Of a DNA stretch of 45,116 nucleotides, positions 1-45,116 are shown piece after piece. Every line of letters starts with the position of its first letter. The stretch's first letter is position 1. Below the pieces are notes generated by a model, which had not been told where the DNA came from, did not search any database, and was given only the letters and a program-made list of their open reading frames with translations. Origin of the DNA: Acidimicrobiales bacterium (GTDB taxonomy: Bacteria > Actinomycetota > Acidimicrobiia > Acidimicrobiales > UBA8592); contig JAKMEQ010000093.1 in NCBI GenBank assembly GCA_022425805.1, forward strand, positions 1 to 45,116, written 5' to 3'. Made by a program: the position numbers and the translations under genes.

Positions 1-404
1 GTTCTTCTAGAGTTACCACCTTCCTTAATAAAAAATTCATCGGAGTAGAGCCACAGATTGTTAGATCCGACAAGCTTTCCAATCAAGTCTGCGATAGGTG
101 AGTCATACGCAAAACGGCGGATTTCTGGAATGACATCAAAATTTCGAATTGTTTCGATGAACTCCCCTTCTTCTCCTTTAAAGAACATGTGCTTCTCTTG
201 GGAACTATTATTCATCACTCTTTGCAGACCAATTTCAAGTAGAAGTAACCACTCTGAGTGAAGTGCATTTCTCACTAAAATCACACCATCACTTCTGAAT
301 TGTTCTAGATCTTCACTCCCTATGAGATCTAAGGGGTTCTCCAAAGAAGCAGGTAGCGGACCTACCCGATCCGTTGACCTAATTGGCTTTCCATTCTCGC
401 TCAT
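1..404 (-). CDS. Phytanoyl-CoA dioxygenase (PhyH)-like protein, N-terminal part, cut by the window edge
   Basis: I translated this reading frame by hand from ATG 404-402; 134 codons are visible before the left edge. A run of G residues just upstream of the ATG serves as ribosome binding site. The N-terminus has the phrase SDGVILVRNAL, and the visible end reads LWLYSDEFFIKEGG, which resembles the PhyH-family segment preceding the iron-binding H-x-D. The H-x-D motif itself lies outside the window. PhyH enzymes are Fe(II)/2-oxoglutarate dioxygenases that hydroxylate diverse lipids and small molecules. The gene starts 17 nt after the stop of the SDR at 422-1261, so the two probably form an operon. 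The family call rests on partial similarity; the substrate is unknown. Confidence 0.6.
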   Translation of the reverse strand, partial: MSENGKPIRSTDRVGPLPASLENPLDLIGSEDLEQFRSDGVILVRNALHSEWLLLLEIGLQRVMNNSSQEKHMFFKGEEGEFIETIRNFDVIPEIRRFAYDSPIADLIGKLVGSNNLWLYSDEFFIKEGGNSRR

Positions 405-421
405 AACCCCCCTATCACTAG

Positions 422-1261
422 TCAAATATCGGAAACGAATGTATCTCCAGGTAACGGCTGCCCATCATAAAGCTTCTCCTGGAAGCGGCGCATTCCACTA
501 AGCCATCGATCTATATCTTCAGAACGATGACTCATGTAATCTGATACCTGTTGGTGTGGGAGAACTAGAAACCGTTCCTCCCTTATTGCTTCTACACATT
601 CTTGCGCTACGGAATCTGGTTCAAGTATCCCGTCAGAACTAGCTACTCCCCCTTCCTCCCATTCTGCTTCTGATCCATCAGCCGTATCGGGACTATTGGC
701 AAGAATGTCTGTCCGGACCGCTTGCGGGCAGAGAACAGAAACACGAATTCCTTGATGATGATGGCTAATAGAAAGCCATTGCGCTAACGATACAGCTGCT
801 CCTTTCGTGACAGAATAGGCAAGCGATCCTATCTGAGTTAACAGTCCTGCTGCTGAAGCGGTGTTAAGGAGGTAGCCCCCTTTATTGGCTACCATTTGCG
901 GTAGGACAGCTCTAGCAGCGTATACGTGTGCCATCACATGAACATCCCACATATTTGTGATTCTTTCATTAGTGTCTTCTAGCCCGGCACTAGTTACGAA
1001 ACCTGCATTCGAGCAGAATAGGTCAATTGGTCCATATTTTTTTTCTACAGAGTCGACCAGTTCAATGATTTCTTCTTCATTTGAAACATCGATCTGCTTT
1101 GCAGAACCAGAGACTGCCTTGGCTACAGCGACTGCTTTATCTCCATCAAGGTCAGCTACAATCACTTTTCTAGCACCTTCAAAAGCCGCAGCTTGCACCA
1201 GAGCTTCACCAATACCAGCCCCACCACCTGTCACGACTACAACTCGGTCTTTTAGTTCCAT
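422..1261 (-). CDS. Short-chain dehydrogenase/reductase (SDR)
   Basis: A 279-aa classical SDR, expected to be a cytosolic NAD(P)-dependent oxidoreductase. The cofactor motif TGGGAGIG is at residues 11-18, NAG at about 85-87, the catalytic Ser at about 136 and the Y-x3-K pair at Tyr149/Lys153. An acidic residue (Asp37) after the second strand suggests a preference for NAD(H). Compared with 250-aa SDRs it has an acidic insertion near residues 195-210 and a longer C-terminus, as in the SDR group often found beside acyl-CoA or steroid catabolic genes. It lies directly upstream of the PhyH-like gene and is divergent from the SNF2 gene. The substrate cannot be read from sequence. Confidence 0.9.
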   Translation of the reverse strand: MELKDRVVVVTGGGAGIGEALVQAAAFEGARKVIVADLDGDKAVAVAKAVSGSAKQIDVSNEEEIIELVDSVEKKYGPIDLFCSNAGFVTSAGLEDTNERITNMWDVHVMAHVYAARAVLPQMVANKGGYLLNTASAAGLLTQIGSLAYSVTKGAAVSLAQWLSISHHHQGIRVSVLCPQAVRTDILANSPDTADGSEAEWEEGGVASSDGILEPDSVAQECVEAIREERFLVLPHQQVSDYMSHRSEDIDRWLSGMRRFQEKLYDGQPLPGDTFVSDI

Positions 1262-1404
1262 AGCCGCCTTCGACTCAGAAGTGATTGTTGTTTAAATTCC
1301 ATGTGCACCAGTACCCAGTCATTATTCTATTCGAATTAAGGCGAAGGATACGTGGAGTTCTAGTAAAAAAGCTTTAGTATGGAGAAAACGCCTCTTGCGG
1401 GCTG

Positions 1405-4400
1405 TTGTCAACATACAATCCAATCGAATTTGGTTTGTCGTTGCCCGATAAGCCGCTTCAGGTACTTGACAGTTTCGATCATTTCGAAACCACATATTCT
1501 AAGGAGAATAACGTCGCTAATAATATTGAACCGAATGTGCCATCCGCGCATGTAATTACGCTTCTGGCCAGAAAACATCTAGACGAAATTACAACCCCCG
1601 ACGAACTGGCTTTCCTAGATGAACACCGAACTCTATGGATTGAAGACTTATTTAAGTACCTCGAATTAACTGAAAGAGCAATAGCTAATGCGAGGAAATC
1701 TTACCGAGGCGCAGAACGACGTACCGTACTTGATGACTTAAACAAAGAGGCAGATCGGATCAACACTGTTCTCACAGAAATCCTCGGCCCTACCCCAGAG
1801 TCAGATACGACCTTAGAGCCCCGACAACAAATTGAGACGTTGGCTAACCCCGTACTCCAACTTGCATGGAGTGATGGCCGCCTCATTGCGTGGTCTGCAG
1901 GATACAAGACCATTCCGGAAACCCACGAACTCATTGTTGAGCGTCTTTCTTCGCACGGAGCGAATGCTATCGATTGGACTCCCGCCAACGACCTCCAACT
2001 CCCTGGTGACCTACACGCTCCTTGCGTCTCAGCTCCAATAGCTTCGACACTAGGGTGGTTGGTCTCTCTAGGGGCATTGCGAGACTCGGGGTTAAGTACA
2101 ACAGCTATCTGGATGGGACTGGCAGCAGGTACAGCTGTCAAATTGGTAATCCAAGGAAAAATGTTTCCGTTACTCCACGAAGTAGGCGGCACTCGTAATG
2201 ATGATACCAATGAGTCTCTTTTCCATATACGGTGGGCGCCCGCATTGCTCGATGCCGACCTACACGGGAAACTTGTGCAGTCTGCGCCAGGCGCAGTAAT
2301 GATTGCATCTGGGGAAACAGATCGGCATAAATTCACCGGAAAAGTCATTGGAGACTTAACTGACTCGATTGTCCGCATGGCAGCGAGCCAAGTTGAGCTC
2401 CCCTCCCCACCTTCTACTCTTATATCGAAAGAGGATGTTGGAGAGATGATAGTTTCTCGACTTGATGGAATGGCCTTTCGCGCTCCTGTATCTAGCGCTG
2501 CAGATATAGCCCGCCGCATAACACAATGGGCCGTACCTGTGACTGGTTTAGCTAAATTACAAATTGTTGTTCAACTTGACCCCCCGGACGAATCTGGCAC
2601 CTGGCTAGCAAAGGTTCTAGTACCGAATGACAAGAATGCTCTTGAACCAATTGAAGTAACACTTACGACAGGGAGCGAAGCTCGCCGAAAACTCGTGAAT
2701 AAGCAAATTGCCAGATTAGAGCGTTTATTTCCTGAGCTCTTACGTCCTGGCGGCCGCAGAAGAGGAGAAGTTCTTCTCTCCCAAAACGAAGCGTGGGAAT
2801 TGATGAGCACCGTTGGAGATATGCTTTCCACCGCCGGGTACGACGTACGCGTGCCTAAGCTTTCAGAGCGCAAGACAGCTCCGATCCTTCGAATAACCGC
2901 AGAAAATCAAGAAACCGTCGTTGGGGCTCAACAACTTGCTGATATTCGATGGACAGTTGTATTTGATGATATCGAGTTGACTGCTGAACAGATTCGCGAC
3001 CTAGCTTCACAAGCCCGCCCGCTCGTCGAATCTAAAGGCAAGTGGGTCGAACTTGATAAAGTAGATCTCGCTGAAGCCGCAGCCGCTTTAGCTGAACGTT
3101 CAGATAAAACTAAAATGACAGGCGCTGAAATGCTTCGCCATGCATTAGGGCTAGAAAACAGCGCCCTAGGGGGAATATCACTCGCTGGGGATGGTTGGGC
3201 GGCTGACCTTCTTCGAAGCGTCAAAGAACTACCTGTTACTCCGAATACGACACCCGATAATTTCGTTGGAGAATTAAGAAGTTACCAAGCCGATGCTCTG
3301 GTATGGCTTGAGTTTCTAAGTAGCGCTGGTTTAGGTGGTTGCCTAGCTCTTGACATGGGATTAGGGAAAACCCCTACGACCTTGGCAAATATCGCCAACA
3401 CTGTAGACGAAACATCTAGTTTGGTCATTGCTCCACCAGCGGTCGTTGGCAACTGGAAGGCTGAAGCAGAGCGCTTCGTCCCTGGAGTAAAAGTCCTTGT
3501 TCATCATGGTGCTAACCGCTACAAAGGCGCATCGTTAAAAAAAGCTATTTCAAGTGCTGACCTTGTCATCACAACGTATGGCACAGCTGTACGTGACATT
3601 GCAGAGTTAGAAAAATTTAATTGGGCTAAAATTGTTCTTGATGAAGCTCAAGCGATTAAAAATCCAGCTGCAGAAACATCTCAGCAGCTTCGACGCCTTG
3701 AAGCCCACTCCAGAATTGCGTTAACTGGAACACCTATCGAAAATGGGCTTGGTGATTTATGGTCTATTCTCGATTGGGCCAACCCGGGCTTATTGGGGCC
3801 ACGTTCTCAATTCATTGCACAACTAACTCCGAACCGGAAGACAGAAACTGGGAATGAAGATGCCTTAAAAGCTTTGAACGGAATCATGGTCTACAGAAGA
3901 AGTAAAGCTGAGCCGTTAATAGCTGCGGAATTACCTGATCGAATTGACGAGCTTGATCATTGCGCAATGACTCCCGAACAAATCGGCATGTATCAAGTGG
4001 TTATTGATGACCTCGTAGCAGAAACCGAACAAAATGAAACTGGTTCCCCGCAGCGGAAAGGAGCGGTCCTTGCCGCTATTACTGCACTAAAACAGATCTG
4101 CAATCACCCATTAAACTACAAAGACGACGGTGGCCCTATCGAAGGTAGGTCCGGAAAGCTTGATCGCCTTTATGAAATTGTTGAAACAGTTTTCGCATCA
4201 GATGAACGACTTCTCGTTTTTACCCACTTCGCAACATGGGGTGATCGGCTAGCTACTCATTTGTCTGAAAAATACGACCTTCCAATTAGTTGTTACCATG
4301 GAGGCCTTGGCCGAGGAGCAAGAGACCGAATGGTCGAGAATTTTCAGGCCGGAACCGGTCGTGGTGGAATGGTACTTTCTTTGAAAGCTGGAGGTACTGG

Positions 4401-4728
4401 ACTTAACCTCACCGCTGCAAATCATGTAATCCTCTATGACCGTTGGTGGAATCCAGCTGTTGAAGATCAAGCTCGAGACCGAGTTTGGCGTATCGGACAA
4501 AAAAACACTGTCATCGCCCACCGGTTGATCTGTCCTGGAACTGTAGACGAGCGAGTTGAGGAAGTTGTTGCAGGAAAACGTCAGATAGCTAGTCTCGTTC
4601 TTCCGAAATCAAGCTCAATTGGTGATTTAGACGCTGAACAAATTCAACAAGCTTTCGGTATTGATTCTGAGGCCATGCTCTCATACGAAACAAGTGACCT
4701 CGCAGAAAGCGGTAAAAATGAGCACTAA
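1405..4728 (+). CDS. SNF2/Rad54-family DNA-dependent ATPase (helicase-like)
   Basis: This 1107-aa protein is a SNF2 ATPase that would translocate on double-stranded DNA and remodel protein-DNA complexes. The C-terminal half has the full motor: Walker A DMGLGKT near residue 650, DEAQ near 746, TGTPIEN about 35 residues later, and the second RecA lobe with GGTGLNL and DRVWRIGQ near 1028. The N-terminal 600 residues resemble the substrate-interaction region of bacterial SNF2 proteins. The start is TTG 1405; the upstream in-frame stop at 1375 leaves only CTG or TTG before the conserved sequence, and no strong ribosome binding site is visible. The last 11 nt overlap the small basic protein gene. 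In many actinobacteria the SNF2 gene neighbours a SWIM zinc-finger gene; none is seen here. Confidence 0.93.
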   Translation: MSTYNPIEFGLSLPDKPLQVLDSFDHFETTYSKENNVANNIEPNVPSAHVITLLARKHLDEITTPDELAFLDEHRTLWIEDLFKYLELTERAIANARKSYRGAERRTVLDDLNKEADRINTVLTEILGPTPESDTTLEPRQQIETLANPVLQLAWSDGRLIAWSAGYKTIPETHELIVERLSSHGANAIDWTPANDLQLPGDLHAPCVSAPIASTLGWLVSLGALRDSGLSTTAIWMGLAAGTAVKLVIQGKMFPLLHEVGGTRNDDTNESLFHIRWAPALLDADLHGKLVQSAPGAVMIASGETDRHKFTGKVIGDLTDSIVRMAASQVELPSPPSTLISKEDVGEMIVSRLDGMAFRAPVSSAADIARRITQWAVPVTGLAKLQIVVQLDPPDESGTWLAKVLVPNDKNALEPIEVTLTTGSEARRKLVNKQIARLERLFPELLRPGGRRRGEVLLSQNEAWELMSTVGDMLSTAGYDVRVPKLSERKTAPILRITAENQETVVGAQQLADIRWTVVFDDIELTAEQIRDLASQARPLVESKGKWVELDKVDLAEAAAALAERSDKTKMTGAEMLRHALGLENSALGGISLAGDGWAADLLRSVKELPVTPNTTPDNFVGELRSYQADALVWLEFLSSAGLGGCLALDMGLGKTPTTLANIANTVDETSSLVIAPPAVVGNWKAEAERFVPGVKVLVHHGANRYKGASLKKAISSADLVITTYGTAVRDIAELEKFNWAKIVLDEAQAIKNPAAETSQQLRRLEAHSRIALTGTPIENGLGDLWSILDWANPGLLGPRSQFIAQLTPNRKTETGNEDALKALNGIMVYRRSKAEPLIAAELPDRIDELDHCAMTPEQIGMYQVVIDDLVAETEQNETGSPQRKGAVLAAITALKQICNHPLNYKDDGGPIEGRSGKLDRLYEIVETVFASDERLLVFTHFATWGDRLATHLSEKYDLPISCYHGGLGRGARDRMVENFQAGTGRGGMVLSLKAGGTGLNLTAANHVILYDRWWNPAVEDQARDRVWRIGQKNTVIAHRLICPGTVDERVEEVVAGKRQIASLVLPKSSSIGDLDAEQIQQAFGIDSEAMLSYETSDLAESGKNEH

Positions 4729-5161
4729 GAGAAGTGAAGGAAATAAAAATTCAAATGCAAGGAATAGTCGTCCAAGCGGAAGCCCTTCTCCAACTCGGAA
4801 AAAGCGTCGCCGTAGCCGGAACAAACCAGATCCAAGAAAATTCTGGGGCAACTCGGACATGCTTCCAAAGCCAATCCATGGATTATCTGCGCCACCAATG
4901 ACCAACGTAATCCCATTATCGCTAGGCAAGCCCCCGATAGCTGGACAAGAAACAGCGTCGATCCAGTTTATAGATTCGATCTATAATCGGTCTGTAGGTC
5001 TGGCATTGGCACTAGCGACTGCTGGCGGGCTTGACCTTCCTGCTCCAGAAGGAGACCATGAAGTCGCAGCAGAAGATCATCACAATGCTGCTGATTCTGT
5101 TGTCGATTCCTTCAACGCTTTGCAACAATCAGAAGACAGCAGTGAAGGTAATCGCATTTAA
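4718..5161 (+). CDS. Small basic/acidic bipartite protein coupled to the SNF2 gene, function unknown
   Basis: I do not recognise this 147-aa protein. The start is ATG 4718, inside the last codons of the SNF2 gene. A longer reading from 4661 would overlap that gene by 68 nt and has no support. The first 45 residues are rich in Ser, Asn, Lys and Arg (TRKKRRRSRNK) and end in DPRKFWG. A central hydrophobic segment with alanines and leucines (about residues 90-105) follows, and the C-terminal 40 residues are acidic with several histidines. The basic tail would suit nucleic-acid binding. The 11-nt overlap implies coupled translation with the SNF2 ATPase, so it may be an accessory subunit; that is inference from context. 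Confidence 0.7.
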   Translation: MSTKRSEGNKNSNARNSRPSGSPSPTRKKRRRSRNKPDPRKFWGNSDMLPKPIHGLSAPPMTNVIPLSLGKPPIAGQETASIQFIDSIYNRSVGLALALATAGGLDLPAPEGDHEVAAEDHHNAADSVVDSFNALQQSEDSSEGNRI

Positions 5162-5180
5162 TAAGTAAGGTAAAGCCTAA

Positions 5181-6104
5181 TCAGAATAGTGAATCCTGGA
5201 CCAAAAGATCTTCGGTTGGAAATATCCCATTCTCGAGCTCAATCCCAAAAAGTTCACCTAGATCCGCAATGAAAACATCAGAGGAGCTATCAGGTGTAAA
5301 AGCGGCAACCCTTCCTAGGGCTCCAAGGATTTTCAACGAATGGGCTCCGGTTGATAAATGTCTAGGATAGCGATGCACATTTTTCCATAGATTTGTTTGA
5401 AGCCCAACGTTCTCCCATGGAAGCTGCAAAATTTCACAATCGAGTTCATCTGCGCGTTCTAGAAGGTGATGGACTCTATGTGTCATGATAGAGAGCTCTT
5501 CCGTCGCTTGTTCTGTGTTCTTTGGGCTAACCAAGCCAGTAATTTTTCTTTTCGTAGAGACTGCTTGCGGTATAGAGAGTTCTGCAGTGATACGGTCTTC
5601 GATTATACGGACGGAAAAACCATCCGGAGTTTTTGCAACGATCATCGCTTGACAAGCTCCCTGTTCTTCCAATCTCCGGTCTTTGCGTTGCGAAGTTGTA
5701 GTGCCTACCTTGATCGACCCATCACTGAACCTCGCAAGATAAAGATAATTAGGTTGTTCCATATGTTGGCGAAATTCCAGTGACATCTCAGTCCGGTCTT
5801 TAGTATGCGCATGGTGAAGATTCGCTGCGTACATAGCCTCTGCAGCGGAACATTTCGGACATTTTCTTCCTTTGTTTAACTTATTCCGGCATTCGTTATA
5901 TCTTGAGCCATTTTTTGTCATAGCCGTGTGCCCAAGGCAAACTCTTCTGCCTTCAGTAGAGATTCGATAATGAAGTTCCATGTGTACAAGGGGGTCGAAT
6001 CGGGACTCAGTTTCATTTTCTATTCGCCGACGAACAACCGGGGAACCCTCTTGCCAATGCAGGCCAAGTAGAACCTGTGAATCATGGTCATTTTGGGTAC
6101 CCAT
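5181..6104 (-). CDS. DUF2797 family protein
   Basis: A 307-aa protein with the DUF2797 hallmark YLARFSDGSIKVGTT, followed by an Arg-rich helix and LEEQGACQAMIVAKTPDG (residues about 120-160). Ahead of it is a cysteine group, C-x14-C-x9-C-x2-C, at roughly residues 56-84, likely to bind a metal. The biochemical role of DUF2797 is not established; the fold segment recalls small nucleic-acid-modifying or GIY-YIG-like modules, but no catalytic assignment can be made. The gene is convergent with the SNF2 operon, with 19 nt between stops. Upstream is a 158-bp gap before the divergent thrH gene. Confidence 0.75.
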   Translation of the reverse strand: MGTQNDHDSQVLLGLHWQEGSPVVRRRIENETESRFDPLVHMELHYRISTEGRRVCLGHTAMTKNGSRYNECRNKLNKGRKCPKCSAAEAMYAANLHHAHTKDRTEMSLEFRQHMEQPNYLYLARFSDGSIKVGTTTSQRKDRRLEEQGACQAMIVAKTPDGFSVRIIEDRITAELSIPQAVSTKRKITGLVSPKNTEQATEELSIMTHRVHHLLERADELDCEILQLPWENVGLQTNLWKNVHRYPRHLSTGAHSLKILGALGRVAAFTPDSSSDVFIADLGELFGIELENGIFPTEDLLVQDSLF

Positions 6105-6262
6105 CAGCCAGAGTGTAATCGGTTATCGACAGTATGTTCACTAAAAAATCTAATGGTCAAAATAAGAGATAGCGCCTACACTAAGTCCTTCGCTAAAGAG
6201 TTAAGTTGCTTCTAGCCCATCAATCGCGGGTAATCTGAATCTACTTTGAAAGGTAAACTGAA

Positions 6263-6895
6263 ATGGTCGCTTCCCCTCCTATCCAGTGTCTAGTGACTCT
6301 TGATGTCGAAGGTGTTCTGACGCCGGAAGTGTGGATTGCCTTAGCGGAGAATCTAAAGATTGACGCGCTGAGGCGAACCACTAAAGATGAGCCAGATTAC
6401 CAGTTATTGATGGATGGGCGTCTTCGGATTCTTCGTGAACAGAATGTGGGAATGGAACAGATCAGGAATGTCATCGATACATTGTCTCCCTTAGACGGAG
6501 CGCATGATTTCCTCCAGTGCTTACAGTCTAGATTTCCTGTGATTCTACTTTCCGACACGTTTGAGGACTTTATTGAACCCCTGATGGAAAAGCTCGGGCA
6601 GCCTACAATCCTTTGTCACAAACTTAACATTTCCGAGGATGGAGAAGTCATGGATTTCCACCCGAGAATAACGGACCAGAAGAAACATGCAGTGCAAGCT
6701 TTCCGTAAACTCAACTACCGGGTTATTGCTGCTGGCGATTCTTACAATGACCTATCGATGATTGATGCCGCAGATGCTGGATTCCTTTTCAGAGCTCCAG
6801 ATAATGTTCGCACCGAACGAAGTGATCTTGTTGCCATAGACGCTTACGATGAACTTTTTAACCTTATCTGTCAAACAGAACAGGGCTTTAAGTAA
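6263..6895 (+). CDS. thrH: ThrH: phosphoserine phosphatase / homoserine phosphotransferase
   Basis: This 210-aa HAD-superfamily protein matches the ThrH subfamily across its length. The nucleophile motif is D14-V-E-G rather than the usual DxDGT. The subfamily phrases PEVWIALAE, LLMDGRLRILRE, LSDTFEDF, LCHKLNI and YRVIAAGDSYND (near 160-170) follow. In Pseudomonas, ThrH dephosphorylates phosphoserine and can transfer the phosphate to homoserine, linking serine and threonine synthesis. The start ATG 6263 follows GAAAGG by about 10 nt. It appears monocistronic, flanked by a divergent DUF2797 gene and a convergent P450 gene. Confidence 0.9.
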   Translation: MVASPPIQCLVTLDVEGVLTPEVWIALAENLKIDALRRTTKDEPDYQLLMDGRLRILREQNVGMEQIRNVIDTLSPLDGAHDFLQCLQSRFPVILLSDTFEDFIEPLMEKLGQPTILCHKLNISEDGEVMDFHPRITDQKKHAVQAFRKLNYRVIAAGDSYNDLSMIDAADAGFLFRAPDNVRTERSDLVAIDAYDELFNLICQTEQGFK

Positions 6896-6921
6896 TAAAT
6901 TGGATCAATCGCTTAAGCTAT

Positions 6922-8136
6922 TCAAAGGTCCCAGCAGACAGGAATTTCTTCAAAACCTTTCAAGACCCCTGCTTCTACTCCTTTGGGAATCCCATTAAGG
7001 CGCAATGATGGCAGACGAGTTATTATCGTCTCCAATGCTATAGTGGCTTCCAGCCGTGCAAGGGGAGCTCCGAGACAATAGTGGGTACCGACCCCGAAAG
7101 CAGCATGTTTTTTAAGATCAATCGCATTGCGACTGATCTTAAATTCGTCAGCCTCCTCCCATAAATCTGGATCGCGGTTCGCCGCCCCGAACATCATGTA
7201 AACTTTTGAACCTGTAGGAATATTTACATTATGAAGAGTCACAGGACACGTGTTGGTTCTAAAAAGACCATGGACAGGGGCGTCATATCGTAAACTTTCC
7301 TCTATCGCATTTGAAAGCAGATTATTGTCATCAAGTAAATTCTGCATTTGCTCTGGGAATTCTAAAAGCCGGTAGATCACATTACCTATTAGAAGTGTTG
7401 TAGTTTCCGAACCAGCAACAAGTAAAAATTGGCAGAAACCTAGAACCTCTTTACTAGTAAGCCGTAGGCCGTCTCTTTCTACTGTCAATAACCTTGTTAA
7501 AAGGTCATTAGGAACGTCCTCTTTCTCCGCAATTTGATCGATTCGGTTCGTTATATGATTCTCGAAATAGGCAAAAAACTCGCTATAGGCCTGTCTCGTT
7601 TCCTTACTTGCTTCACGCCCGCCAGAATAAGAAACTGCTTCTGCCATTGGGAGAACCCAATTTCTGAACTTTTCGATATCCGCAACAGGAGTACCAAGTA
7701 GCCAACACATCACCGTTAAAGGAATGGGCATTGCGTAGTCTTGAATTAAGTCACCCTGTGTTCTGTTACCGAACTCGTCCACGAGCTTATTCGTTAACTT
7801 GCGGATATCTTTTTCCATTCTATTGATAACCGATGGTTTAAAAATACTAGCTATAGCCAATCTTTCTCGGGTGTGTTCGGGTGGGTCACTGGAGACGAGA
7901 ACCCCATCCCCCGCTTTTCCAAATGCAAGTCCTGGCCCATACAGGGAGGACCAAGTTCTTTCATCACGGAGGGACCGAATAACATCTTCTGCGCGGGTCA
8001 AGGTGAAATGTGGCGCAGGTATTTTAGTATGGTGAACCGGGCAATGCTTCCTCAGTTGCGTCATAACTTCTGGTGGATTTTTTTGAAACTCTTCATCAAT
8101 CAGACTGAAATTGATTTGCGGGTTCTCAGAATTCAA
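6922..8136 (-). CDS. Cytochrome P450 (bacterial class I type)
   Basis: A 404-aa soluble P450 of the usual bacterial length. The I-helix motif is AGSETT, the K-helix ExxR is ESLR, and the heme loop AFGVGTHYCLGAPLAR places the axial thiolate at Cys354. The I-helix has Glu in place of the usual Asp before the Thr pair. A P450 of this class hydroxylates a small lipophilic substrate using electrons from ferredoxin and ferredoxin reductase; neither is encoded nearby. The start is TTG 8136, with AAGGAG four nt upstream overlapping the stop of the preceding OYE gene. It is the last gene of the minus-strand cluster with acyl-CoA dehydrogenase and OYE, which suggests terpenoid, steroid or fatty-acid breakdown. 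The substrate is unknown. Confidence 0.95.
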   Translation of the reverse strand: MNSENPQINFSLIDEEFQKNPPEVMTQLRKHCPVHHTKIPAPHFTLTRAEDVIRSLRDERTWSSLYGPGLAFGKAGDGVLVSSDPPEHTRERLAIASIFKPSVINRMEKDIRKLTNKLVDEFGNRTQGDLIQDYAMPIPLTVMCWLLGTPVADIEKFRNWVLPMAEAVSYSGGREASKETRQAYSEFFAYFENHITNRIDQIAEKEDVPNDLLTRLLTVERDGLRLTSKEVLGFCQFLLVAGSETTTLLIGNVIYRLLEFPEQMQNLLDDNNLLSNAIEESLRYDAPVHGLFRTNTCPVTLHNVNIPTGSKVYMMFGAANRDPDLWEEADEFKISRNAIDLKKHAAFGVGTHYCLGAPLARLEATIALETIITRLPSLRLNGIPKGVEAGVLKGFEEIPVCWDL

Positions 8137-8144
8137 GATGCTCC

Positions 8145-10106
8145 TTACAGCGACCGCAACAAAGCTGAAGCCTGATGGATTGCCGACATTACTCCGTTTG
8201 TTCCGGTCACATCTCCTATTAAGTGAACTTTTCCGCTAAATTCTTCAGTAACAGAGGTCAAATGTTCAGCGATTTCCCGATTTGGGTGGTTATAAGTTAC
8301 AAGAACAACCGTATTTGCTGGAATAGCTCTAATCCGCTCCGTAAAAGGTACGCCTATAAGTACTTCGTCTTGAGTTATTCCTTGAAGGTAATGACCACCG
8401 ATGAAATCAAAATCACGTGACAGCAATCTTTCCTTCGCAGCCTGCACAGTTGCCGGAGGATATGGGAGAGCAGCTCCCATGGTGTCATGCCGACCGATCA
8501 TGGTCACCGAAATTCCATGGTCTAGAAGCGTATCAGCGACAGAAATTGCTTCGAATGTACCAGTGTCATCAAAGACAACTGCAGGGCCTTCGATAGTTGC
8601 CCTCCCTCCATATCCGAATATATCCCAGCTTGTAAAGACATGGCTTAATTCGTGTCCCCGTAAAGGCGCTATCGGGGTTGTAATCTGAAAACCATCATTT
8701 CGTGGTGTAGATCCAGTTGCTACGACAATTTCGTCGGGCCGTATTTCATCTACAAGATCAGGAGTTACAAATGAGTTTAAGGTGACGTTGACACCTAGCC
8801 GTTCAGTTTCTGCTGCCAACCATCTTGTGATTGCGCCTATGTCGGAGCGGTGGGGGGCAGAAGCAGCGATAGCCACTTGACCTCCAAGTTGTTTTGTTGC
8901 CTCATGTAGGTGAACTTCATGCCCACGAATTCGTGCCGTTCGCGCCGCTTCTAGGCCAGCTGGACCTCCTCCGATGATTAAAATTTTCTTAATAGGATCT
9001 GCCAGAGTATCTGGATCAAACGTGACCTCTGTTTCGCGAGCTGCAGCAACGTTAACTACACAGCTCAGGCGCCCAGCTGACATTAGCTGTCCAACACAGC
9101 CAAAATTTGACCCTATACACGGTCGGACAAGGTTCTCGTTCCCCGCTTTTGCTTTATTAACGAGCTCTGGATCCGCTATCAAAGCTCGTACCATCGAAAC
9201 CATATCGGCGGCGCCACTTTGAACTATCTGTTCTGCATGATCCAAGGTCATAATACGGCCTACGACAATGGTAGGTTTACTCACAACACGAGTGATCACT
9301 TCGTTGGCTGACATTTCGTTACCTAATGGATCATCCATTGGTGAGAGGAGCTTGTGAAAACGCCAATAGGACCCCATATGAAGCGAAACATAATCTACTA
9401 AAGGTTCAACTATTTTTGCGATTTCTGCATTGTCTTTTGGGGTCAGCCCTCCAGGTATGTATTCTTCGTTAGGCAAGCGAATACCAACGCAGATATCGTC
9501 CCCGATCTCTTCTCGAATCGCATAAAGGATCTGCATAAGGAACCGCATACGATTCTCCAAAGACCCTCCATATTCATCAGTTCTGATATTCGTTGCTGGA
9601 GAAAGGAATTGCTCAATCAAGTATCCGCTAGAGGCATGCAGGTCGATACCGTCGAGCTTGCCATCTCTGCAGCGTCGAGCGGCCGCTGCAAATGCCTCAA
9701 CCATTTCCTCTATTGCTGGCTTTGTCATTTCTATTGGTATTCCACCGACCATTGGGTTTGGGATAGCGCTAGACGATACCTGCGTAGCTGCCTTGCGTGA
9801 TTGAGTAGCAGACCCTGAATGGTATATTTGTTGAAATATTTTCATACCGTACGGTCGCATCCGTTCACTTAACGACTGATAGAACGGAATGCAATCGTCA
9901 TTATGCAGCGGTATCGAGCTTGGTGAGTTAGAGTGGACTCCGGTTGCTTCGAGTGTGCTCATGCCGACCCCGCCCGCTGCCCTAGCCTCATGATACGCGA
10001 TGAGACGCTCTCCAGTCAGTAGCGTCCCATGAGCTGACCGAACAATCCGATTCGGGATGCTTACCGGACCTACATCAATCGGTTGGAAAACATTTTCGTA
10101 CCCCAA
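8145..10106 (-). CDS. FAD/FMN-dependent OYE-type oxidoreductase (2,4-dienoyl-CoA reductase / FadH-like)
   Basis: A 653-aa protein with an N-terminal FMN TIM barrel (residues 1-325), an iron-sulfur segment and a C-terminal FAD/NAD(P) domain (GGGPAGLEAARTARIRGH near 378). The architecture is that of 2,4-dienoyl-CoA reductase and trimethylamine dehydrogenase. YGGSLENRMRF (179-189) is the usual barrel signature. The cluster region has the family spacing C-x2-C-x3-C-x11-C, but the second position is Ser: Cys330, Ser333, Cys337, Cys349. The active-site segment reads HASSGY instead of a paired-His form. The start is TTG 10106, with AAGGAG five nt upstream. It lies between the acyl-CoA dehydrogenase and P450 genes and probably reduces an enone or dienoyl-CoA in the same pathway. 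Confidence 0.9.
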   Translation of the reverse strand: MGYENVFQPIDVGPVSIPNRIVRSAHGTLLTGERLIAYHEARAAGGVGMSTLEATGVHSNSPSSIPLHNDDCIPFYQSLSERMRPYGMKIFQQIYHSGSATQSRKAATQVSSSAIPNPMVGGIPIEMTKPAIEEMVEAFAAAARRCRDGKLDGIDLHASSGYLIEQFLSPATNIRTDEYGGSLENRMRFLMQILYAIREEIGDDICVGIRLPNEEYIPGGLTPKDNAEIAKIVEPLVDYVSLHMGSYWRFHKLLSPMDDPLGNEMSANEVITRVVSKPTIVVGRIMTLDHAEQIVQSGAADMVSMVRALIADPELVNKAKAGNENLVRPCIGSNFGCVGQLMSAGRLSCVVNVAAARETEVTFDPDTLADPIKKILIIGGGPAGLEAARTARIRGHEVHLHEATKQLGGQVAIAASAPHRSDIGAITRWLAAETERLGVNVTLNSFVTPDLVDEIRPDEIVVATGSTPRNDGFQITTPIAPLRGHELSHVFTSWDIFGYGGRATIEGPAVVFDDTGTFEAISVADTLLDHGISVTMIGRHDTMGAALPYPPATVQAAKERLLSRDFDFIGGHYLQGITQDEVLIGVPFTERIRAIPANTVVLVTYNHPNREIAEHLTSVTEEFSGKVHLIGDVTGTNGVMSAIHQASALLRSL

Positions 10107-10154
10107 AGTAGCTCCTTACCCCATAGACGGATCTTGACTTTTGACTTATTGCTG

Positions 10155-11264
10155 TCATCTCGGTTCTCTTGCTAAACCTAGTACTCTTTCTCCAAGAATA
10201 TTACGCATGATATTGGAGGTCCCACCCATAATCGTATATGCCGAAGCATACATAATTCCATGGGCTTCTTTACTCTGCAGGGTGCTTTCCATCCCAAGAA
10301 TATTGCTGACGAATTGAGCGACACGCCATTCGTGCTCAGTACAAAAACATTTCGTAGCAGCGCTGAAACCCTGTGGGGCTTGCTGTAATACTTCTCGATA
10401 GACAAGAAGGCGACCGACTCGGTATCCGCCTTCGAGCCTACTAATTTGTTGGCGTATGTGCGGGTTTGTTGTGTCTGCGCGCTTTACAGCCAAATCAAAA
10501 AGTGATTTGTTCGAAACGAGCCGGTCAATTCCTCCGCGCTCATGTTCAAGTTGTCGCATAGTTTGTTTGAAAGCCTGCCCCTCTACGCCGACGAGGTTCT
10601 CTATGGGGACTCTCACATCTGTGAAGTAGATTTCACAGAAATGGTGATTTTGTGTCATGTCAGTAATGGGTCGTACTTCAATTCCGGGGAGATTCATCGG
10701 AACAATAATTTCCGATATTCCTTGGTGAGGAGGTCCCTCTGAATTAGTTCGGCAAATCAGATAACAGTAGTCAGCGACTGCTCCAAAACTGGTCCAGATC
10801 TTCTGTCCGTTGATTATGTAACTATCACCGTCAATAATCGCTGAGGTAGAAAGTGAAGCGAGGTCGGAGCCCGCATCGGGTTCGCTCATACCAATACACC
10901 ATGTGCTTTCACCGGAAAGCATGCTCGGAAGATATTCTGCTTGCTGATCCGCGTTTCCATAACTAATGAGACTTGGGCCCATCTGTCGATCTGCGAACCA
11001 CATAGCTGCTATGGGGGCTCCAGCGCCGATCATTTCTTCAGCGACAATGAGGCGTTCGATTGGAGGTCGTTCGAATCCACCGTGCTCTTTGGGCCAACCC
11101 ATGCCGATCCACTCTTCGGAAGCCATGATTCGAGCAAACTCTTTAGAGAAACCGTTAATCCAACTATCGTTGGATAGACCGAATTTTTCAACTCCTTCCT
11201 GCGCTACTCGACGTGCCCGCTTCTGTAGCGCTAGTTGTTCATCAGTAAAGGAGAAATTCATCAT
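10155..11264 (-). CDS. Acyl-CoA dehydrogenase family protein
   Basis: A 369-aa flavoprotein with the acyl-CoA dehydrogenase fold: an N-terminal helical domain beginning FSFTDEQLALQKRARR, the FAD-binding segments GMSEPDAGSDLA and KIWTSFGA in the middle domain, and the C-terminal MGGTSNIMRNILGERVLGL. It would insert an alpha-beta double bond into an acyl-CoA, passing electrons to ETF. Length and style resemble the FadE-type enzymes found in actinobacterial sterol and branched-chain catabolism. Two adjacent ATGs (11264, 11261) follow AAGGAG at a good distance; either may start translation. The peroxiredoxin stop lies 15 nt upstream and the OYE gene 48 nt downstream, suggesting one transcript. 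Confidence 0.93.
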   Translation of the reverse strand: MMNFSFTDEQLALQKRARRVAQEGVEKFGLSNDSWINGFSKEFARIMASEEWIGMGWPKEHGGFERPPIERLIVAEEMIGAGAPIAAMWFADRQMGPSLISYGNADQQAEYLPSMLSGESTWCIGMSEPDAGSDLASLSTSAIIDGDSYIINGQKIWTSFGAVADYCYLICRTNSEGPPHQGISEIIVPMNLPGIEVRPITDMTQNHHFCEIYFTDVRVPIENLVGVEGQAFKQTMRQLEHERGGIDRLVSNKSLFDLAVKRADTTNPHIRQQISRLEGGYRVGRLLVYREVLQQAPQGFSAATKCFCTEHEWRVAQFVSNILGMESTLQSKEAHGIMYASAYTIMGGTSNIMRNILGERVLGLAREPR

Positions 11265-11279
11265 TTATCTCCTTGAGAT

Positions 11280-11750
11280 TTACACTTTCGCGAGAATTTC
11301 TTCTGCATGCTCGCCAGTTTTCGGCCGTTTGAATACATGTTGTATAACTCCCTTTCCATCAATGAGGAAGGTCGTGCGTTGCAGTCCCATATATACTTTC
11401 CCGTAATTTTTTTTCTCTCCCCAGACTCCATACTTCTTAATAATTCTAAGTTCTGGGTCAGCAATTAAGGGAAACGAAAGTCCATACTTCTCAGCAAAAC
11501 GTTGGTGGCTTATTTCATCATCGGGTGAAACGCCGACTATAGAAATATTTTTTGCTTTGAGTTCCCTAATCCTACTTTGTAGGTTTCTTGCCTGATTAGA
11601 GCACCCTGTCGTGTTGTCTTTAGGGTAGAAATACAATGCAAGACATTTTCCTTTAAAGTCTGAAAGACTAACTTCTTGTCCAGTAAAAACCTTCGACCGG
11701 AAGGCTGGGGCTTTCGTTCCTACTTGAAGCGGATCAGGTTTTGGTGCCAT
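11280..11750 (-). CDS. bcp: Thioredoxin-dependent peroxiredoxin of the BCP/PrxQ group
   Basis: A peroxidase of about 156 aa that would reduce hydrogen peroxide and organic hydroperoxides with thioredoxin. It has the BCP signature LYFYPKDNTTGCSNQA with the peroxidatic Cys, and later PLIADPELRIIKKYGVWGEK and TTFLIDGKG. The resolving Cys normally five residues after the peroxidatic one is replaced by Arg, so this is a 1-Cys type or uses another thiol. I chose ATG 11750 because AGGA lies six nt before it; an ATG at 11771 would add seven residues but has no spaced ribosome binding site. It opens the minus-strand cluster leading to the acyl-CoA dehydrogenase. Confidence 0.9.
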   Translation of the reverse strand: MAPKPDPLQVGTKAPAFRSKVFTGQEVSLSDFKGKCLALYFYPKDNTTGCSNQARNLQSRIRELKAKNISIVGVSPDDEISHQRFAEKYGLSFPLIADPELRIIKKYGVWGEKKNYGKVYMGLQRTTFLIDGKGVIQHVFKRPKTGEHAEEILAKV

Positions 11751-11842
11751 CCAGTTTCCTAACGTAAGCATCCTGAGGTAGAGGATTGTGATCTCTCTCT
11801 GAGAATATCAGATTGCGGTCTCGAACGTAAACGCCTCTAGTA

Positions 11843-12418
11843 TCAGCCAAGTTCAGCCTCATCTCTAAGTTGGCAAATGAGTACTCGGATAAGGTGATCG
11901 GCGCTACTTTCAGGCGGAACTGGAAGTGTCAATTTCGCACCTTTATAGAGAGACGAGAACCCGTAAACAGCCGAGAGGAAGAGCCTGCTCCAATGTGTCC
12001 TTTCGGGTTGTTCAATCCCGATTCGTTCTAACACTAGGTCAAGTGGGTAACTGACGCTGGTAATTGCTGTCTGAAGTTCTAGATCATCTTCAGGTGGATG
12101 GATTGAAGCTGTAAACAAACCTGGGTGATTAAGAGCGAACGAAAGCTGGGCTTGGAGGATCGCCTCGACCGCATCTATTCCCGAACGTCCCATCGCTGCA
12201 TCAATAACAGCGTCTGCGAGCTTCTCTAGGCTGTAAAGTGCTAGTTCCCGACGAAGCCCTTTCATACCATCGATATGAGCGTAAAGCGATTGGGTACGCA
12301 TACCGGTGCGTTCTGCGACTGCAGATAGGGAAACATCTTCGATTTTTCCCTTTTCTTCAAGGATGAAGATACCGGCTTCGATGACCTGTGTTTTTGTTAT
12401 TCCGATTCGTGCAGCCAT
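11843..12418 (-). CDS. TetR-family regulator with WHG-type C-terminal domain
   Basis: A 191-aa TetR protein. Residues 1-50 form the DNA-binding domain (ITKTQVIEAGIFILEEKG, then the helix-turn-helix around LSAVAERTGMRTQSLYAHI). The rest resembles the WHG ligand-binding domain, with FALNHPGLFTASIHP and SAVYGFSSLYKGAKLTLP. ATG 12418 follows AAGGAA. The gene is divergent from the UGSC operon across 67 bp that hold a 19-bp inverted repeat at 12459-12477. By the usual TetR arrangement it should repress both itself and that operon until a ligand binds. The ligand is unknown. Confidence 0.93.
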   Translation of the reverse strand: MAARIGITKTQVIEAGIFILEEKGKIEDVSLSAVAERTGMRTQSLYAHIDGMKGLRRELALYSLEKLADAVIDAAMGRSGIDAVEAILQAQLSFALNHPGLFTASIHPPEDDLELQTAITSVSYPLDLVLERIGIEQPERTHWSRLFLSAVYGFSSLYKGAKLTLPVPPESSADHLIRVLICQLRDEAELG

Positions 12419-12458
12419 AAAGAATCTATTCCTTTTCTGCTTTTTAGGTTGTTATTTC

Positions 12459-12477
12459 AGTCTAACTATATCAGACT
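12459..12477. promoter_or_regulatory. Candidate TetR operator
   Basis: The 19-bp sequence AGTCTAACTATATCAGACT has 7-bp arms (AGTCTAA / TCAGACT, one mismatch) around a 5-bp centre. It lies between the divergent TetR gene and the UGSC operon, ending eight nt before the chosen start codon, and covers AT-rich sequence that could hold the -10 element. Size and position suit a TetR site; binding is inferred. Confidence 0.5.
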
Positions 12478-12485
12478 TATATCTA

Positions 12486-13532
12486 ATGAACTTCGACAAC
12501 TATCGTATGTTAGATCTCACCACTGATGACCCAATGGCCCTCACTGCTACGTTCGCTTCTCACGGCTGGGGAGATGGACTTCCACTAGTTGCTCCTACAC
12601 CTGATCGAGTCGAGACCATGCTTTCTTACCTCGGGGACGTTGACCCTGAAGAAGTCATAGCGACCCTACCTCCACGTTCTGGCGAGGCTACACGCAGGAT
12701 GATCGCGGTCAATGCCGTGTTAGCGGGTTGCGCACCGCAACATTTACCTGTCCTTATATCCGCTGTGCGCGCCCTGAGTGCGCCTGAGCTAAATCTCCGT
12801 GGCGTTAATGCCACGACCCACTGTGTGGCTCCACTTCTGATCATTCACGGGAAATATGCCAGCGACGCTGGCTACAACGGTGGACTTGGTGCTTTCGGGC
12901 CCGGGAACCACGCCAATGCTTCCACAGGTCGTGCCCTACGACTAATACTGCTTCACATCGGCGGAGCTGTTCCAGGGGGAGGTGACGCTTCAACCCAAGG
13001 AGGACCTGCAAAATATACTTACTGTGTAGCTGAAAATTTAGATGAGTCGCCGTGGGGAAGCTATGCCACGACAAAAGGGGTTGACTCTGGTTCAGCCGTT
13101 ACCGTTCACTGTGGAGAGGCCCCGCATAATGTGCACGACATGGAGTCATCAGACCCAGCCGCAATTCTCGACAAAGTTGCCTCAGCTATGTGTTCTTGGG
13201 GGCAAAATAATGCACCAATCAGTCAGGGAGAATATTTTATTACCTTATGCCCCGAACACGCCTTCACATGTGCTTCACAAGGTTGGAGCAGAGATGATAT
13301 TGCTTCGTACCTTTATAACAAAGCAACAGTCAACGTAGGTGAAGCAAAACAGGCTTTCGCCTTACGAGCTTGGGCCCCATGGCAACACGCTTTGGGAGAC
13401 GCTGACCGGATCGCCATGACAGAAAAACCAGACAACATTAAGATACTTGTCGTTGGTGGCCCCGGTAAGCACAGTTCGATTATTCCCAGCTGGGGCATGA
13501 CAAAAAGCGTCACAGTCCCAATCATGCCCTAA
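12486..13532 (+). CDS. Uncharacterised conserved protein, first gene of the UGSC selenoprotein operon
   Basis: I recognise the general type (proteins beginning with a GWGDGLPLV motif, residues 27-35, found beside UGSC proteins in marine bacteria) but no assigned function. The 348-aa protein has conserved-looking blocks: LPPRSGEATRRMIAVNAVLAGC (61-82), RGVNATTHCVAPLLI (105-119), GYNGGLGAFGPG (129-140) and GRALRLILLHIGG (148-160). Seven cysteines are scattered, with no CxxC pair, signal peptide or membrane segment. ATG 12486 was chosen because the frame upstream runs back through the TetR gene; no ribosome binding site is visible, so the transcript may be leaderless, or ATG 12507 may be used. 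The gap to the selenoprotein gene is 27 nt. It may be a partner enzyme or substrate-binding subunit of the selenoprotein. Confidence 0.85.
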   Translation: MNFDNYRMLDLTTDDPMALTATFASHGWGDGLPLVAPTPDRVETMLSYLGDVDPEEVIATLPPRSGEATRRMIAVNAVLAGCAPQHLPVLISAVRALSAPELNLRGVNATTHCVAPLLIIHGKYASDAGYNGGLGAFGPGNHANASTGRALRLILLHIGGAVPGGGDASTQGGPAKYTYCVAENLDESPWGSYATTKGVDSGSAVTVHCGEAPHNVHDMESSDPAAILDKVASAMCSWGQNNAPISQGEYFITLCPEHAFTCASQGWSRDDIASYLYNKATVNVGEAKQAFALRAWAPWQHALGDADRIAMTEKPDNIKILVVGGPGKHSSIIPSWGMTKSVTVPIMP

Positions 13533-13559
13533 TATGTGTAAAAGCTCCAAGGGAGAATA

Positions 13560-14087
13560 GTGAAGATCTACACGCCAGAGGGACAACTAGGAGAACCACA
13601 AACAAGTCTTGCTCCCTCCCCCACTGTCCTTGCAGGAAAAAGAATTGGCATCCTCGATAACACAAAGCCAAACGCTGGCCTGCTTCTCGCACGACTGGCT
13701 TCCCGCCTTGCAGATCGCACCATGGCAGAACTTACTATTACAGAAAAAAAGAACGCTGCCCTTGCTGCCCCAGACCAAGTCATCGGCAACTTAACCAAGG
13801 AAGTAGAAATTGTCCTTACTGGTTCAGCTGATTGAGGAAGCTGCACTTCATGGAGTATCCATGATGCTGTCCAATTAGAAACAATGGGGAAACCTACTGT
13901 CGTTGTTACAACTGAAAAGTTTCGCTTCTTAGCAGACCAAGTAGCTACTTCCTTAGGGCACCCTAACCTTCGCATCCTTGAGGTCGGCCATCCACTAGGT
14001 GGAACAGAGGAAGAAACGATTTTACGCTGGGCGGATGAAGCCGTTGAAGCCACAATCCAATTACTTACACGACCAATCACAGCATGA
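13560..14087 (+). CDS. UGSC-family selenoprotein (in-frame TGA read as selenocysteine, Sec92)
   Basis: One reading frame of 176 codons is interrupted only by TGA 13833-13835. Reading through gives GSAD-U-GSCTSW, the U-G-S-C motif that defines a selenoprotein family I recall from marine metagenome surveys. Sec92 and Cys95 form a U-x-x-C redox pair. Residues 29-60 read GKRIGILDNTKPNAGLLLARL, and the C-terminal half continues GKPTVVVTTEKF and LEVGHPLGG, like a small alternating alpha/beta protein. The start is GTG 13560 with AAGGGAG upstream; the stop overlaps the SDR start as ATGA. Without readthrough the product ends just before its motif, and no start codon precedes GSC. A SECIS-like hairpin follows. 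The reaction catalysed is unknown. No selA, selB, selC or selD is in this window. Confidence 0.92.
13843..13867 (+). promoter_or_regulatory. SECIS-like hairpin after the Sec92 TGA
   Basis: The RNA folds as GCA, a CU bulge, then a perfect 7-bp stem TCATGGA / TCCATGA with loop GTA, closed below by TGC. The loop G is the 20th nucleotide after the TGA, within the distance at which bacterial SelB-binding SECIS loops sit, and a GG pair lies at the top of the stem. The GU-purine loop matches that after the second selenoprotein TGA. Confidence 0.7.
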
Positions 14088-14911
14088 GTATATCAATTGA
14101 CCTCACCGGGAAAAAAGCTCTTATAACCGGAGCTGGAGCTGGTATTGGACGGGAAATAGCCCGATGGCTAGCACGAGCTGGAGCAATGGTCGCTGTGAAT
14201 GACATTAGAGAACCGCATGCAACCTCGGTTGTAAATGAGATAATCAATGAGGGTGGACATGCCATCACTGCGATAGCAGACTGCCGTGATGATCGGGCCG
14301 TAGACACAATGATCTCCACTGTCGCAGATCGATTTGGCGGACTCGATATCGCTGTTAACAACATCGGAATGATTCCGAACAATCGGAGACTAAAACCCTA
14401 TGTCAAATATCTTGGTGAGGACTGGCGCGACATCATTGACCAAAATTTGACACTATCCGCCCTATGCGGAAGAGCAGAAGCAGAAGTCATGATCAACGGA
14501 AATGGAGGGGTGATTCTTTTTGTCACATCTGGTGAGACAACACGCCCTTCCCCATTCAACGCAGCATATGGTGCAGCAAAAGCTGCAATTAACCACCTTG
14601 TAACTACCATGGCGGTCGAGCTTGGACCGTCCGGAATTCGCGTTCTCGCAATCGCTCCAGGAACAACCATGACAGAGACAGTCTCCGCTGCTTTCACCGA
14701 CGAACGCGTACAACAGATCACAGCTTCAACCCCACTCCAGAAAATGGTAGACCATGACGAGCTAGGACGTTTATCAACTTTCCTCGTCAGCGACCTTGCC
14801 CGCTGCATTACCGGGCAATTCATCATTGCCGATGCTGGAGCTTTTCTTTCAAGAACAAGACCAGAAAACCTCACTGGTATCCAAAGTGAAAACGTTGATG
14901 AAACCGAATGA
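14084..14911 (+). CDS. Short-chain dehydrogenase/reductase in the UGSC operon
   Basis: A 275-aa classical SDR. TGAGAGIG is at residues 15-22, Asp40 after the second strand suggests NAD(H), NNIG is at 92-95 (in place of NNAG), and the catalytic Ser149, Tyr162 and Lys166 are present (TSGETTRP then YGAAK). The C-terminal segment FLVSDLARCITGQFIIADAG is typical of the family. Its ATG overlaps the selenoprotein stop and its stop overlaps the next ATG, so translation of genes two to four is tightly coupled. It would oxidise an alcohol or reduce a carbonyl in the pathway served by the selenoprotein. The substrate is unknown. Confidence 0.93.
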   Translation: MSISIDLTGKKALITGAGAGIGREIARWLARAGAMVAVNDIREPHATSVVNEIINEGGHAITAIADCRDDRAVDTMISTVADRFGGLDIAVNNIGMIPNNRRLKPYVKYLGEDWRDIIDQNLTLSALCGRAEAEVMINGNGGVILFVTSGETTRPSPFNAAYGAAKAAINHLVTTMAVELGPSGIRVLAIAPGTTMTETVSAAFTDERVQQITASTPLQKMVDHDELGRLSTFLVSDLARCITGQFIIADAGAFLSRTRPENLTGIQSENVDETE

Positions 14912-15168
14912 CCGCAGATAATATAAATACCGGAAACACTGTCGCTGACATTGCCCGTGACCTGATTTATTTAGATGGCGGTAACGTCACTGTAATTTCA
15001 GCTACCGAAACGCAAGTCACGTTACGATTAGTACTTGAGGGGTCCGACTGCAAGGAATGTGTGATGTCTGGAGATTTCCTCTCTCAAGTCGTTCTTTCTG
15101 CAGCACAAAAACAACTACCATCTTTGAAAACGGTCCGCATTGAGGACCCGAGGGAAACTAATGACTGA
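14908..15168 (+). CDS. Small NifU-like protein with a CxxC motif
   Basis: An 86-aa protein resembling the C-terminal NifU/Nfu domain: a beta strand VTLRLVLEGSDCKECVMSG (residues about 37-55) with a C-x2-C pair at about 48-51, followed by an amphipathic helix and VRIEDP. True Nfu proteins use CxxC in this place to hold or deliver an iron-sulfur cluster; here it could equally act as a dithiol or persulfide carrier for the UxxC selenoprotein. It overlaps the SDR by 4 nt and the sulfatase by 8 nt, so it is an integral member of the operon. The relation to NifU is based on pattern and length only. Confidence 0.7.
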   Translation: MTADNINTGNTVADIARDLIYLDGGNVTVISATETQVTLRLVLEGSDCKECVMSGDFLSQVVLSAAQKQLPSLKTVRIEDPRETND

Positions 15169-16744
15169 ACACCGCCAAGCCGCAACAAATGCCTGCGTGG
15201 TTCTTCTTGACTCTCTCAACCGACACCTGCTCGGCTCCTATGGTGGTACTGAATTTGAAACCCCCAACCTTGACCGATTCGCTGCCAAGCATGCTACCCG
15301 ATTCACAAATCATGTCACTGGCTCCTTACCATGCATGCCGGCACGCCATGACATTCTTTGCGGAGCTATAGATTTTCTTTGGAAACCATGGGGGTCCATA
15401 GAAGTTTGGGAAGAGCCTATCACTCGAACACTCAACAAAAAAGGAATAACCTCCTACCTCGCTACCGACCACCCTCACCTTTTTGAAGCAGGAGGAGAAA
15501 ACTATCATGTTGATTTTGGCGGCTGGAATTATGTGCGAGGTCACGAAGGAGACCTCTGGCGTACCTACGAAGACCCAACATGGCTTGGCACTCCTGCAAT
15601 GCCTGCGCGCACTGGAGGGTGGTTCTGGTCCAGATATGGTATCGAGACACCGGCGAGAGGGTACGACAGGTCACGAACATTCTTCCGGTCAGAAGAGGAC
15701 TACCCCGGTCCCCAAACCATGATGGACGCTGAACGCTTCCTTCGAGATGCTTCCCCCCACCATGATCGTTGGTTTCTCTTTGTCGACGAATTCGACCCAC
15801 ACGAACCGTTTGATACACCTGCCCCTTGGGCTGGAAAATACTTCGACCATGACTGGGATCAAGAATGGATTATCTGGCCACCCTATATCCACGGTGGTAT
15901 CTCTGGAGGTGTGATTACCAAAGAGGAAGCTAGGCACATCCGCGCGAACTACGGAGCCAAACTTTCCATGATAGACCACTGGTTTGGACGCATTCTAAAT
16001 ATGTTCGACGAACAGAACCTCTGGGAAAACACAGCTCTGATTGTATGCACCGATCACGGCCACTATCTCGGGGAGGAACGAGAAGGGAAAGACATTTGGG
16101 GGAAACCCAGTGTCCCCCAATTCGAACCATTGGGTCACACACCCCTAATGATCGCATGGCCAGGTACCTCGGGAGGGGGAACCGTTGACGCTCTTACCAC
16201 CAATGTAGATATTTTCGCCACTATTGCTGATATCTACGATGCATCGGTCACTCATCGTACCCATGGAGTATCGTTGGTTCCTCTCTTGGACGGCTCAAAA
16301 TCATCTGTACGAGAATGGGCTTTGGGGGGAGTATGGGGTAACTGGATACAAGTAACTGATGGTAAATTCAAGTACGCACGTTCTGCCGTGGAAAGCAATA
16401 CGCCTTTGTCGATATGGTCAAACCGTTGGTCAACAATGCCGATCCACGTCGACGGGATAGTTGGCATGCCCCCACCGGACCAGCGAGCATGGCTCGATAC
16501 CATGCCAGGTACTGATATTCCAGTGCTACGACAACCCTTCGAAGCAGGGGACCAAATGCCAATCTGGGCCTTCGGTGAACATGCTATTGGGAAACACTAC
16601 TTATACGACCTCACGATAGACCCAGATGAAGGCGAAAATAGGATAGGAGAAAAGGTCGAGAAAGAAATGACCGAATTACTCCGAGCGGCCCTCAAATCTG
16701 TTGAAAGCCCAAGTGAGCAGTTAACCCGCACCGGCATAAATTAG
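15161..16744 (+). CDS. Type I (formylglycine-dependent) sulfatase
   Basis: A 527-aa alkaline-phosphatase-fold sulfatase. Near the N-terminus VVLLDSLNRHLLGSYGG gives the metal-site Asp17, and C58-M-P-A-R is the C-x-P-x-R signature whose Cys is converted to formylglycine. The later metal segment CTDHGHYLGEE lies near residue 302. There is no signal peptide, so it acts in the cytoplasm on an imported sulfate ester or a related phospho- or sulfonate ester. I chose ATG 15161 because AGGGA precedes it; an upstream ATG at 15140 would overlap the previous gene further. It ends the operon, convergent with the dehydrogenase 3 nt away. A formylglycine-generating enzyme is not encoded here. Confidence 0.92.
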   Translation: MTEHRQAATNACVVLLDSLNRHLLGSYGGTEFETPNLDRFAAKHATRFTNHVTGSLPCMPARHDILCGAIDFLWKPWGSIEVWEEPITRTLNKKGITSYLATDHPHLFEAGGENYHVDFGGWNYVRGHEGDLWRTYEDPTWLGTPAMPARTGGWFWSRYGIETPARGYDRSRTFFRSEEDYPGPQTMMDAERFLRDASPHHDRWFLFVDEFDPHEPFDTPAPWAGKYFDHDWDQEWIIWPPYIHGGISGGVITKEEARHIRANYGAKLSMIDHWFGRILNMFDEQNLWENTALIVCTDHGHYLGEEREGKDIWGKPSVPQFEPLGHTPLMIAWPGTSGGGTVDALTTNVDIFATIADIYDASVTHRTHGVSLVPLLDGSKSSVREWALGGVWGNWIQVTDGKFKYARSAVESNTPLSIWSNRWSTMPIHVDGIVGMPPPDQRAWLDTMPGTDIPVLRQPFEAGDQMPIWAFGEHAIGKHYLYDLTIDPDEGENRIGEKVEKEMTELLRAALKSVESPSEQLTRTGIN

Positions 16745-16747
16745 ACT

Positions 16748-17788
16748 TCACTCTGAGAACCCGTGGGGGTGGACCGCAATGCGTGTATGTCGCTCGGTAT
16801 CAGTTGAATCCCCTATTGCCTGTATAGCACCTGCAAGGTCGGTATGGCCTGTTTGCCAAAGTGAAACGTCAATTTCACCTTTTGTGATTGCTTGAAGAGC
16901 AGTTTCATAGTCAGCGGGAATCGGGGAACCTCCAAACTGGACGTTGATTCCTTTGGTGTGGGCTGAAGCAGTAAAAAAGACATCTTCTTCAAGATTCTGA
17001 CCAGCAACAATTAACCTTGCTGCCCATGGTGCCTTGTTGAAGAGCTCCCCGAGAACGCCAGGAGCACCGACACATTCAATAATCACGCACCCTGCCCCAA
17101 TCGACACACACTGACTCCATTTAGAAACTGGATCTTCCTCACGGGGGTCTACCACATCGGTCGCTCCCATAGCAATCGCCATTTCCCGACGCAATGGGGA
17201 AAAGTCAGCTGCAATAATCGGAGAGATACCTTTCGCATTCATCGCTGCGATCACAGCGAGCCCAATTGCTCCGCAACCGATCACGAGTGGTACCTCACCA
17301 TTCGCTACATTTGCGATCCGGGCATACTGCACTCCGACAGAGAGCGGCTCCATCAACGAAGCTATCGACGTTGGCAGATGGTTTGCGACCGGAAGAAGAA
17401 GGCTTTCGCTAAGGGCTAAATATTCACCAAACGCTCCGTAATAGTCATTAGAGTACCCAAGCACAGCAAAGCCACTATTTGTAAATACAATCGGCGATGA
17501 TACTACGCGGTCGCCTACAGCATGAGTTCCAGTAGTTTTAGGTCCAAGTTCAACAATCTCGCCACAGAATTCATGTCCTAAAACGACATCACGGTCTGGA
17601 TCGAAACTAAAGGGGCCATTGTGTTCAACTGACCATTCTGATAACCGGTTGGCATGGTGAACCATGTGCAAGTCACTCGCGCAGATACAGCACGCAAGTG
17701 ACTTCACAATTACCTGTCCATTTTCCGGAATTGGATCAGGAAAAGTGTCGATACGTAACTCTCCTGACCGTAACGCCATCGCTTTCAT
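16748..17788 (-). CDS. Medium-chain zinc-type alcohol dehydrogenase (MDR family)
   Basis: A 346-aa MDR protein. The catalytic zinc site is represented by CICASD (Cys36), GHEFCGEIVELG (His/Glu near 71-72) and MEPLSVGVQYAR. The nucleotide fold has VIGCGAIGLAVIAA followed by an acidic strand end (ADFS), which suggests NAD. The cysteine quartet that holds the structural zinc in liver-type dehydrogenases is absent: the stretch after GDRVVSSP has no cysteines. Threonine-dehydrogenase and sorbitol-dehydrogenase-like enzymes are possible relatives. ATG 17788 follows GAAAGG. It is convergent with the sulfatase and divergent from the SnoaL-like gene; it may serve the same pathway, but nothing ties it directly. 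Confidence 0.9.
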   Translation of the reverse strand: MKAMALRSGELRIDTFPDPIPENGQVIVKSLACCICASDLHMVHHANRLSEWSVEHNGPFSFDPDRDVVLGHEFCGEIVELGPKTTGTHAVGDRVVSSPIVFTNSGFAVLGYSNDYYGAFGEYLALSESLLLPVANHLPTSIASLMEPLSVGVQYARIANVANGEVPLVIGCGAIGLAVIAAMNAKGISPIIAADFSPLRREMAIAMGATDVVDPREEDPVSKWSQCVSIGAGCVIIECVGAPGVLGELFNKAPWAARLIVAGQNLEEDVFFTASAHTKGINVQFGGSPIPADYETALQAITKGEIDVSLWQTGHTDLAGAIQAIGDSTDTERHTRIAVHPHGFSE

Positions 17789-17835
17789 TGCTTTCGCCTT
17801 TCAAAAGGTCGATAACCCACCCTAGTCAGCATAGG

Positions 17836-17867
17836 ATCAAATTTGATTTAGTGCAGATTGCCCTGCA
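17836..17867. promoter_or_regulatory. Two palindromes in a divergent promoter region (candidate operators)
   Basis: ATCAAATTTGAT (17836-17847) is a perfect 12-bp palindrome, and TGCAG-6-CTGCA (17852-17867) is a second inverted repeat. Both lie in the 106 bp between the divergent MDR and SnoaL-like genes. Either could bind a regulator; no regulator gene is adjacent, so this is weak. Confidence 0.3.
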
Positions 17868-17894
17868 TCAAGGATCCCATCTACGGTTACTAAG

Positions 17895-18359
17895 ATGAAC
17901 GGCAAAGACAATTTCGAATACCTCCAATCCATAGCTGATATCACCTACGTTATTCATGAGTATGCCCGTCTCGTTGATTTGAACCGAACCGACGAGCAGG
18001 TCCTCTGCTTTGCAGAAAATGGCGTTGCTGACTATTTCGGTACAGATATTGTTGGGAGGGAGGCTATTGGCGAATTACTGAAACCAGCAGTCAATAAGTG
18101 GATAGCTATGTCTACGGCAATCTCAAACATTCAAATTCAAATGGCTAACGACACCACAGCTACTTCGGTTTGCTATGCCCATATTTGGGAACGGTGCGAT
18201 GAGAAGGGAGAAGGTGATGTGGTTGTTCGGGGTCAATACCACGACAATTGGGTCAAAACTGATGAAGGCTGGAAGATTAGCAAGAGGACATTTCTAGTGA
18301 TGGGCGCCACTCCCCCTCGACCAGATGCACGAGGTATCGGCAGGCTTACCTCAAGTTGA
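17895..18359 (+). CDS. SnoaL/NTF2-like protein
   Basis: A 154-aa protein with the cone-shaped NTF2-like pattern: an N-terminal helix pair (LQSIADITYVIHEYARLVDLNRTDEQV), CFAENGVADYFG, GREAIGELLKP, then strands ending GQYHDNWVKTDEGWKISKRTFLVMG. Members act as isomerases, hydroxylase or dioxygenase small subunits, or ligand carriers in ring catabolism. The stop is one base from that of the converging Rieske oxygenase gene, so it could be the beta-type partner of those oxygenases, although it is transcribed in the opposite direction. ATG 17895 has no clear ribosome binding site. Function unassigned. Confidence 0.8.
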   Translation: MNGKDNFEYLQSIADITYVIHEYARLVDLNRTDEQVLCFAENGVADYFGTDIVGREAIGELLKPAVNKWIAMSTAISNIQIQMANDTTATSVCYAHIWERCDEKGEGDVVVRGQYHDNWVKTDEGWKISKRTFLVMGATPPRPDARGIGRLTSS

Positions 18360-18360
18360 A

Positions 18361-19671
18361 CTAACAGCTTTCAAGGTAGCGATTTATCACGTCATGAAAG
18401 CGTTGCACCCTGTCTTCTTGGGCAAGTAGGTTAACACCAGCATACGCTCGCGATGCCAACCCCAGCTGTTGGCCAGTAACGATACTGAGATCTTGATCAG
18501 CAATCCGTCGATTCATCAGACGGTCACCATAAGTAAAAAATTCGCGTTGGCTACCTTCGCTAAGCCATTCTTTTCCACCTTTCCCCGCTAAAGCTGCATC
18601 ACTTTCACTTCCTGCCGCTCCGTAGGTGAAGTTGTCATAAAAACACTTCGCCGGATTCGTTGGGTGGGGTCGCATCCGTTGCATCGAAACATATTCACAT
18701 CCAGAGTAACTGATAGTGACATTAGGAAAAATATTGTAGTGGTATGCATCGGTTAGCTGGTCATCGACAAGGTCGCCAATAACGTATCCGCGATCTTGCC
18801 CCATGGCCCGTTTAGCTTTCTGAAGTGCTTCGCGTGTTTCGAATTCGCGTCCCTCAAAATCTTGCGGATTTAGACCCCAGGGTTCAAGCATCGACGCAAG
18901 CTGATCATCGATACGAAGATCTTTTTCAATAAGTGACTTTGCAGGAATCCCCATCATAATCGCCATGCGATTATGGCCTTCCAGACACCAGTCAAACACA
19001 CATTGTTTGTAATCATGTTCGATCCAATATTCTCCCTGAGGGTGCACGGAACGTAAGTGATAAGACTCACAGGAGTTATCTTGCGGGACCTTCCAATTAC
19101 AGTCAACAGCAACGGTGGCGGCCGAAGTTCGCGTCCACTTCTCACTATGGTATTGCTCCCAGTCATCCCAGACTGGCCCAAGATATTCTTGCAAAGAAGG
19201 AGCGTTTTCGTTCATGGTAATAAAAACGAACCCGGCATGTGTCTCACAACGAACTTCTACGAGGCTCAACTCTCCGCACGGACTCCCTCCAGGAAAGTCT
19301 TCCTCATCAGGAACCTGTTCAAGGATTCCTGATTTCGCCCATTCCCACCCATGGTAAGGGCATACAAACCGGTTTGTATAGCCTTCATGGGCGAATGTGA
19401 GTCGAGACCCACGGTGTTGGCAAACATTATAAAAAGTTCGTATGCCTCCGTCATCTTGTCGGACGGTGATGAAGGACTCTGACCCAATCTCTTCAACTGA
19501 GTAGTCACCCGGGTTTGGAATTTCTGGAGTTCGAGCCACCAATAGCCAAACTTTAGTCCAAATCTTCTCCCATTCGCTCTCCATGAAATCCGATGACGTG
19601 TATCTTTCACTTGTAATAGGTGTCCCCTCCAAGGGCGGATTTACCCAACGGGTTTCTGAAGCTCTACTCAT
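18361..19671 (-). CDS. Rieske non-heme iron oxygenase, alpha subunit (first copy)
   Basis: A 436-aa aromatic-ring-hydroxylating-dioxygenase-type protein. The Rieske [2Fe-2S] ligands are C-x-H (CQHRG, about 84-86) and CPYHGW (about 104-107). The mononuclear iron site is QDNSCESYHLRSVHPQ, with a C-terminal Asp in DQDLSIVTGQQLGL. Such enzymes hydroxylate or demethylate a substrate using electrons from a ferredoxin or flavin reductase; neither is encoded here. ATG 19671 overlaps the stop of the upstream gene and follows GAGAG; a TTG at 19683 would add four residues. It is the third gene of the cluster Rieske-PEP-domain-Rieske and is about 45% alike by eye to the copy at 21422. Confidence 0.93.
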   Translation of the reverse strand: MSRASETRWVNPPLEGTPITSERYTSSDFMESEWEKIWTKVWLLVARTPEIPNPGDYSVEEIGSESFITVRQDDGGIRTFYNVCQHRGSRLTFAHEGYTNRFVCPYHGWEWAKSGILEQVPDEEDFPGGSPCGELSLVEVRCETHAGFVFITMNENAPSLQEYLGPVWDDWEQYHSEKWTRTSAATVAVDCNWKVPQDNSCESYHLRSVHPQGEYWIEHDYKQCVFDWCLEGHNRMAIMMGIPAKSLIEKDLRIDDQLASMLEPWGLNPQDFEGREFETREALQKAKRAMGQDRGYVIGDLVDDQLTDAYHYNIFPNVTISYSGCEYVSMQRMRPHPTNPAKCFYDNFTYGAAGSESDAALAGKGGKEWLSEGSQREFFTYGDRLMNRRIADQDLSIVTGQQLGLASRAYAGVNLLAQEDRVQRFHDVINRYLESC

Positions 19672-21412
19672 CGAATCTCTCAAGAATTTTCACTTCTCCT
19701 GTCGTCCCATTGACTTGGATTCTGGCTCCATTTTGAATTCGCTCCGTCGCGTTCGCCACTGAAACAACACATGGAAGTCCCAACTCTCGACTCACGATTA
19801 CTGCATGACTTACTTGACCACCGACATTCACGACAATCCCATCAACAGCAAGAAACAACGGCGTCCATGCAGGGTCTGTTAAAGGAGCAACCATAATGTC
19901 CCCTGGGAGAAGTTCAGGAGGATCCGTTGGGTCTGAAACAATTTTTGCTTTCCCTTCAACAACGCCTGGGCTTCCTGCCGTACCAGTCAGAACATCCCCT
20001 TCTTTAGCAAACGGGTGCTCGACTACGTCTGCATCATCCCACTCACTTAAAGGTGGAATTATTCCATCCCTAAGAAAAAATGGTGGAGTTAGGTCCCAAA
20101 GTTTGATCCATTCAGCAAAACGTTCTGCTAACACAACATGAAATGACCTTGGATCTGCAATGAACGCCTCTAGTTCCTCATCAAGAAGCATGAAAATATT
20201 CTCAGAGTTATCAATATTCTCTAGTTCGGCATGCCTCCTTCCCAGCTCACGTATAGCCATGCGACTTTCATGGAGTACCCTAACCAAGGTTGTTTTGCAC
20301 CGTTCGCGGAAAACCATTTGGTTGCCCCCGATCAATGCCCCTTCGAATACGCCCTCAAGCTCTTTATCACCAATTTCGTCTAATTGGCTACGAACATCGG
20401 CCACGAGTTGTTCTCGCCCCTCTACTGATTTTTGGGCGCCAATCACTGGATTTTTGTCATCGCCCTGCTTTCGAACTCGATCGATTGTCACTAACGGAAT
20501 ATTCGGGTCGGTTTCCCATGTCTGAGAACTTAACTCCCATTCATTGGGGCCTCGGGAGCCATACGAAAAAATAAACTCCTCAAAAGCAGTAAGAAACGCC
20601 TTACCCTGAGGAGTTTCTAATTTTTGGATTCGGTCAAGCAACCCTTCCATACCAGCTTCGAACTCTGCGAGAAGTTGTTCATCATTTCGTACCTGTCGTG
20701 ACATTTCCCAAAGGTCAAACGATGGAGCTGCTGAATCAACATCACCGAGTCCAGCAAGAAGTCGCATTGGAATAGTGGGATCTCCGATCGCTTCCCCGAC
20801 TGCTGCCAGCATGCCTGGAGGGATGGCAGCCGATGTAGCCGTTACCATCTGGTTAGTAGTAAATTCTTTGATGAGTGGGTGCATCTCTCGCAGTCGACTC
20901 AAAAGTTCTTCGTCAGAGGCTTCTTGAAGGTTAGGTCGGGCCATTCGAATTGCTTTTGCATGTGCCTTCTCTTCATCTATCGCTGCCCACTCTGATGTCG
21001 TTAGGACAAATTCCATGTGCGCATCAATTTTTGTCTTTAGGTGAGGCTTCTCGTCCATAGGGTGCGGCTCATACTCGGGAGTATCTGGCCTTTCACCAAA
21101 GAATGCGAGGTCCAGTTGTTCGACTGTGATGGCAGGATTTCTAACGGCTTGCATGCGCACACATGACATATTTATATAGAAGTATCCTCCAAAGAAGCTA
21201 ACCATTTCTGGTTTGCCATCCCGGTAATCATCTTCTTCGTATGCCCCCATGACGATAGAGGCCTCTTGGAATCCAAGGCCAATCGCATTATCAAAAGCGT
21301 AGGTTTGGCCAAATGGACTAGCAGGGGTTGGGAGCACTTCACCAGCATTCGCTCTCGTGTAGTGTGGGTAGCGTTCGCTAGCCGGGTAGTCAGTGAGCCA
21401 TTTCTCTTCCAT
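19664..21412 (-). CDS. PEP-utilising-enzyme mobile-domain protein without an ATP-binding domain (PpsA-like)
   Basis: A 582-aa protein whose last 120 residues are the swivelling phosphohistidine domain of PEP synthase and rifampin phosphotransferase: SPGVVEGKAKIVSDP, then GGQVSHAVIVSRELGLPCVV with the phospho-acceptor His536. The first 450 residues resemble the middle region of rifampin-phosphotransferase-like proteins. The N-terminal ATP-grasp domain is absent, and no separate gene for it is in the window. This division matches PpsA of phenylphosphate synthase, whose ATP-binding partner PpsB is a separate protein. It lies between two Rieske oxygenases: AAAGGGGAGAG precedes its ATG, and its stop overlaps the next start. 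It may phosphorylate or bind the hydroxylated product; the partner kinase is missing here. Confidence 0.8.
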   Translation of the reverse strand: MEEKWLTDYPASERYPHYTRANAGEVLPTPASPFGQTYAFDNAIGLGFQEASIVMGAYEEDDYRDGKPEMVSFFGGYFYINMSCVRMQAVRNPAITVEQLDLAFFGERPDTPEYEPHPMDEKPHLKTKIDAHMEFVLTTSEWAAIDEEKAHAKAIRMARPNLQEASDEELLSRLREMHPLIKEFTTNQMVTATSAAIPPGMLAAVGEAIGDPTIPMRLLAGLGDVDSAAPSFDLWEMSRQVRNDEQLLAEFEAGMEGLLDRIQKLETPQGKAFLTAFEEFIFSYGSRGPNEWELSSQTWETDPNIPLVTIDRVRKQGDDKNPVIGAQKSVEGREQLVADVRSQLDEIGDKELEGVFEGALIGGNQMVFRERCKTTLVRVLHESRMAIRELGRRHAELENIDNSENIFMLLDEELEAFIADPRSFHVVLAERFAEWIKLWDLTPPFFLRDGIIPPLSEWDDADVVEHPFAKEGDVLTGTAGSPGVVEGKAKIVSDPTDPPELLPGDIMVAPLTDPAWTPLFLAVDGIVVNVGGQVSHAVIVSRELGLPCVVSVANATERIQNGARIQVNGTTGEVKILERFDE

Positions 21413-21421
21413 CTCTCCCCT

Positions 21422-22768
21422 TTAAGGCCGAAGCCCTTCAACGTATTCATCAATGGTTTGATGAAACCAACTAATACGGTCTTCCTGACCAGAGGCTTTG
21501 GCTTCGGTGAAACCACGAGACCGAAGGCCCAATTGTTGTCCTATCGTTATGGCAACATCTTGCTCAGGGATTATACCCATAGGTTGATCTCCGTAATCGA
21601 AAAATTGGTGATCTGTCTCTTCCCCATCGATTCTTATATTTGTTTGTGCCCGAAGTAGTTCTGCTCCAGTGGGTGGGGTGAAAGCATAATACCAGTGGTC
21701 GAACACGCATTGTTCTGGGTCGGTGGGGTGCGGAGTCATACGTTGGAAAAGCAGACCATCAGAACCAAAGGTCAGTGAACAGTTTGGGAAGATGTTATAC
21801 ATGTGGGCGTCGGTAAGTTGCTCATCACGCAGATTTACGTAGTGTTCGTGTCCGCGTTCAGCTCCTACAATTCGCATTTGTTTTTGGAGTTCTCTGCGAA
21901 CTTCAAGAGCTCTATCAGCGAAGTCTTCTGGGTCGAGGTCCCAAACTTTGAGTCGCTCTGCGAGACCGTTAGTAAGCGGAGGATCCGGACCGTATTGGGT
22001 TTCTGAAGGAGTAGCACCTTGCATAACCATACGACTATGCCCTTCTAAGCAAATATCAAATGTTGATTTCAAATAGCTTTCTTCGTGGTTTTCACGGAGT
22101 TGGGGGTGTACTGCAGGCAAATGATAAGACTCGCAAAAGTTATCTTGGAGGACTTTCCAGTTGCAGGGGACATTCACGGTCATCGCTGTGAATCGTTTCC
22201 ACTGTTCAGGGTTATATCTTTCCCAATCATCACATATCGGGCCGAGGTAATCTCGTAGCGGTTTACAGTTGGGATCCATATTCACCCAAATAAATCCAGC
22301 AAATACTTCACACCTCAGTTCGGTTAGGGTCACATGGTCGCATGGGTTTTCTGGGAAATCTTCAGGGTCTTGAGCATCGACAAGTTTTCCATTTGTAGCA
22401 TAAGTCCAGCCATGATATGGGCATGTAAAGTTTTCAGTTTCCCCCTCTCGACTGAAGGTGAGACGAGTTCCCCGATGCTGACACACATTGTAAAAAGCTT
22501 TGATCGAATCGTCAGTTTGGCGGACCATAATGATTGACTCTGGACCAACATTTTCCACTTGGTATGAACCGGGTACATCCAAATGCGTTTCACGGCCCAG
22601 TAGCAGCCATGCTTTGCCCCACACTTCATTCCATTCTTGGTTGAAAAATTCTCGAGACGTATATCTATGGCCAGAAAGAGGATGCCGCTCCACTGAAGGG
22701 TTGTCCCATCTCGGCGCAGGTAAGGAAAGGTCTCCTTTTGATTCTCGCGAATGCTCAACTGCAGTCAT
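21422..22768 (-). CDS. Rieske non-heme iron oxygenase, alpha subunit (second copy)
   Basis: A 448-aa Rieske oxygenase. The cluster ligands are Cys96/His98 (CQHRG) and Cys116/His119 (CPYHGW). The mononuclear iron ligands lie in QDNFCESYHLPAVHPQ (His216, His221), with the third in EQDVAITIGQQLGL. The overall arrangement is the same as in the copy at 18361, so the two are paralogues, probably acting on related substrates or as a hetero-oligomer. ATG 22768 follows GGGGG at a good distance. It is the first gene of the cluster, so the promoter should lie in 22769-22850. Electron-transfer partners are not nearby. Confidence 0.94.
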   Translation of the reverse strand: MTAVEHSRESKGDLSLPAPRWDNPSVERHPLSGHRYTSREFFNQEWNEVWGKAWLLLGRETHLDVPGSYQVENVGPESIIMVRQTDDSIKAFYNVCQHRGTRLTFSREGETENFTCPYHGWTYATNGKLVDAQDPEDFPENPCDHVTLTELRCEVFAGFIWVNMDPNCKPLRDYLGPICDDWERYNPEQWKRFTAMTVNVPCNWKVLQDNFCESYHLPAVHPQLRENHEESYLKSTFDICLEGHSRMVMQGATPSETQYGPDPPLTNGLAERLKVWDLDPEDFADRALEVRRELQKQMRIVGAERGHEHYVNLRDEQLTDAHMYNIFPNCSLTFGSDGLLFQRMTPHPTDPEQCVFDHWYYAFTPPTGAELLRAQTNIRIDGEETDHQFFDYGDQPMGIIPEQDVAITIGQQLGLRSRGFTEAKASGQEDRISWFHQTIDEYVEGLRP

Positions 22769-22855
22769 TGATCCCCCTTTTTTTATACTTTATCTCAGAT
22801 GGCATACCATGACGTAATTCGCTGTGCAGTATCAAGTGATTACACTTAGCAAGAC

Positions 22856-22966
22856 TTAAAGATAAGACTGTTTTACAGCTTCGATCATTTCGATGAGACG
22901 TTCTGCGTCTTCCAGCTCAAGCGTTCCGCCGTATCCTTCTTGCATAGAAAACTCCAGAGACCGCAA
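22856..22966 (-). CDS. Possible very small protein downstream of tRNA-Pro (doubtful)
   Basis: The minus strand between the tRNA and the Rieske operon holds an open frame ending SMQEGYGGTLELEDAERLIE and then MIEAVKQSYL before TAA 22858-22856. The residue mix and amphipathic pattern look protein-like. A start could be TTG 22966 (36 aa) or ATG 22945 (29 aa); neither has a good ribosome binding site. It could be a real microprotein, the remnant of a longer gene, or chance. It could not be matched to a family. Confidence 0.25.
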   Translation of the reverse strand: MRSLEFSMQEGYGGTLELEDAERLIEMIEAVKQSYL

Positions 22967-22993
22967 AGCCCATGCTTTTGCAGCGGATCCTCA

Positions 22994-23071
22994 TGGTCGG
23001 GCTGAGAGGATTTGAACCTCCGACCTTCGGTCCCCCAGACCGACGCGCTAACCAAGCTGCGCCACAGCCCG
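22994..23071 (-). tRNA. tRNA-Pro (anticodon GGG), CCA encoded
   Basis: A complete cloverleaf can be drawn on the minus strand. The acceptor CGGGCTG pairs with CAGCCCG. The D arm is GCGC/GCGC, the anticodon stem TCGGT/ACCGA with loop CTGGGGG (anticodon GGG at 23036-23034), and the T arm GGAGG-TTCAAAT-CCTCT. The discriminator is A at 22997, and the genome encodes CCA at 22996-22994. It reads proline CCC and CCU codons. It lies between the zinc-ribbon gene and the Rieske operon. Confidence 0.95.
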
Positions 23072-23125
23072 TTGTATTTAACTCACTATCGTAACCAAAG
23101 AAGCTACAGTCCCCTACTGTGCAGA

Positions 23126-23344
23126 TTAGAAGAGTAAGCCGACCCCTTGAATAAGTCGCCACCCGAGATAAAGCACAACTGCGCCAACACCAACCCAAAA
23201 ATGCCACGGGACTTTCACCGTTTCGTCTACTTCATTTTTAGCAAGTTCCCCAACTTCAATCTTGGACCCACAGTCTGGACAAGACTCACTCTCACCAACT
23301 GATGCAGGGTTAAGGAATTTATCGCAATTTACACACCAAGGCAT
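23126..23344 (-). CDS. Small zinc-ribbon membrane protein
   Basis: About 72 aa. Residues 3-27 hold a zinc ribbon (CVNC ... CPDC). After an acidic linker, residues 46-70 form one membrane helix (HFWVGVGAVVLYLGWRLIQGVGLLF). A protein of this kind follows the phosphatase gene in several actinobacteria, as far as I recall; its function is unknown. ATG 23344 was chosen; a GTG directly before it would add one residue. The stop of the SpoIIE-type phosphatase lies 9 nt upstream, so the two are probably cotranscribed. Confidence 0.8.
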   Translation of the reverse strand: MPWCVNCDKFLNPASVGESESCPDCGSKIEVGELAKNEVDETVKVPWHFWVGVGAVVLYLGWRLIQGVGLLF

Positions 23345-23353
23345 CACTGAAGT

Positions 23354-24457
23354 CTATTCGCGTCGAATAGCCAAAATAGCAACATCATCCTCCATCGCTT
23401 CCCGCGAAAAATCGCGGGCAGACTCTAAAAGAGTTTTAGTTAGGACGTCCGGTGAGACCCCCGGATCTCGTGTTATGTGCTGGGCTATTCTATCTTCTCC
23501 AAAAAGGTCTTCACCGTTGCGGACTTCTGCTAGCCCATCCGTGTACATGAGAATCATGTCGCCCGCCTCAAGAGGTATTTCACGGCTGATGTATGTCGCA
23601 GTGGGATTCAACATAAGCAACGGGCCAGTTGCCGTTAATGAACGGACTTCTCGTTGGTGCCAAAGAAATGCTGCTGGGTGGCCAGCACTGGCGAATCGCA
23701 AAGTACCTGCTTCTGTATCGAATACGACCACGACGAGAGAAATAAACTCCTCTAGTCGCTCACCACCAGCCATCTGAGAATTGAGCTCCTCTAAGGCTTG
23801 GGCAGGATCGCGGAACCGTTCAAGAAAAACTCGCAGTAAGTATTTTGCCTGAAAGGCTGTGATGCTCGATTCGATACCATGCCCGGCAACATCACCAACC
23901 ACTGCGACTAGGCGGGAATCAGATACCTTATACAAATCAAAAAAATCACCTGCCATTAGCCCTGTTCCTGCTTGGTAGATTCTTCCTACATCGAAGCCGG
24001 GAAAATTTGGAAGTTCGTCCGGAGCGAGTCGGCTCGCCCATGCACGCGGAGCCAGTGTTTCTTGATTGAGAGCTTCTTCAGCTCTTTTTTCCATCTCAAA
24101 ACGCTCACCGCTCAATCGTGCTTCGCGTACCGCATTCCGGTTGTACAACAGCGAGAAGATGGCTGGAATAGCTAACAAGGAAAAAAGCGGTACAGCGGAA
24201 ATCGAATTAGTGAACGCTACAACAAGCGATGCCATAGCGATGAGCACATAGGTCATTACTGCATGCAACTCCCGCCGGTAATCTCCACGAGTTAATGCTA
24301 TGGCCTTCCGCTGGGCGACAGAATCAAGTTCTTTGAGATCACGTAGTTGGGCTTCAAGGCGCGTTAGGAGACGAAGCCTGAGACGAGCTGACCGGCTCCA
24401 AGCATAAGCCGCTCCGACCGCTAGGAAAGCTAACGCCAGCAAAAAGGGAGATTCCAT
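23354..24457 (-). CDS. Membrane-anchored PP2C/SpoIIE-type serine phosphatase
   Basis: A 367-aa protein with three predicted membrane helices (about residues 5-20, 66-84 and 88-106) and a C-terminal SpoIIE/RsbU phosphatase domain. Metal-binding motifs are visible: AGDFFDLY, VVGDVAGHGIESS, FASAGHPAAFLWH, LYTDGLAEVRN and EDDVAILAIRR. Such enzymes dephosphorylate anti-sigma antagonists or similar regulators. The region between the helices and the catalytic domain is probably a coiled linker; no GAF or PAS sensor domain is present. It lies downstream of der on the same strand with a 110-bp gap. The partner proteins are not in this window. Confidence 0.9.
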   Translation of the reverse strand: MESPFLLALAFLAVGAAYAWSRSARLRLRLLTRLEAQLRDLKELDSVAQRKAIALTRGDYRRELHAVMTYVLIAMASLVVAFTNSISAVPLFSLLAIPAIFSLLYNRNAVREARLSGERFEMEKRAEEALNQETLAPRAWASRLAPDELPNFPGFDVGRIYQAGTGLMAGDFFDLYKVSDSRLVAVVGDVAGHGIESSITAFQAKYLLRVFLERFRDPAQALEELNSQMAGGERLEEFISLVVVVFDTEAGTLRFASAGHPAAFLWHQREVRSLTATGPLLMLNPTATYISREIPLEAGDMILMYTDGLAEVRNGEDLFGEDRIAQHITRDPGVSPDVLTKTLLESARDFSREAMEDDVAILAIRRE

Positions 24458-24567
24458 GACAACTCAAGCGTAGCGTCCGAAAACTCACCGCACCGCTTTC
24501 ACAGGCTTACCAATAAGAATTTTCTCAACTTTTTTGCATAGTTGCAGGTCAAAGTACTTTCAGTTAG

Positions 24568-25893
24568 CTAATCATTTCTATTGCGAACTCGGATTTTGAT
24601 AGGTACAGACCCTAAATCGAGGTGTTCACGAAGCTGATTTTCTAGATACCGGACATAAGTGCGATGGATCTTTCTATTCACGAAGAACGTAAATGTCGGC
24701 GGTTCAGTCGATCCCTGCGTTGCATAGAGGACACGGGCTCCGCCTGGGGCAGGGTGGGCAACTTGGGCCCGGTTGATAATCAGGTTTACTTCACGGGTTG
24801 GTATGCGACGATGATACCCAGAAATAGTTTCAGACAAAATAGGAAACAAGCGGTGGATACCTTTTCCAGAGAGAGCGGTTATTTTCAGAACTGGCGGGTT
24901 AGCAAGAAAGCCAAGCTTTACTTCAACCTGGTCAACTAGAAAGTCCCGTTCATCTGCATCGACTAGTTCCCATTTGTTGAGAACAACGACGATCGGACAT
25001 CCTGCTCCATCAATACGTTCCGAGAGCCGCTGGTCTTGATGAGTCACACCGATTGTCGAATCTATGACAAGGAGAGCGATGTCTGCCTTATCGATCGCAT
25101 TGAGGGCACGAACAAGCGAGTAGAACTCTGTATCTTCAGTAATTCGGGCTTTACGCCGCATCCCCGCTGTATCAACAAATCGAATAGGCCCTAGTTCAGT
25201 TTCAACAATCGTATCGATGGCATCACGTGTCGTTCCCGCCTCATCATGGACTACGGAACGTTCATCACCGATAAGCTTGTTGAAAAGGGTTGATTTCCCA
25301 ACATTCGGTCGACCAACAATAGCAACACCGATACTTTTTTCGCTCTCTTCAACTTTCTCTGGTTCATTTATTTGAGATTCTATAACATCCGGAAGGTTAT
25401 TTATAACTATGTCAAGGAGGTTAGCGGTTCCTCTTCCATGTAGAGCTGAAACAGGGTTGGGCTCACCCAAACCTAGAGACATAAAATCCCACATCGATGT
25501 TTCATGGGAAGGGTCATCAACCTTATTTACTACTACATAGGTGGGATTCGACCGCACGCGAAGTATCTCTGCAATTAATGAATCTTCGGTAGTGATACCG
25601 ACACGAACATCAACAACAAAGAGGACCAGGTCTGCTTCTCGGATGGCTCGCTCCGACTGCTCGGTGATCTTGTTATCAAGGCCAACATCGTCTTTGCTCT
25701 TCGGCAGCCATCCTCCAGTATCGACGAGTATGAAATCTCTGCCCGCCCACTGAACCTGAAAGTCATTTCGGTCACGAGTAACTCCTGGTTTTTCCTCAAC
25801 AATAGCTTGACGGCCACCAAGAATACGGTTCACGAGTGTCGACTTTCCAACATTTGGCCGCCCAACAACTGCTACGACTGGAGTGCCGGTCAT
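24568..25893 (-). CDS. der: Ribosome-associated GTPase Der (EngA)
   Basis: A 441-aa double-GTPase needed for 50S ribosomal subunit maturation. Both G domains are intact: the first G1 motif GRPNVGKST is at residues 11-19, with VDTGGW and NKVD; the second GRPNVGKST is near residue 193, with VDTAGMRRKARI and NKWELVD. The C-terminal KH-like domain ends in SVPIKIRVRNRN. Length is normal. In some actinobacteria Cmk is fused to Der; here Cmk is fused to AroA instead. The ATG overlaps the last 4 nt of the upstream radical SAM gene, so they are translationally coupled. Confidence 0.97.
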   Translation of the reverse strand: MTGTPVVAVVGRPNVGKSTLVNRILGGRQAIVEEKPGVTRDRNDFQVQWAGRDFILVDTGGWLPKSKDDVGLDNKITEQSERAIREADLVLFVVDVRVGITTEDSLIAEILRVRSNPTYVVVNKVDDPSHETSMWDFMSLGLGEPNPVSALHGRGTANLLDIVINNLPDVIESQINEPEKVEESEKSIGVAIVGRPNVGKSTLFNKLIGDERSVVHDEAGTTRDAIDTIVETELGPIRFVDTAGMRRKARITEDTEFYSLVRALNAIDKADIALLVIDSTIGVTHQDQRLSERIDGAGCPIVVVLNKWELVDADERDFLVDQVEVKLGFLANPPVLKITALSGKGIHRLFPILSETISGYHRRIPTREVNLIINRAQVAHPAPGGARVLYATQGSTEPPTFTFFVNRKIHRTYVRYLENQLREHLDLGSVPIKIRVRNRND

Positions 25894-27254
25894 TGCCCGA
25901 CTCCTAACGCTTGCCGGAGTGCTATCCCATCAGTTGGGATCACCTCTACTTCACGTGGGAGTTCTTCCGGCACCATCCCATCAAGGAATCTCCCTTCGGA
26001 CAAGCACACATCTGGAAGTAGGTACCGGTCATTATTGGGTTCCCTAGCTAAAGCTCGTGCTATGTCTTCACCCACCATCAATCCAGCGACAGCAACGTTG
26101 CCACCGAAAAACGTATTAGTTACTGGAATCACTCGAATATCGGAACGTTCTAATTCTTTAATGAGCGGTTCGAGAGTCTTTGCTCCGTACTCTCCGGTGA
26201 GGATACCAACATTTCCTGCCCGTCTTTTTCGTAATTCAACCGCAACTGGAGAAACCCGTTCAGCTCGATACCCTTCTGCCGGAGCACCATCGACCCAGGC
26301 AAAAAACCCTGCAGATGGGTTTGTTGCTTCACTAGCTCTGCCGTGAAACTCCTGTTCAAATGTGCGGTAAATACCAACGCCATCTTCGTACATACCAAAC
26401 CCTTCATATTCATCCACTGTGGGGAAGGGACGATCAGTAAGGAGATAATATTCATCAGCGGCATGAACAATTCGGCGTCCGGTAAATTCAAGGAAGACTT
26501 TTTGCCACCTTTCAACAAGTTCTATTACGAAGTTTGATTCCTCCGAGGAATGGGGACGCATCCGCGGTTCGTTCGAGTGTTTACTTACGCCGAGGGGAAC
26601 TATACAGAGTGAAGTCAGAGACCTGTACTGTTCGAAGACAGTACAGAGGGTGTCATCCAGTACAGCTCCATCGTTGATTCCGGGGCAGACAACGATTTGC
26701 CCGTGCACTTCAATGCCGTGGCTTAGAAGTGCTTTGAGCCATCTAAGGCTGGGTCCCGCTCTCCTATTTCTTAACATCTCGTTACGAATATCGGGGTCAG
26801 TTGCATGAATGCTCACATTCAAGGGTGAAAGCCCCTCAGTCACTACCCGTTCTAAGTCCGCTTCAGTAAATCGAGTAAGAGTTGTAAAGTTTCCATAGAG
26901 AAAAGAAAGCCTAAAATCATCATCTTTGACGTAAAGGCTTTTCCGCATACCCGGTGGTAGCTGATATATGAAGCAGAATTCACAGTGATTATCGCACGTT
27001 CGAATTTGATCGAAAAGGGCAGAGTGAACGTGTACCCCTAACGGTTCACCGGGATGTTTCGAAATATTTACATCGAAGGGAAGTCCACCTCGCCGTACTT
27101 CGATGTCAAGATTTTCTTCATCAGTGAGAAGCTGGTATTGAATGACGTCACGAGGTTTCTCACCATTGAGTGACAACAGCTCATCATCAACAATTATCCC
27201 AGCCTTATCAGCTGGCGATCCTGATACAACACTTACTACACGGGGGGAAGACAT
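25890..27254 (-). CDS. PDZ/radical SAM protein of the DUF512 family
   Basis: A 454-aa protein. Residues 1-65 form a PDZ-like domain (VVSGSPADKAGIIVDDELLSLNG). The radical SAM motif C-x3-C-x2-C is Cys87, Cys91 and Cys94 (TCDNHCEFCFIYQLP). The C-terminal DUF512 segment includes VPLGVSKHSNEPRMRPHS and, near the end, NTFFGGNVAVAGLMVGEDI. DUF512 proteins are widespread next to der, and their reaction is not known. The gene overlaps der by 4 nt, which agrees with that conserved pairing. ATG 27254 has only a weak ribosome binding site. It is divergent from ispH. Confidence 0.9.
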   Translation of the reverse strand: MSSPRVVSVVSGSPADKAGIIVDDELLSLNGEKPRDVIQYQLLTDEENLDIEVRRGGLPFDVNISKHPGEPLGVHVHSALFDQIRTCDNHCEFCFIYQLPPGMRKSLYVKDDDFRLSFLYGNFTTLTRFTEADLERVVTEGLSPLNVSIHATDPDIRNEMLRNRRAGPSLRWLKALLSHGIEVHGQIVVCPGINDGAVLDDTLCTVFEQYRSLTSLCIVPLGVSKHSNEPRMRPHSSEESNFVIELVERWQKVFLEFTGRRIVHAADEYYLLTDRPFPTVDEYEGFGMYEDGVGIYRTFEQEFHGRASEATNPSAGFFAWVDGAPAEGYRAERVSPVAVELRKRRAGNVGILTGEYGAKTLEPLIKELERSDIRVIPVTNTFFGGNVAVAGLMVGEDIARALAREPNNDRYLLPDVCLSEGRFLDGMVPEELPREVEVIPTDGIALRQALGVGQ

Positions 27255-27373
27255 ACACTCTAGGTTATTACCGAACCCTGAACAACGGTGGGAAACGAAG
27301 AAGATGGTAAAGAAATCTCAGATCTGAGCTATTGAACTGTCCCGAAACGCATTTTGTCCGCCACACTGGAAGA

Positions 27374-28402
27374 ATGGCCATAGATAAGGTTCTTCTTGCC
27401 TCTCCTCGGGGGTTCTGTGCAGGTGTCGAAATGGCGATCAAAGCATTGACTTGGATGGTTAGAGCATTTCCCGCTCCGGTATTCTGTTATCACGAAATCG
27501 TCCACAACAAAGTAGTAGTTGAAAGGTTTGAGGCTTTAGGTGTTGTCTTCGTTGATGATATTTTGGATGTTCCTCGGGGTTACCCCGTGATGTTGAGTGC
27601 CCATGGGTCAGCTCCAGAGGTAGTTTCTTCTGCTCAGACTCATAGTAATTTTGTGGTTGACGCAGTATGCCCTTTAGTTACCAAAGTCCATCATGAGGTG
27701 AAAGTACGGGTGAAGAAAGGACATAATATAATTTATGTTGGCCATGAAGGACACGAAGAAGCGGTTGGGACCATGGCAGTTGCCCCTGATTCAACCCATA
27801 TCGTCGAATCAGGGACTTCTGTAGAGAATCTACCAGACTTTGACGGACCGGTATCCCTACTGGCGCAAACGACATTGAGCCACCGAGACTGGGAATCAAT
27901 TTTGGAAGCCGCGCAGAGGCGATTCCCTTCTCTTTCTACACCGGGTAGAAGTGACCTGTGTTTTGCAACAACAAATCGTCAAGGAGCACTGATGTTCATT
28001 GCCGAACGTTGCGACAGCGTAATAGTGATTGGCTCTGCGAACTCTTCGAACACAAGAGCTCTCGAACGATTAGCGGGAGAAGTTGGATGTAAGCAAGTAT
28101 TTCGAATCAACCATGCTTCAGAAATTCCCTACGGACTCACCGGAACAGTGGGAGTGACTGCTGGCGCCTCCGCACCTGAAGAACTCGTAAACACCGTCAT
28201 TGAAAAACTTAATCCCAGAAGTGGAGTAGAAGAACTTCGTTTCGTTGTTGAAGAGGAATATTTTCCGCCCCCTAGAGAACTCCGACCTCTCATTCATGCC
28301 ATCGGTTTTTTTGCGAAATTGGGTCTAATCGATAGCCTCAATGGTTCTAGTTCAGACGATCGTTCGATTGAAGCGTCCGAAGTCCTTACGACACTTCAGT
28401 AA
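27374..28402 (+). CDS. ispH: 4-hydroxy-3-methylbut-2-enyl diphosphate reductase (IspH)
   Basis: A 342-aa enzyme that makes IPP and DMAPP in the last step of the MEP isoprenoid pathway. The three iron-sulfur ligands are Cys15 (PRGFCAGV), Cys99 (VDAVCPLVTKVH) and Cys196 (SDLCFATTNRQ). Substrate-binding His residues (EIVHN, SAHG, GHEGHEEAVGT) and SANSSNT, GASAPE are present. I chose ATG 27374, preceded by GGAAG; a TTG at 27332 would add 14 residues not expected in the family. It is flanked by convergent plsC and divergent DUF512. Confidence 0.96.
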   Translation: MAIDKVLLASPRGFCAGVEMAIKALTWMVRAFPAPVFCYHEIVHNKVVVERFEALGVVFVDDILDVPRGYPVMLSAHGSAPEVVSSAQTHSNFVVDAVCPLVTKVHHEVKVRVKKGHNIIYVGHEGHEEAVGTMAVAPDSTHIVESGTSVENLPDFDGPVSLLAQTTLSHRDWESILEAAQRRFPSLSTPGRSDLCFATTNRQGALMFIAERCDSVIVIGSANSSNTRALERLAGEVGCKQVFRINHASEIPYGLTGTVGVTAGASAPEELVNTVIEKLNPRSGVEELRFVVEEEYFPPPRELRPLIHAIGFFAKLGLIDSLNGSSSDDRSIEASEVLTTLQ

Positions 28403-28406
28403 GAAT

Positions 28407-29123
28407 TTATTCGCTCTCATTTGGTGATCCAGCTTCACTCTGAGCCTGATCGAATAAATCTTGAAGAATGCCTCGTAACGTTTCGGAATACTCACGTAAC
28501 TCGCTACGCGTCACTCTTTTTTTGCCAGGTGCTGGCTCGGGTGGAGGGACTAAATCCCCATAAAGCACTACGATTCTGCGCGGCATTGGAAAGATCTTTC
28601 CTTTGGGCATAGCTCGTTGTGAGCCTCCAATTCCAACAGGGAGAATAGGGGTTTGTGCTCTTGCCGCCAACCAAGATGCACCATCGAGTACGGGGAACAC
28701 TTCAGGCCCTGCTTTTCTCTCCCCTTCTGGAAACACTACCAATGCTTGCTCACTCAGAAGCGAATTCATAGAAGCATCGAGAACACGCTTATCTGCAGTC
28801 GATGTTCGGTCCAGTGGTATAGCGCCCATACCAGGTAACGCCCAGGCCGCGAACCTTTTTTCGAATAAGGATCCCTTCGCAATGTAATGGACTTTTCGAC
28901 GGCATAAACCACCTACTAATGGAGCGTCAAGATTTGAACGGTGTATCGGTGCGATAATTACTCGACCTTTTTTTGGTAATGCCTTTACATTCTTTACGTA
29001 AGCGCGAAAGTACAGGAAGAAGAAGAATTTCGCCGTGTACTTCGTGATCACATAAAGAATTATCGTTAAGAAAGGCGGCCTGTCATGTATTGATTTTCTT
29101 GCACCTTCAAAAGCTGTACTCAT
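28407..29123 (-). CDS. plsC: 1-acyl-sn-glycerol-3-phosphate acyltransferase (PlsC-like)
   Basis: A 238-aa membrane-associated acyltransferase of phospholipid synthesis. The catalytic H-x4-D is HRSNLDAP near residues 61-66, and the second substrate motif is VVFPEGERKAG. A hydrophobic segment with many Phe and Tyr residues (about 20-42) anchors it. The tail after 200 is charged and probably disordered. Its ATG overlaps the aroA::cmk stop by 4 nt. In many actinobacteria a plsC-type gene follows cmk, so the position fits. Confidence 0.92.
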   Translation of the reverse strand: MSTAFEGARKSIHDRPPFLTIILYVITKYTAKFFFFLYFRAYVKNVKALPKKGRVIIAPIHRSNLDAPLVGGLCRRKVHYIAKGSLFEKRFAAWALPGMGAIPLDRTSTADKRVLDASMNSLLSEQALVVFPEGERKAGPEVFPVLDGASWLAARAQTPILPVGIGGSQRAMPKGKIFPMPRRIVVLYGDLVPPPEPAPGKKRVTRSELREYSETLRGILQDLFDQAQSEAGSPNESE

Positions 29124-31030
29124 CGAAACAATTTCTGGATGAAGTCAGATGTCTCTTCAATCGTCTTCCCAGTGGTATCGATGATGATAGCTTCACTGTC
29201 CGCAACGAGGGGAGAATCGATCCTAGTACTATCTTTCGCATCTCTTCCAAGTATTTCTTTAGTAATATCTTCAATCGTCCTACCAGACTCCAAACTTCGC
29301 CTTTTGGCCCGTTCTTCAGGTGTTGCTGTGACATAGACTTTTAGACGAGCATTAGGGAAAACCACAGATCCTATATCGCGCCCTTCTAGCACTCCCCCTC
29401 CACGTGCACGAGCCCATGCACGTTGACGTCGACGCATCACTGCCCGCACACCAGGATTTGCTGAGACTTCACTAACAGCCGCATTCACATCCGTACCGCG
29501 AATTATTTTGGTCATATTCTCACCATCAACAAAAATCTTATCCCCATCGAATTCGATTAAAATTCTTTCAGCTATCTCCGCGACAGCATTCTTGTCCCCT
29601 AGGTCAGTTCCAGACTTAATCGTTACCGCTGCCACGCTTCGGTACATGGCGCCTGTATCCAAGTATTCAAGTTCTAGTTGTTTAGCAAGATATTTGGCAA
29701 GGGTTGATTTTCCAGAACCTGCCGGCCCATCTATAGCTAGTAGAGACAAGTTGCCATCTCCACGCATCCGAATTTGATCTAGCACCTCATAGAACTCTGG
29801 AAATGTTTTTTCTACACATTGATGTGGGTGAACTATAACTCCAGAAGTGAATAAGCCCATTATGGAAAAAGACATCGCTATCCGATGGTCGTCATAACTA
29901 TTGACTATTCCGCCTTGAGGTGTCCCCGGATACACAATTAGGCCTGTATCTACCTTTTTAGCTTGAATCCCAAGGTTCGAGAGTTCAGTTATCAGAGCAC
30001 TAATCCTGTCGGATTCTTTATTAGATATAAAGGCAACATCTCGTATCGTAACTGGCCCCGTTGCGAACGGGGCTATAGCGGCCAGAGTTGGTACTGTGTC
30101 AGAGATTAAAGACATCGAGACGTCAACCCCACTGAGTTCATCCGGTCCGCAAACAGTGAGGGAATCATCAGATCGAATCACTTTTGCACCCATTTTTTCA
30201 AGAATATCGAGGAAATGAACGTCCCCTTGGATTGAGAATGACCCAAGTCCTTCAACACCGATTTTCCCGCCTGAAACCGCTGCAGCTGCGAAAAAATATG
30301 ATGCTGCCGAAGCATCAGGTTCTACCTGATACTCCGTTGCAACATAACCTCCGATGGGAGTCGAATATTGTTGACCGGAGTGTTCAGTAACCCTGACACC
30401 AAATGCTTTCATGACTGCAAGAGTCATATCAACGTATGGAGTAGATACCAAATTTCCTTCAGTAACAATATGAAGTTCTTCCTTGAACAACGGAGCCGAT
30501 AGAAGCATGGCCGAAAGAAATTGACTCGAAGTCTCACCGCCTAAAGTTATTTCCCCTCCGCTTAATTGATCTCCATTTACTCGTACAGGAAATTGATAAG
30601 GAGCCTGAAGATATTCGATCTTGACTCCAAGAGATGTCATCGCATCAAAGAGTTCTCTGTGAGGTCGGCTTTTGATTTGCTGATCCCCATCAATAACAAC
30701 ATCAGAACCAACAAGCGCTGCAAGAGGTACACAAAATCTCGCCGTGGTTCCACTCTGATTTACCCAAAGCGTCTCATCTGGAGCTATGAGAGTACCTCCA
30801 CTGCCTTTAATGATCATCGTTGAAGAATCCGGATCGATCGTAATTCCTACTCCAAATTTTCGTAAACAGTCGACCATAGCGAAGGTGTCATCTGCAAAAA
30901 GCGCTCCTGAGAGTACAGATTCACCACTTGCAAGCGCTGCAGTTACAAGAGCACGATTCGTGATGCTTTTCGACCCAGGTAATACAAGTCGGATATCCGG
31001 GGGCTCTTCAAGTCGGTCAATAAGTAACAT
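29120..31030 (-). CDS. aroA-cmk: Fused EPSP synthase / cytidylate kinase (AroA-Cmk)
   Basis: A 636-aa fusion of two complete enzymes. Residues 1-421 are 5-enolpyruvylshikimate-3-phosphate synthase: LPGSKSITNRAL, QQIKSRPHRE, SQFLSAML, SDTVPTLAAIAPFA, NKESDRI and DDHRIAMS. Residues about 428-636 are cytidylate kinase: P-loop AIDGPAGSGKST, LDTGAMYRSV and LEGRDIGSVV. The linker MRGDGN is short. The first half catalyses step six of the shikimate pathway; the second phosphorylates CMP and dCMP. Neighbours are tyrA upstream (7-nt gap) and plsC downstream. Such fusions are known; separate translation of Cmk from an internal start cannot be excluded. Confidence 0.96.
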   Translation of the reverse strand: MLLIDRLEEPPDIRLVLPGSKSITNRALVTAALASGESVLSGALFADDTFAMVDCLRKFGVGITIDPDSSTMIIKGSGGTLIAPDETLWVNQSGTTARFCVPLAALVGSDVVIDGDQQIKSRPHRELFDAMTSLGVKIEYLQAPYQFPVRVNGDQLSGGEITLGGETSSQFLSAMLLSAPLFKEELHIVTEGNLVSTPYVDMTLAVMKAFGVRVTEHSGQQYSTPIGGYVATEYQVEPDASAASYFFAAAAVSGGKIGVEGLGSFSIQGDVHFLDILEKMGAKVIRSDDSLTVCGPDELSGVDVSMSLISDTVPTLAAIAPFATGPVTIRDVAFISNKESDRISALITELSNLGIQAKKVDTGLIVYPGTPQGGIVNSYDDHRIAMSFSIMGLFTSGVIVHPHQCVEKTFPEFYEVLDQIRMRGDGNLSLLAIDGPAGSGKSTLAKYLAKQLELEYLDTGAMYRSVAAVTIKSGTDLGDKNAVAEIAERILIEFDGDKIFVDGENMTKIIRGTDVNAAVSEVSANPGVRAVMRRRQRAWARARGGGVLEGRDIGSVVFPNARLKVYVTATPEERAKRRSLESGRTIEDITKEILGRDAKDSTRIDSPLVADSEAIIIDTTGKTIEETSDFIQKLFR

Positions 31031-31037
31031 TAACTAC

Positions 31038-32096
31038 CTATTCCATCGTTCTAATTGACGGTCGGTATCCGTTTGCCATAAGACCGCCAACTAGCCGCTC
31101 ACTTTTGTCGGAAGGGACGACCATGATAACGACACCCCGTTTCCCTTCGGAAGAATGTGCTATCTCGAGATCGTAAATATTTACGTCTATCTCTGTTGCT
31201 AGCCGCGTTAGGCTCGCTAGCTCACCAGGTTGGTCAAGGACTGGTATTCGGACAATATCAAGATCGATATCATGTGGAACCCCCGTCGGGAGGTTCACTC
31301 TAGCTATTCGGGCCTGTTGTAACTTTTCGAGAAGAGCATCTTTGTTTTTTCCTTGAATAATTTTTTGGGTTTCTTTGAGGGACGCAATAACTTCATCAAG
31401 TACTCCGATAATGGCATCCGCATTGTCCATACAGATATCAGGCCAGATACCTGGGTGCCCAGCAGCTATCCGAGTCATGTCACGGAAGCCCCCAGCAGCA
31501 AGGCGTAAAAGAGGTCGATGCTCTTGTGAATGGTTATCAGCAATACACATGAGGGCCCCCGCGGTCAAATGCGGAACATGCGAAACCACGGCGACAAGCT
31601 CATCATGGGAATCTGCATCTATCACTACGACGTCTGCTCCCAAATCCACAATGACTGCCCTTACCTGAGCAAAATGGTTGTCATCTGTTGCCGAGTTTGG
31701 AGTTAGAACCCATGCGGCTCCTCGAAATAGATCACCTCTCGCACCCTTAATCCCCTCTTGTTCACTCCCTGCCATAGGGTGCCCAGGGACGAATTGGGGG
31801 CTGTTTACCTTTTCGGCGATTAAACCTTTTACACTTCCAACGTCGGTTACTGTGGAGGCTCCCTCGTCGATAGCTTGGCGGACTGCATCCACCACTCCAC
31901 TCACGGGCGTAGCGACAAAAGCAATATCGACGTCTTTCATCGTGCCGATCTCATCCACTGCACCCAATTCCTTTGCGAGCAGTCTTTGTTCTTCGCTAAT
32001 ATCGTTTCCAACGACGAACCACCCTGCTTCTCGTAAAGCAATCCCAATAGAACCACCAATCAGCCCCAGTCCAATAATCCCTGCTTTTCCAGCCAC
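31038..32096 (-). CDS. tyrA: Prephenate dehydrogenase with C-terminal ACT domain
   Basis: A 352-aa enzyme of tyrosine synthesis. The dinucleotide fold begins GIIGLGLIGGSIG (residues 6-18). The catalytic segment includes VPGHPMAGSEQEGIKGA and SHVPHLTAGALM. Residues from about 275 form an ACT domain (PVLDQPGELASLTRLATEI), expected to bind tyrosine for feedback control. The start is GTG 32096 preceded by GAGGAG. Genes aroA::cmk and plsC follow within a few bases, a logical aromatic amino-acid pairing. A 104-bp gap to rluB may hold its promoter. Confidence 0.95.
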   Translation of the reverse strand: MAGKAGIIGLGLIGGSIGIALREAGWFVVGNDISEEQRLLAKELGAVDEIGTMKDVDIAFVATPVSGVVDAVRQAIDEGASTVTDVGSVKGLIAEKVNSPQFVPGHPMAGSEQEGIKGARGDLFRGAAWVLTPNSATDDNHFAQVRAVIVDLGADVVVIDADSHDELVAVVSHVPHLTAGALMCIADNHSQEHRPLLRLAAGGFRDMTRIAAGHPGIWPDICMDNADAIIGVLDEVIASLKETQKIIQGKNKDALLEKLQQARIARVNLPTGVPHDIDLDIVRIPVLDQPGELASLTRLATEIDVNIYDLEIAHSSEGKRGVVIMVVPSDKSERLVGGLMANGYRPSIRTME

Positions 32097-32200
32097 TACG
32101 GTCTCCTCAGTAAGAAAAAAGCGATGATCTTATCTATCGATCCTATGCTCACGCTTGCATATTAGTCCTGTTTGGAGAGATACTCGAGGTGTTTTCCTGA

Positions 32201-32953
32201 TCATTTCTCAGGATTCGCTTGAGTATTAGCATCTCGAACAATCGCATGTTCCAAGTCTCGTATTTCGTTCGCACTTAACGATCGCCACTCTCCAGTTCCT
32301 AATTTGCGATCAGTGATGCAACCTATCCGAGTACGAATGAGACGAAGGACTGGGTGTCCAACCTTTTCACACATCCTTCGTATCTGCCGATTTCGGCCTT
32401 CGTGAATCACAATCCGCAAAAGGCCAATATCAATTTGTGTAACCTTCGCAGGAGCAGTGATGCCATCTTCAAGATCAATCCCTTCTCGTAGAGATCGTAG
32501 ATTCCTTCGAGAGACTTCTCCCTCTACTGAAACGTAATATTCTTTCGCCACTCCAAACGATGGATGGGTCAGACGATACGTCAACTCACCATCATTAGTA
32601 AGAAGCAACAAACCTTCGCTTTCTCTATCTAAGCGCCCTACTGGGAATACACGTGGTTCTTCTGGTACGAGGTCAATAACGGTTTGTCGACCTTGGGGGT
32701 CATCAGCAGTTGATATGACTCCAACGGGCTTGTACAAAAGGTAATACACAAGGTCCGGCTTAATACTGACTGGGACATCATCTACCATCACAGAATCTTT
32801 GTTGATATCTACCCGCTGTCCAATTTGAGCCGTTCTACCATTCACGCTCACTCTTCTTTGCATAATTAGATCTTCGGATGCACGCCTACTGGCGATACCA
32901 AGCCGAGCCAACACCTTCTGAAGTTTTTCGGTATGGGGTTCTTGATCGGCCAC
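32201..32953 (-). CDS. rluB: Ribosomal large-subunit pseudouridine synthase (RluB/RsuA family)
   Basis: A 250-aa protein. An S4 RNA-binding domain occupies residues about 8-60 (KLQKVLARLGIASRRASEDLI). The catalytic domain has PVGVISTADDPQGRQTV and VGRLDRESEGLLLLTNDG, which includes the active-site Asp. The family segment EGRNRQIRRMCEKVGHPVLRLIR follows. It converts a uridine of 23S rRNA to pseudouridine. The start is GTG 32953, 4 nt after the scpB stop; the ribosome binding site is weak. The scpA-scpB-rluB order is standard in Gram-positive and actinobacterial genomes. Confidence 0.95.
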   Translation of the reverse strand: MADQEPHTEKLQKVLARLGIASRRASEDLIMQRRVSVNGRTAQIGQRVDINKDSVMVDDVPVSIKPDLVYYLLYKPVGVISTADDPQGRQTVIDLVPEEPRVFPVGRLDRESEGLLLLTNDGELTYRLTHPSFGVAKEYYVSVEGEVSRRNLRSLREGIDLEDGITAPAKVTQIDIGLLRIVIHEGRNRQIRRMCEKVGHPVLRLIRTRIGCITDRKLGTGEWRSLSANEIRDLEHAIVRDANTQANPEK

Positions 32954-32957
32954 TGGA

Positions 32958-33593
32958 CTAGTTCGCCGGTGGCAAGTCTTTCCCAGATTGGACTGAAAGA
33001 CTTTCGTTAGATGATTCTTGCGGTGAGGTATCTACTTCTGTTCGTAAGCCGTTTTCCAAAGCCTCGACAACATCGGCTCCAGGTACAAATTGAGCTAGTG
33101 GTGGAAGGTCAGCTAGGGCAACCAATCCTAAACGTTCAAGAAACAATGACGTAGTTCCAAAAAGAACCGCTGAGCCAGGGCCGGCATCTCGACCTACTTC
33201 TTGGACATATCCACGTTGCTGTAGCGTGCGAACCACAGTATCAACATCTACACCGCGGATAGCTGAAATTTGCATTCGCGACAGCGGTTGCTTGTAGGCA
33301 ATGATCGCAAGAGTTTCGAGTGCTGCTGCCGATAGTCTCGTATTCTGTCCCTCCACTACAAAACGCTCAACGTATGGCGAAGTATCCGGGTGAGTTTGGA
33401 ACCGGTACCCCCCTGCAACTTTCGCTAGTATGAACCCACGTTCATTCTCTTCATATTCTTTCGCAAGTTGCGAGCAAATCTCTTCAATCTCCTTTTTTGG
33501 TATTTCGAGCAATTGTGCCAACATATTCGGTTCCACCGGATTGTCAGCTACCAGAATAATCGCTTCAATGGATCGTCGGTATTCATTAGAGAT
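32958..33593 (-). CDS. scpB: Condensin subunit ScpB, apparently starting at ATC
   Basis: ScpB bridges SMC and ScpA in chromosome condensation through two winged-helix domains. The body shows ALETLAIIAYKQPLSRMQISAIRGV and GPGSAVLFGTTSLFLERLG. The frame opens right after the scpA TGA and has no ATG, GTG or TTG until GTG 33536, which lies past the first conserved helix (RRSIEAIILVADNP). An ATC at 33593-33591 gives the expected N-terminus, 211 aa long, with AGGGG nine nt upstream. An overlapping ATG at 33600 is in another frame and hits TAA after four codons. I therefore annotate the ATC; a sequencing indel is the main alternative. Confidence 0.85.
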   Translation of the reverse strand: MSNEYRRSIEAIILVADNPVEPNMLAQLLEIPKKEIEEICSQLAKEYEENERGFILAKVAGGYRFQTHPDTSPYVERFVVEGQNTRLSAAALETLAIIAYKQPLSRMQISAIRGVDVDTVVRTLQQRGYVQEVGRDAGPGSAVLFGTTSLFLERLGLVALADLPPLAQFVPGADVVEALENGLRTEVDTSPQESSNESLSVQSGKDLPPAN

Positions 33594-33599
33594 AGGCCA

Positions 33600-34367
33600 T
33601 CACCCCTCGTAGGTATCTATAACACTGTGACCGCTAGCTTCGGCAAAGCCAATCCATTCAATGGTCAATGACCCGAACGTCGTAAACTGTGTCAATTCCA
33701 CAATACCCTGCTTATACATTTCGAGAATTGCTAAAAAATGCACGACAATCTCGATCCTGTCAACAGCAGAACTAGTCAGTTCACGCAAGGTCGTTTTTCC
33801 CTTTTTGGAAATTTCTCCGCTCAGTCGTGTAACGGTTTCCGCAACCGTTAACTTGACTGGGGAGACATGAAAGAAGTCGACTTGAGGCTTCGGTGCTGTA
33901 GCTCGACAGTACGCCTCAGCTAAATCTGTTGCAGTAACACCGGTCAGAAGGTCAGGAACAAGGCCGAGAAATTGCTCTTCCATTCCAGATGTTCGTGGAT
34001 AAGAAAACGATGCATCATACGCTAGATTCTCAAGTGAACGTGATGCATCTTTAAATGTCTTACACTCGAGAAGCCGAGCAAGAAGGAGGTCCCTTTCTTC
34101 CCATAGTGCAAGCTCATCCTCTAAGTCATAGCCAGAAGTGTTAGGAAGCAAACGCCTACTTTTCAATTCTACAAGGGTCGATGCTATGAGGAGAAACTCG
34201 GTAGCTATACCTAAGTCAACATCTCCCATACGAGTCAGCTCTTGAAGGTACGCATCTATGATCCCGCCAAGTGAAATTTCGTAAAGATCTACCTCATCTT
34301 GAAGAATGAGATGCAAAAGCAGGTCGAAAGGCCCTGCAAAAACAGGGGTGTCTACTTCATATGTCAC
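33600..34367 (-). CDS. scpA: Condensin subunit ScpA (kleisin)
   Basis: A 255-aa kleisin linking the SMC heads. The N-terminal domain has the family signature FAGPFDLLLHLILQDEVDLY, then GIATEFLLIASTLVELKSRRLLP. The C-terminal winged-helix segment VVHFLAILEMYKQGIVELTQ binds the SMC head. The middle is acidic and helical. The start is GTG 34367. The last codon before TGA is in the same frame as scpB, with no base left between them. The xerD-scpA neighbourhood common in actinobacteria is interrupted here by the 34476-39201 genes, and parA is absent from the window. Confidence 0.95.
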   Translation of the reverse strand: MTYEVDTPVFAGPFDLLLHLILQDEVDLYEISLGGIIDAYLQELTRMGDVDLGIATEFLLIASTLVELKSRRLLPNTSGYDLEDELALWEERDLLLARLLECKTFKDASRSLENLAYDASFSYPRTSGMEEQFLGLVPDLLTGVTATDLAEAYCRATAPKPQVDFFHVSPVKLTVAETVTRLSGEISKKGKTTLRELTSSAVDRIEIVVHFLAILEMYKQGIVELTQFTTFGSLTIEWIGFAEASGHSVIDTYEG

Positions 34368-34475
34368 TGCTTAACCTTAGATCCCAACTCATGCAAAGAA
34401 GTGAACCCCCGAATAAATTTTCACTATCGACTTAACTACTTTCCACCTGATGGAAGATAAACCTAGGATCGAGAT

Positions 34476-35834
34476 ATGCCGACCGTCATGTACTGGTTCC
34501 GAAAGGATCTACGACTCACCGGAAACCCTGCTTGGTCTGCTGCCTGCAAAGCCGGACATGTTTTCCCAGTTTTTATAAGTGAACCAGAACTTATCAGCGC
34601 AGCTGGTAAAGAACGGTTAATACAACTTTATGAGAATCTTGAATCTCTTCATCAGGAACTAGCCCAATTAGGTGGAGCACTCCACTTACTTCAGGGGCCT
34701 GCAGAAAAAGTGATTCCCAGACTTATCAGTGAGCTTGATGTAGCAAAGATTTTTGTCAACTCTGATGTGTCTCCCTTCTCAACAAAGCGAGATACAACAT
34801 TAGAACAAAAAATTAATATACCTATTCAGAAACACTGGGGAAATCTAATGCATCCGCCTGGATCGGTACTTACCCAGAAAGGGACTCTTTCTAAGGCATT
34901 CACCCCTTTCTACAAAAAATGGAACCAGATGCCCCTAGCCGAGATGCCCGCATTCACATCTCCAGAATTCATACGAGTAGAAAAATTGTTCTGGGAAAAA
35001 CCAAATATCACTTCATCGCATGGTTTAAATTCCGGGAGTGCCGGTGCCAAAACACGACTTGATGACTTTTTGTCCAGATCTGAACGTTATGAGGAGCTAA
35101 GAAACTTTCCGGGAAAGAGTGGAACCTCCATGTTGTCATCTGACCTGCATTTTGGAACGATAGGGCCATTAGAGATAATAAATAGAGTCAAAAGCGATAG
35201 TCATAGCCAGCAAATGTTTATACGCCAGCTCGCTTGGCGTGACTGGTATGCTCATCTCCTCTTCGCAACACCGGAAATAATATTCAAATCTGCAAACCCA
35301 ATTTATGAAAAAATTCAGTGGGAAAATAACCTTCTAGATTTCGACCTTTGGAAAAATGGGAAAACTGGCTATCCGATAGTTGATGCTGGCATGAGAGAAC
35401 TTCGTGCAACAGGGTTTATGCACAATAGAGTCCGAATGATCACTGCCTCTTTCCTCATAAAGGATCTACTGGTTGATTGGCGATTAGGAGAAAAGTATTT
35501 CCGACGGCACTTAATTGATGGAGATATTGCACAGAATGTTGGTAATTGGCAGTGGGTAGCTGGAACCGGATTTGATGCAGCACCATATTTTCGAGTTTTT
35601 AATCCAGTGTTACAATCCAAAAAATTTGATCCTGCTGGCGAATATATCCGCGCATGGGTGCCCGAGATCGGCAGCTTACAAAACGATCAGATCCATTCTC
35701 CGTGGACAATGACCAAGAACGATCTTCTGATACATGGAATAACTCTAGGAACGACTTACCCGCTTCCGCTTGTCGACCATGCTGAAGCTCGGGACCGTTC
35801 ATTGAAGGCATACAAAAAAGTTCGTGAGATCTAA
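34476..35834 (+). CDS. phrB: Deoxyribodipyrimidine photolyase (class I CPD type)
   Basis: A 452-aa flavoprotein that repairs UV-induced pyrimidine dimers with blue light. The N-terminal antenna domain begins TVMYWFRKDLRLTGNPAW. The FAD-binding domain has RQLAWRDWYAHLL, KTGYPIVDAGMRELRATGFMHNR and NWQWVAGTGFDAAPYFRVFNP, all diagnostic of class I enzymes. The tryptophan electron-transfer chain appears intact (W in NWQW and WRDW). It is convergent with the GrdB-like selenoprotein gene, 10 nt apart, and divergent from scpA. It fits a sunlit surface-water lifestyle. Confidence 0.95.
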   Translation: MPTVMYWFRKDLRLTGNPAWSAACKAGHVFPVFISEPELISAAGKERLIQLYENLESLHQELAQLGGALHLLQGPAEKVIPRLISELDVAKIFVNSDVSPFSTKRDTTLEQKINIPIQKHWGNLMHPPGSVLTQKGTLSKAFTPFYKKWNQMPLAEMPAFTSPEFIRVEKLFWEKPNITSSHGLNSGSAGAKTRLDDFLSRSERYEELRNFPGKSGTSMLSSDLHFGTIGPLEIINRVKSDSHSQQMFIRQLAWRDWYAHLLFATPEIIFKSANPIYEKIQWENNLLDFDLWKNGKTGYPIVDAGMRELRATGFMHNRVRMITASFLIKDLLVDWRLGEKYFRRHLIDGDIAQNVGNWQWVAGTGFDAAPYFRVFNPVLQSKKFDPAGEYIRAWVPEIGSLQNDQIHSPWTMTKNDLLIHGITLGTTYPLPLVDHAEARDRSLKAYKKVREI

Positions 35835-35844
35835 CAACAAGAAC

Positions 35845-36789
35845 TTAGAAGTCAATACCTTGGCAAATCCTGCAAGTTTCTCCCTCGTGCATCCTGGCAG
35901 CTTTATCTGCGTCTTCTTCAGTCTGGTACTGCGGTTCACCCCATCGCTCTAACCTGTCATCGACTACTTCACCGGGTTGGGTTTTCAACGGACCTCCTGC
36001 GGGAAAAACAAAGTCTTTCCACACGTCTGTAGTTTCCCATTTGTGCGGCAGGTCCACTATATGCTCTTCGGTCTCCCGCTCTACTAACGACATTGCTTCA
36101 GATACGATCAGGTATGAAACGTTTGGGTCTTCAACTTTTCCAGTTGTATGCCCGAGGGGAAAATCGGAAAAAACTGCTCGAGGTGTTTTTGCCGCTCTTG
36201 TGATGTCACGTGCAGAAGTAACGGAAGTAGTAGAGATGCCAGCGATTTCAAGTTGATGAGCGATCAAACCCACGGTCTGATGACAGACAGGTCAAACGGG
36301 AACTAAGAGAACTACATCTATTTCGTCCTCTAGGCAACGTTGGACCAGTGCAGGGGCAAGTTCTTCGCAGACACTACGTTGGGAGTAAATACCTCCCATA
36401 CAAGTAAAAAAATAAGGAGCTAACTCTCCAATAATATTTTCTTTTTCGAGTTTCTGAAGAGCATCAATAGGAAAAACAACATTGATGTCTTTTCGGGCAT
36501 CTTCTAGATCATAGGCAAAATGTGTTGCCCTTAAATTATTTGCATCGATATTGGATGGGATAGCGCGGTATGTTGTGTCGTCACGATAATTAAATGCAAC
36601 CTGTCCTGCCGCGTATATACCCCCTGTTGCGATAACACCTACTCGACTATCTGAAACTGCCTTAACAACAGGTGCCAAGGGTGGCGGCGAAGAGGCGACA
36701 AACCATTCGTAAGGTTCATATCCGAGTGCCGCATAAGTCGCCGTGATCCTTTTCATATAGTTGATTGGGGTTTGCCGGTTACTTTCCAT
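35845..36789 (-). CDS. GrdB-like selenoprotein (glycine/sarcosine/betaine reductase selenoprotein B family), Sec166
   Basis: One frame of 315 codons is broken only by TGA 36294-36292. Read as selenocysteine it gives VVLLVPV-U-PVCHQTVGLIAHQ, a U-x-x-C motif (Sec166, Cys169) in the middle of a GrdB-family protein. The N-terminal half shows YMKRITATYAALGYEPYEW, GVIATGGIYA and FTCMGGIY; the C-terminal half has GISTTSVTSARDITRAAKTPRAVF and ends with another CxxC (CRICQGIDF). True GrdB works with GrdA and GrdC in anaerobic glycine reductase; none of those is nearby, and free-standing relatives in aerobic marine bacteria have no established role. Redox activity is likely. ATG 36789 has AGGA nine nt upstream. 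It is divergent from trpS. Confidence 0.92.
36263..36281 (-). promoter_or_regulatory. SECIS-like hairpin after the Sec166 TGA
   Basis: On the minus strand ATCAGACC and GGTTTGAT form an 8-bp stem (one G-U pair) closed by a 3-nt loop GTG. The loop G is the 19th nucleotide after TGA 36294-36292. Stem length, distance and the GU-purine loop closely match the hairpin after the UGSC selenoprotein TGA, which supports both as SelB-binding elements. A different local fold (GTCTG/CAGAC) is shorter and lies too near the TGA. Confidence 0.65.
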
Positions 36790-36878
36790 CTTTAAATCCT
36801 AGCCGGTAAGCACACTTTCTTAGATTTCAACTGCTGGGTTGCGCACATCTGGTAATTCATCGCGTAACCTTAGCCAAG

Positions 36879-37859
36879 ATGGCACGTGTATTTAGTGGAA
36901 TCCAACCTTCAGGTGATTTACACCTCGGCAATCTTCTTGGTGCCCTTGTCAACTGGGTCGACCATCAAGACGACCATGAAGCGGTTTATTGCATAGTAGA
37001 TCTTCATGCTTTAACCCTTCCGAAAGACCCAAACGATCTGAGGGCTAGCACTTTACAACTTGCCCAATTGCTTTTGGCTGTTGGTCTAGATCCGGAAAAA
37101 TGTACACTCTTTGTGCAAAGCCACGTACCTGAGCATTCTCAATTAGCCTGGCTTATGGAATGTACAGTCAGTTTCGGGGAGCTGAGTCGGATGACTGCTT
37201 TCAAGGACAAATCAGGCCGTAACGATTTCACCTCTGCTGGCTTATTTACATATCCAGCTCTTCAGGCAGCTGACATCCTTTTGTATGACACTGACCTCGT
37301 TCCAGTCGGCGACGACCAGCGTCAACATATTGAGATCACTCGGGATATAGCCGAACGCTTCAATAGCCGTTTCGGAGAAACATTTACCATTCCTCAGCAT
37401 GTGATTCCCACTGCAGGAGCCAGGGTAATGGACTTACAACACCCAGAACAAAAGATGTCTAAATCTGAAATATCTACAAATGGAACTATCAATGTCCTCG
37501 AACCCTTAGATACTGTTCGAAAGAAAATTAAACGAGCAGTGACGGATAGTGACAATGAAATCCAGTTTGACTTCGATAATAAACCTGGAGTTTCAAACCT
37601 TCTATCCATTCTTAGTGCTTCAACTGGACAACAACCTGGTGAAGTAGCGAAAACTTTTGATCGTTACGGTGATTTAAAAGCTGCTACAGCTGATGCAGTC
37701 GTGGAGCTTCTTGGCCCTATCCAACAGCGCTTCGCCGAACTTCAATCAGACTCTGAGGAAACCCGACGCCTTTTGCAAATAGGCGCTGAAAAAGCTCAGG
37801 AGGTCGCTTCTCAGACTCTAGAACGTGCAAAAAAGAATTCTGGTTTGTTAGAACCTTAA
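36879..37859 (+). CDS. trpS: Tryptophanyl-tRNA synthetase
   Basis: A 326-aa class I aminoacyl-tRNA synthetase that charges tRNA-Trp. The nucleotide-binding signature is HLGN at residues 15-18 (SGIQPSGDLHLGNLLGA), and the KMSKS loop is present near residue 192. The Rossmann core shows YCIVDLHALT and YPALQAADILLYDTDLVPVGDDQ. Length is normal, ending in a helical tail. ATG 36879 was chosen because the conserved sequence begins immediately. It is divergent from the selenoprotein gene and converges with the SpoU methylase gene, 5 nt apart. Confidence 0.97.
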   Translation: MARVFSGIQPSGDLHLGNLLGALVNWVDHQDDHEAVYCIVDLHALTLPKDPNDLRASTLQLAQLLLAVGLDPEKCTLFVQSHVPEHSQLAWLMECTVSFGELSRMTAFKDKSGRNDFTSAGLFTYPALQAADILLYDTDLVPVGDDQRQHIEITRDIAERFNSRFGETFTIPQHVIPTAGARVMDLQHPEQKMSKSEISTNGTINVLEPLDTVRKKIKRAVTDSDNEIQFDFDNKPGVSNLLSILSASTGQQPGEVAKTFDRYGDLKAATADAVVELLGPIQQRFAELQSDSEETRRLLQIGAEKAQEVASQTLERAKKNSGLLEP

Positions 37860-37864
37860 GGCTA

Positions 37865-38686
37865 TTACGAAAAACGGGCTTCACGAATAGCGTAAAGCGC
37901 TACTGCAGCAGCAGTTCCCACATTCAGTGAATCGACATTTCTGTCCATCGGAATACGTATTTGATAATCACTTTCTTGGAGCGTTTCCTCTGTGAGACCA
38001 GGGCCTTCTGCCCCAATGATCAGAGCCACAGGATCATCCTTTCCTATACAGAAGTCCCCTACTCTTCGAGCATGATTACCAGGCGTTAGGGCAACCAACG
38101 CAAAACCTGCCGACTTTAACACGCGAAGACCTTCAGGAAAAAGAGGCAGACGCACATGCTTTATCGAGAATACTTGCCCCATGGAAACTCGAACAGCCCT
38201 ACGGTACATCGGATCGCATGATGACGGGTCAAGACATACTAAGTCAGATCCCAAGGCACACGCGTTACGAAAAAGTGCTCCCATGTTTGTTGGGTTATTT
38301 ACTCTTTCAGTTACGACTACTGTCTTAGCCGTTTTAAGGGCTGCTGCAGCATCCGGAAGTGGTGGTCGAAAGAAAGATCCAATCGGGTCACGGAGATATG
38401 GTCTTCCAGATATAGCCGTCAAAACGATCTCATTACATAGCAGTATGTTGGCTGATTGTGGTAAGCCTTTCGGGAGCGGCTTTTTGCTGCTGGTGTCAAT
38501 CAGAAGCGTAGAAAGAACATAACCGGACGATATACCACGCTCAATTACTTGATTCCCCTCAGCCAAAAAGAACCCCGCCATATCACCATCTGGGAGTTCG
38601 CGTTCTTGTCGTAACAGGTGGTCATCCAAACGCAGGTAATCAGCTACTAGCGGGTCATTGGGGTCCTCAACTGTATACGTCTTCAT
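37865..38686 (-). CDS. SpoU/TrmH-family RNA ribose 2'-O-methyltransferase
   Basis: A 273-aa SPOUT methyltransferase. The three knot motifs are visible: NPTNMGALFRNACALG (motif 1, near 132-147), ALIIGAEGPGLTEE (motif 2) and IPMDRNVDSLNVGTAAAVALY (motif 3). The first 110 residues form an L30-like RNA-binding domain (GFFLAEGNQVIERGI). It would methylate a ribose in tRNA or rRNA using SAM; the target cannot be told. Its ATG overlaps the stop of the HD-domain gene by 4 nt, placing it last in the pyrG-NUDIX-xerD-HD-spoU run. Confidence 0.92.
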   Translation of the reverse strand: MKTYTVEDPNDPLVADYLRLDDHLLRQERELPDGDMAGFFLAEGNQVIERGISSGYVLSTLLIDTSSKKPLPKGLPQSANILLCNEIVLTAISGRPYLRDPIGSFFRPPLPDAAAALKTAKTVVVTERVNNPTNMGALFRNACALGSDLVCLDPSSCDPMYRRAVRVSMGQVFSIKHVRLPLFPEGLRVLKSAGFALVALTPGNHARRVGDFCIGKDDPVALIIGAEGPGLTEETLQESDYQIRIPMDRNVDSLNVGTAAAVALYAIREARFS

Positions 38687-39201
38687 AAGCGGTCGGCTTT
38701 CTTTAGTATGTTGAATACTGCTTCCGTCATTGAAACCTCAGCTGAAGTTTTATGATGACTTTCCGCCCATGTGACAACAATTTGCGAGCTTCCTGCTTCC
38801 CTTAGGAGGGTTGCTCCACGTTCACTATGAAATGCATAAAGCCCGAACTTTCCTCGAATACCTGCTTGTTTACACCATTGCCTCATGATCTTTTCTGGCA
38901 AAAAAGTTTGAAAAATAGTAGCAACCACACGCCCACTAACATTGAGGCCTGTTTCGGTTTTCCCGACATCGTGAAGCGCAGCTGCAATTACAAGATCCGT
39001 ATCATGACCGACCGAAATCTCATCAAGAACGCTGACTGCTCCTCGAATGCTATGGAGTTTATCGACATTAGGCTGTAACCGATAGAGATCTGCCTCCTTC
39101 TCATTCAAGAGCTCCAGCAGTCGTCTTTCCTGCACTGAGTCAAGATCCCGATCAAATAAAGAGGTCCACAAACGCCTTACCAAATGGAGAGGAGAGTCCA
39201 T
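38683..39201 (-). CDS. HD-domain phosphohydrolase-like protein
   Basis: A 172-aa protein with an HD metal-binding core: LHSIRGAVSVLDEI supplies the first His, and AAALHDVGKTETGLN supplies the HD pair. The last motif includes YAFHSERGATLLREAG and ESHHK. Members hydrolyse nucleotides or phosphate esters; the particular substrate is not evident. ATG 39201 is preferred, with AGGTG upstream; a TTG directly before it is possible. It lies 8 nt downstream of the xerD stop and overlaps the methyltransferase start. Confidence 0.85.
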   Translation of the reverse strand: MDSPLHLVRRLWTSLFDRDLDSVQERRLLELLNEKEADLYRLQPNVDKLHSIRGAVSVLDEISVGHDTDLVIAAALHDVGKTETGLNVSGRVVATIFQTFLPEKIMRQWCKQAGIRGKFGLYAFHSERGATLLREAGSSQIVVTWAESHHKTSAEVSMTEAVFNILKKADRL

Positions 39202-39209
39202 CAAAACAC

Positions 39210-40139
39210 CTATATCAATGCTCTCGGATGTGCCGAACGGTAAGCATCAATAAGTTGATCCCTCGAAACTTGAGTATAGATTTGAGTTGTTGAAATACTC
39301 GCATGTCCTAATAGCTCTTGTACCGTCCGAATATCGGCTCCGTGCTCAAGCATATGAGTAGCACATGAGTGCCTCAGAGTGTGGGGTGACAAGCCTGAGC
39401 CCAAGCCTACGCGGCTCCCATATTTTTTTACTATTCCCCACCCACCTTGTCGGCTTAGTCGATGTCCGCGACGATTCAAAAACAATGCTTCACTGTCTGC
39501 TCTGCAAGCCCAGAGGTCTGGCTCGAATGCTCCCCTACCTTCTGGGCGCAACCATTCATTTATAGCCTCTAAAGCGCACCTTCCCAAAGGGACTATCCGT
39601 TCCTTTTTTCCCTTTCCGAAAACTTTCAACAAACTTTCCTGGATGTCAACGTCGCTAATCGACAATGTCACTACTTCGGAAATCCTCGCCCCTGTCCCAT
39701 AAAGCAACTCGAGAATCGCCCTATCCCTCCTTGCAGCAGGCTCGTGACCTTCAATAGCCGCTAATAATCTGATAACTTCCTTCTCACTTATTGGTTTCGG
39801 AAGCCCACGGGGCACCCGAGGAAGTTCAACATCGCTTGTGGGGTCATCGGCGCGAATACTTTCCATAGTCAAGAAGCGATGGAAGGCTCGTATCGCAACC
39901 ATTGCACGTGTCACCGTCGAAGCGGCAAGTCCTTCGGCTTGTAGACGGCGAAGATAACTGATGATACTTTCCTCTTCTACCGCTACGACCGAAGTCCCCT
40001 CTTGATTTAACCAAACTAGATACTTCATCAGGTCACGGTGATACGAAGTAATAGTTGACCCTGATCGTCCGCGTTCAACGCGAAGCCAAAGGAGAAAGTC
40101 ATCGATTTCTCGTTCACCCATTACAGGCCTTGTAGTCAT
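39210..40139 (-). CDS. xerD: Site-specific tyrosine recombinase XerD
   Basis: A 309-aa chromosome dimer-resolution recombinase. The N-terminal SAM-like domain covers residues 1-100. The catalytic set is complete: Arg152 (GTGARISEV), Lys near 176, His253 and Arg256 (SPHTLRHSCATHML), His279 (LLGHASISTTQIYTQVS) and the nucleophile Tyr288. Size and position in the pyrG-NUDIX-xerD run identify it as chromosomal XerD rather than a phage or integron integrase. Its ATG overlaps the NUDIX stop by 4 nt. No dif site is recognised in the window. Confidence 0.95.
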   Translation of the reverse strand: MTTRPVMGEREIDDFLLWLRVERGRSGSTITSYHRDLMKYLVWLNQEGTSVVAVEEESIISYLRRLQAEGLAASTVTRAMVAIRAFHRFLTMESIRADDPTSDVELPRVPRGLPKPISEKEVIRLLAAIEGHEPAARRDRAILELLYGTGARISEVVTLSISDVDIQESLLKVFGKGKKERIVPLGRCALEAINEWLRPEGRGAFEPDLWACRADSEALFLNRRGHRLSRQGGWGIVKKYGSRVGLGSGLSPHTLRHSCATHMLEHGADIRTVQELLGHASISTTQIYTQVSRDQLIDAYRSAHPRALI

Positions 40140-40672
40140 GCGACGTATTCTTTCGCAAGAAGAATACCCAATATCGACTTTGCATCGATAATCCGCTTCT
40201 CTGATATCAAAGAAGTAACATCGGCAAGGGCAACTCTTACAATCTCCATATGTTCTTCTTCAATTCCTTGTCGATTATCTTGGACAGGAACACAATCAGT
40301 CGCCAGATAACAATACGAATATTCGTTACAAAAACCAGGTGAGTTATAGAACTCACTCATTAGCTGCAACTCACCCGCTTTCAATCCAACTTCTTCGATC
40401 AACTCACGATGCGCAGTTGCTTCAGGCGACTCACCAGGTATATCTCTTTTCCCGGCTGGTATTTCAAGGAGGTACTGATTCGCTGCAGAACGGTATTGTC
40501 GCACCATGATAACTTCTTCGCCGACTAGAGGGACTATACAGACAGCTCCTGGATGTTTCGCTATCTCCCGAATAACCACTTCGTCACTCGGTGTACGAAA
40601 CCTTCCCTCATAAATTGAAACAAGCGTCCCATCAAATTTGAGTTTTTCTTCAATCGGCTCGAAAGGTTTGAT
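40136..40672 (-). CDS. NUDIX hydrolase (ADP-ribose pyrophosphatase type), apparently starting at ATC
   Basis: A 178-aa NUDIX protein. The Nudix box reads PAGKRDIPGESPEATAHREL followed by IEEVG, with one residue more than the canonical spacing before the first Glu, and REIAKHPGAVCIVPL and VMVRQYRSAA are typical of ADP-ribose pyrophosphatases. No ATG or TTG lies before the conserved region. GTG 40756 is 59 nt inside pyrG, has no ribosome binding site and adds a 28-residue tail foreign to the family. ATC 40672-40670 is eight nt after a perfect AAGGAG and gives the expected N-terminus KPFEPIEEKLKFDG. I therefore annotate the ATC. It hydrolyses nucleoside diphosphate derivatives, probably ADP-ribose. 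Confidence 0.85.
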   Translation of the reverse strand: MKPFEPIEEKLKFDGTLVSIYEGRFRTPSDEVVIREIAKHPGAVCIVPLVGEEVIMVRQYRSAANQYLLEIPAGKRDIPGESPEATAHRELIEEVGLKAGELQLMSEFYNSPGFCNEYSYCYLATDCVPVQDNRQGIEEEHMEIVRVALADVTSLISEKRIIDAKSILGILLAKEYVA

Positions 40673-40697
40673 GAGGAAAGCTCCTTCGGTACGTGGT

Positions 40698-42353
<1,656 letters not shown>

Positions 42354-42442
42354 TCATAACCTTGTCATCTGCCTACGCGTTGGATAATCAAATTTCATTC
42401 AAGAAATCCAAAAAAGTTAGCCCCTTCAGAAAAAGTAACTTA

Positions 42443-44062
42443 CTATCCCGACTGTGAACCAGACAAGAGCTCTTTTGCATGTCTCCGAGCGCTCTCGCTC
42501 TCGGGTGATCCAGAAAGCATCCTCGAGATTTCAATCACTCTCTCATCGGTATCTAATTGTCCTACTCCGACCTCTACACCTTGATCAGTTTCTGTTTTTG
42601 TAACGAGAATGTGAGTATCCGCAAATGCTGCAACTTGTGCGAGGTGGGTGACTACTAAGACTTGACGTTCTACTGCTAAATCACTTAGAGCTGCACCAAC
42701 CGCGTGAGCGACCTCTCCACCGATACCCGCATCCACCTCGTCGAAGATAGCGGTAGAAGGGTCATTTGAGAGGATTAATCGTAGTGAAAGCATCGTTCGT
42801 GCCAGTTCACCTCCAGAAGCAATTTTTGAGAGCGGTTGCAAAGGCATCCCTTTGTTCAAAGAGACAAGAAGTTGAACTTCTTCTCCAGGTCCACTTCCAA
42901 CGGCGATCTGGATTTCTGCATTGGGCAATGCAAGTTTTCTCATGTGGAGACAAACACCATTTGCTAATTCCGGCGCAGCTGACCTTCGCGCCGTCCCGAC
43001 TTTCTCCTCTTCAGCTAGAATTTCTTGCTGTAATTTTGTTAATTGTTGTTCGATCTTTTGTATTCTCTCTGCTGACCCTTCTATTTGGTCGATCTTTTTT
43101 TGAATCCCGTCGCGATGGGCTATCACCATTTCAAGCGTTTCACCGTACTTGCGCCGAAGTCCAGTTAAAAGAGTTCGACGGTACTGGACCTGTGCAAGCT
43201 TTTCGGGACTAGCGTCAATTGCCTCAGCGAGGTTTCTAGCATCTGAGGCGATTCCAGCAACATCATGCAAAACTCCGGTAACTTTTTTCTCTAAGTCCTG
43301 TAAAGACTCCCTTCCATGGAGCCTTCGAAGAATATCGGAAAGTTCATTATTCAACCGACCATCGGAGCCTAATGCTTCAGCAATCCAGTCAGCTACCTCT
43401 TGATTCCCAGAGGCATCGCCTAGGAGCAACTCTTCTTCTCGTAGTCGCTCATCTTCAGCGAGATCGAGAATCTCTGCTTCATCGATTTCGTCAGCCTGGA
43501 ATGTGTACAGATCTAGTTCCTTAGTTCGGTCATCGCTATTTCCACCAAGTTCTTCGAATTCAGAAAGAATCCTTTGTTCTTCTTGTCGGAGTTTCTCTAA
43601 ATTGGAGAGGTCAATATTGGCGAAGCTATCCAGAGCTTTCCGTTGCTGCGCCATACCTACTAGTCCTGTGTGCCCATGCTGACCGTGAATCTCAACCATT
43701 GCCCCCGCTGCCTCTTGAATCGCACCAACGGTAGAAATCCGCCCATCAAGATAACTGCGCGCTCTTCCCGTTCGAGGAATAACGCGGGAGAGAATCACCT
43801 CATCCCCTTTGTACAGAAATCGACCTTCAACCGTTGCTTCTTCACCGTGCGGTCCAACAAGTAAGCTATCTGACCTTCCCCCTGTTAAAAGTTCTAAAGC
43901 GGTTACCAGTAGGGTTTTTCCAGCTCCGGTCTCACCGGTGATAGCAGTCATCCCAGGTCCAAACAACACAGAAACGTTCTCAACGACACCTAGATTAGAG
44001 ACGGCTAGTTCTAAGAGCTGACTTTTTCTTTTGATAGAAGCCGCTGAGGAGGTCATATACAT
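42443..44062 (-). CDS. recN: DNA repair protein RecN
   Basis: A 539-aa SMC-like ATPase of double-strand-break repair. The N-terminal lobe has Walker A GETGAGKT at residues 43-50. The middle is a long coiled coil (about 150-360) rich in Glu, Leu and Gln. The C-terminal lobe has the signature LSKIASGGELAR, Walker B TAIFDEVDAGIGG and VTHLAQVAAFAD. ATG 44062 was chosen, with GGAA seven nt upstream; a TTG at 44083 overlapping the nadK stop would add seven residues. nadK-recN pairing is typical of actinobacteria and firmicutes. Confidence 0.95.
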   Translation of the reverse strand: MYMTSSAASIKRKSQLLELAVSNLGVVENVSVLFGPGMTAITGETGAGKTLLVTALELLTGGRSDSLLVGPHGEEATVEGRFLYKGDEVILSRVIPRTGRARSYLDGRISTVGAIQEAAGAMVEIHGQHGHTGLVGMAQQRKALDSFANIDLSNLEKLRQEEQRILSEFEELGGNSDDRTKELDLYTFQADEIDEAEILDLAEDERLREEELLLGDASGNQEVADWIAEALGSDGRLNNELSDILRRLHGRESLQDLEKKVTGVLHDVAGIASDARNLAEAIDASPEKLAQVQYRRTLLTGLRRKYGETLEMVIAHRDGIQKKIDQIEGSAERIQKIEQQLTKLQQEILAEEEKVGTARRSAAPELANGVCLHMRKLALPNAEIQIAVGSGPGEEVQLLVSLNKGMPLQPLSKIASGGELARTMLSLRLILSNDPSTAIFDEVDAGIGGEVAHAVGAALSDLAVERQVLVVTHLAQVAAFADTHILVTKTETDQGVEVGVGQLDTDERVIEISRMLSGSPESESARRHAKELLSGSQSG

Positions 44063-44079
44063 TTCACTGTTCCGATTGA

Positions 44080-44925
44080 TCAACGATCGGATAGGCCAAA
44101 TTTTTCCTTGAGTACGCTGTGGAATTTATTTCCACCAAATGAGACAAGACGCGCCGGTTTTTCAGTCGCTGAACACGTGAATGATTGCCCTACTTCTAAT
44201 CGATCGACAATATGTCCATCTAGAGCTAACGAAGCTTCACAATCGGGTAGAACCTTGATACGTAGTTTATCATCGGGCGAAAGTACCAAAGCTCGATCAA
44301 AGAGTGAATGAGGGGCCACAGGGGTTAAGAGAAGTGCCTGGTGAGTGGGGTCAATAATCGGACCTCTTGCAGATAAGGAATATGCCGTTGACCCTGTCGG
44401 AGTTGCGACGATTAGGGCATCAGTTGCATAGGAAGTGAAATAGCTACCGTTGATATCCAATCCAAGTCTGACAGTTCTACCTGTGTCGACCTTTTCGATT
44501 ACCACTTCGTTCAGGCCACGTAGAGTGCCCTGCTTCCCATCAACTTGTACCTCTAGCCTCATCCGTTCTTCAATGAGGTATTGTCCATCGAAATATTCTT
44601 GAATCCTCTGCTGAGCTAATCTCGGTTCAATTTCAGAAAGGTATCCCATTCTTCCAAAGTTAATCCCCATTACTGGAACTCCATAGTCTCCAACCAAACG
44701 AACCGTGTACAAGATTGAACCATCTCCGCCCAGAGCTACAGCCAGATCGCTAGATCTACCGATATTTTTTTCTCCGACAGCTAGATCTTCTCGGCCGATT
44801 GCCACAGCAGATTCTTCTAGGAGGACACAGGTGTGGCCACTAGACTCAATCCAAGAAACGAGTTCTTTGGCCAATTCAACGGCCTCTGGTCGTTTAGTGT
44901 TAATGAAAGTTGCTACACGCGTCAT
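44080..44925 (-). CDS. nadK: NAD kinase
   Basis: A 281-aa enzyme that phosphorylates NAD to NADP. The nucleotide motif GGDGS is at residues 66-70, preceded by VALG. The NAD-binding segments GINFGRMGYLSE, GLNEVVIEK and ATPTGSTAYSLSARGP follow. The C-terminal domain ends with SFGGNKFHSVLKEKFG. Length is normal. ATG 44925 is preceded by AGAAGG. The tlyA gene ends 38 nt upstream, giving the usual tlyA-nadK-recN order. Confidence 0.96.
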   Translation of the reverse strand: MTRVATFINTKRPEAVELAKELVSWIESSGHTCVLLEESAVAIGREDLAVGEKNIGRSSDLAVALGGDGSILYTVRLVGDYGVPVMGINFGRMGYLSEIEPRLAQQRIQEYFDGQYLIEERMRLEVQVDGKQGTLRGLNEVVIEKVDTGRTVRLGLDINGSYFTSYATDALIVATPTGSTAYSLSARGPIIDPTHQALLLTPVAPHSLFDRALVLSPDDKLRIKVLPDCEASLALDGHIVDRLEVGQSFTCSATEKPARLVSFGGNKFHSVLKEKFGLSDR

Positions 44926-44963
44926 ACCTTCTATAGGTTATGGCAAAGCAGCACCAGTAGCCA

Positions 44964-45116
44964 CTATTCGCTGACCCCTTTCACATTAGAGATGACGGCA
45001 GGTATATCTACAAATTTCTCCTCCGCCCCTTTCCGAAGATAGAAAAAAAATTCTCGGTTCCCTCGTGCCCCTGAAATAGGAGAAATGGCAACTCCCTGAA
45101 TTGGTGCTGCCTCTTT
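44964..45116 (-). CDS. tlyA: TlyA-like rRNA methyltransferase / hemolysin family, C-terminal fragment
   Basis: Fifty codons of the 3' end are visible before the window edge, translated by hand: the segment IQGVAISPISGARGNREFFF is typical of the TlyA C-terminus, and the frame ends at TAG 44966-44964. TlyA is a 2'-O-methyltransferase of 16S and 23S rRNA in actinobacteria. Its place just upstream of nadK agrees with that identity. The catalytic part lies outside the window. Confidence 0.8.
   Translation of the reverse strand, partial: KEAAPIQGVAISPISGARGNREFFFYLRKGAEEKFVDIPAVISNVKGVSE

Follow-up and report, generated by a model that had tools for sequence, protein, structure and literature searches.

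A stand-alone selenoprotein gene of the PrdB/GrdB superfamily with a conserved C-terminal CxxC in an Acidimicrobiales bacterium

Described relatives and family assignment

Selenocysteine is the nucleophile in PrdB and GrdB, and electron transfer in the anaerobic enzymes is the task of separate partners, GrdA and PrdC. The protein described here is encoded in a 45,116-nucleotide stretch of DNA from a marine, uncultured bacterium of the Acidimicrobiales type, the whole of which is referred to below as the window. It has a core of about 225 residues homologous to PrdB of D-proline reductase (Terrisporobacter, Acetoanaerobium), with Sec at the same place in a shared UxxCH motif, and is likewise homologous to the C-terminal half of GrdB in the GrdB/GrdF/GrdH group (TIGR01917, TIGR01918, PF07355), again with Sec at the same place. 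However, the present family carries UPVCHQ where PrdB has UGTCHR, is about 60 residues longer than the Terrisporobacter PrdB, which stops at 241 aa, with a CxxC in the additional part, and has no PrdA either beside the gene or in the genus. Compared with GrdB it has neither the N-terminal half nor the UGTG motif, and there is no GrdA in the genus. A further GrdB relative, FarB of monofluoroacetate reduction in Cloacibacillus, has been proposed to act without a Schiff base, but its host is an anaerobe and its operon also encodes FarE, an iron-sulphur oxidoreductase and a transporter (PMC10838667).

The Sargasso Sea survey of Zhang et al. (2005) lists 42 genes for proline reductase PrdB (UxxC) as its third most abundant selenoprotein family (PMC1088965), and the GOS survey of Zhang and Gladyshev (2008) gives 235 Sec and 110 Cys forms for PF07355 and also tabulates UGSC-containing proteins (PMC2398784). 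The marine 'PrdB' resembles the present family in its PF07355 membership, its UxxC motif, the predominance of Sec over Cys and its abundance in sea water, while those parts of the two reports that describe the group mention neither a C-terminal CxxC extension nor missing partners (PMC1088965, PMC2398784). Going by the published description, the two are probably the same group. The group has been catalogued as 'PrdB' in ocean surveys since 2005, and the UGSC family is equally known; what is newly added here is the conserved C-terminal tail and a score that falls short of PrdB membership. The name proline reductase is carried by a highly abundant selenoprotein group of sea water, whereas in the protein studied here both the defining partner and the defining score are wanting.

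The best NCBIfam model is TIGR04483 (PrdB), at 137.2 bits against an equivalog cut-off of 300 bits. The GrdB models (GrdF, GrdH, TIGR01918) lie behind it at 53–64 bits and are all below cut-off, TIGR01918 (glycine/sarcosine/betaine reductase protein B) reaching 58.5 bits against a subfamily cut-off of 65.45. The Pfam model GRDB (PF07355), by contrast, is passed, with 45 bits over residues 38–163 against a gathering cut-off of 22. A sequence-only reading of the window had described the protein as GrdB-type; this holds at the level of the superfamily, although the closest described family is PrdB and not GrdB. The Terrisporobacter (Clostridia) PrdB, whose gene lies beside prdA, has 33% identity with the PrdB-like core over 226 residues. 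In a 40-row tree the two PrdBs are placed apart from the main group, alongside a true GrdB on a very long branch; the meeting of long branches makes such deep positions unsafe. Within the family UxxC is invariant, and no PHROGs match was obtained for the protein.

The scores to TIGR04483 and PF07355 would suit an ordinary Stickland reductase of D-proline or glycine, with this protein as one subunit and its partners encoded elsewhere in the genome. However, neither PrdA (TIGR04480) nor GrdA (PF04723) found a match in the window's genome (74% complete), in 17 sister genomes or in 23 genomes with close copies of the gene, while the same GrdA search was positive in five other genomes of the order; for PrdA, the incompleteness of the window's MAG is not shared by this set of genomes taken together. 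The scores themselves lie under the PrdB and GrdB cut-offs, and the two Rieske oxygenases and one P450 of the window suggest oxygen use and are consistent with life in oxygen. We regard the Stickland explanation as very unlikely and largely refuted, in keeping with the earlier view that a protein with no glycine-reductase partners nearby is not part of an anaerobic glycine reductase. That the gene stands alone and encodes a selenoprotein of the PrdB/GrdB superfamily is, in contrast, something of which we are highly confident, this confidence attaching to the selenoprotein nature of the product and to its family assignment.

Reading of the in-frame UGA

The frame contains exactly one TGA, at codon 166 (Table 1), which when taken as Sec yields LLVPV-U-PVCHQTV, as had been noticed at the outset (VPV-U-PVCHQT on read-through of a single interrupted frame). 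The plus strand of 35845–36789 is not an open frame.

Table 1. Positions of the PrdB-like gene, its elements, its neighbours and a second selenoprotein gene in the window
Feature	Position	Strand	Details
PrdB-like selenoprotein gene	36789..35845	minus	ATG at 36789, TAA ends 35845; 314 codons + stop
In-frame TGA, Sec166, opening residue of UPVC motif	36292..36294	minus	read-through and homologue conservation
SECIS-type hairpin, 8-bp stem, 3-nt loop	36263..36281	minus	+11..+29 after UGA; covariation
C-terminal CxxC (Cys306 and Cys309), proposed dithiol shuttle	35863..35874	minus	71/77 homologues
trpS, divergent neighbour	36879..37859	plus	89-bp gap to PrdB-like gene; functionally outside the system
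DNA photolyase, convergent neighbour	34476..35834	plus	10-bp gap to PrdB-like gene; outside the system
UGSC-family selenoprotein gene, SAD-U-GSC	13560-14087	plus	TGA at 13833-13835; PF24696 E=1.3e-45; NF041046 139 bits vs cut-off 125

Sixty whole genomes were searched, the window's own among them, and 23 of these have close copies (E below 1e-60), each with exactly one in-frame TGA. In the best 80 loci by similarity from GTDB genomes, which describe close homologues, the TGA stands at codon 166 in 80 of 80, in Actinomycetota, Binatota, Gamma- and Deltaproteobacteria and Chloroflexi, and Cys in none. Directly after it the close copies and the 80 loci read PVCH or PICH, with an unresolved base in one row. 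Cys does occupy the Sec position in more distant branches, both in an Acidimicrobiia paralogue in G058 (VPHCPVCHQ) and in Roseomonas and Haematobacter (VPNCPVCHQ, VPNCPICHQ); no sense codon other than Cys was seen there in relatives, and the selenocysteine reading comes through this comparison of Sec and Cys forms intact. Substitutions downstream of the UGA keep the frame, and the third-codon-position bias persists, though less strongly than upstream, since the C-terminal part is the faster-evolving one.

Without recoding the frame splits into two ORFs, of 165 aa and 142 aa, which would suit a TGA that really ends translation, with the remainder either started from its own GTG or dead. However, all 80 loci, across phyla, have TGA at this place, never TAA, TAG or a frameshift, and the conservation across the stop (VPV-U-PVCH), the coding constraint downstream of it and a covarying SECIS all argue against two genes or a pseudogene, an explanation to which we give next to no credence.

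In the alignment of the hairpin that follows the UGA, 88% of cells are paired and 5 of the 8 pairs have changed on both sides. The covariation score is reached by none of 500 shuffles and falls once the register is slid by at least one column, and RNAalifold recovers the same helix core unprompted. All 8 pairs are present in the window's copy; among the 1731 TGA triplets of the window, counted over both strands, no other has them in that register. An alternative hairpin in the window's own copy is slightly more stable (−9.7 kcal/mol, versus −7.7 kcal/mol for the conserved stem), and the case for a SECIS rests on covariation because the 91 nt after the UGA, folded as a single sequence, are not more stable than shuffles. 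The compensatory changes are those of a bacterial SECIS.

Because of the conservation of UGA166 together with the SECIS-type hairpin and the protein-level constraint after the UGA, comparison shows this codon to be one for selenocysteine, with decoding predicted to be by the SelA/SelB/SelC/SelD system; both the decoding and the UxxC motif, as originally proposed, are borne out. Reassignment of TGA to Trp or Gly, which exists in other bacterial lineages, found no support for this organism: TGA serves as the stop at the ends of neighbouring reading frames, a SelD with the classical Sec motif is present, and homologues show Cys at the site and not Trp or Gly. We consider its probability negligible.

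Selenocysteine machinery and neighbourhood

SelD is present in the window's genome and itself has the classical UGC motif (GAGUGCK), while searches of this MAG, which is 74% complete, recovered no SelA, SelB or tRNA-Sec. The SelB candidates in it were weak translation-GTPase matches under the cut-off, and those for tRNA-Sec proved by ARAGORN to be tRNA-Ser, Leu, Met and others. SelA, SelB and tRNA-Sec are present in sister genomes, and in one of these (G001) all three lie within 15–18 kb. A probe built on the nadE, mrp, selB and pnp genes of the G001 region found true counterparts of none of the four in the window's genome, paralogues only, whereas nadE at least is present in four sister genomes, most of which have the full set. 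As SelA, SelB and tRNA-Sec are missing together with neighbouring genes, an assembly gap is indicated, and this is the simplest account for their absence from the MAG. With the machinery in the genus and SelD in the genome itself, the proposal of a selenoprotein is not refuted on this count. Among genomes at least 90% complete, tRNA-Sec or SelA was found in 11 of 11 relatives with a family hit and in 13 of 25 without one (p = 0.004, a value that ignores kinship).

The window also holds the second, unrelated selenoprotein that the sequence-only reading had adduced; it belongs to the UGSC family, with matches to PF24696 and NF041046 (Table 1), and its gene likewise has a hairpin after the UGA. 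It is preceded by a 408-aa ORF at 12306–13532 with no Pfam match.

Both genes that flank the PrdB-like gene, annotated as trpS and photolyase, had rightly been called unrelated neighbours. Because the former is divergent and the latter convergent, the PrdB-like gene shares an operon with neither. Among the 80 loci trpS adjoins it in 16 and photolyase in 8; in the neighbourhoods of these loci no gene family accompanies it from one phylum to another, and we found neither an operon nor a cross-phylum conserved neighbour that might hint at the reaction. A cluster of enoyl-CoA hydratases was rejected as a functional partner, since it is made up of mixed members of that superfamily. In one subclade only (L161, L166, L170 and L177) a gene that reads from its sequence as MenB-like lies directly downstream.

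The C-terminal tail and a possible dithiol shuttle

The extension of about 60 residues contains conserved W257, D277 and R279, the motif PQYQ and the CxxC at its end, and is absent from two true PrdBs. The terminal CxxC, suggested from the start as a redox element, is confirmed as Cys306/Cys309 and occurs in 71 of 77 homologues; the remaining 6 are without the tail motif. Invariant residues outside the redox motif comprise H90, F91, D70, D71, R75, MGGIYS, W251 and W257. In an AlphaFold2 model (pLDDT 91) Sec166 lies between a strand (159–163) and a helix (167–182); confidence is lowest over the final 14 residues, as it should be if the tail is mobile. Sequence and profile searches gave no relatives of solved structure, and Foldseek with this model returned nothing at E ≤ 0.001. 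At one locus (L122) the C-terminal CxxC is replaced by HxxR with the rest of the tail kept (HQVRKGVDY), which unless it is a sequencing artefact provides a natural test case for a shuttle.

The C-terminal cysteines of ribonucleotide reductase hand on reducing equivalents by dithiol exchange. A plausible scheme, drawn by analogy with that enzyme and with PrdB and GrdB, is that Sec166, located where a beta strand gives way to the N-terminus of a helix, would act as a nucleophilic selenolate by which a small electrophilic substrate is reduced, that the oxidised selenium would be resolved by Cys169 to give a selenenylsulfide, and that the Cys306/Cys309 tail would reduce this selenenylsulfide by dithiol exchange and pass the oxidation to thioredoxin. 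In such a scheme the CxxC tail would replace the separate electron-transfer partners (GrdA, PrdC). Our tentative reading is a selenol reductase that draws on thioredoxin and has its dithiol shuttle built in, and we hold it with a confidence somewhat below even. Because no pyruvoyl partner (PrdA) was detected, an amino acid bound as a Schiff base is an unlikely substrate. The wider proposal, of a self-contained selenoenzyme in which a PrdB core freed from its pyruvoyl and electron-transfer partners uses its own CxxC shuttle and cleaves a non-amine metabolite reductively, in free-living bacteria that use oxygen and belong to several phyla, seems to us possible, if somewhat less than an even prospect. 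If the shuttle model is true, it would mean a widespread selenium-dependent reduction step in oxygenated water with no known substrate.

A UxxC combined with a C-terminal CxxC is also the typical layout of a thiol relay, and together with the Cys forms in paralogous branches and the lack of substrate-specific neighbours in the 80 loci it would fit a Sec-containing thiol-redox or peroxide-defence protein, that is a disulfide or peroxide reductase of PrdB/GrdB descent that acts without C–X bond cleavage. However, the many invariant residues beyond the redox motif suggest a specific substrate pocket, and profile searches of Pfam and NCBIfam matched no peroxiredoxin or thioredoxin family. We give this explanation real weight, though clearly less than an even share. 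The conserved tail and the almost exclusive use of Sec, like the lack of partners, offer direct experimental handles.

The window's genome encodes a paralogous selenoprotein of 387 aa with TTPV-U-PLCTRT (G000 contig C10, L083, 3748–4911, minus strand), which has a different, longer C-terminal domain and relatives across the order. In the same order, GrdA with an in-frame TGA occurs in G028, G040, G047, G048 and G059 (loci L179–L186), and four of these, G028, G047, G048 and G059, also have a GrdE/PrdA-like match on the contig that carries GrdA, which suggests that the order contains real glycine-reductase-type clusters.
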